In this document: in pieces, positions 1-44,872 of the stretch
How the letters are laid out: each line of letters begins with the position of its first letter
Numbering within the stretch: position 1 is the first letter of the stretch
Source: Synechococcus sp. M44_DOE_062
GTDB lineage: Bacteria; Cyanobacteriota; Cyanobacteriia; Thermostichales; Thermostichaceae
Length of the DNA: 44,872 nucleotides
Assembly: GCA_015295985.1 (NCBI GenBank)
Contig: DVDX01000074.1
Coordinates: forward strand, 1-44,872
Direction of reading: 5' to 3'
The notes under the pieces: generated by a model
The model's input: only the letters and a program-made list of their open reading frames with translations
What the model was told of the DNA's origin: nothing
The model's database searches: none
Made by a program: the position numbers and the translations under genes

Positions 1-46
1 GTAGAGTGATCAAAAAACCGTTGAAAGTTGAAGAAGGGGTTGCCGC

Positions 47-1462
47 TTGCAGGATTGGCAGCAAATCCAACAGGCCCTCAAGCAACACTGGGGTTACGAG
101 ACGCTGCGCCCACCGCAGGATCAGGTGATCCGGGCCCTGCTGGACAAACGCGACGCGCTGGTGGTGTTGCCGACGGGGTTTGGCAAATCCCTGTGCTTTC
201 AGCTCGTAGCCCTGCTGCAAAAAGGGGTGACGCTGGTGGTCTCGCCCCTAATTGCTCTCATGGAAGACCAAGTTCAGGATCTCTGGAAACGCAAGCTGCC
301 AGCAGCCTGTCTCCACAGTGAACTGGATCCAGCCCTGCGCAAGCGGGTGTTGAAGGCCCTTGAAGAAAACCGACTGCGCCTGCTCTATCTGGGGCCAGAG
401 ACCCTATTCAGCCCCCCCGTTTGGCAACGGCTGCAACAGCCTCAGGTGCAAATCAACGGCCTGATTGTGGATGAGGCCCATACGTTGGTGCATTGGGGGG
501 GATCCTTTCGACCCGACTACCGCCGCCTAGGATTGCTGCGCCCGGCTCTGGCCCCGCTGAAGCCCGCCTTTCCCATTGCCGCTTTTACCGCCACGGCTGA
601 TCCCCAAACCTGCAGCCGCCTCAGCCAAATCCTGGGGCTACGGGATCCGGAGTGCATTCGCGCCGATCCCCTGCGGGCTAACCTCTCCCTCAACGTGGCG
701 ATAGCCTGGAGCCCGGCACATCGTCGTTGTCGCCTGCTGCGATTCCTGGGGGAAAATCCCGGCGCGGGACTGGTGTATGTGCGCACCCGGCGAGATGGGG
801 AAGAGCTGGCCGAGTGGCTGGGCCGACAGAATTTGAAAACCGCCACCTACCACGGGGGACTGGAAGCAGGAGCCCGCCGTCGGCTGGAACGGGCCTGGCT
901 GCAGGGGGAACTGCGCTTTCTGGTTTGCACCAACGCCTTTGGCCTGGGCATCAACAAGCTGGACGTGCGTTGGGTGCTGCATTTTCATCCCCCACCCACT
1001 TTGATGGATTATTTGCAAGAGGTAGGACGAGGCGGTCGGGATGGTGGCCCTTGCCGGGCCCTGATGCTGGTCTCGGAGCCGACGGGCCTGCTGGATCCCA
1101 GCGATCGCCGGCGCCAAGCCTATTTCTATTCCCAACAGGAGCGCCTTCAGGCCCAAGCACGCCACCTGCTCCAGACCTTGCCCCAGCAGGGATCCTACGC
1201 CGACCTGCCCCCCGGAGAGGCACGGGTGGCCCTGGGTCTGTTGCAAGAGATGGGCTGCCTGCACTGGCCGGATCCCTTTCACTTTCAGGTGTTGCACCGC
1301 CGTTGGCAGCCTTTAAGACGAGAAGATCCCTGGCGGGGCATAGAGGATCTGATCCACACTCGCGGCTGTCGGTGGCAGGCGATCCTGCCCCATTTTGGCT
1401 ACCCTGGGGAGCAGCCCGGCCTGCCCTGTGGCACCTGCGACCGCTGTCGGCCTTCTCGTTAG
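47..1462 (+). CDS. recQ: RecQ-family ATP-dependent DNA helicase, short form
   Basis: A 3'-5' superfamily 2 DNA helicase that unwinds recombination and repair intermediates. Seen: Walker A LPTGFGKS at residues 41-48, DEAH box at 142-145, motif VI QEVGRGGRDG, and a C-terminal cysteine cluster ending CGTCDRCR that fits the RecQ zinc-binding subdomain. At 471 residues it is about 140 shorter than E. coli RecQ and stops just after the zinc site, so the winged-helix and HRDC domains appear to be absent. The start is TTG at 47, with a purine-rich AAGAAGGGG eight bases upstream and an in-frame stop at 29-31, so the gene is probably complete at the left edge. Family assignment is firm; which RecQ paralogue it is remains open. 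Confidence 0.9.
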   Translation: MQDWQQIQQALKQHWGYETLRPPQDQVIRALLDKRDALVVLPTGFGKSLCFQLVALLQKGVTLVVSPLIALMEDQVQDLWKRKLPAACLHSELDPALRKRVLKALEENRLRLLYLGPETLFSPPVWQRLQQPQVQINGLIVDEAHTLVHWGGSFRPDYRRLGLLRPALAPLKPAFPIAAFTATADPQTCSRLSQILGLRDPECIRADPLRANLSLNVAIAWSPAHRRCRLLRFLGENPGAGLVYVRTRRDGEELAEWLGRQNLKTATYHGGLEAGARRRLERAWLQGELRFLVCTNAFGLGINKLDVRWVLHFHPPPTLMDYLQEVGRGGRDGGPCRALMLVSEPTGLLDPSDRRRQAYFYSQQERLQAQARHLLQTLPQQGSYADLPPGEARVALGLLQEMGCLHWPDPFHFQVLHRRWQPLRREDPWRGIEDLIHTRGCRWQAILPHFGYPGEQPGLPCGTCDRCRPSR

Positions 1463-1586
1463 CCTGTTGTTTGCCCTCAGCAACCCAGTGGGAGCAGTGG
1501 CTATGGAGAGAAAATAGCTGGGAGGAAAGAGCCTCTCTTCTCTCTTCTCGCTCCTCACTGCTCTAATTGCTGACGACCTTCCGGCT

Positions 1587-3467
1587 GTGCCCATGAGTGT
1601 TTCCGGATCTGCGCTTGAGGAACTTGACCGACCCTTGTCCCTAGCCCGGCAGGTGGCGCAACTGTTGGTGGTGCCGGTCTCGGCCCGTCTGGGATCCCAA
1701 GCCTGCTGTCGAGACACTCTCAAGCGACTGATCCAGGAAGTGGGGATCGGAGGTATCTGGCTCACCGAAGGACACGTCGCAGAAGCCCTGTTGCTGGTGG
1801 AAGAGGTGCAGGCATGGGCTGCTCTGCCCCTTTTGGTGGCGGTAGAGGCTAGTCGTGGGCTGGCCTTACAGGGGGCTACCTCCTTTCCCCATCCCCTGGG
1901 GTTGAGCCGTCTGGGATCGGAGGCAGAATGCTGGGCAGAACAGTGGGGTCGGATCACGGCGCGGGAGGCGGCGGCCATCGGCATCAATTGGCTGCTCAAC
2001 CCGGTGGCAGAGCCGCTGGGGGAAGGGATGGGATCCCTGGCTTTGGCGGAGGATCCCCTGTCTGCTTTGCAACTGGCGCGAGCTTTTGTGCGTGGATGTG
2101 AGCAAGCGGTTCCCGAAGGGATCCTGACCACAGCCAGTTCCTTTCCGGGCCAAGGGGGAGTAAAGCCGGTTCAGGCTGGAGCGGAGCCGATTCCGGTCGC
2201 CTTGGCAGGCCCTGGGCCGAAGGCAGGAGACGTTCCCTGGTGTCCCCGTCTGAGCCTAACCCCAGCGCAGCTTCAAGAGGGGCCTTGGCTGCCTTTTCGA
2301 GGTTTGGTGGAGCAGGTTGGGGCAATCTTGGTTTCTCATGTGGTGCTGCCGGAGTGGGATGAGCGCTGGCCTATCACCCTCCTGCCAGGGCGGCTGACCC
2401 AACTGTTGCGCCAGGAATGGGGGTTTGGCGGGCTTATCGTCGTGGACAGCCTTGATCAAGGCTGCTTGGCAGAGCTGGCCAATGCTAGCGGGCCCAACTC
2501 ATTGGCCGTGCGGGCTTTCCAGGCTGGTGCCGACTTGATTTTGGCCCCCCCCGATCCGATGGCATCCTTGGCAGCCGTCTTGGAAGCGGTGCAACAGGGA
2601 TCCCTCAGCGCCGCCCAGCTTGCCCAGTCGGTGACGCGGGTTCTGCGGGCCAAACAGCGAATTCTACCTGCTGCCTCAGCTCTCCTCAAGCAGGTGTGGC
2701 CGGCCTTGGCGGAAACGGATTTCAGCGCCGTTGGCGGATGGATGGGGGCTAAGGATCCCACCGATCCGCGCCTCAACCGTGGCTCTCCCGCCGAGCAACT
2801 GAAGCCTTTGCTGCTGGGGGATCCCATCCCCAAGGACAAGGACTACGGCCCGCTGACGCGAACGGCGTTGGGAAAGTTGTTCAACAGGCGCTCCCACCTA
2901 CCCTCTGCTTTGCACAGAGCTGCCCAGATGAGATCCCTCTTGGCCGAGAAGGACATTGCTCCCTGCCAAGCGGCTATGGCCCGCGGTGGCGTAGAAGGAG
3001 GACGGCCCCTCAGCCCGCCCACAGAGCCCGGATGGTTGAACTGGATCTGGCAGGATCCCCCCTTGGGTGCTGCCGATGTGCAGTTGCAGTCTCCCGCCCT
3101 CCATGTTCCGGCAGCCTTGGGCATGCTTCCTGTGCTCAGCAATGCCCTTACCCCTCTGCCTTGGCTGGAAGCCGCTCTAAACAATGCCCCAGGGTTGATC
3201 TTCCAAGGTTTCCTTCGGGATCCCTTGCCCAACTATGTGCTGGATTGGCTGCAACACCATCGGGAGCGGGTGGCAGCCGTCGTCATTTATGGTAAGTTAT
3301 CTCTCTACCGCCGCCTGCAGGTGCACTTTCCATGGGCCAATGCCATCCACAGCCTCAACCGGGATCCCTGGGCTCAAGCGGAGGTGATGGAGCGGCTCTT
3401 CCCCCACCGCGTTATCTCAGAGGGATCGCAGTCTCAGGCGGCTCGGCAAACCATTAAGAAAAAGTAA
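1587..3467 (+). CDS. Glycoside hydrolase family 3-like protein
   Basis: The N-terminal 350 residues read as a GH3 barrel of the beta-N-acetylhexosaminidase/beta-glucosidase type: an early GGIWL strand, a LLVAVEASRG segment, the conserved SHP-like stretch, and IVVDSLDQG carrying the expected nucleophile Asp at about residue 287. The NagZ-type acid/base loop (KHFPGHG...DSH) is altered to SSFPGQGG with no DSH, so the catalytic mechanism or activity may differ. Residues from about 360 to 626 have no recognised domain. There is no clear signal peptide. The start could be GTG 1587 or ATG 1593, two codons apart. It follows recQ by 124 bases and may be transcribed with it. A role in peptidoglycan recycling is only inference. 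Confidence 0.75.
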   Translation: MPMSVSGSALEELDRPLSLARQVAQLLVVPVSARLGSQACCRDTLKRLIQEVGIGGIWLTEGHVAEALLLVEEVQAWAALPLLVAVEASRGLALQGATSFPHPLGLSRLGSEAECWAEQWGRITAREAAAIGINWLLNPVAEPLGEGMGSLALAEDPLSALQLARAFVRGCEQAVPEGILTTASSFPGQGGVKPVQAGAEPIPVALAGPGPKAGDVPWCPRLSLTPAQLQEGPWLPFRGLVEQVGAILVSHVVLPEWDERWPITLLPGRLTQLLRQEWGFGGLIVVDSLDQGCLAELANASGPNSLAVRAFQAGADLILAPPDPMASLAAVLEAVQQGSLSAAQLAQSVTRVLRAKQRILPAASALLKQVWPALAETDFSAVGGWMGAKDPTDPRLNRGSPAEQLKPLLLGDPIPKDKDYGPLTRTALGKLFNRRSHLPSALHRAAQMRSLLAEKDIAPCQAAMARGGVEGGRPLSPPTEPGWLNWIWQDPPLGAADVQLQSPALHVPAALGMLPVLSNALTPLPWLEAALNNAPGLIFQGFLRDPLPNYVLDWLQHHRERVAAVVIYGKLSLYRRLQVHFPWANAIHSLNRDPWAQAEVMERLFPHRVISEGSQSQAARQTIKKK

Positions 3468-3517
3468 ATACTCTTACAGATTATTGGCAGGAAAAGGCTC
3501 CTGGGTTATCGTGTTGG

Positions 3518-4060
3518 TTGAAATGTAAAAGATTGAAACGGTTTCTCTCAGCGTTGTCTGTGTCTCCCTCCCTCTCAGACACCACTCAATCCCGCAGCGG
3601 CCAGTCCTCGACTGGCAGTTGGGTTGAGTTTGAGCAAAAGCAGCTTCAATCTCCATCCCAACAGCGTTTACAGCCCTTCCTCAAATCCTTGCAGCAGCTC
3701 TTGACCAGTATCTGGGCCCAAAAAACTCGCTGGGGTCTTGCCCTCCTTAGCCTGGGGCTGGGGATATTCACTTGGGCTTGGCTAGGTGCTGGGGCTCGTC
3801 TGGATCCCTACACCGCAGCCGTCCTTAGCTTGGAGGGGCAGGTTAGCCACGGTGCATCCTTGTTTGCCCTCAACTGTGCCGCCTGCCATGGGGAAGAAGC
3901 GGATGGGCGGGTGGGGCCCAGTCTGCGGGGAGTGAGCAGCCGCCGCTCGGATCGGTTTATTATTCAGCAAGTAACCGGTGGCAAAACGCCTCCCATGCCC
4001 CAGTTCCAGCCGGATCCCCAGGAGATGGCGGATCTGCTCAGCTACTTGAAAACCCTCTGA
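3518..4060 (+). CDS. Membrane-anchored c-type cytochrome, possibly cytochrome cM
   Basis: A monohaem electron carrier. CAACH (residues 120-124) is the haem attachment site, and TPPMPQF supplies the likely axial Met at 160. One hydrophobic helix at about 72-91 precedes the haem domain and would anchor it at the lumenal or periplasmic face. The architecture of one helix plus a roughly 80-residue class I domain resembles cyanobacterial cytochrome cM, but cytochrome c6-like paralogues cannot be excluded. The first 70 residues are polar and unlike the family; TTG at 3518 is the longest start, and TTG 3554 or GTG 3560 are alternatives. The next gene begins 9 bases after the stop, so the two probably form an operon. 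Confidence 0.8.
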   Translation: MKCKRLKRFLSALSVSPSLSDTTQSRSGQSSTGSWVEFEQKQLQSPSQQRLQPFLKSLQQLLTSIWAQKTRWGLALLSLGLGIFTWAWLGAGARLDPYTAAVLSLEGQVSHGASLFALNCAACHGEEADGRVGPSLRGVSSRRSDRFIIQQVTGGKTPPMPQFQPDPQEMADLLSYLKTL

Positions 4061-4069
4061 GGCCGTTTC

Positions 4070-4741
4070 ATGGGCCTGGCCCAGCAGCTTGCTTGCTATG
4101 CTCTCTGGCTGGCCTCCGTATTTGCATTTGCGGAATGGCTGCGCTCTCGGCAGGTGGACGGGGAATGGGTGCGTAAGGTCATCCACATTGGTGTAGGCAA
4201 TATCATTTTGTTGGCCTGGGCTTTGCAAGTGCCCCGCTGGCTGGGGGTGGGGTTCTCTCTGGTGTTTGCCGGCTTGGCGCTCCTCTCCTACCAAGTGGCC
4301 ATCTTGCCCAGCCTGAATGGAGTGGGTCGCCGCAGCTTCGGCACCTGTTTCTACGCCATCAGCATTGGCCTGCTGCTGTTTTGGTTTTGGTGGCCCCAGC
4401 GACAGGTGTTCGCGGTGATTGGCATACTGGTGATGACGTGGGGCGACGCCTTGGCGGGTCTGGTGGGCAAAACTTGGGGCAAACACTCCTATCAACTGGG
4501 ATCCCTTCAAAAAAGCTGGGAGGGATCCCTGACCATGTGGGCGGTGAGCAGCTTGGTGATCGCGGCTCTGCTGCTGGGGTACTTTGGCTTCTCTCCCCCT
4601 TTGCTCGGAGTAAGCCTTTTGGTGGGAGGAATGGCCATGGGACTGGAGGTGTTCTCTTGGTGGGGGTTGGATAACCTAACTGTGCCCCTGGCCAGTGCTG
4701 GCCTCTGTTTTGCTCTGCTGCAGATCCTCAATTATTTGTAA
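4070..4741 (+). CDS. Phytol/polyprenol kinase family membrane protein (VTE5/DGK-like)
   Basis: A 223-residue polytopic membrane protein with about six to seven hydrophobic segments. Conserved polar stretches RKVIHIGVGN near the N-terminus, GDALAGLVGKTWG in the middle and KSWEGSLTM are typical of the CTP-dependent dolichol/phytol kinase and CDP-diacylglycerol synthase-like fold. In cyanobacteria and plastids the VTE5 branch phosphorylates phytol released from chlorophyll, feeding tocopherol and chlorophyll salvage; that role is inferred from family. ATG 4070 has GAGG eight bases upstream. It starts 9 bases after the cytochrome gene. Its stop codon overlaps an NtcA-box-like sequence that may serve the downstream glutamate dehydrogenase gene. 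Confidence 0.8.
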   Translation: MGLAQQLACYALWLASVFAFAEWLRSRQVDGEWVRKVIHIGVGNIILLAWALQVPRWLGVGFSLVFAGLALLSYQVAILPSLNGVGRRSFGTCFYAISIGLLLFWFWWPQRQVFAVIGILVMTWGDALAGLVGKTWGKHSYQLGSLQKSWEGSLTMWAVSSLVIAALLLGYFGFSPPLLGVSLLVGGMAMGLEVFSWWGLDNLTVPLASAGLCFALLQILNYL

Positions 4742-4751
4742 TATCTGCTAC
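4738..4751 (+). promoter_or_regulatory. NtcA-box-like site GTA-N8-TAC upstream of gdhA
   Basis: GTA at 4738-4740 and TAC at 4749-4751 are separated by exactly eight bases, the consensus core bound by the nitrogen regulator NtcA. It lies 62 bases before the glutamate dehydrogenase start. A TATAGC/TAGCGT -10-like element follows at 4779-4786, somewhat further than the usual 22-23 bases. The core occurs by chance about once per 4 kb, so location is the main support. Confidence 0.4.
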
Positions 4752-4813
4752 AGAAGTCTCCTCTCCGATCCCCGGCGGTATAGCGTGGAAACAGCCCTTT
4801 CTTCTTCTCCACC

Positions 4814-6106
4814 ATGGCTGCAAGTTCTGCGCTGGCCTCTTCTGCCCCGCCCTCTCCCGCCCACATCTGTCCCTTTGCCCAGGCCTGTAGCTACCTGGAT
4901 TGGGCAGCTCGCGAGCTGAAGCTGGATCCCGGCTGGGTGGCGATCCTCAGCACTCCCCGCAAAGTGGTGACGGTGGCGATCCCCGTGCGGCTGGACAACG
5001 GACACATCCAGGTGCTGGCGGGCCATCGGGTGCAGCATTGCAACGTTCTCGGCCCTTACAAAGGGGGGATCCGCTACCATCCCGCGGTCACCCTTGAAGA
5101 GGTCTCGGCCTTAGCGATGCTTATGACCTGGAAATGTGCCCTCATGGGCATTCCCTACGGTGGGGCCAAAGGGGGGATCCCCATCGATCCGAGGCGTTAT
5201 TCGGTCTCGGAGCTGGAGCGCATCACCCGCCGTTACATCAGCGAGCTGATCAAGGATATCGGCCCTGCAGAGGATATTCCCGCTCCAGACATGGGAACTT
5301 CCGCCCGTGAGATGGCCTGGATGATGGATACCTATTCCATGAATGTCGGGCATGCGGTGCCGGGAGTGGTAACGGGCAAACCTCTCTCGATTGGGGGATC
5401 TCGGGGGCGAGAACTGGCCACCGGACGGGGGGTGATGATCACCGTACGGGAAGCCTTGGCCCGACGCGGTGGATCCCTGGCGGGGGCAACGGTGTTGATC
5501 CAAGGTTTTGGCAATGTGGGCGGGGCAGCGGCCAGCTTGCTGCATGAGGCGGGAGCCAAGATTGTGGCGGTTTCCGGCAGTTCTGGGGGCCTTTACAACC
5601 CCAAAGGACTGGATATCCCTGCCCTCAAAGCCTACATGAAGGAACAGGGAGGCCGCATGGCAGGCTTTCCACAAGCTGAGCCCATCAGCAACGCCGAGCT
5701 GCTGGTGCAAAAAGCGGACGTGTTGATCCCTGCCGCTCTAGAAAATCAAATTACTGAAGCCAACGCCCACCAAATTCAAGCCCAGATCGTGGCAGAAGCT
5801 GCCAACGGGCCAACCACTCTCGCCGCCGATCGAATTTTGGAATCGCGAGGGATCCAGGTATTGCCGGATATTCTGACCAATGCCGGTGGAGTGGTGGTGA
5901 GCTACCTGGAGTGGGTGCAGGGACTCTCTTATGTCTTCTGGGATGAGGAGCGGGTCAATCAAGAGATGGAAGGTCTGATGGTACGTGCCTTTGAACGGGT
6001 GGTGCAAGAGGCCGAGCAGCGGCAAGTGTCGCTGCGACTGGCTGCCTACACCCTGGGGGTAGGCCGAGTGGCCCAAGCCCTACAGGATCGCGGCCTTTAC
6101 CCGTAA
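4814..6106 (+). CDS. gdhA: Glutamate dehydrogenase (Glu/Leu/Phe/Val family)
   Basis: A cytosolic NAD(P)-dependent amino acid dehydrogenase interconverting glutamate with 2-oxoglutarate and ammonium. Seen: the substrate-binding segment GPYKGGIRYHP, the catalytic-lysine motif PYGGAKGGI, an adjacent APDMGT region, and a Rossmann fold opening with LIQGFGNVGGAAA for the cofactor. The length of 430 residues is normal for the hexameric bacterial enzyme. The first 25 residues are Ala/Ser/Pro-rich and probably not part of the fold. ATG 4814 lacks a clear Shine-Dalgarno sequence. Context suggests nitrogen control through the GTA-N8-TAC element just upstream. Glutamate specificity over Leu/Phe is the likely reading but is not proven by sequence alone. 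Confidence 0.9.
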   Translation: MAASSALASSAPPSPAHICPFAQACSYLDWAARELKLDPGWVAILSTPRKVVTVAIPVRLDNGHIQVLAGHRVQHCNVLGPYKGGIRYHPAVTLEEVSALAMLMTWKCALMGIPYGGAKGGIPIDPRRYSVSELERITRRYISELIKDIGPAEDIPAPDMGTSAREMAWMMDTYSMNVGHAVPGVVTGKPLSIGGSRGRELATGRGVMITVREALARRGGSLAGATVLIQGFGNVGGAAASLLHEAGAKIVAVSGSSGGLYNPKGLDIPALKAYMKEQGGRMAGFPQAEPISNAELLVQKADVLIPAALENQITEANAHQIQAQIVAEAANGPTTLAADRILESRGIQVLPDILTNAGGVVVSYLEWVQGLSYVFWDEERVNQEMEGLMVRAFERVVQEAEQRQVSLRLAAYTLGVGRVAQALQDRGLYP

Positions 6107-6160
6107 ACCGGGAACTCTTGGCTCAACAAGCCTACTTGCCAAGGTTCGATTGCCCTTTTC

Positions 6161-6526
6161 TCAAGCCCGACGGCGTTCTTGCTCCTGCTCTTCCTGCTGC
6201 TGCCATTGCTTGAGCAGCTCTTTTGCCGCCTGTGGGGTAAAGTAGTCCAGCTCCATCAGCTTGCGGTAAGTCAGAATTTGCCGCATCTCCAGGGGCATGT
6301 CTGCTTTTTGGTAGAAGTAGCGAATGCGATTGATGTTTTGCTCCATTTCGGTAAACTCTTGCTCCCGCTTCATCTGCTTTTCCTGCTTGAGCACCTCATG
6401 GGGAGCCGAAAGGCGGTTGTAGTTGGGGATCCGTTGCGTGCCTGTGGTTTTGCTCGCAGCAGGCACACGGTGGCCTCCGGTTTGTCGGTTGTTGGCCTTG
6501 TTGGAATTGAAGAAGAAAGAGAGCAT
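6161..6526 (-). CDS. Conserved-looking small hypothetical protein, helical C-terminal half
   Basis: I do not recognise a family. The protein is about 121 residues and strongly polar: an Asn/Thr/Gly-rich N-terminus, then a charged helical region with EQNINRIRYFYQKADMP and LTYRKLMELDYFTPQAAKELL, ending in a run of Gln/Glu/Arg (QQQEEQEQERRRA) likely to be coiled coil or disordered. No membrane segment is visible. ATG at 6526 is preferred over the upstream TTG at 6532 because GAGG lies seven bases before the ATG. It is convergent with gdhA. Its ribosome-binding region is formed by the inner copy of a 29-base tandem repeat, which is unusual. Confidence 0.65.
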   Translation of the reverse strand: MLSFFFNSNKANNRQTGGHRVPAASKTTGTQRIPNYNRLSAPHEVLKQEKQMKREQEFTEMEQNINRIRYFYQKADMPLEMRQILTYRKLMELDYFTPQAAKELLKQWQQQEEQEQERRRA

Positions 6527-6530
6527 CGGC

Positions 6531-6588
6531 AAACCTCACACAAATAGATAGACAGCGGGAAACCTCACACAAATAGATAGACGGCGGG
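6531..6588. repeat. Two tandem 29-base repeats at the start of the small hypothetical gene
   Basis: Bases 6531-6559 and 6560-6588 are the same 29-base unit (AAACCTCACACAAATAGATA then GAC[A/G]GCGGG) with a single A/G difference. On the minus strand the copy nearest the gene supplies the TGAGG ribosome-binding sequence, so the duplication leaves a second unused copy just upstream. Confidence 0.9.
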
Positions 6589-6879
6589 AGCTTAACGCCA
6601 AGTCAACACTATCAAGTTTAGGTGAAGAAGCTTGTGATCCAGATTCTCCTTGGAAAAACCCGTACTCCTGAAGAGACGCTGTATCTCTCCACCTCTCCTA
6701 CCCCCGCGGATGGTTAAGGGAAAGATGGGGTTTGGCCTCAAGCCAATCTACTCATGAGTCAAGCCTACCGTATTTACACGGAAAATGACTGGGATCACGC
6801 CCGGAAGCCCAAGATATTTACGTATCTTCACGCCCTTGCGTTCGGGATCCCTGTATCGGATGTACTTTCCCGCAGGCCG
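6589..6879. other. Intergenic region, nothing recognised
   Basis: With the tandem repeat, this makes a 353-base gap between the hypothetical gene and the XRE gene. It should contain the promoter of the hypothetical gene on the minus strand. I see no convincing gene, terminator or repeat here; an open frame on the plus strand from 6754 runs antisense through the XRE gene and is a shadow. Confidence 0.5.
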
Positions 6880-7137
6880 CTACAGGTGGGATTCGTCTCC
6901 GCTCAGCAGCCAAGTGACCGATACCCCCAACGCCTTGGCAAAGGCCACCAGTTCCTTGTCAATGACGCGCCGTTTTCCCTTTTCCACTTGGCCGATCTTG
7001 ACGTAGTCCAACTGCACACCGTACTTGGCCAAGCGGCCCGCCAGTTGATCTTGGGTGAGTTGCAGCTTCTCCCGTACCCAGCGCACCCGTTCCCCAATCA
7101 AGTTGGCCGATGGATGGTGCCGCTCGTTAGACTCCAT
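6880..7137 (-). CDS. XRE-family helix-turn-helix regulator
   Basis: An 85-residue DNA-binding protein made almost entirely of one Cro/C1-type helix-turn-helix: IGERVRWVREKLQLTQDQLAGRLAKYG, then VKIGQVEKGKRRVIDKELVAFAKALGVSVTWLL. The order of helices and the LTQDQLA and QVEKGKR motifs are classic for the family. No sensor domain is present. ATG 7137 is chosen because the longer open frame to 7281 adds 48 residues with no family resemblance. It is divergent from the sigma-factor gene. A 9-base inverted repeat, CGAAAATCG at 7302-7310 and CGATTTTCG at 7422-7430, lies in the shared gap and could be an operator; that is inference. Confidence 0.75.
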   Translation of the reverse strand: MESNERHHPSANLIGERVRWVREKLQLTQDQLAGRLAKYGVQLDYVKIGQVEKGKRRVIDKELVAFAKALGVSVTWLLSGDESHL

Positions 7138-7466
7138 AGGAGCAGAAAGCTGTGAATACTGTGAATATTCTTTTCTAAACTGAGGAAGTCGAGGGATCCC
7201 CACAGGGTAGCCTAAGCTGGCAAGGTTCACTTTTCCTGGGATCCCACCCGTTAGCCGTTGAGCTGACCAGCTCACGAACAATCTTACCTCAAGGTCTAGA
7301 TCGAAAATCGCTTACCGTTTTTCAGCGGGCGACCCCTTGCTCGCAAGGACTTGGCGGACGGGATCCCTGCTGTTCCCGCATCCAAGCGGAAAAATCTCCG
7401 GACAAAAAAGAGGGGCATGATCGATTTTCGCTCGCAGCAGCAGCAGAAACCTTTCTAGACTGGGAG
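7138..7466. other. Divergent intergenic region between XRE regulator and sigma factor
   Basis: A gap of 329 bases that should hold both promoters. Visible structures are GAGCT-GACC-AGCTC near 7259-7274, CCTTGC-TC-GCAAGG near 7333-7348, and the spaced inverted repeat CGAAAATCG/CGATTTTCG. No clear -35/-10 pair could be picked with confidence. Confidence 0.4.
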
Positions 7467-8576
7467 ATGAAGTTCTCTCCTCACCTGGCCGTGGTTTTTT
7501 CTCGTCCTCATCCTGAACACTCTGCCTCTTCGCCTCAGGAGTTTGACGATCTCTGGTTCGACCCTGAGTCTGCCCCCCAAGATGCTCTTGCAGAAGTTGA
7601 TCCAGAGCCGGTTGCCGGCGGATCCCGGTTGAACGAGGACGCTGTCGATCACTACCTGAATACCATCGGTCGCGTGCCCCGCATCGATCACGCCGAGGAA
7701 ATCGAGCTGTCGCGCAAAATTCAGCAAAAACTCCTCATCGATCAAGCCCGGCAGGAATGGCGGCAACAGCGGGGGGAGGATCCCAGTGACGAGGCTCTGG
7801 CGGAGGCCCTGCAGATTTCTGTATCCACCCTTCGCTCCCGCATCCGACAAGGGGAGCAGGCTCAACGCAAGCTGATCAACGCCAACCTGCGCCTGGTGGT
7901 CAGCGTTGCCAAGAAATACCTCAATCGAGGGGTGCCATTTTTGGATCTGATCCAAGAGGGCAATATCGGGTTAATCCGGGCCACCGAAAAATTCAATGCG
8001 GAGCGGGGGTTTCGCTTCAGCACCTATGCCCATTGGTGGATTCGCCAAGGCATTACCCGTTGCATTGCCAACCAAGCGCGGACGATTCGCCTGCCGGTAC
8101 ACATGGTCGACAAAGTGCGCCTGCTCAAGCGCACCAACCGCGAGCTGATGAAGCTACAGGGGAGGCGGCCCACAGAAGTGGAGCTGGCAGAAGCCCTGGG
8201 CATTAAAGTCAAAAAACTGCGCATGATCCAGCAGGCTGCTGCTTTGCCCCTGTCGCTGGATGTGCCGGTCGGCCAAGAAGGAGAAAGCCGCCTTGGAGAT
8301 TTGCTGCAAGATGAGCGGCAAGAGCAGCCCTTTCAAGGGATCCTCGCGCAATCGCTGCAGCAGGATGTGCGTTCTGCCATGCAAACCCTCAAGCCGATTG
8401 AGAGGCAAGTGCTGGAGTTGCGCTATGGGTTAGATGGGCAACAGGCAAGAACCTTGCGGGAGGTGGGGGATTACTTTAACCTGACGCGGGAACGGATTCG
8501 CCAGATCGAGCGGGATGCCCTGCGCAAATTGCGGGTGGGCTATTCTTCGCGGGCGTTGGCCCAGTACATCCGCTAG
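7467..8576 (+). CDS. RNA polymerase sigma factor, sigma-70 group 2 type
   Basis: A promoter-recognition subunit of RNA polymerase. Region 1.2 is seen as DHYLNTIGRVPRIDHAEEIELS. Region 2 covers NANLRLVVSVAKKYLNRGVPFLDLIQEGNIGLIRA and the -10-recognising YAHWWIRQGITR. Region 3 lies near VHMVDKVRLL, and region 4.2 has the helix-turn-helix LTRERIRQIERDALRKLR. The length of 369 residues, lack of an acidic region 1.1 and divergence at the region 1.2 start point to a non-essential group 2 sigma rather than the primary SigA, as is common in cyanobacteria. The GGGAG abutting ATG 7467 is too close for an ideal ribosome site, so GTG 7491 is an alternative start. Which Sig letter applies cannot be told from sequence alone. 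Confidence 0.9.
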   Translation: MKFSPHLAVVFSRPHPEHSASSPQEFDDLWFDPESAPQDALAEVDPEPVAGGSRLNEDAVDHYLNTIGRVPRIDHAEEIELSRKIQQKLLIDQARQEWRQQRGEDPSDEALAEALQISVSTLRSRIRQGEQAQRKLINANLRLVVSVAKKYLNRGVPFLDLIQEGNIGLIRATEKFNAERGFRFSTYAHWWIRQGITRCIANQARTIRLPVHMVDKVRLLKRTNRELMKLQGRRPTEVELAEALGIKVKKLRMIQQAAALPLSLDVPVGQEGESRLGDLLQDERQEQPFQGILAQSLQQDVRSAMQTLKPIERQVLELRYGLDGQQARTLREVGDYFNLTRERIRQIERDALRKLRVGYSSRALAQYIR

Positions 8577-8895
8577 TGGCTACAGACCTCGCAGACTGAT
8601 TTCCTGACCGACCTCTGCCCAGGGACAGCCTTTTTTCAATCTTTTTGGGTTAACACCATAGCCCCTTGAAATGGCGATCAAGGGATCCCTTATCCCCACG
8701 GCCAGATCTGGTCAAGACGACTTTAGCAGGCAACTTCTCTGGCTGTTAACTCGGACGATCTGCTTTCTCCAGTGTTAAGGCACCCGTGATGGATACTGCC
8801 AGCGCCTTGGCCTTTGTGCATTTCTGCCCTTGATCACCGGCATAGCAAAAAGGCTCAGGTCGTTGACCCAAGCCCACCCCATCATTCACAGCAGA
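8577..8895. other. Intergenic region between sigma factor and tRNA-Phe
   Basis: A gap of 319 bases. It contains one 12-base palindrome, AAGGGATCCCTT (an extended copy of the genome's GGGATCCC motif). I find no ORF with a ribosome site, no GC-rich hairpin followed by a T run, and no RNA gene that I can recognise. Confidence 0.4.
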
Positions 8896-8968
<73 letters not shown>

Positions 8969-8980
8969 TCTGGGCTTACT

Positions 8981-9010
8981 ATCTTACGATGCCGAGAGGG
9001 CTTTCGACAA
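8981..9010 (-). promoter_or_regulatory. Probable sigma-70 promoter of tRNA-Phe
   Basis: On the minus strand TTGTCG (9010-9005) and TAAGAT (8986-8981) are separated by 18 bases, and the tRNA begins 12 bases after the -10 hexamer. Four of six -35 bases and five of six -10 bases match the consensus. Position relative to the tRNA is the main support. Confidence 0.5.
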
Positions 9011-9027
9011 CTGGTGGCACCCCCAAT

Positions 9028-9771
9028 TTAGCCAATCAATTTCTCCAAAGCCTCCATCTGGGGGATGCAGAGAACATCTCGGTTGCGATCCCGGCGGATC
9101 AGCTCCTCTTGCTCCAGCTTAGACAGAACGCGAGTGACCGTTTCCCGAGCCAGGCCACTGAGGCTGCTTAGCTCCCGATGGGGCAAGTTGGGGATTTCTA
9201 CACCACTCCGGCTAACCCGGCCACGAGATTCGGCCAAGAACAGCAAAATATCGGCAACACGGGCCGTACTGCTGGCCTCGCGCAACTGCAGGCGACGGTT
9301 GATCTGCCGTAGGCGGCGCGACATGAGTTGAGCAAGGCGGATGCCGGCCTGAGGATCTGAAGCCAAAAAAGCCAGAAAGTGCTGAGCCGACAGACAACTG
9401 ACTTTGGTGGCTGTTAGGGCTATAACGTCGGTAGAACGAGGCGCTTCGTCCAAAGCAGCCATCTCCCCGAAGACTTCTCCCGGACCAAGAATGGTGAGGG
9501 TGATCTCCCGACCTTCGAGATCGTGGGTGCGAATCTTGACCCACCCTTCCAGGATGAAATAAACGGCGTTACCCCAGTCATTTTGTAACAAGATGGCCTG
9601 ATTGACTGGGTGGGAGCGCAACGACATTTGCCCGGCCAGAGGCTCTAGCCTCTCAGGAGGAAAGCCCTCGAACAGGAGCATCAGGCGAAGGTCATCTGGA
9701 GTTACATCGCTCACTGTGGGATCCTCCTGCACGCGGTCGGTTCTGCTTGAGTGGGATGGGAAAAAAGACAC
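9028..9771 (-). CDS. Crp/Fnr-family transcriptional regulator, SYCRP1-like
   Basis: A dimeric regulator with an N-terminal cyclic-nucleotide-binding barrel and a C-terminal winged helix. The phosphate-binding cassette reads GEMAALDEAPRSTDV, keeping the Glu and the Arg-Ser-Thr that contact cAMP in Crp. The recognition helix region is HRELSSLSGLARETVTRVLSKLE. It differs clearly from NtcA and resembles the cyanobacterial cAMP receptor SYCRP1 in the stretch EGWVKIRTHDLEGREITL. GTG 9771 is the longest start; the first 25 residues are poorly conserved, so a start further in is possible. Its upstream gap carries an IS200/IS605-like remnant. cAMP binding is inferred from the cassette. Confidence 0.88.
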   Translation of the reverse strand: MSFFPSHSSRTDRVQEDPTVSDVTPDDLRLMLLFEGFPPERLEPLAGQMSLRSHPVNQAILLQNDWGNAVYFILEGWVKIRTHDLEGREITLTILGPGEVFGEMAALDEAPRSTDVIALTATKVSCLSAQHFLAFLASDPQAGIRLAQLMSRRLRQINRRLQLREASSTARVADILLFLAESRGRVSRSGVEIPNLPHRELSSLSGLARETVTRVLSKLEQEELIRRDRNRDVLCIPQMEALEKLIG

Positions 9772-9793
9772 ACATTCGGATAGCTGGGTAGCG

Positions 9794-10023
9794 CCGTACT
9801 TCAGTACGGGGAGGAAAAGCCCGCAAGCGGCTTGAGTCGCTCTAGGCTAGACTATACCTAGTCGCCATCCTTGGTGAAAAACCCAATCGGCGACTTACAA
9901 GCAAGTAAGCAGAACTTTGGGGCAAAACCCCAAGGAACTGTGTAGGGGCGTCTTGACAACGCCTTTACGGGTCTCTTTGTGGACTGTGTAAGAATCCCAC
10001 GACTTGAGTCGTGGGAGTGTCAA
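9794..10023 (+). mobile_element. IS200/IS605-like remnant (MITE/PATE) or orphan omega-RNA, no transposase
   Basis: About 230 bases lacking any gene but packed with hairpins. CCGTAC-TTCA-GTACGG is at 9794-9809, AAGCC/GGCTT at 9817-9833, CTAGG/CCTAG at 9842-9861, and GTCGCC/GGCGAC at 9861-9894. GGGG/CCCC is at 9919-9931. A 10-pair stem with two G-U wobbles pairs 9942-9951 with 9959-9968. The last is CCCACGAC-TTGA-GTCGTGGG at 9996-10015, followed by AGTGTCAA. A terminal imperfect palindrome followed by GTGTCAA is what I expect at the right end of IS200/IS605-family elements. There TnpA recognises a hairpin and TnpB-type elements transcribe an omega RNA reading out of that end. No tnpA or tnpB is in the window. 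Exact ends are uncertain. Confidence 0.5.
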
Positions 10024-10231
10024 ACGCTCCCCAGCCTACTGGCTTTCTAGGCCCTCAGGTCTGGCAAAGGGAACTGCGTAGGGATAGGACAGGGCTTTAG
10101 ACCCAATTTTGACCTCTGCTTTGGGAAGGGATCCCTGCCCAAAAAAGCTGCTGCCATCCTCTAACCCAGAAACGGCAAAATCCATCTTGCTGATAGCAAT
10201 TCTCCCGACTTTGTGCAGTTTGAGTCGAGAT
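10024..10231. other. Remainder of the gap downstream of the IS605-like remnant
   Basis: Together with the remnant this completes a 460-base gene-free stretch between the Crp gene and the kinase/ATPase gene. It holds one GGGATCCC and no other feature I can support. If the remnant is an omega-RNA, the first 15-20 bases here, beginning ACGCTCCCC, would be its guide. Confidence 0.4.
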
Positions 10232-11827
10232 CTAGACCTGCTGAAGTTGAGATTGCCAATCTTGGCTGGTATCCAAAACCTTTAAAAAAGGCCGTTCCGA
10301 CTCGGAAAAATCCTGCCAGTGGGCCTGCTGTTGGGAGAGCATCTCGGCGGTGGCATCGGCAATGTCAGCAGAGGGCTGCTGATCCCCATCGATGGAACCA
10401 GCTTGGGCCAAGAGGGGCTGAGGAGCTAGGCTGCGACGTTGCAGGCGCTCCCGCAAAACAGGTTCAGGGGCGTAGCAGTGGAGAATGTGCAGCGGGATCC
10501 CTTGGCGTTGGGCCTGCTCAATGGCCATTCCCCGCAGTGCTTGCCGGTCGAACTTGGCATCCAGAATCACGGTGTAGCCTTCCTGGGCCAGCTCTACCCC
10601 CAACTGCACCAAGCGGCGGTAGGTTTTATCGGTCATCTCCGGGGTGTAAACCTCCGGCCCCCCCCGTTGCCGCAGAGGGATCCCGGCCAAATGCTTGCGC
10701 ACCGCATCGGAGCGAATGTGAATGGCCCCCCGCTGACGGGCCAAGTGACGGGCTACCGTGCTTTTGCCGGATCCCGACAATCCCGACATCAGGAACAACT
10801 GCCCCTGCTTGGGGAGGGTGTATTCCCAGGCAAGGCGGTAATAGCGGGCGGCGGTACTGAAGGCCGTGGCCTTGGCTTCCTCTGTTGCCGTGGGATCCTC
10901 CAGCAAAAAAGAGGCGACCTTGGCCCGCACGTAGGCTTGGCGGTTGAGATAAATGGGCAAGATCTTCAGCCCTTCCCAATCTCCGGTTTCTTCCAGGTAA
11001 GTGTTCAAATAGACGTTTCCCAGATCGGGGCGATGGCGGGCATCCAGATCCATCACCGCATAGGATACGTCGTACATGACGTCCACAAAGCGGAAGGCTT
11101 CGTTGAACTCGATGCAATCAAAAAGCAGGATCTTCCCTTCCCAAAAACAGATGTTGCCTAGGTGCAAATCTCCGTGGCATTCGCGAATGCGGTTTTGTTC
11201 TATTCTTTGTTGGAACAGCTCCTGCCGCTCGGCAAAAAAGTGATTGGTGTAGGCTTGGGTTTCTCGATATTGCTGAGCTGTTTGTGGGCCGTCGATGTAG
11301 CGCTGAGTTTGGGCGTAATTTTCGTCAAAGGCTTCTCGCACCCGCTCTGGTCGGCCAAAGCTACGGATGTAATCGTTGGTCTCAGTCTGGGCGTGAAACC
11401 TCGCCACCACCCGCCCCAGATCCTCCATCAAGGCTGGCGTCAGCTCTCCCCGCTCAAGCAGGTTGCTGAACAGTTGCTCTTGGGGAAATTGCCGCATTTG
11501 CAGAGCGTATTCTACAGGCTCGCCGCTGCCGTTGAACTGAAATCGGCCATCGGTCTGGACAATAGGCAACACCTGTAGATAGAGGCCGGGAGCCCCGCGC
11601 TGGTTCATGCGCAGCTCTTCTTGGCAAAAGTGGCGTCGCCTCTCCAGGGTGGTGAAGTTCAAAAAGCCAAAGTCCAAAGGCTTTTTCACTTTATAGGCAT
11701 AGTCCCCTGTCAGCAGAATGTAGGAGATGTGGGTTTGAACAAGCTGAATGGGATCCCGTACCGGATGAGGGTAGAAGGTGGGATCCAGCATCGCTTGGAT
11801 CAAGGGGGGCAGGTGGGCATCGACCAT
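10232..11827 (-). CDS. Fused aminoglycoside-phosphotransferase-like kinase and P-loop ATPase
   Basis: A 531-residue two-domain protein. The N-terminal 310 residues are kinase-like: CHGDLHLGNICF is the Brenner/catalytic loop and LFDCIEFNEAFRFVDVMYD carries the metal-binding Asp, as in the APH/choline kinase group. The C-terminal 180 residues hold Walker A GLSGSGKST followed by IRSDAVRKHLAG, typical of small-molecule P-loop kinases of the gluconate-kinase/zeta-like type. This fusion is widespread in bacteria, but its substrate is not established; antibiotic resistance is not implied. ATG 11827 fits the first conserved residues. It lies 68 bases downstream of a hypothetical gene on the same strand. 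Confidence 0.85.
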   Translation of the reverse strand: MVDAHLPPLIQAMLDPTFYPHPVRDPIQLVQTHISYILLTGDYAYKVKKPLDFGFLNFTTLERRRHFCQEELRMNQRGAPGLYLQVLPIVQTDGRFQFNGSGEPVEYALQMRQFPQEQLFSNLLERGELTPALMEDLGRVVARFHAQTETNDYIRSFGRPERVREAFDENYAQTQRYIDGPQTAQQYRETQAYTNHFFAERQELFQQRIEQNRIRECHGDLHLGNICFWEGKILLFDCIEFNEAFRFVDVMYDVSYAVMDLDARHRPDLGNVYLNTYLEETGDWEGLKILPIYLNRQAYVRAKVASFLLEDPTATEEAKATAFSTAARYYRLAWEYTLPKQGQLFLMSGLSGSGKSTVARHLARQRGAIHIRSDAVRKHLAGIPLRQRGGPEVYTPEMTDKTYRRLVQLGVELAQEGYTVILDAKFDRQALRGMAIEQAQRQGIPLHILHCYAPEPVLRERLQRRSLAPQPLLAQAGSIDGDQQPSADIADATAEMLSQQQAHWQDFSESERPFLKVLDTSQDWQSQLQQV

Positions 11828-11895
11828 GAAAAACGATGGAGATGGAAAATGTTTGGGTTAGGGATCCCTATCTTCCGCCAACAGAGCAGATTGTC

Positions 11896-12465
11896 CTATT
11901 CCCCAAAAGGCAAGGCAGCTTCCTGTGGGGAAAGACGGATAAGGCTGATCCCCTGCTGAATTAGCGTATCTTGAGCAGCGCTGGAGAGGGCGTAGGGCCA
12001 GACCAGATATTTGGTGTTGACGTAGTCTTGTCCGCGCTTGGCCAGGTTCACCTGTTCCGAGAGCATGCGCACATCTGGCCCACGGCTAATGGTGGCTTCG
12101 GCTCGGCGAATGCGCTGCATCAGTTGGCTGAACAGCTCCTGGGGCTGCTGCACAAACACCACAATGGCCAAGTCACAGGGGTTGTAATAGTTGCCGATGC
12201 CGCAGAGGAGCAGGGCTTCGCTGGAGAGAACGAGGGTTTCTTGGTCTCCCAGGGCCACCACCGGGTACAGAAAGGTGCGCACATCTTCCAGTTGCCAGTG
12301 GTTAAAAGAGTGGCTATCCACCTCCCCCCGCACCCAAGAGGAGATGGCAGGAAAAACCGCTTCGCTCAACAGCCGATAGGCCGTTTGCGGTCGTCCCAGC
12401 CAGCAGAGGGCATTTTCGTAGAAGCTCTCGTTCTCCAGCAGGTGGGGGGTGAGAGGAGCAACCAT
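11896..12465 (-). CDS. Hypothetical protein, cyanobacterial type
   Basis: I do not recognise this 189-residue protein. It is soluble-looking, with no signal or membrane helix. Notable stretches are LLENESFYENALCWLGRPQTAYRL, a GDQETLVLSSEALLLCGIGNYYNP segment, a hydrophobic strand LAIVVFV, then QELFSQLMQRIRRAEATISRGPDV and a C-terminal KYLVWPYALSS. The alternating strands and helices suggest a compact alpha/beta fold. ATG 12465 is the natural start. It lies 31 bases downstream of the quinone oxidoreductase gene and 68 bases before the kinase/ATPase gene, so all three could be one transcript. Confidence 0.7.
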   Translation of the reverse strand: MVAPLTPHLLENESFYENALCWLGRPQTAYRLLSEAVFPAISSWVRGEVDSHSFNHWQLEDVRTFLYPVVALGDQETLVLSSEALLLCGIGNYYNPCDLAIVVFVQQPQELFSQLMQRIRRAEATISRGPDVRMLSEQVNLAKRGQDYVNTKYLVWPYALSSAAQDTLIQQGISLIRLSPQEAALPFGE

Positions 12466-12496
12466 GGCAGATTCTCGACGGCTTTCTCCAGCATGC

Positions 12497-13498
12497 CTAC
12501 TGGGGGATGGTTAAGGCAATTTTGCCCAGAACGGATCCCTGCTCCAGCAACTGGTGGGCGGCAGCCGCTTCGGCCAAAGGGAAGGTATGGCTGAGCTGGA
12601 TCCGCAGTTGACCTTGGTCGATGAGGCGGGCACACTGCCTGAGGATTTCCGCCTGATTTTGCTGGGCGTTGGTCAGGTTTTTCAGCATCGGGGTGAGCAT
12701 CAGCTCGAATCCCACCCGCAAGTTGCGGTCGCGGGCCACCCGCCAGTCGGTCTCCGGGGCCGGAGCCAGCAGGGTGACAATATCTCCGTACACGCGCACT
12801 GCGGGAAAGGTCTGCTCCAACACCGCGCCGCCCAGGGTATCCAGGGCAAGATCCACCCCCTCCCCCCCTGTCCAGTCCAAAACGGCGCGCACGAAGTCTG
12901 TCTGCCGGTAGAAGATGGGCAAGCTGGCACCTAGGGAACGGACAAACTCCGCCTTTTCCGGGGTGCTCACGGTGGTGGCCACTTTGGATCCCCGCAGACG
13001 GGCCAGTTGGATGGCCACATGGCCAACTCCACCCGCTCCCCCGTGGATGAGCACACTTTGGCCGGCCTGGAGACGCCCCCGGTCGTACAGCGCTTCCCAG
13101 GCGGTGATCAGCACCAGTGGGGCAGCGGCAGCCTCTGCAAAGCTCAGAGTTCTGGGCTTGGGAGCCACAAAACGCTCGTCCACCACAATTAGCTCGGCGT
13201 AATTCCCCGCCTGTTTGCCCAGACCCCCGTGGCAGAAGTACACCTCGTCTCCTACCGCAAAGTGCCTGACTCCGGAGCCCACAGCTTCCACAACACCGGC
13301 ACCGTCACATCCCAAAATGGCCGGCATCTCTTCTGGATAAAAGGTGCCCCGTCGCCGCAGCTTGGTGTCGATGGGGTTGACGCCGGCTGCCCTCAGGCGG
13401 ATGCGTAGCTCCCGCTCACCGCGAATCTGGGGTTCAGGTACTTCTCGGAGCTGCAGAACCTCTGGCCCGCCGGGCACACTCATGACTATGGCTTTCAT
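12497..13498 (-). CDS. Zinc-independent quinone oxidoreductase (MDR family)
   Basis: A medium-chain dehydrogenase/reductase of the NADPH:quinone oxidoreductase/zeta-crystallin group. Seen from the N-terminus: MKAIVMSVPGGPEVLQLREVPEP, the substrate-domain ILGCDGAGVVEAVGSGV, and the nucleotide-binding GGAGGVGHVAIQLA. The catalytic zinc ligands and the structural four-Cys lobe of alcohol dehydrogenases are absent, so it should be zinc independent. At 333 residues it has normal family length. ATG 13498 is chosen because residues encoded upstream to 13753 have no similarity to the family. Substrate is unknown; detoxification of quinones or enones is a family-based guess. Confidence 0.85.
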   Translation of the reverse strand: MKAIVMSVPGGPEVLQLREVPEPQIRGERELRIRLRAAGVNPIDTKLRRRGTFYPEEMPAILGCDGAGVVEAVGSGVRHFAVGDEVYFCHGGLGKQAGNYAELIVVDERFVAPKPRTLSFAEAAAAPLVLITAWEALYDRGRLQAGQSVLIHGGAGGVGHVAIQLARLRGSKVATTVSTPEKAEFVRSLGASLPIFYRQTDFVRAVLDWTGGEGVDLALDTLGGAVLEQTFPAVRVYGDIVTLLAPAPETDWRVARDRNLRVGFELMLTPMLKNLTNAQQNQAEILRQCARLIDQGQLRIQLSHTFPLAEAAAAHQLLEQGSVLGKIALTIPQ

Positions 13499-13561
13499 GC
13501 GCTCAAGTTGATCAGTTCCAGTTGGATTGGCCCGCTCAAAGGATGCAGGGTGGAGTTTGTT

Positions 13562-13589
13562 CCGGTGATCTGGTACCGGTGATCTGGTA
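13562..13589. repeat. Perfect 14-base tandem duplication
   Basis: CCGGTGATCTGGTA is repeated head to tail at 13562-13575 and 13576-13589, about 65 bases upstream of the quinone oxidoreductase start. No function is evident; it may be a slippage product in the promoter region. Confidence 0.85.
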
Positions 13590-13769
13590 ATCAAATGACT
13601 GGCATCCCCCCATTGGGAAGGGAGAAGACTTTGACGGTATTGCTTTGCAACCCCGCGAGTTTTGCAGACGCTCTTTGTCCATTTTAGAGTCAGCGGCGCT
13701 CCGTCTTCTGTCAAGCATTGCCATCTGGCAAGCCGCATTCCTCCCCATGCCATACGCTACACCCCCAGC

Positions 13770-14744
13770 TCAAAGCCCGCATTGTGCAGAAAGGGCTGTG
13801 TCGAGAAATTCCCGGATCAGGGGCAGCACTTGTTCCCCATGCAAGGCAGGAATGGCGTGGCTGGCACCGGGCAGGATCTTGAGCTGAGCCCCAGGGATCC
13901 CTTCTGCGTAGGTTTGGCAGTGCCAGAGGGGAATGGTGTCGTCCTGTTCAGCGGCGATCACCAGTGTGGGGGCCTGAATGTGTTGGAGATAACGTTCAAC
14001 CGTATCGACGGCAGCTTGCGGGCGCAGACGTTGTCGGAGGAATTGCCGAGCGACTGGCTGTTGACGCAGGGATCCCCGCAACCACAGGAGCTGGGCCAGT
14101 GTGTCTTCCCTATGCCACCAGTAGGCCAAGGGGGTGATCGCCTGCAGCAGCCAATCTACCCAAGCGCCTTCCCAAAGCAAGGGCCGCAAATGGTTGTAGC
14201 GTCTCACAAAGCCGTCATCCCGGATCCCGGCAGGAGCCAACAAGACCAACCCCCGCAGCGGATACCGCACGGCATAGGCCGCCGCCACCCATCCCCCAAA
14301 GGAATGGCCCACCAAAACCGGATTAGGTAGGCCCAGCGTTTGGATGAATCCACGCACAAACTCCACTTCTGCAGCAATGTCGTAGGGCAAGGCCGGTTGG
14401 CTGGACTGCCCAAACCCCAGCAAATCCAAGGCAATGCAGCGATACTCATCTCCCAATCCTTGCATCAACGGCCACCAGTTGGCGTGAGTGGCCATAAAGC
14501 CGTGCAGAAACAGCAGTGGGATCCCCTTTCCCCGCTCTCGATAGGCAGCCCAGCAGGACTCTGCCCCTGCGATGTTCAGCCCTTGCAATTCCACCCTGTG
14601 CAGTGGGATCCCTTGAACACGGGCTTGTAACTCCGCCAAGCGCTGCGCCAAAGGCAACCGTTCCAACAGCGTTTGCGTGGTCATCGGCTTGTGGTGAGTA
14701 GACTCAGACAGATTCAGCAGATGCAGCTTTTTCCGAGGTAGCAT
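13770..14744 (-). CDS. Alpha/beta-fold hydrolase
   Basis: A serine hydrolase fold. LLFLHGFMATHANW supplies the oxyanion HG, LDLLGFGQSS follows, and GHSFGGWVA is the nucleophile elbow with Ser as catalytic nucleophile. The C-terminal PTLVIAAEQDDTIPL contains the likely acid Asp, and ILPGASHAIPALH the catalytic His. The triad therefore looks complete and the 324-residue length is ordinary. Substrate cannot be named; esterase, haloalkane-dehalogenase-like and haloperoxidase-like relatives share these motifs. ATG 14744 is the longest start; ATG 14684 (MTTQTLLERL) is a plausible alternative and neither has a good ribosome site. Confidence 0.85.
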   Translation of the reverse strand: MLPRKKLHLLNLSESTHHKPMTTQTLLERLPLAQRLAELQARVQGIPLHRVELQGLNIAGAESCWAAYRERGKGIPLLFLHGFMATHANWWPLMQGLGDEYRCIALDLLGFGQSSQPALPYDIAAEVEFVRGFIQTLGLPNPVLVGHSFGGWVAAAYAVRYPLRGLVLLAPAGIRDDGFVRRYNHLRPLLWEGAWVDWLLQAITPLAYWWHREDTLAQLLWLRGSLRQQPVARQFLRQRLRPQAAVDTVERYLQHIQAPTLVIAAEQDDTIPLWHCQTYAEGIPGAQLKILPGASHAIPALHGEQVLPLIREFLDTALSAQCGL

Positions 14745-14867
14745 TGGCTATAGCAAATGCACCCATGCAGATGTACCTTTCGTATCTCTTTGAACAGGGA
14801 TCCTGCTTAACCCACGGAAATCTACAGATCCGCCATCAAGTCGGAAAAGGCCATAACGCATTGCAAC

Positions 14868-15818
14868 TCAACCGATCAACTGCAAGTGGAGCGGGGGAGT
14901 TTTCAGCCAGTCTTGGCGGGTCAGCAGCCCTTGGAGAAAACGGGTGGCCGCCTGCGATTGATAGCGCTCTGGGTTAAAAGCCAGCCAGAGGGTACGCCGT
15001 ATCTGCAGCCCCTCCACCACCAGCTTTTGCAACCGTCCCTGTTCCACATCGGATCCCACTGCCACCGTAGACAAAAAGGCCACCCCCAACCCCGCCTGGA
15101 CGGCATTCTTGATGGCCTCAATCGAGCTGAGTTCCAACCGCACATTCAATTGGGCAGGGTTGATACCGTGGCGATTCAGCACCCGATCGATGGTTTTCCG
15201 AGTAGAAGACTGGGGATCCAGAGTAATGAAGGGCAAAGCCAGCAGATCTACAAGAGCAGGAGAGTCGATGGCACAGCCGGGGGCACCGACCAACACATAT
15301 TCATCCTCCGCCAGAGCCATCACCTTCAAGTGCCGCTGCAGCTCAAAGGGGATCTCCCCGCCAACAATGGCCACGTCCAACTGGCCGTCCACCAATTTCT
15401 GGGCAATTCGCCGCGTGGATTGCACCAGGAGCTGCACGGCAATTTGTGGATAGCGGCGGTGATATTGTGCGATTAAAGAAGGCATGACATAGGTGCCTAC
15501 CGTTTGGCTGGCCCCCAAAACCAGATGCCCCCGCTCCATTTCTTGCAAATCCGCCAGGGCCTCGATGGTCTCACGGCACAGCTTGAGGATGCGCTCGCTG
15601 TACTGCAGGAACACTTTCCCGGCATCCGTCAACTCCACCTTGCGCCCACTGCGGTCGAACAGCACCACCCCCAACTGTCGCTCCAGATTCTGCACTTGCA
15701 AGCTGACAGCAGGCTGGGAGACAAACAGGCTATCGGCAGCACGGCGAAAACTACCCTGCTGGGCAATTGCCCGCACAATGAGGAGCTGATCTAAGGTAAA
15801 TGGCAACTCATCCGCCAT
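14868..15818 (-). CDS. rbcR: LysR-type transcriptional regulator, RbcR/CmpR type
   Basis: A LysR-family regulator. The N-terminal helix-turn-helix reads FTLDQLLIVRAIAQQGSF then AADSLFVSQPAVSLQVQNLE, which matches the RbcR/CmpR/NdhR group of cyanobacteria and plastids that controls RuBisCO and inorganic-carbon genes. The effector domain includes GASQTVGTYVMPSLI and the STRR segment. ATG 15818 (MADELPFTLDQ) is preferred: it gives 316 residues, the normal length, with GGAG upstream. The open frame extends to 15893, but that part contains a copy of a GGGATCCC-containing interspersed sequence and is unlikely to be translated. Exact target genes are inference. Confidence 0.85.
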   Translation of the reverse strand: MADELPFTLDQLLIVRAIAQQGSFRRAADSLFVSQPAVSLQVQNLERQLGVVLFDRSGRKVELTDAGKVFLQYSERILKLCRETIEALADLQEMERGHLVLGASQTVGTYVMPSLIAQYHRRYPQIAVQLLVQSTRRIAQKLVDGQLDVAIVGGEIPFELQRHLKVMALAEDEYVLVGAPGCAIDSPALVDLLALPFITLDPQSSTRKTIDRVLNRHGINPAQLNVRLELSSIEAIKNAVQAGLGVAFLSTVAVGSDVEQGRLQKLVVEGLQIRRTLWLAFNPERYQSQAATRFLQGLLTRQDWLKTPPLHLQLIG

Positions 15819-16136
15819 AGGGAACTCCAAACCCCACAGTGGGATCCCTTCCATTTCCCTGAGGAGCTGGGCAGCCCACGCTTGGAAACCCACACGAGAT
15901 CATCATAAACAAGGGAGAAATCCCAAGAGAACGGCTCAACCCTTCCCCGGCAGCTCGGCTCTAGGGGGTGACCAGCCAAGAGTGGAGAGGGAAACACAGA
16001 ATCTTCAGGCGGTTTCACTGCCCTTCGGAGCAGCCATGCCACCATACCTGCCCCTCACCGACCAGCGGCAGATAGCCGTTGAGATTAATTCTTAACAAAC
16101 AGACCAGCAACCCCGGCTCTGCGTTTGGCTTGGCCT
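15819..16136. other. Intergenic region upstream of rbcR
   Basis: A gap of 318 bases that should hold the rbcR promoter on the minus strand. It contains a 20-base sequence starting at 15841 (GGGATCCCTTCCATTTCCCT) that recurs exactly at 40926-40945 inside the rdgB gene. An AT-richer patch, ATTAATTCTTAACAAAC, lies near 16084-16100. No gene is seen. Confidence 0.5.
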
Positions 16137-16784
16137 CTAGCGAGGGCCATAGGTTGTCCAGTAGCCGCGTCCTTGTCTTTTGGCTGCATCGGCAGCTTCG
16201 GTGAGAATGGAGCCGTACTTCAGGCCAGCGGTTTGTGGCGACAACAGGCCGTGCCCCAAAAACAGCATTTCCTGGTTGATGAGGGTATTGGCTTGCCAAA
16301 CGTAGGCGGGCAAGATGGGCGCAGGGGCTAGGGCAGGATCCAACTCCAAAAACACTTCACGTCCCAGCAAAGCAGTCTGCAAGTATTGGCCGGCATTGTA
16401 AACTGCCAAGGGGGTTTGTCCGCGCAACTCTGTCCAGTTGGGGTTGATCGGGTCAGGCAAGGGATCAATCCCAATCAGTTGCACCAGCCGCAAATCCAAA
16501 TCCCCTTCGAGCTGGACGACCAGGGTGTTGTAGTTGACCACCCGCACCACGGCTGCACGTTTGAGGTCGCGCAGATCTGGACGCGCCACCAATGTTAGAG
16601 CCCAACCGGGCAACGCCGAGAATATCAAAGGCAAGGCCAGAAAGCTGCCCAGCTTGATCAGGCTCTGTCCATTGGATGCAGGCAGGGATCTGGGACGGGG
16701 GGAAGTCGAAGCAGAACGCAGGGATCTTTGCAGCATGGACTTTACCCGTTGCATGGCGGACTTGACGATAGGGATGGTTCGCAT
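16137..16784 (-). CDS. SNase-like (thermonuclease-fold) secreted or anchored protein, probably inactive
   Basis: A 215-residue protein with a basic N-terminus and a hydrophobic segment at about 43-62 that would act as signal anchor or signal peptide (IKLGSFLALPLIFSALPGWA). The following domain resembles the staphylococcal nuclease OB fold: VVRVVNYNTLVVQLEGD then LRLVQLIGIDPLPDP, and a late segment TLINQEMLFLGHGLLS matching the family's C-terminal helix. The Arg of RLVQLIGID is kept, but the metal-binding Asp of the DGDT motif is changed (NYNT) and the catalytic Glu after the IDTPE motif is absent. Nuclease activity is therefore doubtful. ATG 16784 is the start. The distant family assignment rests on motif order. 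Confidence 0.65.
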   Translation of the reverse strand: MRTIPIVKSAMQRVKSMLQRSLRSASTSPRPRSLPASNGQSLIKLGSFLALPLIFSALPGWALTLVARPDLRDLKRAAVVRVVNYNTLVVQLEGDLDLRLVQLIGIDPLPDPINPNWTELRGQTPLAVYNAGQYLQTALLGREVFLELDPALAPAPILPAYVWQANTLINQEMLFLGHGLLSPQTAGLKYGSILTEAADAAKRQGRGYWTTYGPR

Positions 16785-17223
16785 GTTTGACCTTTGAATC
16801 TCACACTGCCCTCACACCGCCGCCCACTGGGCCGCAATGCGGGATCCGGCTCACCTGCCGTCACTCTACAAAAAACTGGGGTAGATGGGTCAGCTCTGCG
16901 AAATCTCTCTCAATTTCAACTTCTGGACACGCTACCCTTCGGATCGGCATTCGTCAGCCCTGATAACCTAGATGGTCGTTGATGGTCGTTTCAGGTTAGA
17001 GTGAGACGCATGAGCTAGGGAGAGAAGCCTTCTGGCCCCGTACACTCAACATTGGGTTATGAAGGCAGTGTCGTAGTTTGAATCGAAATGACCATAATTC
17101 TTCGGGTAACAGTAGGGCTATTTTCTTGTCTCCCTTCTCTCTGAAGGGAAGGGGCGGGCGGAGCACTTGGAAAGACTCTCAGTCCAATTTGAAGCGACTA
17201 TCGTTGTCCAATCCTCAAATCTC
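16785..17223. other. 439-base gap between the SNase-like gene and yqeG
   Basis: No ORF is supported. A perfect 10-base tandem duplication (GATGGTCGTT twice) is at 16971-16990, and a 7-base-pair hairpin TCCCTTC-TCTCT-GAAGGGA is at 17131-17149 without a T run on either side. The stretch after the yqeG stop may act as its 3' end, and the bases next to 16784 as the promoter of the SNase-like gene. Confidence 0.45.
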
Positions 17224-17712
17224 TCAAAAGCGGCGATCCAAGAGGGTAGCAGGCTTCTTTTCAACGGCTCCGGACAAGAGGGAGTTGACCAGCACGGTTA
17301 CCAACCCCAGCCGATTGCCTGCTAGAATATCGGTCAACAGGCGGTCTCCCACCATAGCCACCGCTTCTACTGGCAAGCCCATCTGGGCTACGGCCCGCCG
17401 CAAGGCCCGCCGTGAGGGTTTTCCGGCACGGTGAATGTAGGGCAGGTTCAAGCTTTCTCCAATTTGTTGAATCCGGTTGCGATTGAGGTTGTTGCTCACC
17501 AGCCAAATTTGAAAGTGCGGGCGCAACTGCTCCAACCAGGCCGCCACCGCGGGATCCGCCTCAGCTTGTCGAATGGGCACCAGCGTATCGTCTACGTCAA
17601 AGATGATACCTTGCACCTGCCAGGCCCACAGGTCTTCTGCCCGCAGCCGCAGGACGGTACCGGCCACCACCACATCCGGTTGCAGGAGCTTGAACCAAGG
17701 TTTGTGTACCAT
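17224..17712 (-). CDS. YqeG-family HAD IIIA-type phosphatase
   Basis: A small cytosolic haloacid-dehalogenase phosphatase. The nucleophile motif FDVDDTL gives Asp39 and Asp41. Motif II is LVSNN, motif III includes the Lys in AGKPSRRALR, and motif IV is MVGDRLLTDILAGNRLG. The 162-residue length and the NLPYIHRAGKP segment are typical of the YqeG family, whose plant and yeast relatives include phosphatidylglycerophosphate phosphatase. In this organism the gene might supply that step, which matters for thylakoid phosphatidylglycerol, but this is inference. The start at 17712 is 11 bases after the stop of mltG on the same strand, so the two are probably cotranscribed. Confidence 0.88.
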   Translation of the reverse strand: MVHKPWFKLLQPDVVVAGTVLRLRAEDLWAWQVQGIIFDVDDTLVPIRQAEADPAVAAWLEQLRPHFQIWLVSNNLNRNRIQQIGESLNLPYIHRAGKPSRRALRRAVAQMGLPVEAVAMVGDRLLTDILAGNRLGLVTVLVNSLLSGAVEKKPATLLDRRF

Positions 17713-17723
17713 CCCCTCCTCGG

Positions 17724-18899
17724 CTAAGGACTTGGTTGAGGATTATGGGGGGATCCCTGGGCAGCTTGCCGACGCTCTTGAATAATTTGCAATTGGGCTG
17801 CCTCGTGCTCTGCTAGGGTTTTGCTGAAAACGTGGGTGCCATCGTAGCGGGCCACAAAGTAGAGATAGTCGGTTTGCTCAGGCTCCAAAACGGCTTTTAA
17901 GCTGGCCAAGCCCGGACTGGCAATGGGGCCGGGGGGCAAGCCCGGGTTGAGGTAGGTGTTGTAGGGAGAGGGGGTACGTACCTCCGCAAGGGTGAGGCGG
18001 CGATCTGGGGTTTGCCGGATATTCAAGGCATATTCCACCGTCGGATCGGCTCCCAGGGGGATCCCTTTCTTAAGCCGGTTCAGGAAGACACCTGCAATCA
18101 AAGCGCGTTCTTCCGGCACCACGGCCTCCCGCTCCACAATGCTGGCCAGGGTAACCCACTCGTGCAGAGATAGGGAAGGGGTATGTTGGCGAAACAGGGG
18201 CAGGGCCACCGCGACAAATCGTTGCAGCATGGCGTTGACCACCAACTGGGCCTTTTCCCGATCCGGCAGGGATCCCTCCACCTGTTCGACGGGGAAAAGA
18301 TAGGTGTCTGGGAACAGGTAGCCTTCTAGAGAGCTCAAGTTGGGGGGTAGCCAGTCGAGGGGGGGAATCACCCGGGTCACGGCAATGAAGGCTTCGGCTG
18401 CCAGCCACTTGCGTTGGGCCAAAGCCTCTGCCATTTGTTCAATCCGCCAGCCCTCTGGGATGGTCAGCCGTCTCTGTAAGATCCTTCCCTGCCGCAGTTG
18501 TTGGGCCACGGCCAGCATGTCTTGGTTGGGATCCAAAGCATAGGTGCCCGCCTGAAACACCCAATCCCGACCGAAAGTGCGGCTCCACAACTCCCAGGCC
18601 AGAGCAGAGCGAATCACCCCTGCTTGGCGAAGTTTTTGCCCAATCCAACGGCTGCTGCTGCCCGGCGGGATCACCACCTGGATTGGTTCTGAACCGCCCA
18701 CCGGCTGTAGCCAGGTCATCCACTGCCAGTAGCCCAATCCCCCGGCCAGAACCAGCAGGAGAATCAAGCTCTGCAAAAGGCGCCGACCCCAGCGTTTGTG
18801 GAAGCGTTGCTTGGCAACATGGGGTGCCGTAGGCACAGCGCTTTGGGCAGCAGAGCGTTCGGGCGAGACGGGATCCTGATACTGAACGTGATCTGTCAT
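17724..18899 (-). CDS. mltG: Endolytic murein transglycosylase MltG (YceG-like)
   Basis: An inner-membrane lytic transglycosylase that cleaves nascent glycan strands and sets their length. A cytoplasmic tail is followed by one transmembrane helix (SLILLLVLAGGLGYWQW), a LysM-like region with RLTIPEGWRIEQMAEAL, and the YceG catalytic domain. The domain carries LASIVEREAVVPEERALIAGVFLNRL (catalytic Glu), GIPLGADPTVEYAL, SPYNTYLNPGLPPGPIASPG and YFVARYDGTHVFSKTLAEH. The length of about 391 residues is normal. ATG 18899 is chosen over 18929 because GGGAGG lies eight bases before it. It is followed immediately by the YqeG-family gene. Confidence 0.93.
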   Translation of the reverse strand: MTDHVQYQDPVSPERSAAQSAVPTAPHVAKQRFHKRWGRRLLQSLILLLVLAGGLGYWQWMTWLQPVGGSEPIQVVIPPGSSSRWIGQKLRQAGVIRSALAWELWSRTFGRDWVFQAGTYALDPNQDMLAVAQQLRQGRILQRRLTIPEGWRIEQMAEALAQRKWLAAEAFIAVTRVIPPLDWLPPNLSSLEGYLFPDTYLFPVEQVEGSLPDREKAQLVVNAMLQRFVAVALPLFRQHTPSLSLHEWVTLASIVEREAVVPEERALIAGVFLNRLKKGIPLGADPTVEYALNIRQTPDRRLTLAEVRTPSPYNTYLNPGLPPGPIASPGLASLKAVLEPEQTDYLYFVARYDGTHVFSKTLAEHEAAQLQIIQERRQAAQGSPHNPQPSP

Positions 18900-19015
18900 C
18901 GCCTTACCCTCCCAATGGCCTGAGTACACCCTTGAGCCAGGTTATCCTCCAGACTCAATCCCGGCTAGGGCGTCGCCGGACTCGCAAGGCTGACCTCAGT
19001 GTAGCCTCGCTCCCC

Positions 19016-19783
19016 TCAACTTGGGATCAACTCTCCTGGGCCGGGGATCCCGTTGTTCTTGACCGTTCGCTGTCCGATCCAAGTGCCGATGGGCTCTCCT
19101 TGCACCACTCGATAGATATTGCCAGGGGTAGTCAGGTCAAAGACCACGATGGGCAGTTGATTCTCTTTGCAGAGGGCAATGGCGGTGCTGTCCATCACCC
19201 GCAAATCGTGGGTGAGCACATCCTGATAGCTGAGAACATCGTAGCGGCGGGCTTGGGGATGGGTCTTGGGATCCGCATCGTAAACCCCGTCCACCTTGGT
19301 GGCTTTGAAAATCACCTCAGCATCAATCTCAGCCGCCCGCAAGGCCGCAGTCGTGTCGGTGGTGAAGAAGGGGTTGCCGGATCCCGCCCCAAAAATCACC
19401 ACCCGCCCCTTTTCCAGGTGACGAATGGCACGGCGACGAATGTAGGGCTCTGCCACCTCCTGCATGGCAATGGCCGTCTGCACCCGGGTGGGGATCCCGG
19501 CTCGCTCGATGGCATCCTGTAGGGTTAAGGCGTTGATGACAGTGGCCAGCATTCCTACGTAGTCGGCAGAGGCCTGATCCATGCCTTGGGCAGCCGCCTC
19601 TTTGCGCCCGCGCCAGATGTTGCCCCCCCCCACCACAATTGCCACCTGCACACCGGCCCGCACCACCGAGGCCACTTCGCCGGCAATGGAGTGCAAGATG
19701 ACAGGATCGATCCCGTAGGGACGCTCCCCCATCAGGGCTTCACCACTCAGCTTCAGTAGAATCCGTCGATATTTCATGCTCAT
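19016..19783 (-). CDS. pyrH: UMP kinase
   Basis: Phosphorylates UMP to UDP in pyrimidine nucleotide synthesis; a hexameric amino-acid-kinase-fold enzyme. Seen: [15 protein letters not shown] near the N-terminus, the glycine-rich [13 protein letters not shown], the [19 protein letters not shown] segment, and [20 protein letters not shown], all diagnostic of PyrH. From ATG 19783 (MSMKYRR) it has 255 residues; ATG 19777 is two codons further in. The longer frame to 19867 has no family resemblance. In many bacteria pyrH precedes frr; no frr is seen within the window downstream, and MltG follows after about 115 bases. Confidence 0.95.
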
Positions 19784-19875
19784 CCGCTCTAGCCCACCCC
19801 TGCATACGATAGCAGGTTTGTTGGACTGGCTCCGCTCACCGTGCCGACCGACAAAGCACCTGGACAAAACTGCCC

Positions 19876-20025
19876 TTACTGCTGTTCTTCGCCAGCGCTG
19901 GCCTCATTGTCGCGGGGGGTAGAACGGAAGCGGCGACCGTTGCGAGCACGACTCTTTTGGAACTGTTTGGCATATTCACGGTTGCGCTCGGCTTTTTCCC
20001 GCTTCAGGTTGCGTTTTTTGGCCAT
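19876..20025 (-). CDS. Small basic 49-residue protein
   Basis: A short gene found by reading the minus strand: [20 protein letters not shown], then [10 protein letters not shown] and [10 protein letters not shown], then an acidic EASAGEEQQ tail. About a third of residues are Lys or Arg, and there is no hydrophobic core, so it is likely an RNA- or ribosome-binding peptide or an intrinsically disordered protein. I recall similar short basic proteins in other cyanobacteria but cannot name a family. ATG 20025 follows a modest AGGAAAA ribosome-binding sequence. A TATTAT-like -10 on the minus strand near 20067-20073 could be its promoter. Confidence 0.65.
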
Positions 20026-20125
20026 GCTGGTTTTCCTAACCGGTTATCCGGTATATGGTGAAGTGCTATAATAAGGCGTTCTTCATCGTAACATGCTTGG
20101 TCGGAACTTTTCTGGGGCTTTCTGC

Positions 20126-20461
20126 TCAACTGGCTATGGGCAGGGATCCCCACAACAAGGCCAAGCCCATCAACACAAACCCCACCCCTGCCAGGGTTTT
20201 GATCCAGCGAGGTGGGATCAGGCGGGCCACCCAAGCTCCTGCCCACACCCCAATTAGGCTGGTACTGATCAAAGCAGCAGCAGCGCCCAAAAAGATTACC
20301 CCGGCATTCTGCGAGCGGGCACTGAGGAGCAAGGTTGCCAACTGGGTTTTATCGCCCATTTCGGCCAGTAGAATCGAGCCAAAGCTCACTAGGGCAGCCC
20401 GTCCGGCCATTTTCCCCAGCCAAAAAGATGGGGTTCGGCTGTCGTTGTCTTGGATCAACAC
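20126..20461 (-). CDS. GDT1/TMEM165-family transporter, half-size subunit A
   Basis: A small polytopic membrane protein of the UPF0016/GDT1 family. One signature EMGDKTQLATLLLSAR is present, followed by two further helices (VIFLGAAAALISTSLIGVWAGAW and LAGVGFVLMGLALLWG). Full-length GDT1 proteins carry two such repeats; this 111-residue protein carries one and must pair with another copy. Relatives in cyanobacteria (Mnx) and plastids (PAM71) export or import Mn2+ and Ca2+ across thylakoid or plasma membrane. GTG 20461 or the adjacent TTG could start it; an internal ATG at 20410 is a third option. The partner gene lies 58 bases upstream on the same strand. Confidence 0.82.
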   Translation of the reverse strand: MLIQDNDSRTPSFWLGKMAGRAALVSFGSILLAEMGDKTQLATLLLSARSQNAGVIFLGAAAALISTSLIGVWAGAWVARLIPPRWIKTLAGVGFVLMGLALLWGSLPIAS

Positions 20462-20519
20462 GTTCCTCTGTTGTTCTCCGCTCTATCCTGTCGGCTTGGT
20501 CTCGGCAACTTAGGGTGGG

Positions 20520-21059
20520 CTAGTCTTCTGGGAGATCATCCCCCCACCATTCCTGCCACAGCACATAGCCCCCGATCACCAGGAACCCTGCACCCGCCAA
20601 CCATTGTAGCCAGCCTGGGGGAACGACTTGCCCCAGACCTTCCCCCAACACTACGCTGAGCAAGCTGGCGGTCACCAAGGCACCGGCGGAACCGAAAAAG
20701 ATTGCCCAAGGCGATTGAGATTGGGCACTCATGAGCAAGGTTGCCAACTGGGTTTTGTCGCCCATTTCCGCCACAAATACGGTTAAAAAAGTAACAAGCC
20801 AGAGTTGCAGCGGGGATCCCTCTGGGAGATTGCTGTCGGAAGAGGGGGATTCAGTGAGGGGCGGTGCCGCCGGAAGCTCAGTATGGGGAGCGGGAGACAA
20901 GGCCAAACTCTCCCCAGCGGGCTGGAAATCCACAGCGGATCCATTCCCGTAGAGATAGCGCTGCCCAACGGCCAAGAAGCCAAAGCAGAGAGCCGAGGAC
21001 AAGACAATCAGCCCCAAGCCCAGGGCCATTTGCCCCTGCCAAGAACGCGGCGAAGCCAT
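20520..21059 (-). CDS. GDT1/TMEM165-family transporter, half-size subunit B
   Basis: The second half-size GDT1 protein. It starts with a hydrophobic segment (ALGLGLIVLSSALCFGFLAVG) that may be a signal peptide or extra helix, then a Ser/Pro-rich linker of about 50 residues. The single GDT1 repeat carries VAEMGDKTQLATLLMSAQSQ and two more helices. It is more elaborate than its neighbour, which supports a heteromeric pair with distinct roles, probably a manganese/calcium cation exchanger as in Synechocystis Mnx; that function is family inference. ATG 21059 is the start. The tRNA with CAU anticodon begins 87 bases away on the other strand. Confidence 0.82.
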   Translation of the reverse strand: MASPRSWQGQMALGLGLIVLSSALCFGFLAVGQRYLYGNGSAVDFQPAGESLALSPAPHTELPAAPPLTESPSSDSNLPEGSPLQLWLVTFLTVFVAEMGDKTQLATLLMSAQSQSPWAIFFGSAGALVTASLLSVVLGEGLGQVVPPGWLQWLAGAGFLVIGGYVLWQEWWGDDLPED

Positions 21060-21145
21060 GGCATCAGACCCTAACCACCGACATGCAGCTTATCCTGTTT
21101 TCAGCCGGTTCTGGAGAAGGCAAGAGCGCTAGAGTAGAAGAATCA

Positions 21146-21218
21146 GGGGCGTTGGCCGAGCGGTTTAGGCAGCAAACTCATAATTTGCCTTACACAGGTT
21201 CGATCCCTGTACGCCCCA
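21146..21218 (+). tRNA. tRNA with CAU anticodon, probably tRNA-Ile2 (lysidine type)
   Basis: A 73-base cloverleaf with acceptor stem GGGGCGT/ACGCCCC, discriminator A, D arm GGCCGAGCGGTTTAGGC, anticodon stem GCAAA/TTTGC with loop CTCATAA (anticodon CAT), and T loop GTTCGATC. CAT can mean Met or the lysidine-modified Ile2. The loop sequence and D arm resemble plastid trnI-CAU more than initiator or elongator tRNA-Met, so Ile2 is favoured. CCA is not encoded. Confidence 0.8.
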
Positions 21219-21274
21219 CTGGGAAAATCTGTGCTGGACGAGGTTGCCGAGTTGAGGGCTGTTGACGCGCAGTT

Positions 21275-22648
21275 TCAAAGACGCGGGTTCAACTCTGTGC
21301 GGGATCCCGTATCTCCAGAGCGAGGGATCCAGCGCTCAGGCAAGGCGGCAGGGACTCCCCATTGGGATTGGAGCTGACTGAGGAATTGTCCCTGCTGGGT
21401 GCGAAAGCCGACCAGATCGGATCCGCCATTCATCAGGGCAAACCAAATGTCCCCCTGCTTGGTTGGCAGTACACCCGCCAAGGTGCTGACGCTCCTCAAG
21501 GTGCCCGACTTGGCAATTAGGATCCCCGGCAACAACCGCCGCTCCAACACCCCCACATCTTGACCAACGACGGCAAAAGCATCTGCCAGAGAGAGCCCCT
21601 GCTCCTCCAGAAGAGATTGGATGGCTTGAAGCATAGCTACATTGGCCCGCGGCGAAATGCGGTTTTCCACCCCTAGCCCGGAGCCGTTGATCAGTTGCAG
21701 CTCTTCTACCGGGATCCCGGCAATGGCCCGGACAATCTGGGCCACCTGGTCTGCTCCCCCCACCGCATCGGCCAACATCTCGGCCATGGAGTTGTTGCTG
21801 TAGAGGTTCATCAGCTTGACCAGGTGAATGAGGGGGGGCGACTCATGCCTGAGCAAAACCTGAGCGGCGGCTGGGATCTGCTGGGCAACCCGCACCGAAC
21901 CCAAAATCTCCACCTGCGGTCTGGGTGTGCCGGGGGGTAAGGTTTGAAATTGAGCTTCCGCTTCTGGCGGCCAACGCCGCGCATCCAGCCCCTGCCGTAA
22001 CAGGGATCCCGATTGCGCCACATCCCGGGAAAAGTTCATGTAAAAGCGGCCCACCACCACCAGATCCCCGCGCACTTGGCGGATCCCGTAAGCATTGAGC
22101 AGGTTGCCGACGGAGAAGGCTTCCTCCCAAACAAACAAGGGATCCTCCCCCCCCAGAACCCAGAGATCCCCCTGCAGCACCCCGTCGGCTGTTGGCGAGC
22201 CGGTGGTCAGCCAAGGGGTTACAAAGCGATGTTGTGGGCCAAAGTGCTGCAAAGCGGCCAGTGTCGTTGCCACCTTGGTTAAAGAAGCAGCCGGCAAGGG
22301 TGTGGATCCCTGATGCTGTCCCAAAACAAGAATTCTGCCCCGCTGAGGGGAACGATCCTCCATCTGCAGCCAAACCCCCTGAGCTGTGGGCGAAAACCCC
22401 CGACCGGCCAACTGAGCCAGATAGGTTTCCACCTGGGGTTGCAGGGATCCCTGCTCCGTTGCCTGAGAAGTGGGAGACAAACTCAGCAACAGAATAGTTG
22501 CCGAGAGCAGCCCAACCCAACTCGAAACCAGCCGTCTGCTGGGCCAGCCCCACAGATGTCGTTCGTGCCGTGGCGTCAGCGTTGCAGAGCGATGGCGTTG
22601 CCCAACACCGTAGGGTGCTGTAGGCATGGCACTTTTCACGGAAAACAC
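21275..22648 (-). CDS. dacB: D-alanyl-D-alanine carboxypeptidase/endopeptidase, PBP4 (peptidase S13)
   Basis: A low-molecular-mass penicillin-binding protein that trims peptidoglycan peptides in the periplasm. The three active-site motifs are present: SLTK at residues 122-125 (nucleophile Ser122), SNN at 284-286, and KSG at 380-382. An N-terminal hydrophobic stretch (VGLLSATILLLSLSPTSQAT) at about 45-63 serves as signal peptide. The long insertion between SxxK and SxN is typical of class C PBPs. The start could be GTG 22648 or ATG 22627. The C-terminal codons abut a short tRNA-like sequence downstream of the CAU tRNA, on the opposite strand. Length and motifs leave little doubt. Confidence 0.92.
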   Translation of the reverse strand: MFSVKSAMPTAPYGVGQRHRSATLTPRHERHLWGWPSRRLVSSWVGLLSATILLLSLSPTSQATEQGSLQPQVETYLAQLAGRGFSPTAQGVWLQMEDRSPQRGRILVLGQHQGSTPLPAASLTKVATTLAALQHFGPQHRFVTPWLTTGSPTADGVLQGDLWVLGGEDPLFVWEEAFSVGNLLNAYGIRQVRGDLVVVGRFYMNFSRDVAQSGSLLRQGLDARRWPPEAEAQFQTLPPGTPRPQVEILGSVRVAQQIPAAAQVLLRHESPPLIHLVKLMNLYSNNSMAEMLADAVGGADQVAQIVRAIAGIPVEELQLINGSGLGVENRISPRANVAMLQAIQSLLEEQGLSLADAFAVVGQDVGVLERRLLPGILIAKSGTLRSVSTLAGVLPTKQGDIWFALMNGGSDLVGFRTQQGQFLSQLQSQWGVPAALPERWIPRSGDTGSRTELNPRL

Positions 22649-22678
22649 CCTCTGAACATTCCGGCAACCGAGGGGGCA

Positions 22679-23059
22679 TCAGCTCATCAATTCCCAGCCA
22701 CCCTCTTCCACAGGCTCCACATCGATGGTGCCAGGGGGTGTTTGCCGATAAAAACGTCCGTCTGCAACAAACAGCGGCTCTCCACAATTGGGGCAAAAGA
22801 AACGGCTGCCCTCAATGGCTTGCGATTCTGACCCACACACCGGGCAGCGATCGGTGGTGATCCAGCGGCGCGCCCACCAGCGAAAGGCCAGGAGCACCAA
22901 TACCGGCAAGGACAGCAAAAACAGCAACAGGGCCACCAATCCGGCGACCAGCCACCCCAGCCCGACACTGGTCAGCAAAGCTGCCAACGCCAGGGATCCC
23001 AGCCAGAACCCCCAGCCACCCAGAGAAATAGAATAGGTTTTGGGCTGCTCAAACCGCAT
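22679..23059 (-). CDS. Small membrane protein with C-terminal zinc ribbon
   Basis: About 126 residues. Two hydrophobic helices occupy roughly residues 13-58 (FWLGSLALAALLTSVGLGW and LVALLLFLLSLPVLVLLAF). A soluble tail follows with two Cys pairs, CPVCGS and CPNCGE, spaced 15 residues apart, a likely zinc ribbon. The protein is probably anchored in the plasma or thylakoid membrane with the ribbon on the cytoplasmic side. ATG 23059 with GAAGGG upstream is preferred over the longer frame. It is 30 bases upstream of dacB on the same strand. No function is known to me. Confidence 0.75.
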   Translation of the reverse strand: MRFEQPKTYSISLGGWGFWLGSLALAALLTSVGLGWLVAGLVALLLFLLSLPVLVLLAFRWWARRWITTDRCPVCGSESQAIEGSRFFCPNCGEPLFVADGRFYRQTPPGTIDVEPVEEGGWELMS

Positions 23060-23415
23060 GTTCGTTTTCCCTTCCCGATCACTACGCTTGCCAACGCCGT
23101 CAGGATGCCGCGGGCCTTTTCTGAAGTATGTTAACCCAGGCGGGCCCGAATACCAGAAACAGTCCACCCCATGGCTCTGCCCTGTAGGCTAGCTCATCCG
23201 GCGTGGATAAAGGATCGGGTTTCCCGCACCCTTCCCGAGACTCTCCCGGCAGCCCATGCGCCTCAGTTGCGTCCCTGTTCTATTGAGCCTGAACTGAGCC
23301 TGAACGATGTCTTCAGCAACCAAGTCGGGTGGTGTCGTCATAAATGAAGTTATTATCAATTACAGAACTTATTGACTGTTACGGCGACGTTGCCCGACAG
23401 CGGAGGGGCGGCACT
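23060..23415. other. Divergent gap upstream of the Fur-family gene
   Basis: A gap of 356 bases. The last part is AT-rich (around 23341-23380) and contains AAGTTATTATCAATTA, which partly matches a Fur-box half (GATAAT-like on the reverse strand), and TTGACT at 23372 resembling a -35 element. This could be an autoregulated Fur promoter, but the match is weak. A direct repeat of GCCTGAAC occurs near 23287-23304. No gene is supported. Confidence 0.4.
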
Positions 23416-23862
23416 ATGGTCTACACCGAAGAGGCGTTCAAGGCAGAGCTCAATGCCAAAGGCTGGAGAGCCACTCGGCAGCGGGAGATCATCCTGCAAA
23501 CGTTTCAAAACTTGCCTGAGGGCACGCATCTGAGCGCGGAGGAGTTGCACAAAAAGTTGCGGGAAGAAGGCCACAACATCAGCCTTTCCACCATTTACCG
23601 CACCGTCAAGCTGATGTCCCGCATGGGTATTTTGCGAGAACTGGAACTGACTGAAGGGCACAAACATTACGAGATCAACCAGCCGGCCCCCCACCACCAC
23701 CACCATCTGGTGTGCATCAAGACCAACAAGGTGATCGAGTTCAAAAACAACGCCATTCTTAACATCACCCAGAAAGTGGCAGAAAAATACGGCTTCAAAG
23801 TGTTGGATTGCCAACTTACCATTATCGGCATCAGCCCGGAGGGGCAGCGCTCAATTTTGTAG
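23416..23862 (+). CDS. Fur-family metalloregulator, FurA-like
   Basis: A dimeric metal-responsive repressor of 148 residues. The winged helix includes GWRATRQREIILQTFQNLPEG, SAEELHKKLREEG and the recognition region ISLSTIYRTVKLMSRMGILRELEL. The metal-sensing hinge reads GHKHYEINQPAPHHHHHLVC. The sequence is closest to cyanobacterial FurA, the iron and oxidative stress regulator. The structural CxxC pair found in many Fur proteins is reduced to CIKT, and the C-terminus (GISPEGQRSIL) has no second Cys pair, so a structural zinc site is not obvious. ATG 23416 with GGAGG nine bases before it is chosen over 23344. Confidence 0.88.
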   Translation: MVYTEEAFKAELNAKGWRATRQREIILQTFQNLPEGTHLSAEELHKKLREEGHNISLSTIYRTVKLMSRMGILRELELTEGHKHYEINQPAPHHHHHLVCIKTNKVIEFKNNAILNITQKVAEKYGFKVLDCQLTIIGISPEGQRSIL

Positions 23863-24022
23863 CTAAAAGTACTAAAGCTCAGATTCCTATGCTTTTCCAG
23901 AAGAGGAAGTTCGGGATCCCTTCGGCATTCCTGAGCCAGTCAGCTCCAGACCCAAATAGGTGGCCACCTCTGCCAGATGCCCTCTTTCTAGAACTCTGAA
24001 TCATGAGCTTGCCAGGTACCCC

Positions 24023-24622
24023 CTAAGGGATCCGGGCCTGAGCGAATACCTCTTGAGGAATCACCTTCAGACCCGGCAAGAAACCATCTTGAATGGCTTG
24101 GGATCCCGTAAAGGTGCGCGGCGGGGCATCGGGATAGAAGACCGTGATGCTCTTGGCTTGGGGATCCACCACCCAAACCCTGGGGATCCCAGCCTCTAGA
24201 TAATCGGTTGCCTTCTGGGCTATAACTCCAAAACTCTGGATAGGAGAAAGGATCTCAATCACCAACTCGGGAAGGGCAAAACAAGGCTCATCGGTCATGG
24301 CCTCAACCGGCAATCGCTCGTCAGAGATGTAAGTGAGGTCGGGAATCGGGATCCAGGGCTCTGCTTTTCGTGTCAGAACAATTGCCCACTCAGTATGTGC
24401 TGACCCAGGCTTAGGACACTCAGGGCTAGAGCACCAGTCCTCCAGAATTCGCCACAACGCCGGTTGGAGACGAGCATGGAAACGTTTTGGCGACATGGGT
24501 TCATTTTTGGAGACGGCCCGCCCATCGACTAGCTCATAGACAATATCCCCCTCCGGCAAGGCCAGAAACTGCTCAGGAGTTAGTTTTTGATTTGGAATGG
24601 ATACCTCTGCAGCCGATAGCAT
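24023..24622 (-). CDS. Uma2-family (DUF820) restriction-endonuclease-like protein
   Basis: A protein of about 199 residues from the Uma2/DUF820 family, very abundant in cyanobacteria, with a PD-(D/E)xK nuclease fold. Seen: LTPEQFLALPEGDIVYELVDGRAV at the N-terminus, IPDLTYISDERL with the first acidic residue, ELVIEILSPIQS with the second, and QKATDYLEAGIPRVWVVDPQAKSI. ATG 24622 is preferred; the frame extends to 24829 without family resemblance. It is divergent from the CARF-HEPN gene that opens the CRISPR island. Biological targets of Uma2 proteins are unknown to me. Confidence 0.82.
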   Translation of the reverse strand: MLSAAEVSIPNQKLTPEQFLALPEGDIVYELVDGRAVSKNEPMSPKRFHARLQPALWRILEDWCSSPECPKPGSAHTEWAIVLTRKAEPWIPIPDLTYISDERLPVEAMTDEPCFALPELVIEILSPIQSFGVIAQKATDYLEAGIPRVWVVDPQAKSITVFYPDAPPRTFTGSQAIQDGFLPGLKVIPQEVFAQARIP

Positions 24623-24938
24623 TGCTGAATCCCCCTTGTTCAGGATGGCCGAGTCTCTGTCTAGGCTAGCTCTGGCATCCCCCACCTTCACCGTTTTGAA
24701 ACAGTCGTTGAGCAGGGATCCAAATCCAGCGGCAAGATGGCTCCACTCAATTTTGGGGGTAGAGATCCCCATCTTTCTGGCACCGGCTGAGCAGGAGATG
24801 CCACTTTTCAGGAGAGGATAGGGCAACATCCAACCCAGAACCCTCTCTAGGCAACTTGAGAAGGGGGGACTTCCAAACTGCAGTAGCTTGAAGGCGTTTG
24901 TGCTTCAATGCTTGAAAGCTGTCATCGAGAGGATCCCT
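24623..24938. other. Divergent gap at the left border of the CRISPR-Cas island
   Basis: A gap of 316 bases between the Uma2 gene and the CARF-HEPN gene. It should hold both promoters. I see no gene, repeat or clear promoter; the bases before 24939 provide a GAGAGG ribosome site. Confidence 0.4.
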
Positions 24939-26216
24939 ATGGCTAATACCCTTTTGACCACTCTAGGCACCAGCCCCTACAGCGAGACGGTGTATGTTTT
25001 TGGGGAGCGGAAAGCCGATAGAACCCGTTATGTTGCCAAAGCCCTCTGTCAGCTCTTTGACATCGAGAGGGTGATTGTGCTGCTAACCCAAGAAGCACAT
25101 GACACCCATTGGAAGCATCTACAGGACTGCCTACCCCCCCACGTGGAGAAAATTGCCAAGGCCATTCCTGAAGGGAAAACCGAGGCAGAGACTTGGGAGA
25201 TCTTCGATGTGCTGGTCGATAGCATCGAGCCTCATACGCAGTTAATTTTCGATATCACCCACGCCTTTCGCTCCATCCCCGTACTGGTGCTCTTGGGAGC
25301 CGCCCTTTTGCGCAAGGCCAAGAATGTAAATATTCAGGGGCTGTACTACGGTCTCTATCTCAAAGACCAGCAGGAAACGCCCATCATCGATCTCACCCCC
25401 GCCCTTCGTCTTTTGGATTGGCTGACGGCTACTGACAAATTCATCAGCACCGGCTCAGCGCTGGAGTTGGGCCAACTTTTGGATACAGTTCAACGGGACT
25501 TTTACCGCCAACCGGGGTTGGACAAAAGGGATCCCAAACCTACTCGGCTGCAAAGCTTTGGCCGGGCCATTCGCAATGTTTCCCGCTCTCTCGAATTGGT
25601 AAGACCTGTCAGTCTGCTAGAAGAGGACTTGCCCAATTTGCAAAGGCACTCCACCGCGGATCTGGAGCAAGAGGTGGGCCAATTTGCCAAGCCTTTTGGC
25701 CTGCTGCTGCAAAGCATTCGGGATAGCTACAGCCAACTGGCCCTGCCCTCAGACAAGGCTTCGGATCCCAGGGCTGAAATTCAAAAACACTTTCAATTGC
25801 TGCGGTGGTACGTGGAAAAGCGTCTTACCGCCCAAGCTCTTCTACTGGCCCGGGAGTGGGTGATCTCTGCCCTTTGCCTGTGTGAAGGGATCCAAAACTA
25901 CCGCGAGCGAGAACAGCGGCAGGAGATCGAACAGCAGTTGGGATCCCTGATCCCACGAGGAGAGCAGCCCCAGATGCCTCTGACCATTGCCACCCATGTG
26001 CCCGACGTCCAGCAGCTTGCCGGTCTCTGGTTCCGCTTGAGTGAATACCGCAACGACACGGCCCATGTGCAGATGAATCCCAATCCTTTGGACGGGGAAG
26101 TCCTGGAAAATTTCGTTCTGCGGGAGCTGTTGCCCAAGCTAGAGGCTCTTTTCCCCGACTTGACCCAGCCAGCGTCTTCGGAGGAATTGGAAGGGGGTAT
26201 TTCCAAGACTCCCTAG
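24939..26216 (+). CDS. CARF-HEPN CRISPR effector, TM1812/Csx1-type
   Basis: An ancillary type III CRISPR ribonuclease, 425 residues. The N-terminal Rossmann-like CARF domain begins NTLLTTLGTSPYSETVYVFG. It also carries FDITHAFRSIPVLVLLGAALL, the signature of the TM1812 (TIGR02221) group, and would bind a cyclic oligoadenylate made by Cas10. Near the C-terminus YRNDTAH gives the HEPN RNase motif Rx4H (Arg371, His376), inside a helical domain. Ligand-activated RNA degradation is therefore expected; which ring size activates it is not known. ATG 24939 has GAGAGG six bases upstream; the longer frame from 24888 is less likely. A 281-base gap separates it from cas10. Confidence 0.85.
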   Translation: MANTLLTTLGTSPYSETVYVFGERKADRTRYVAKALCQLFDIERVIVLLTQEAHDTHWKHLQDCLPPHVEKIAKAIPEGKTEAETWEIFDVLVDSIEPHTQLIFDITHAFRSIPVLVLLGAALLRKAKNVNIQGLYYGLYLKDQQETPIIDLTPALRLLDWLTATDKFISTGSALELGQLLDTVQRDFYRQPGLDKRDPKPTRLQSFGRAIRNVSRSLELVRPVSLLEEDLPNLQRHSTADLEQEVGQFAKPFGLLLQSIRDSYSQLALPSDKASDPRAEIQKHFQLLRWYVEKRLTAQALLLAREWVISALCLCEGIQNYREREQRQEIEQQLGSLIPRGEQPQMPLTIATHVPDVQQLAGLWFRLSEYRNDTAHVQMNPNPLDGEVLENFVLRELLPKLEALFPDLTQPASSEELEGGISKTP

Positions 26217-26497
26217 GCTAAAGGCGTCGGTAACTGGAGAAGCGAATAGGCTTGGGCAGGGATTTTCTCAAGAGGGTTCAGAAAAGCGGCAGAAACTCAC
26301 AGCGTCCATCTTGGCTTACCTGGAGAAATGCTGAAGAAACTCTCCAGATACCCAGGGATTGACGGATTTTGCTTTGTAGCTTCTGTAGCCGTTGCATCGG
26401 ATACCTGCTGGAGTGAAGTCTATTTCTTTCTTGAAGGGCGCTGTAGGGTTTCCCTACTTCCTTTGTCTAATTTCTCAGTTTCTGGAGTGAACATGCC
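26217..26497. promoter_or_regulatory. Gap that likely carries the cas10-cmr operon promoter
   Basis: Gene-free 281 bases. TTGACG at 26359-26364 resembles a -35 element, but no good -10 lies at the right distance. A short hairpin GTAGGG-TTT-CCCTAC (26443-26457) precedes the cas10 start by about 40 bases and could affect translation or termination. Support is weak. Confidence 0.3.
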
Positions 26498-30594
<4,097 letters not shown>

Positions 30595-30641
30595 GTTTTG
30601 CTTTCAGTCCTTGAATACTTACTCGCAAAAGGAGCCCATCC

Positions 30642-31412
30642 ATGACTTTTCAGATTGTCTACCTCCATCTGCTAACTCCTCTACACACCGGCGGCACCAC
30701 CCAAGAAGGGAACCTCTTGGGGATTGCCCGCGAATCCCACACCAATTTGCCCTACATCCCTTCCAGCACCATTCGGGGCAGGCTGCGGGCCAGCGTGGCC
30801 AATAAAAACCAAAAATTTGAGCTCTTTGGCAACGAAATTGGGGAAGGGGATCAGCTTACTCAAGGATCCATTTGGATTGGGGATGGCTCCTTGCTTTGGA
30901 TCCCCGCGCCCTCCCTCAGCCATGGGGTGGTGTGGATAAGCTGTCCACTTCTGCTTAAGCGCTGGCTGCGGCTAACAGGCCAGAATCTGCCAGTGCCGGA
31001 TCCCTATAGCACTAGCCTTCCCAACAACAAACCTATCTACCTCAAAGATGCCATCCTCAGAGAGGGTCTCAGACAATGGTCGGAATGGAAGAGCTACACC
31101 AAAGATCCCAATATCAGTCACGTGATTGTTTTACCCGATCAGCACTGTGCCACCCTAATTCAAATGAGCCTGTGGCGGCAGGTGAAAGTCAAGCTTAGCG
31201 AGCACAAAGTTGTCGAAGGAGGCTTCCGCTACGAAGAGGCTATTCCTCCCGATAGCTTAATGTACTTTACCTGGGGGGTTACAACCCAAGCAAATGGCAG
31301 TTCTGAAGAGGCCATAAGAGAGTTTCGAAACCTGCTGCAATCCAACCAGATTATGCAGATTGGCGGCCAAGAAAGCTTGGGACGAGGCTTTGTGGAGCTG
31401 TCTTTGAACTAG
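30642..31412 (+). CDS. cmr4: Cmr4, type III-B backbone RAMP (Cas7-like), catalytic Asp apparently missing
   Basis: The Cas7-like backbone subunit that lines crRNA. Seen: LTPLHTGG at the N-terminus, YIPSSTIRGRLR as the first conserved RAMP helix, and IGGQESLGRGFVEL as the C-terminal glycine-rich loop. The length of 256 residues is normal. In slicing-competent Cmr4 a loop Asp between HxG and the IPGSSLKG-like motif cuts target RNA every six bases. Here that loop reads GGTTQEGNLLGIARESHTN; by eye Leu25 sits where Asp is expected and the only nearby acid is Glu22. Target RNA slicing may thus be lost. AAGGAG eight bases upstream supports ATG 30642. Confidence 0.85.
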   Translation: MTFQIVYLHLLTPLHTGGTTQEGNLLGIARESHTNLPYIPSSTIRGRLRASVANKNQKFELFGNEIGEGDQLTQGSIWIGDGSLLWIPAPSLSHGVVWISCPLLLKRWLRLTGQNLPVPDPYSTSLPNNKPIYLKDAILREGLRQWSEWKSYTKDPNISHVIVLPDQHCATLIQMSLWRQVKVKLSEHKVVEGGFRYEEAIPPDSLMYFTWGVTTQANGSSEEAIREFRNLLQSNQIMQIGGQESLGRGFVELSLN

Positions 31413-31437
31413 ATCTCAACCCAAGGGAGGAGATTTC

Positions 31438-31830
31438 ATGAATAGCTTTGATCCACGCACAATGGCCAAGCCCGTTTACGAATCCCTGTGCCAGCTCAGA
31501 GCGCAAACCAGGGATCCAGAAAGGCTAAAAGAGCAAAAAAACCAGGCTGTAGAGCTGTACACCTATCTTTCTACCTGGGGTCTGCTGCGCCTCAAGGCCG
31601 AGGAAGACGCCCTTAGCCAAGATGGCAAAAAGGAGGTGGTCAAGGAGTTTTTCGATTGCCTAGAACAGATCTCCGGTCAAGATGGAATTGCCAGATCCGA
31701 TGGCCTAGATCGCCTCATGAGATTAGAAGTTGAAGAGTACCTGGGCTTAACGGGGCTGGGACTTGCCTTGGCACAAGAATTCAGCTTCTGGGCTACAGCG
31801 ATTTACCATGACGTTAGCGGAGGAGACTAA
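31438..31830 (+). CDS. cmr5: Cmr5, small alpha-helical type III-B subunit
   Basis: A 130-residue all-helical protein in the expected position after cmr4. The segment AVELYTYLSTWGLLRLKAEEDALSQD resembles the Cmr5 core, and the chain is rich in Lys/Glu with no catalytic motif, as the family should be. Cmr5 forms the belly filament of the complex, alternating beside Cmr4 and binding target RNA. A strong GGGAGGAG lies six bases before ATG 31438. Its stop TAA overlaps the next ATG (TAATG), coupling it to the Uma2-family gene. Assignment rests on position, size and a partial motif. Confidence 0.78.
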   Translation: MNSFDPRTMAKPVYESLCQLRAQTRDPERLKEQKNQAVELYTYLSTWGLLRLKAEEDALSQDGKKEVVKEFFDCLEQISGQDGIARSDGLDRLMRLEVEEYLGLTGLGLALAQEFSFWATAIYHDVSGGD

Positions 31831-32471
31831 TGAGCGTAGCCATTCCAATCCAGTCTATTTCCCTGTGTGAAGGAAGCCAAGTGGTCATCCATTCTCTGAC
31901 TTGGCAAGACTTTGAGAGCATTCTGGAAGAGCTGGGCGAAGACCGCCACACTCGCATTGCCTATTACAACGGCACTTTAGAGATCATGTCTCCCTTATCG
32001 AAACACGAGCGTCCTCATCGCATTGCCGGATACATTGTCTCAGCCATTCTCGATTCTCAAGGGAGAGACTGGGAAGATTTTGGCTCAACAACCCTTAAAA
32101 AGTCTGGCAGTGCTGGGGTAGAGCCTGACACCTGCTTTTATGTCAACCACCTGGAGCAGGTGCGAGGGTGTGAGGGAAGGATCGATGTCGATCTGTTGCC
32201 CCCACCCGATCTGGCCATTGAGTCCGATGTTACTTCCCAAACCTTTATCGACGCCTATAAAGCTATTGGCGTGCCCGAAGTTTGGATCTTGGGTGGGCGA
32301 AGTTTGCGGATATTGATTTTGCAGGGAGAAGACTACGTAGAATCGAGCTGCAGCCGGCTTTTTCCAGACTTCGATATTCCCAGTCTTGTACCTCAACTCA
32401 TTCGACGCGCCTTAGAAATTGGCACCAGCGCTATGTTGCACGAATTTCGGGAAACACTCCGCAATTTCTAA
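31830..32471 (+). CDS. Uma2-family (DUF820) nuclease-like protein inside the cmr operon
   Basis: A 213-residue Uma2/DUF820 protein with a PD-(D/E)xK-type core: EILEELGEDRHTRIAYYNGTLEIMSPLS, then GVEPDTCFYV, PPPDLAIESDVTS with the paired acidic residues, and the closing FIDAYKAIGVPEVWIL. The start overlaps the cmr5 stop by one base, and the gene ends 30 bases before the Cmr6-Cmr1 gene, so it is cotranscribed with the CRISPR complex. Uma2 genes are common and mobile in cyanobacteria, so it may be a passenger. The close coupling leaves a role as accessory nuclease open. A second Uma2 gene borders the island at its left end. Confidence 0.8.
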   Translation: MSVAIPIQSISLCEGSQVVIHSLTWQDFESILEELGEDRHTRIAYYNGTLEIMSPLSKHERPHRIAGYIVSAILDSQGRDWEDFGSTTLKKSGSAGVEPDTCFYVNHLEQVRGCEGRIDVDLLPPPDLAIESDVTSQTFIDAYKAIGVPEVWILGGRSLRILILQGEDYVESSCSRLFPDFDIPSLVPQLIRRALEIGTSAMLHEFRETLRNF

Positions 32472-32501
32472 TGCTGTTTTCCATCTTTAGGAGAAAACCA
32501 A

Positions 32502-34430
32502 ATGCCCAGCAATCGTCCTGCCAACGCCCCACAACCCCTCCCTCGCCCTGGGAGACCGGGAGCACCTAGTTCAGGAAGTCCAGGAGGAAGCCATCCCCCC
32601 AGTCAGAAAAGAGGGAATGGCAACCATCCCCAACCTTCTCCCTGGCTAGGGCATCCCTTGGATCCCAACCCCAGCCCAGATCCCACAGCGAGCTTTATTG
32701 AATATCTGCGTTGGATGAGGGCTCCAGCAACTTCTTTCAAAGACGGAACCAAAGCCGATCTGGTGCATCGGGCAGAAGCAAAGGCAAACTACGGAGCACG
32801 CCTGCAAGTTCTGAATGATCGCATCAGGCGGATTGCGGAAAAAACTTTTGAGGTCACCTGTCCCTGGCGAATTCGGGTGGGTGGATCCAAAGGGCCGGAA
32901 AGTATGCTTTTGCCCGCTTTTGATCACTTAGGGATCCCTTACCTTCCCAGCTCCACCTTGCGAGGGGTAGCCCGCACCCAGGCTATTCGAGAGTTGATGC
33001 AGAAGCACAATCTGTCTTGGAAAGAGGCGGATAAGGCAGTGGCACCTTGGCTTGGGCACCTAGAAGCTGAGGATAAAGACAGTGCTGGCAAGGTGATCTT
33101 TTTGGATGCCTACCCCGTGCCAACCCGTCCCCAAAGACAGGGGGATCCCGATAACTCCAGGTCGGGAGGCTTGGCTGTTGATATTGCCAATAATGTTTGG
33201 AGATGGAATGGCAACAGCTTGGAATATAAAGCAAATCCCAATGTCTTTTTCTCTCTCAGACAGGCCACATTTTTAATCGGGATCCGCAAAGGGCCAGGCT
33301 GCACCGACGAGATGTTGGCCCAAGTGAAAGAATGGCTCATCCGCGGGCTGGAGCAAGGGGTGGGATCCCAAGTTAATACCGGCTATGGTCGGCTGATTCA
33401 AACTGGCAAAACTCTAGCTCAATACAAGGGAGAATTCTTGCGACTGCCTTTTGAGCTGGAGGGTCAGTTGATCCACGGGCGACAAGTGGTTAACTGGAGA
33501 TCTGACAGGAACCGGTATGACAACAAATCAATTGCCGAAGTCCGACCGGTGGCCTTTAAGAACATGCTGCGCTACTGGTTTCGAGCCTTTGCCTTGGGTG
33601 TTTTGCCCGTGAGGCAGGTGCAGGAATGGGAGGGGCAACTTTTTGGGGCCATCACTCCCCAGCAAAAACATGGCTGGATCCATGTGGATCTTTCGAATGG
33701 GCGGGTAACTCAACCGGAGCCGGAACCCAATCAAGCAGGAAAGGGGAAGCCTGCCGGACGGCAAGAAGGGATCCTCATTCTCAGCCTTTCTGAGGAGTGC
33801 CAAAACTATACTTCAAGAGAAAAGCAGGAAGCGGTACAAAAGCTCTTTTGGAATCTAACCTGGCTGCTGTTTCATTTGGGAGGTATTGGCCAAGGGGCAA
33901 GAAGGCCCTGCTACTCTCGCCAAAACCGCGATAGAGCTCCTTGGTGGCGTGGATCCACCCTCATTCCCAATAATGAATCTTCAGAAGATTCATTTTGGAA
34001 TCTGCCAGAGTCGGTAGAGGAATTCCGGAAGCTCTTTCAGGAGCGGCTGCGGGGCTTTTTTGAGGCGCTCCAGGTCTTGACTGAGCAGGTCATTGATCCC
34101 AGAAAACCTATGACCTTTGGTCAGGTCAGCAAAGAGAAGTGGTCTGAAGCCGTGGATGCCCATTGCAGGATTGTAGTCTGCAGCGGCCCAGAAGAGTTTA
34201 ACAAGCCCTATGCTTTGGCTGTTTTGCACAAGGTAGGCAAGATAGCGCCAGGAAAATATAACAAGTTTCTCTGCGGCGATACAGGCACGCCATCCCCTGT
34301 CTGGATTGCAGATTTGGGCGACTATCAGGCGGTTACCGTTTTTGGGGCAACTGCGAATCCCAGGAAAAGATATCTCGAAGATCTGGAGAGTGGAGCAGAT
34401 AGCTTTGCTCAAATCTGGCCATTCCGGTAG
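32502..34430 (+). CDS. Cmr6-Cmr1 fusion, type III-B double RAMP
   Basis: One unbroken 642-codon frame. Residues 1-60 are a Pro/Gly/Ser-rich tail. Residues about 65-310 read as Cmr6: YLPSSTLRGVARTQAI (147-162) and the closing glycine loop GVGSQVNTGYGRL (286-298). Residues about 315-642 read as Cmr1: ELEGQLIHGRQVV, EVRPVAFKNMLRYWFRAF (346-363), LFGAITP, and LTWLLFHLGGIGQGARRP (452-469), which match the RPxxxKGxLRxWWRA and GGLGxRxRRG motifs of Cmr1. No separate cmr1 or cmr6 is in the operon, so one protein supplies both subunits at the crRNA 3' end. AGGAG nine bases upstream supports ATG 32502. The Cmr1 half is assigned by motif, not by search. Confidence 0.82.
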   Translation: MPSNRPANAPQPLPRPGRPGAPSSGSPGGSHPPSQKRGNGNHPQPSPWLGHPLDPNPSPDPTASFIEYLRWMRAPATSFKDGTKADLVHRAEAKANYGARLQVLNDRIRRIAEKTFEVTCPWRIRVGGSKGPESMLLPAFDHLGIPYLPSSTLRGVARTQAIRELMQKHNLSWKEADKAVAPWLGHLEAEDKDSAGKVIFLDAYPVPTRPQRQGDPDNSRSGGLAVDIANNVWRWNGNSLEYKANPNVFFSLRQATFLIGIRKGPGCTDEMLAQVKEWLIRGLEQGVGSQVNTGYGRLIQTGKTLAQYKGEFLRLPFELEGQLIHGRQVVNWRSDRNRYDNKSIAEVRPVAFKNMLRYWFRAFALGVLPVRQVQEWEGQLFGAITPQQKHGWIHVDLSNGRVTQPEPEPNQAGKGKPAGRQEGILILSLSEECQNYTSREKQEAVQKLFWNLTWLLFHLGGIGQGARRPCYSRQNRDRAPWWRGSTLIPNNESSEDSFWNLPESVEEFRKLFQERLRGFFEALQVLTEQVIDPRKPMTFGQVSKEKWSEAVDAHCRIVVCSGPEEFNKPYALAVLHKVGKIAPGKYNKFLCGDTGTPSPVWIADLGDYQAVTVFGATANPRKRYLEDLESGADSFAQIWPFR

Positions 34431-34453
34431 CAGAACGCTAGAAGAGGCCCAAA

Positions 34454-34753
34454 ATGTCGAGAAGGAAAATTAACGTCAAAGCTCTAACAAGTCTGATTAC
34501 AGCTTTAATCAACGGCTCAATCACCCTGGTCATTTTGCTGATTGCCCCTTTGGGGTTGGCAGCCGTAATTACAAACACGATCCTCGTTATAATTGCCAGC
34601 TTATTTTCAGGTAGTCTGGCAGAGATTTTGATAGGTTTCTTGTCAAGCCCTGAAATTGATGTGGAGATTTTACCAGAGCGTGGTGCCTCTAAACCCGGCA
34701 GTGCCATACAGCAAAGGCAGGGTTCTGAGAATCTCCGCCGAGATGACGGCTGA
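34454..34753 (+). CDS. Small two-helix membrane protein in the CRISPR operon
   Basis: A 99-residue protein with a basic N-terminus (MSRRKINVKAL). A long hydrophobic block at about residues 10-64 forms two or possibly three membrane helices (LINGSITLVILLIAPLGLAA, then NTILVIIASLFSGSLAEIL). A polar tail of about 35 residues ends RQGSENLRRDDG. I recognise no family. AGAGG lies before ATG 34454, and the last codons overlap the start of cas1 by 11 bases in another frame, so it is translated within the operon. Several type III systems carry membrane proteins as cyclic-nucleotide-triggered effectors. This one lacks an obvious sensor domain, so it may be an anchor, an effector tail, or unrelated. Confidence 0.7.
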   Translation: MSRRKINVKALTSLITALINGSITLVILLIAPLGLAAVITNTILVIIASLFSGSLAEILIGFLSSPEIDVEILPERGASKPGSAIQQRQGSENLRRDDG

Positions 34754-35750
34754 TGCGAACTTTAGATATTTATATATTTCCCAGCAAGGATGCAGGCTGA
34801 GCCTTAGGCAAGAGTTTATTCTGGTTCATTTGGGCGAGTCGCTCTTGCAGGAGGTGCCTCTACCCTTGCTGGAACAGGTTTTTATCTTTGGCCGATCCCA
34901 GGTCACCACAGACGTAGTGAGAGAATGTCTAAGGCGGAATATTCCTATTGCCTATCTCTCCCGGATAGGCTATTGCTATGGTCGCCTCGTTCCCATAGAG
35001 AGGGGGTACCGCCGCTTAGCTCATTTGCAACAAGCCCTCCCAGAAGAATGGCGATTGCAAACGGCAGCCCAGATTGTGCGAGCCAAGCTGCTCAATAGCC
35101 GAGTGCTGCTGATGAGACAGCTTAGGCAACGCCCCACTGAGACAGGGGATCTGACTCTGCGTAGCCTGGAACACTTGGCTGCTCGGGCTCTGGAGGCCAG
35201 CTCTCTGGATGAACTGCGAGGCATTGAAGGAATGGGAGCAGCCCTCTATTTTCCTGAACTGGGCAATTGCTTACAACGGAGAGGATTTGTCTTGATCAAT
35301 CGCACCCGACAGCCGCCTACTAACCCCGTCAATGCCATGCTCAGCTTTGGCTATATGGTGCTCTGGAACCACCTACTAACTCTGATTGAGCTGCAAGATT
35401 TGGATCCATACCAAGGTTGCTTGCACGCCAGCAGCGAACGCCATGCAGCTCTGGTTTCTGATTTGCTGGAAGAGTTTCGAGCGCCCATTGTGGATTCTCT
35501 AGTGCTGTGGCTTGTTAATAAGGGGATCATGGTTCTCGAAGAAGACTTTGAGTATCGCGACGGAGGCTGTTTCTTAAACGATAGCGGCAGGAAAAAGTAC
35601 TTGAGAGCTTTTATTCAAAGAATGGAAGAGCCAGTCCAAACCCCTGACGGGGAACAGCCCCGCTGGGATCTGCTAACGCAGCAGGTTAGGAAGTTTAAGC
35701 AATCCATCTATAACTCTCAAGATTTGTACCAGCCCTATCGGATTCGCTGA
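34743..35750 (+). CDS. cas1: Cas1 integrase of the CRISPR adaptation module
   Basis: The metal-dependent integrase that inserts new spacers. ATG 34743 (MTADANFRYLYI) gives 335 residues, a normal length. The N-terminal beta domain includes VFIFGRSQVTTDVV and PIAYLSRIGYCYGRL. The catalytic helical domain carries RGIEGMGAALYF (Glu162), CLHASSERHAALVSDLLEEFRAPIVDSLVL (His228 and the Asp240/Glu243 region) and a late GRKKYLRAFIQRME. All expected active-site residues appear present. It is not fused to a reverse transcriptase. Its start overlaps the small membrane protein gene and its TGA overlaps the ATG of cas2. Confidence 0.95.
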   Translation: MTADANFRYLYISQQGCRLSLRQEFILVHLGESLLQEVPLPLLEQVFIFGRSQVTTDVVRECLRRNIPIAYLSRIGYCYGRLVPIERGYRRLAHLQQALPEEWRLQTAAQIVRAKLLNSRVLLMRQLRQRPTETGDLTLRSLEHLAARALEASSLDELRGIEGMGAALYFPELGNCLQRRGFVLINRTRQPPTNPVNAMLSFGYMVLWNHLLTLIELQDLDPYQGCLHASSERHAALVSDLLEEFRAPIVDSLVLWLVNKGIMVLEEDFEYRDGGCFLNDSGRKKYLRAFIQRMEEPVQTPDGEQPRWDLLTQQVRKFKQSIYNSQDLYQPYRIR

Positions 35751-36028
35751 TGTTTCTTTACATCGTTGCCTATGACACTCCCTGCAACAAGCGTCGCAAG
35801 AAGATTGCCGACCTGCTAGAAGCTTACGGCAAGCGCGTTCAGTACAGCGTGTTTGAGTGCGTCCTTGATAGGGGGAAGTTTGAGGAACTCAAGCTACGGC
35901 TTCGGAAAAGGATAAACCCTAGCGAAGACAGCATCCGCTTCTACCCCCTCACCGGCCATGCCCTCAGCCAAGTGGAGATATGGGGCGGGCCTCCCCTAAC
36001 TTTGCCCCCCAGCTCAGTTATTGTGTAG
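35750..36028 (+). CDS. cas2: Cas2, CRISPR adaptation subunit
   Basis: A 92-residue ferredoxin-like protein that bridges two Cas1 dimers. MFLYIVAYDTPCNKRRKKIADLLEAYG has the conserved first strand with Asp9. VQYSVFECVLDRGKFEELK and the SIRFYPL strand complete the fold. The ATG at 35750 overlaps the cas1 TGA. The array leader begins directly after its stop codon. Confidence 0.95.
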   Translation: MFLYIVAYDTPCNKRRKKIADLLEAYGKRVQYSVFECVLDRGKFEELKLRLRKRINPSEDSIRFYPLTGHALSQVEIWGGPPLTLPPSSVIV

Positions 36029-36279
36029 CCCAAGCAACCCTTCCCATACTTAAGTACACGATGTTTTTGAATGTACATAAAAACGGTATCAGCAGCTTTG
36101 CGAGGATCGCGCCAAATACCGCAAAGGCCGATTCTTTCGTCGGATCCCTCGATGCCTTGTGCCACAAGGCTTTCCGGCCCCAAAACCCCCTCGCCGAAAC
36201 TCTTTTTGCCCCCTTTTTTCTGGATCCCTCGCAAATGGGTCTTGCATTCCTTGCCCCGCTTGGGTTTAATAGGGGTGGA
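36029..36279 (+). promoter_or_regulatory. CRISPR leader
   Basis: The 251 bases between the cas2 stop and the first repeat carry no supported gene. They include a 10-base palindrome TACTTAAGTA at 36047-36056 and T/C-rich stretches near 36200-36230. A promoter-like pair sits at the 3' end. The cas1-cas2 side and the GGAAAC end of the repeat both indicate that transcription enters the array here. Confidence 0.65.
36242..36270 (+). promoter_or_regulatory. Candidate promoter of the CRISPR array
   Basis: TTGCAT (36242-36247) and TTTAAT (36265-36270) are separated by 17 bases. The -10 matches five of six consensus bases and the -35 three of six. Transcription would start about at 36277, just before repeat 1 at 36280. 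Confidence 0.4.
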
Positions 36280-37538
36280 GTTCCCCCTTCGGGGGGATCC
36301 CTAGAAATTGGAAACGCGGGGGACAGGATAGGACGGCCCCCAGCAAGGCGTAGGCGTTCCCCCTTCGGGGGGATCCCTAGAAATTGGAAACGTGTGCCAT
36401 GAGATGAAAAGGTTGAAAAGAACTGTTGTTCCCCCTTCGGGGGGATCCCTAGAAATTGGAAACCGCGAGGGTTTCGATGGTCGTCTCGACCAATTGTAGG
36501 TTCCCCCTTCGGGGGGATCCCTAGAAATTGGAAACCTCCGGGGGGTTAAAAAAGGGTACTGGGTCCGGCTGAGGACGATGTGTTCCCCCTTCGGGGGGAT
36601 CCCTAGAAATTGGAAACCACCTATCCGAGGTTAGGGAACCCCGCCTAAAATACGTTGTTCCCCCTTCGGGGGGATCCCTAGAAATTGGAAACTAAATCGG
36701 AAAAACGTGAAGGCATTCCCAAAAGAGGTGTTCCCCCTTCGGGGGGATCCCTAGAAATTGGAAACACGTTGCCACCAAGGCAGCGTTCAGGACCGCGTCG
36801 TTGTTCCCCCTTCGGGGGGATCCCTAGAAATTGGAAACAGCCCAAGCGCGGTCCCGATGTTCGTCCGCACTTCCTCTAGTTCCCCCTTCGGGGGGATCCC
36901 TAGAAATTGGAAACATACGGTATTGCGGGGTGTAGGCAGGGATTTCTGTTCCTCGTTCCCCCTTCGGGGGGATCCCTAGAAATTGGAAACATTAGCCTCA
37001 GGAGGGCCGTATCCCGGGCCAACCAACCCCGGGTTCCCCCTTCGGGGGGATCCCTAGAAATTGGAAACTGGCCCGGTTGACCCCGGCTGCCAGCCCTGCT
37101 ATTCGAAAGTTCCCCCTTCGGGGGGATCCCTAGAAATTGGAAACTGCAGTTGCTGGGCCAGGGTGGCCCCGGTGACGTAAGGAAGTTCCCCCTTCGGGGG
37201 GATCCCTAGAAATTGGAAAGACTCTGTGCAGTCTGCTAAGGTAACCGGAAAGTTCTTCACGTTCCCCCTTCGGGGGGATCCCTAGAAATTGGAAACAACT
37301 CCGATTCAATATCGGGCTCAAACTCCTCAATCGCTGCCGGTTCCCCCTTCGGGGGGATCCCTAGAAATTGGAAACGGCCCAGCCCACATATATCTGGGGT
37401 TGACGGCCCAGAGCCCTGGTTCCCCCTTCGGGGGGATCCCTAGAAATTGGAAACAATCCGTTCTGTTTCCTCCAGGCGTCGTACGACGCCTGGGTCACCC
37501 CCGTTCCCCCTTCGGGGGGATCCCTAGAAATTGGAAAC
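36280..37538 (+). CRISPR. CRISPR array, 17 repeats of 36 bases, 16 spacers
   Basis: Repeats start at 36280, 36356, 36428, 36500, 36582, 36657, 36730, 36803, 36879, 36955, 37033, 37109, 37185, 37261, 37340, 37419 and 37503. The repeat opens GTTCCCCCTTCGGGGGG, which folds as a five-pair C/G stem closed by a UUCG tetraloop, and ends CTAGAAATTGGAAAC, giving a 5' handle like other type III crRNAs. Only repeat 13 differs: its last base (37220) is G instead of C. Spacers are 36 to 48 bases, mostly 40, as usual for type III. After repeat 17 come two more copies of TTTGGAAAC. Orientation is plus, with leader and cas genes on the left. No spacer matches anything I noticed within the window. Confidence 0.98.
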
Positions 37539-38507
37539 TTTGGAAACTTTGGAAACAACCAGGAAAAGCCCCGAATAAAGCTGCTGCTGCTCAGCGGTAG
37601 ACAAGTAGCGCTGTTGGTACCCAGGCCATTCCTGGAGGGCCAGCTTTTGCTGCTCCTGCAAAATGGGCTGCAATTCTGAGTCTGCGGGCAGTTCGCGTTG
37701 CAAAACCTGCAGATCGTTAAAGCGGCCCAGTTGATCTTGTAAGCGCTTCAGGGTCTCTATCCAGCTTTGTACCGCTTCTCCGTAAAAGGGCGCAAAAAAC
37801 TCTACTTGATAGCGCAGCCGTTTGGTGGCCTTGCGCAGCTCGTGTAATTGCTCAGCTTGGGCTTCCGTTTCGGGAAAAGCAGGGATCCGCCAGCCCGGTT
37901 GCAGCAGCCACTGGGCCAGCAGAGGAGTCAGCAAGTGGGGCAAACTTTCCGGCAGAGGCAGCTCCGCTTGGGGCTTGTAGCGGGGGTGAGCCAGCCACTG
38001 CTCGCAAGCGGCCTGAAACGCCAGGAAGTCAGCATCTTCCAGAATGCGGCGGGAGCGTTTCTCGGCTTGGGCTCGACGTTGCTGCAGATCTTGTTTTAGC
38101 TTCTCCAGCTCCGCCTGCTGGGCCGCCGGGATCCCTTCCCAACAAGGTTCCTGCAGGATTTCCAACAACACGTCCAGATCCCGCTGTTTGCCCAAAGCAC
38201 TGGCTAGCCCTTGCAGGCGTTTGGGCTTGAGAGGCTTGGGCAGCCGGACGGATCCCTGAAACACCTGCACCCAGGTGCCAAGGCGGCGCAAGGTCACCCG
38301 GATTTGGTGGAGAGATTCTACCGCCTCCGGATGCTGGGCCAGAACTCGCCTTACGTGTTTCTGCAGCCGCTGCCATTGCTGGCTCAACAGTTGATGGGCT
38401 TGGAGAGCTATGGAGGACGAAGACATAGAGGAAAGCGAGATTGGGTTATGTTCACCCTTCTGCTCGTCAGCAGCCGCGCCGGTGTTGCCCAGCAACAGAG
38501 CATCCAT
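37524..38507 (-). CDS. CHAD-domain protein, 3' end formed by the CRISPR array
   Basis: A helical CHAD (conserved histidine alpha-helical domain) protein of 327 residues; such domains bind inorganic polyphosphate. Conserved His/Arg helices are seen as VESLHQIRVTLRRLGTWVQVF near the N-terminus and EQLHELRKATKRLRYQVEFFAPFYG in the second half, with LGKQRDLDVLLEIL and LGRFNDLQVLQREL as the internal repeats. ATG 38507 has GAGAGG seven bases before it; the frame to 38588 is an extension. The last codons (VSKVSKVSNF and stop) are encoded by the final CRISPR repeat and its two extra 9-base units, so the native C-terminus may have been replaced. A PHO-box-like repeat lies upstream. Confidence 0.88.
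   Translation of the reverse strand: MDALLLGNTGAAADEQKGEHNPISLSSMSSSSIALQAHQLLSQQWQRLQKHVRRVLAQHPEAVESLHQIRVTLRRLGTWVQVFQGSVRLPKPLKPKRLQGLASALGKQRDLDVLLEILQEPCWEGIPAAQQAELEKLKQDLQQRRAQAEKRSRRILEDADFLAFQAACEQWLAHPRYKPQAELPLPESLPHLLTPLLAQWLLQPGWRIPAFPETEAQAEQLHELRKATKRLRYQVEFFAPFYGEAVQSWIETLKRLQDQLGRFNDLQVLQRELPADSELQPILQEQQKLALQEWPGYQQRYLSTAEQQQLYSGLFLVVSKVSKVSNF
37539..37556. repeat. Two extra 9-base copies of the CRISPR repeat tail
   Basis: Directly after the last full repeat (which ends TTGGAAAC at 37538) the unit TTTGGAAAC occurs twice, at 37539-37547 and 37548-37556. On the minus strand each codes Val-Ser-Lys in the CHAD gene. Slippage at the trailer end of the array is the simplest explanation. 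Confidence 0.9.
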
Positions 38508-38588
38508 AGACAAACCTCTCCTCTCCGAAGGCACAGCGAAGCAACTAAGAAGACAAAAACTCCCTACCCGAGGGGCGATCCAGCCCAA

Positions 38589-38640
38589 CTTAACCTGGAA
38601 GGGGGTAAAGCAGTTTCGCTTCTTAACCTCTTTTTAACCT
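38589..38640 (+). promoter_or_regulatory. PHO-box-like direct repeats upstream of the CHAD gene
   Basis: CTTAACCT at 38622-38629 and TTTAACCT at 38633-38640 are spaced by exactly three bases, an 11-base period. A third CTTAACCT lies at 38589-38596, exactly 33 bases before the second. This fits the cyanobacterial PHO box (tandem PyTTAAPyPyT/A repeats with 3-base spacers) bound by SphR/PhoB. It lies 82-133 bases upstream of the CHAD start, but the repeats read on the strand opposite to the gene. Confidence 0.5.
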
Positions 38641-38664
38641 TGAGAGAGCAAGAGGGGAAAGATA

Positions 38665-39318
38665 CTAATCCACATTTGCAATGGTGTTGCGATGGGCTAG
38701 GCGGGGCTTCACCACTAACCAAATCCGCGCAGCCACCTCTGCAGGGGATCCCTGGGCCGAAACCCGGACAATCCGCTGGGGTTCTGCGGCGGCCAGGGTT
38801 TCGAATCCGCAGTAAACCCGCCGGTGAAATTCTAGGTCTTCTTGCTCGTTAGTGCTCTGCACCGCTAGCTCGACCACGCCAGAAGAACGGGAGCGAGCCC
38901 GTCCCAGCCCCACCTCGGGGGGCAGATCCAGCCACAGGGTGAGATCCGGCTGTAGCCCGCCGGTGACCCACCGGTTGAGCTGCCGGATCAGATCCAGATC
39001 TATGCCCCGGCCATAGCCTTGATAGGCCAAGGTGGAATCGGTAAAGCGATCACAAACGACCACTTGCCCTGCCGCCAGAGCCGGCCCAATGACCTTGCTC
39101 ACGTGTTCAGCCCGATCCGCCGCGTATAAGAGCAACTCCGCCAGAGGGGTAAAGGGATCCCCATGCAGCAGCAGATCCCGCAGTGTCTTTCCCAGCGCCG
39201 TGCCCCCCGGCTCGCGGGTACACAGGCAAGCATAGCCTTCTTGCCGAAGCTGCTCAGCCAAAAGGGGCTGCTGGGTGGTTTTGCCCACCCCTTCCCCGCC
39301 TTCTAGGGTGATGAACAC
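38665..39318 (-). CDS. tmk: Thymidylate kinase
   Basis: Phosphorylates dTMP to dTDP in the cytosol. Seen: P-loop LEGGEGVGKTTQ, the REPGGTALGKTLRDLLL substrate loop, the DR(F/Y) motif VVCDRFTDSTLAYQGYGRG, and a LID with ARSRSSG. The length of 217 residues is standard. The start is GTG 39318, with GAGG eight bases before it. The next gene on the same strand, upstream, ends at 39341. Assignment is secure from motifs. Confidence 0.95.
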   Translation of the reverse strand: MFITLEGGEGVGKTTQQPLLAEQLRQEGYACLCTREPGGTALGKTLRDLLLHGDPFTPLAELLLYAADRAEHVSKVIGPALAAGQVVVCDRFTDSTLAYQGYGRGIDLDLIRQLNRWVTGGLQPDLTLWLDLPPEVGLGRARSRSSGVVELAVQSTNEQEDLEFHRRVYCGFETLAAAEPQRIVRVSAQGSPAEVAARIWLVVKPRLAHRNTIANVD

Positions 39319-39340
39319 ACTGTCATCCTCTGCAGGAGGG

Positions 39341-40519
39341 TTAGCGCAGGTTGAGTTGGGGCTGCAGGTTAAAGGAGTGCCCCGGCACCATCACGTACAC
39401 ATCGGGGATGTTGGTGGGCTCTAGGCTTTGCAGAGCTAGCCCTTCGATGTTGGAGCGCAGGGCGTTGTTGATGGTGGTTTCCAGTTGGGACAAGACCTGC
39501 GCCTCGTTGCCTTGGGCAGCCAAGCCGGGAAACTGGTTGTAGACGGCGCGTGCCAAACTGCTGGCCAAGGGGAGCTGAATCAAGGTGAGGTTGGATCCCC
39601 CCAGTTGCGGGCCCAAGGTGTCTGCCCGTCCGCGGATGCCCAGAGCTTGGAGGGCATTGGCTGTTTGGCTGACGGGGATGGTGCACGTATCCATCTTGTA
39701 AATGGGCACCGAAGCCATGGTCAGAGCGGAAACGCTGGTCAGTTGCACCACGGTGAAGGAGGCAGTGCCGTTGTAGGCGAAGCAAAAATCGCGAAAGGCC
39801 GCAGGCACATTGGCAGCACGGATGGGGCGCTCATCGTCAAAGCCGCCTCTTTCGGCAAAGATGTTGCGGATGGCAAATCCCCCAAAAAAGGCCAACAAGG
39901 CCACGACCACCACCACCGTCAGGCCAGAGGAGGACACTCCCCCCGCAGAGCTGCCGCTTCGCCCACCACCGCCATATCCCCCACCGCCGACATACCCGGA
40001 AGTGTAGCCATAAGCAGCGGAACGGCTGTAGTCGCTGCGGTAGCCAGATCCCCCCCGGCCAGCATAGGCAGAGGAACGGGCGGATCCGTCGTAACCTCGG
40101 CTGCTGGGGACAGAACGGCGGGGAACTAGGGCTTGCCCAGGGCGCTCACCAGCTCTGGGGGATCCTGCAGCGGCTTTCTGCTCCCCTTTTTCGCTGGCAA
40201 CACGAGATCCCTCGTCTCGGCCAGCCTGGAGGGATGGGTCAGAAGGGCGAGAAGAGGCTCCTCGCGGGGACTCCCTGTGGCTACCCTGTCCATTCTCCTC
40301 GTCCAGCCAATCTTCTGTGCCTGCAAAAGTTGAGCCCTCTTCCGGCAAAGGGGGTGGGGAACGACGACTTTGCCGCTCCCTTCCTTCACCGGAGTTTGAA
40401 ACCGAGGAGATCGCGGCTTCCTCGCCAGCAGAATCTGGGGAATGGTGGCTGGGATCCCGGCCAGCAGTCCGTTCCGCCGCCGCGATGGAATCCCGATCCT
40501 CAAACTCAGAAAAATCCAT
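39341..40519 (-). CDS. Hypothetical membrane protein with long low-complexity N-terminal half
   Basis: I do not recognise a family. The first 200 residues are Ser/Gly/Arg/Glu-rich and end in Gly-Tyr repeats (GYTSGYVGGGGYGGGGRSGSS), probably disordered and cytoplasmic. One membrane helix follows (LTVVVVVALLAFFGGFAI), then a soluble domain of about 150 residues with two Cys (FRDFCFAYN, MDTCTIPVS) that would lie outside or in the lumen, with strands such as TVVQLTSVSALTMASVPIY and SNLTLIQLPLASSLARAVYNQFP. ATG 40519 has GGAAGA just upstream and is preferred over TTG 40585. It precedes tmk by 22 bases. A cell-envelope or thylakoid role is possible but unsupported. Confidence 0.65.
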   Translation of the reverse strand: MDFSEFEDRDSIAAAERTAGRDPSHHSPDSAGEEAAISSVSNSGEGRERQSRRSPPPLPEEGSTFAGTEDWLDEENGQGSHRESPRGASSRPSDPSLQAGRDEGSRVASEKGEQKAAAGSPRAGERPGQALVPRRSVPSSRGYDGSARSSAYAGRGGSGYRSDYSRSAAYGYTSGYVGGGGYGGGGRSGSSAGGVSSSGLTVVVVVALLAFFGGFAIRNIFAERGGFDDERPIRAANVPAAFRDFCFAYNGTASFTVVQLTSVSALTMASVPIYKMDTCTIPVSQTANALQALGIRGRADTLGPQLGGSNLTLIQLPLASSLARAVYNQFPGLAAQGNEAQVLSQLETTINNALRSNIEGLALQSLEPTNIPDVYVMVPGHSFNLQPQLNLR

Positions 40520-40653
40520 AGTTCTTCCAGCGCTCCCCTCAGCTTCCAAGGCAGGACGTTTTTTCCATTCATTCCACTTCCCCAAAGGGAAGCAACGAGT
40601 GTATCCTAGCAGCTCCTAAGCCAGGACATCCGGTGCCATTCCTGGGATCCAAG

Positions 40654-41247
40654 CTAGCCCAAACGGCTCTCCAGGAGAGGCAACTGCGCCTTTAAGGCAC
40701 GCAAAGCTCGGCCCCGGTGGCCGACAGCTTCTTTTTGGGCTGGGCTCATCTCGGCAAAGGTTAGCCCCACTTCGGGCACCCAAAACAGCGGGTCATAGCC
40801 AAACCCCCCCTCTCCCTGCGGCTGGGTCAAGATCTCTCCCGAACATACCCCTTCCACCAGGGCATGCACTCCACCTTGGGGATCCACCAGGGCAATGGCG
40901 CAGTGAAAAGTGGCTCGACGATTTGGGATCCCTTCCATTTCCCTAAGCAACCGCTCGATGCGGGCGGCATCGCTGGGGGCATAGCGAGCCGAGTGGATCC
41001 CAGGGGCGCCGCCGAGGGCTTCTACCGCTAAGCCGGAATCGTCGGCAATGGCCCACTCCCCCAGAGACTTGGCCACGGCTCTGGCTTTGAGAAGAGCATT
41101 TTCGGCAAAGGTAGTACCGGTTTCTTCCACCTGGATTGCTGAAGGCATGCGGCGCAGCTCCCAAGCGGGGGCATGGGTCTGGAAGAAGGCGTTGAACTCG
41201 CGCCATTTGCCAGGGCTGCTGCTGGCCAAGATCAAAGGACGAGGCAT
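40654..41247 (-). CDS. rdgB: XTP/dITP pyrophosphatase (RdgB/HAM1 family)
   Basis: A house-cleaning enzyme that hydrolyses ITP, dITP and XTP. Seen: LILASSSPGKWREFNAFF for the triphosphate-binding N-terminus, IQVEETGTTFAENALLKARAVAKSLG, WAIADDSGLAVEALGGAPGIHSARYAP, a GGFGYDPLFWVPEVG segment, TFAEMSPAQKEAVGHRGRALRAL at the end. The length of 197 residues is standard. ATG 41247 lacks an obvious ribosome site. The gene contains a copy of the 20-base GGGATCCC-bearing sequence also seen upstream of rbcR; here it codes LLREMEGIP. Confidence 0.93.
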   Translation of the reverse strand: MPRPLILASSSPGKWREFNAFFQTHAPAWELRRMPSAIQVEETGTTFAENALLKARAVAKSLGEWAIADDSGLAVEALGGAPGIHSARYAPSDAARIERLLREMEGIPNRRATFHCAIALVDPQGGVHALVEGVCSGEILTQPQGEGGFGYDPLFWVPEVGLTFAEMSPAQKEAVGHRGRALRALKAQLPLLESRLG

Positions 41248-41327
41248 GGGAGGGTTTCTACAAATTGCGGGGATCGTAGCGAAAATCCTGAGGAGGTGGA
41301 AGACTGCCTGCGGGATCCCTGCCTAAC

Positions 41328-41993
41328 CTAATGAATTTCCAGAACCATGTTGTGCAGGGCCGTGTTAATGACCAGGGTGGATCCCCACCGCTCCACCTTC
41401 CCCCCATCCCAGTGCATGTGTCCGCAGATGTAGTAGCGTGGCTGCACCTGTTCCAAAAGGGGGCGCAAAGTGGGCGTGCGACGGTGATACCACTTCCCAC
41501 CTTCATCCAAAAGACCTCGCGGCGGAGCATGGGTAAGCAGCAGGTCAATGGGCTGGGGGGGCTGACGGTAGAGGGTGAGCAGCTCCTGCAAATGGGCGGA
41601 GCTCAGAGACCAGCTCCAGCCACAGGGGGGAGTCCAGGGCACAGCCAATACCTGTAGCCCCAGCCACTCAAAGGAGCAGGACTGGGTGATGGCCCGTCCC
41701 CAACGACCAACCAGCGAATCCAAAACCGAAGCCGCCGGATCGTGGTTGCCAGGCAAAAAGAGCCAGGGTTTGCCCAGGCTCTCCACTGCTGCCAGAAAGG
41801 ATTGCAGATGCACCACCTCTGCTTGGGCTGCCGGATGAAAGCCCTGGGTGGCTTTGCGGGAAGGTTTGCCGGCCTTGGAACAGAAATCCCCAAGGTTGAT
41901 GTAAGCATCCACCTCTGGCAGATGGGCAAGGGCCTGCCGGATCAGCCGAGGGCTGCCGTGGTAGTCGGAGCCGAGCAGCAGCTTAATCCCCAT
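41328..41993 (-). CDS. Calcineurin-like metallophosphoesterase
   Basis: A binuclear metal phosphoesterase of 221 residues. The metal-binding motifs are in order: GSDYHGSPRLI (DxH form), NLGDFCSK (GD), LPGNHDPAA (GNHD), LLLTHAPPRGLLD and CGHMHWDGG (GHxH). Related small proteins include YfcE/MJ0936-like phosphodiesterases. ATG 41993 (MGIKLLLGSDYHG) starts inside the last codons of recJ, overlapping it by 11 bases, so the two are coupled. The much longer frame to 42317 lies antisense-free in another frame of recJ and is not credible as coding. Substrate is unknown. Confidence 0.88.
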   Translation of the reverse strand: MGIKLLLGSDYHGSPRLIRQALAHLPEVDAYINLGDFCSKAGKPSRKATQGFHPAAQAEVVHLQSFLAAVESLGKPWLFLPGNHDPAASVLDSLVGRWGRAITQSCSFEWLGLQVLAVPWTPPCGWSWSLSSAHLQELLTLYRQPPQPIDLLLTHAPPRGLLDEGGKWYHRRTPTLRPLLEQVQPRYYICGHMHWDGGKVERWGSTLVINTALHNMVLEIH

Positions 41994-44667
41994 AGTGCGC
42001 CGCACCGCTGGCGGGAGAGGAATCTGCAGCAGCAGAATCCAGGTGGGATCCCTGCAGTAGGGCGGCAACCCGCTGCCAGGAGCTGCTGTACCAAGCTTGC
42101 TGGGCTTCCAGTTCTTCGCCGAGGGATCCCGTGGGGCCAAAATCTGGGCAGGCATACCCCAGAGAGCGCAAGCCTGCCACCAACACTGCCGGAGACAGCC
42201 ACCACTGCTGGGCCAAGCGCAGCAGATCCACCTGGCTGTGGGTTTGCAGGTATTGGCGGAGCTGGCGTTGCAAGCCGGTGGCGGAGGGCAGGGGCACCGC
42301 TTGCTGATGGACGGCAATCAACAGCTCGCTGCTGGGGGTGCAACAGAGCAGCCACTTGAGGTGATCCAGAGAAGGGGGCCAGCTCCACAACCAGAGTTGA
42401 TCATAGCAGTGGCCGGCTTGGGGACGGTCGTAGTGGAGAGTCAGGTGCCGCCGTTCGCGATAGCGGGCCGTAGGCCTTGAAGACAAGGCAAGCGAAGGAC
42501 GGCGAAAGCCGTAGAACAGGATGGTTCCCTGCGCCTGAGGCAGGAGGACAGAAAACCGGTCTACAGCTTGCCAACGCAAGGGCTGGGTGGGCTGGGGGGT
42601 GGGGCGGCAGATCAACAGAAGTGAGGGCTCCGTCCTGCTTTGGGAGCCGGTAGAGGGCTTGGAGTTGAGCATGGAAGAAGCAGCATCTGGAGGGGAGGAG
42701 GAGATGGGAGACTCGCTCGCATCAGGGGTGCGGAGCCCTGTCTTCTCGAGATGAGGGTTTCCGGCGACAGCCTCTTGGGCAGGTCGGATCCCGACAATTT
42801 CCAGCTCCAGTTGGGTTTCTCCCTGCCACGTTTTGGCCTTGAGTGTGTAAGCTACATCAACTCGCTCCGGCAGTGGATGGATTTCCGCTCCCCGCCAACG
42901 GATGGCCCAGAGGGGGCGCTGGGGCTTCGCGTTGCTGCTCCCCACTAACGTATCGGTGATGCTGACCACTCCGCGGCCATCACTGGGGATTTTGGCGGCT
43001 GAGTTGCTCCTGCCCGGACAAGAGGACTCCGTCCGAGTAGCACGCAACACATGGAAGTGCCGGGTAGGGAGAACAGGATCCCGGAGCAGCAGCTTCAGGT
43101 GGCCGGGAACTGGGCCAAATCGCTGCTGTTGCAGAACCTGCAGGTTGCGGCTGTAGAAGACCGGCTCAGGGTTGCCGATACCACAGGGCTGCAGATGCTG
43201 CAGCTCTCGATAGAGGTCAAGGGTGAGATCTGACAGCGACACTTCTGCATCGATTTGCACCAGCGGCTGGATCTGCTCCGGCTGCAATTGCTGTTGGGCA
43301 AACTGCCGCAATCGTTTTTCAAGAAGAGGCCAGTTTTCCGCTTTCAGGCTAAATCCCCCGGCAGCCGGGTGGCCACCGTGCTTGTGGAAGAGATCCTTGC
43401 AAAACTCCAACGCCTGAAACACGTCAAACTCAGGGATCCCCTGCCGCGCCGAACCGCTGATCTCCCCTTGCCGCGACTGACTGCCGATGAATACCGGACA
43501 GCCAAAACGCTCCGCCAGGCGCGAGGCCACAATCCCGATCACCCCTTTGTGCCATCTCTGCTGAGGGGATCCCAAAATCGTCAATACCCGTTCCTGTTGT
43601 AGGTTCCAGCCTTGTTGGGCAATTTGCTCCAGGGCTTCTGCCTCGATGCGCCCGCACATCTGCTGCCGCACCTGGTTGAGCCGTTCGCAGCGGCGGGCCA
43701 GTTTCTCTGCTTGCAGCGGATCGTCGGTGGTCAGCAACTGGATCCCCATCCTCGCTCGGCCAATTCGCCCAACGGCGTTGATGCGCGGCCCCAGGCCAAA
43801 CCCAATCCACTCAGGCCGCAGCCCTTCCAGGGATCCCTGCACCCCCATGACCTGCAGAAGGGCGCGGATCCCTGCCACTTGGGAGGTGGGCAAGAGGTTC
43901 AGCCCCTGCCGCACCCAGAGGCGGTTAACCCCTGTCAGCGGCGCCAAATCAGCAATGGTGCCCACAGTAAACAGTTCCAGTGCCACCCGCTGCAAATGGT
44001 CATCACCGCGGCGCTCGGCCAGCGCCTGGGCCAAAAGGTAGGCAACCCCTACCCCAGCCATCCCCCGGTAGGGAGAGGAGACCGGGAGCTGTTTGGGATT
44101 GAGGATGGCATCGGCAGGGGGCAACTGGGGCGGCAAATCGTGGTGATCCGTCACGATCACCGTCAAGCCCAGGGCTTTAGCCAGTTGGATGGGCTCGTGG
44201 GCGGAGATGCCGTTGTCCACCGTGAGAATGAGGCGCACTCCCTCGCGGTGCAGCTCTTGTACCATGCGGCTGTTGAGGCCATAGCCCTCGGTCATGCGGC
44301 TGGGGATGCGGTAATGCACGGGTGCTCCGCAACCGGAAGGAGTGCCCCGCAAAGCCCTCAACAGCAGGGCCGTGCTGGTCATGCCGTCGGCATCGTAGTC
44401 GCCGCAAATGGCGATGGGCTCTTGTCGGCGAATCGCCCCGTCCAGCAAGTCCACCGCCAGGGGCAAATCGGCAAAATCCCGGCTGGGTGGGGGCAGGTGG
44501 GCGGGATCCGGCTGCAAATACTGCTGCACGGCAGCAGGGCTGGAGAGGCCGCGATTGAGCAAGATCTGGGCCAACACAGGCGAGATCCCCACTGCCTCAG
44601 CCAAGCTTTGGGCAGCCAACTTGTCCACCGGATGAAACAGCCAGCGTTGAGCAGGGATCCCGGCCAT
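41983..44667 (-). CDS. recJ: Single-strand DNA exonuclease RecJ, long cyanobacterial form
   Basis: A 5'-3' ssDNA exonuclease of the DHH superfamily, used in recombination and mismatch repair. Seen: ICGDYDADGMTSTALLLRAL (motif I), LTVDNGISA (motif II), VTDHHDLPPQLPPADAILNP (DHH motif III), GVGVAYLLAQALAE, and the DHHA1 region with GIVASRLAERFGCPVFIG and KHGGHPAAGGFSL. An OB-fold-like region follows. The C-terminal 300 residues, with insertions of low conservation, make it 894 residues against 577 in E. coli. ATG 44667 is the start. It overlaps the metallophosphoesterase gene at its 3' end. Confidence 0.93.
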   Translation of the reverse strand: MAGIPAQRWLFHPVDKLAAQSLAEAVGISPVLAQILLNRGLSSPAAVQQYLQPDPAHLPPPSRDFADLPLAVDLLDGAIRRQEPIAICGDYDADGMTSTALLLRALRGTPSGCGAPVHYRIPSRMTEGYGLNSRMVQELHREGVRLILTVDNGISAHEPIQLAKALGLTVIVTDHHDLPPQLPPADAILNPKQLPVSSPYRGMAGVGVAYLLAQALAERRGDDHLQRVALELFTVGTIADLAPLTGVNRLWVRQGLNLLPTSQVAGIRALLQVMGVQGSLEGLRPEWIGFGLGPRINAVGRIGRARMGIQLLTTDDPLQAEKLARRCERLNQVRQQMCGRIEAEALEQIAQQGWNLQQERVLTILGSPQQRWHKGVIGIVASRLAERFGCPVFIGSQSRQGEISGSARQGIPEFDVFQALEFCKDLFHKHGGHPAAGGFSLKAENWPLLEKRLRQFAQQQLQPEQIQPLVQIDAEVSLSDLTLDLYRELQHLQPCGIGNPEPVFYSRNLQVLQQQRFGPVPGHLKLLLRDPVLPTRHFHVLRATRTESSCPGRSNSAAKIPSDGRGVVSITDTLVGSSNAKPQRPLWAIRWRGAEIHPLPERVDVAYTLKAKTWQGETQLELEIVGIRPAQEAVAGNPHLEKTGLRTPDASESPISSSPPDAASSMLNSKPSTGSQSRTEPSLLLICRPTPQPTQPLRWQAVDRFSVLLPQAQGTILFYGFRRPSLALSSRPTARYRERRHLTLHYDRPQAGHCYDQLWLWSWPPSLDHLKWLLCCTPSSELLIAVHQQAVPLPSATGLQRQLRQYLQTHSQVDLLRLAQQWWLSPAVLVAGLRSLGYACPDFGPTGSLGEELEAQQAWYSSSWQRVAALLQGSHLDSAAADSSPASGAAHYGD

Positions 44668-44778
44668 AGCAAAGCGTAGGGCTCGGATGAGGACAGCGGG
44701 TAGGCAGTGCTACAGTTGGCCTATGGGGTATCCTTTTGACATTAACCCAAAACACTCCTCTGCGCTTTCCCGCCGCCG

Positions 44779-44872
44779 ATGTATTCTCTGCTGCTTACCT
44801 ATGGCCTTAACCCGCTGACCGGCTGGAAGCTGTTGGTTCAATCTCCTGATCGCGTCAGCGGGACGGAGTCCT
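44779..44872 (+). CDS. Possible start of a gene running off the right edge
   Basis: ATG 44779 opens a frame that stays open to the window end (31 codons, beginning MYSLLLTYGLNPLTGWKLLV). There is no clear ribosome-binding sequence, and the fragment is too short to recognise. The direction, divergent from recJ with a 111-base gap, is plausible. Confidence 0.3.
   Translation, partial: MYSLLLTYGLNPLTGWKLLVQSPDRVSGTES

Follow-up and report, generated by a model that had tools for sequence, protein, structure and literature searches.

A CRISPR operon in the hot-spring cyanobacterium Synechococcus sp. M44_DOE_062, lying on a 44,872-nucleotide stretch of contig DVDX01000074.1 (hereafter the window), raises the question of how a type III-B effector complex is assembled when its Cmr6 and Cmr1 subunits appear to share one gene, and whether such a fusion had been seen before. 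Our analysis indicates that the fusion is real, yet already known and widespread in cyanobacteria. It also brings out a linked loss of the catalytic aspartate of Cmr4 which, if confirmed, weighs more than the fusion itself.

Two Cmr subunits in one open frame

The locus runs in the order csx1, cas10, cmr3, cmr4, cmr5, uma2, fusion gene, csx18, cas1, cas2 and CRISPR array (Table 1). Cas10/Cmr2, Cmr3, Cmr4 and Cmr5, together with Cmr6 and Cmr1 as halves of one protein, place it in type III-B, and the operon and fusion match those of Synechocystis CRISPR3, a member of the III-Bv variant. In III-Bv, crRNA maturation is carried out by host RNase E in place of Cas6. No cas6 was found in the window's operon, and the only Cas6 found in the genome lies on another contig (C71), beside a different CRISPR locus. 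The true start of cas1 is probably inside the listed frame. A Uma2-family gene in or beside the operon was also seen in five of 79 related loci (L079, L091, L126, L136 and L137).

Table 1. Features of the III-B locus in the window, with the longer fusions of basal cyanobacterial genomes (positions within their own stretches)
Feature	Position	Strand	Basis or remark
csx1 (CARF-HEPN RNase)	24888..26216	+	PADLOC CARF-HEPN 1e-111; TIGR02221; HEPN motif RNDTAH intact
cas10/cmr2	26498..29473	+	PADLOC Cas10b 3e-290; NCBIfam Cmr2 above cut-off; HD (LLHDP) and GGDD intact
cmr3	29482..30594	+	Pfam Cas_Cmr3 3e-94
cmr4, without catalytic Asp	30642..31412	+	TIGR02580 1.8e-35; alignment gap at P. furiosus D26
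cmr4 loop codons, about residues 23-27 (G-N-L-gap-L-G)	30708..30722	+	phmmer against solved P. furiosus Cmr4
cmr5 (small subunit)	31438..31830	+	PADLOC Cmr5 5e-64
uma2-family gene	31830..32471	+	Pfam Uma2 2e-15; between cmr5 and fusion gene
cmr6-cmr1 fusion gene	32502..34430	+	single open frame from ATG, 642 aa
Tail, residues 1-60	32502..32681	+	Pro/Gly/Ser/Asn-rich, disordered, poorly conserved (composition, pLDDT, comparison with L005)
Cmr6 half, residues 61-309	32682..33428	+	Pfam RAMPs, hhalign and solved Cmr6 chains (values in text)
Cmr1 half, residues 310-642	33429..34430	+	hhalign, solved Cmr1 chains and structure match 4l6u (values in text)
csx18	34454..34753	+	NF040558 1.8e-19, above cut-off
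cas1	34656..35750	+	Pfam Cas1 5e-82; match starts at residue 39
cas2	35750..36028	+	TIGR01573 5e-18
CRISPR array	36280..37538	+	17 repeats of 36 nt, spacers of 36-48 nt
Longer fusion, L045	8010-10595
Longer fusion, L046	6148-8469
Longer fusion, L160	6045-8822
Longer fusion, L161	7666-10419
Longer fusion, L162	5815-8592

The original prediction placed Cmr6-type and Cmr1-type motifs in one unbroken frame behind a Pro/Gly/Ser-rich tail of 60 residues, and this description holds. The gene has no internal stop, and the quoted Cmr1-type motifs were found in the second half: RPVAFKNMLRYWFRA at roughly residues 348-362 and GGIGQGARRP at 460-469. Proline, glycine, serine and asparagine make up 65% of residues 1-60, and the AlphaFold model has a pLDDT below 50 at residues 1-44. 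The tail ends at about residue 50-60, the conserved block of the protein beginning near W48. Since the tail is poorly conserved and mostly absent from the nearest relative (L005, 89% identical), it is unlikely to be essential.

The first half is recognized as Cmr6 by several routes. It matches the Pfam RAMPs family at 3.5e-20 and the NCBIfam Cmr6 model (TIGR01898) at 1.7e-7, the latter under the model's strict cut-off. A profile of 29 sequences matches solved Cmr6 chains at 4.7e-15, and hhalign against Cmr6 from separate-gene loci gives 98.4%. The C-terminal glycine-rich loop of this half, GVGSQVNTGYG, is conserved. For the second half, the window's sequence alone reaches only E 0.02 against the NCBIfam Cmr1 model (TIGR01894), with 15 bits against a cut-off of 28.65; it is identified as Cmr1 through its relatives and through profiles. 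In several relatives (e.g., G097, G185 and G253) the same frame exceeds the TIGR01894 cut-off, and the family profile of this half matches three solved Cmr1 chains, that of P. furiosus at 1.1e-6. In hhalign it gives 96.8% against separate-gene Cmr1 and 0.5% against Cmr6, used as a negative control. The PADLOC profiles for Cmr6 and Cmr1 are both matched by all 29 aligned members.

Structure prediction agrees with these comparisons. Modelled by AlphaFold at full length, the protein has a mean pLDDT of 77.7 and a pTM of 0.76; the best PDB match of this model is Cmr1 4l6u, with the Cmr6 entries 9l7c, 3x1l, 9x25 and 4w8v also significant. Modelled alone, the C-terminal half reaches a pLDDT of 93.9, and its best PDB match, chain J of the Cmr-beta structure 6s6b, is moderate (TM 0.48/0.36). 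Compared separately by profile, as had been proposed, and also by structure, the two halves thus come out as Cmr6 and Cmr1, and these data establish the gene's identity, its single frame and the fold class of its product. The 642-residue protein is confirmed as a disordered tail followed by a Cmr6 half and a complete Cmr1 half.

The absence of separate cmr1 and cmr6 genes, noted at first for the operon, holds across the genome. A search with the RAMP family returned Cmr4, the fusion protein and a single further RAMP, located on contig C71, and no separate cmr1 or cmr6. The Cmr1 model found only the fusion protein in the whole genome, even at E 10. The C71 RAMP, considered as a possible separate cmr1, was rejected: it adjoins cas6, csx3 and a CARF gene and has no match to the Cmr1 model. 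The window's Cas10 is the only one in the genome that passes the family cut-off. The C71 locus itself (L036 in genome G000) comprises cas1, cas6 (7711-8859), csx3, an IS element, the RAMP gene (10324-11217) and the CARF gene, and may be partly decayed.

Distribution of the fusion and its predicted role

The search for the same fusion in other cyanobacterial III-B loci, suggested with the original reading, revealed a conserved family. Relatives were found in 51 of the 386 cyanobacterial genomes searched, and scanning GTDB contigs recovered 79 loci whose titles are all cyanobacterial. Wherever flanking sequence suffices, the genes follow the order cas10-cmr3-cmr4-cmr5-fusion. No second Cmr6 or Cmr1 match was found in the flanks of the 79 loci. 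Where both halves are present, the frame is unbroken in 73 of 76 loci; the other three carry one stop or frameshift. More distant fusions of about 530 to 700 residues exist in other cyanobacterial families, and basal genomes of the phylum encode longer ones of 773-926 residues with extra C-terminal sequence (Table 1). The fusion is thus not confined to close relatives, and its conservation is directly observed. Separate cmr1 and cmr6 genes also occur in the same phylum (L159, L163 and L164).

Some loci depart from the common pattern. The end of the L045 fusion resembles, by eye, an OB or cold-shock-type domain, and no cas10 or cmr3 was seen in that 16 kb stretch. At L041 (7244-8290), a degenerate copy of 348 residues holds only the Cmr1 half near a Cmr4 gene; the same genome also carries a full-length fusion elsewhere.

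This breadth bears on how the single frame is to be explained. The window's assembly has 90 contigs, and an error of sequencing or assembly could in principle join two genes; the fusion recurs, however, across about 80 independent records as well as complete genomes, which refutes this and leaves it a negligible probability. The protein might instead be translated as one chain and then cleaved into separate Cmr6 and Cmr1, which would make the fusion structurally meaningless. The halves are indeed joined by a short linker, but its length from the Cmr6 GYG loop to the start of Cmr1 is nearly constant, usually 19-21 residues among relatives, unlike a free cleavage site. Moreover, full-length Cmr1-6 was purified within the Microcystis complex after expression in E. 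coli (PMC11855584), and we consider cleavage very improbable.

The C-terminal half could also be a relic of Cmr1 that stabilizes Cmr6 without handling crRNA or target, as might be supposed from its strong divergence from archaeal Cmr1 and its score below the curated cut-off. Against this, RYWFR is present in 72 and GQG[AS]RRP in 70 of 73 single-frame relatives, and 54 alignment columns are invariant among 29 sequences; the half is therefore under strong selection. It also keeps, at 333 residues, the full length of Cmr1, with the confident model described above. A relic is consequently unlikely, if a little less so than cleavage.

The fusion is very probably the cap subunit of the III-B complex, in its cyanobacterial III-Bv form, with Cmr6 and Cmr1 as one polypeptide. 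The fused protein enters the complex in a published relative, Microcystis, and by analogy would do so in Synechococcus. Its position and role may be modelled on canonical Cmr, in which the filament is capped by Cmr1 and Cmr6 where the crRNA has its 3' end, and the two subunits are proposed to set the seed in place for target binding (PMC8376896). By this model, the Cmr6 half would close the Cmr4/Cmr5 filament at the 3' end of the crRNA, while the Cmr1 half, reaching over a linker of about 20 residues, would sit on the Cmr6 half and help make the 3' portion of the guide available for its first pairing with target RNA. Because the link is covalent, it fixes a 1:1 ratio and keeps Cmr1 from leaving on its own, which may bring a functional advantage.

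Loss of the catalytic aspartate in Cmr4

The catalytic aspartate of the Cmr4 backbone, a functional hallmark of type III-B rather than a criterion of classification, is missing in the window. The catalytic loop reads GVVD26QPIQRE in P. furiosus Cmr4 and GNLLGIARE in the window's Cmr4, the alignment leaving a gap of a single residue precisely at D26. Across the Cmr4 loci covered (the window, L037-L158 and L159-L177), the residue is absent from 98 of the 99 fused-system loci examined. It is kept in four of 102 aligned Cmr4 proteins, namely those of three loci with separate cmr1 and cmr6 and that of the fused basal locus L046. The latter, in basal genome G010, rules out a strict coupling between fusion and loss of the aspartate. 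All 93 Cmr4 proteins of the photosynthetic lineage lack it and group together on the same side of a branch with 100/100 support. In five basal loci the loss seems to be a separate one, the number of losses being uncertain given the long branches and uncertain root of the Cmr4 tree. In the divergent L172, L173 and L175, an aspartate lies two positions away from the catalytic site.

We found no report of this loss in III-B in the open literature, with the main III-Bv paper outside the search. The searched passages of the 2025 classification (PMC12669027) describe Cas7 aspartates as missing in III-G and III-H and contain no like statement for III-B.

In a set of 81 Cas10 proteins, which includes those of L159 and L046 from outside the main family, GGDD is kept in 79 and the HD motif in 52. 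Since the Cmr4 aspartate is missing while the cyclase motif of Cas10 is kept, these systems are predicted to sense target RNA and not to slice it. The loss of slicing in fused III-B is a prediction drawn from one residue position. The window itself combines a Cas10 bearing both HD and GGDD with a Csx1 whose HEPN motif is intact. In such a system, target binding would switch on Cas10, with its HD nuclease and cyclase, and then Csx1, leaving the target RNA unsliced; the predicted output is signalling, to which DNA cutting may be added. The HD motif has been lost in L138, L139, L140, L141, L145, L148, L153 and others; in these members, cOA signalling would be left as the sole predicted output.

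Slicing of target RNA is regarded as the timer by which type III immunity is switched off. In S. islandicus, artificial loss of the same residue (D27A) leads to strong autoimmunity (PMC9368842), and natural carriers would therefore need another brake. A gene of the ring-nuclease family, csx3, is present in the window's genome. From the sequences, we judge it rather probable that fused cyanobacterial III-B forms a large slicing-dead branch, which would stay active while target RNA is bound and require another off-switch, such as ring nucleases. If true, natural type III systems running without the slicing timer would be widespread and would include that of the model organism Synechocystis 6803.

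Comparison with known Cmr systems

The possibility that the fusion was new, left open in the original prediction, is not sustained. In Microcystis aeruginosa FACHB-524, Cluster 4 encodes a single protein with both a Cmr1 and a Cmr6 domain, which was given the name 'Cmr1-6' in 2025, and the MaCmr complex of Cas10, Cmr1-6, Cmr3, Cmr4 and Cmr5 was purified from E. coli; phage defence by this system was also reported (PMC11855584). Its locus resembles the window's in having csx1, cas10, cmr3, cmr4, cmr5 and cmr1-6 together with uma2, and no separate cmr1 or cmr6, and differs in species and accessory genes. The authors assumed aspartate-dependent cutting of target RNA by Cmr4 and asked for tests (PMC11855584), whereas Cmr4 in the Microcystis loci of this kind examined here (L100, L101, L107 and L110) lacks the aspartate.

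A second precedent is CRISPR3 on plasmid pSYSA of Synechocystis sp. PCC 6803, assigned to III-Bv (Behler 2018, as cited in passages of PMC9880817 and PMC12475003). Its fusion protein is 43% identical to the window's over 93% of the length. The two loci share the order cas10-cmr3-cmr4-cmr5-fusion, nearby csx18, cas1 and cas2, a Cmr4 without the aspartate, and an operon beside which cas6 was not seen. CRISPR3 differs in being plasmid-borne, in its adaptation genes, which lie upstream on the other strand, in its repeat, and in having no csx1 within 9 kb flanks. The products Sll7085-Sll7090 form a co-fractionating assembly (PMC9880817); judging by gene order, the fusion would be Sll7085. Scholz 2013, on Synechocystis, makes no mention of Cmr1, Cmr6 or a fusion.

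The window's locus is also of a type described earlier. Genome G177, which we take to be that of Synechococcus JA-2-3B'a (OS-B'), encodes a fusion 89% identical to the window's, in a locus (L037) whose repeat, found near 866.1 kb on a contig of 3,046,682 bases, is identical to that of the window; this position agrees with the published CRISPR-IIA. Passages of the 2009 paper on this Yellowstone strain place CRISPR-IIA at 866,037-867,185, leave its type unclassified and do not describe the fusion (PMC2612747). The window's locus thus belongs to the type described as 'CRISPR-IIA' in Synechococcus from Yellowstone.

Databases already contain the fusion under another name. The PADLOC-DB profile PDLC01212, of 499 positions, spans residues 114-639 and so covers both halves; as it is filed as Cmr6 only, annotation tools report no Cmr1. 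The main value of recognizing the fusion is therefore to correct annotations in which such proteins are called 'Cmr6' or 'RAMP superfamily' and cmr1 is reported missing. With precedents in Microcystis, Synechocystis, PADLOC and OS-B' CRISPR-IIA, the fusion is of a known kind, belonging to a conserved cyanobacterial family.

Compared with the canonical Cmr complexes of P. furiosus, A. fulgidus and T. thermophilus, the window encodes homologous Cas10, Cmr3, Cmr4, Cmr5, Cmr6 and Cmr1. In those complexes, Cmr1 and Cmr6 are separate chains and Cmr4 keeps its catalytic aspartate, as seen here for P. furiosus; the cyanobacterial fusion, in contrast, offers a natural single-chain Cmr cap that is useful for structural work.
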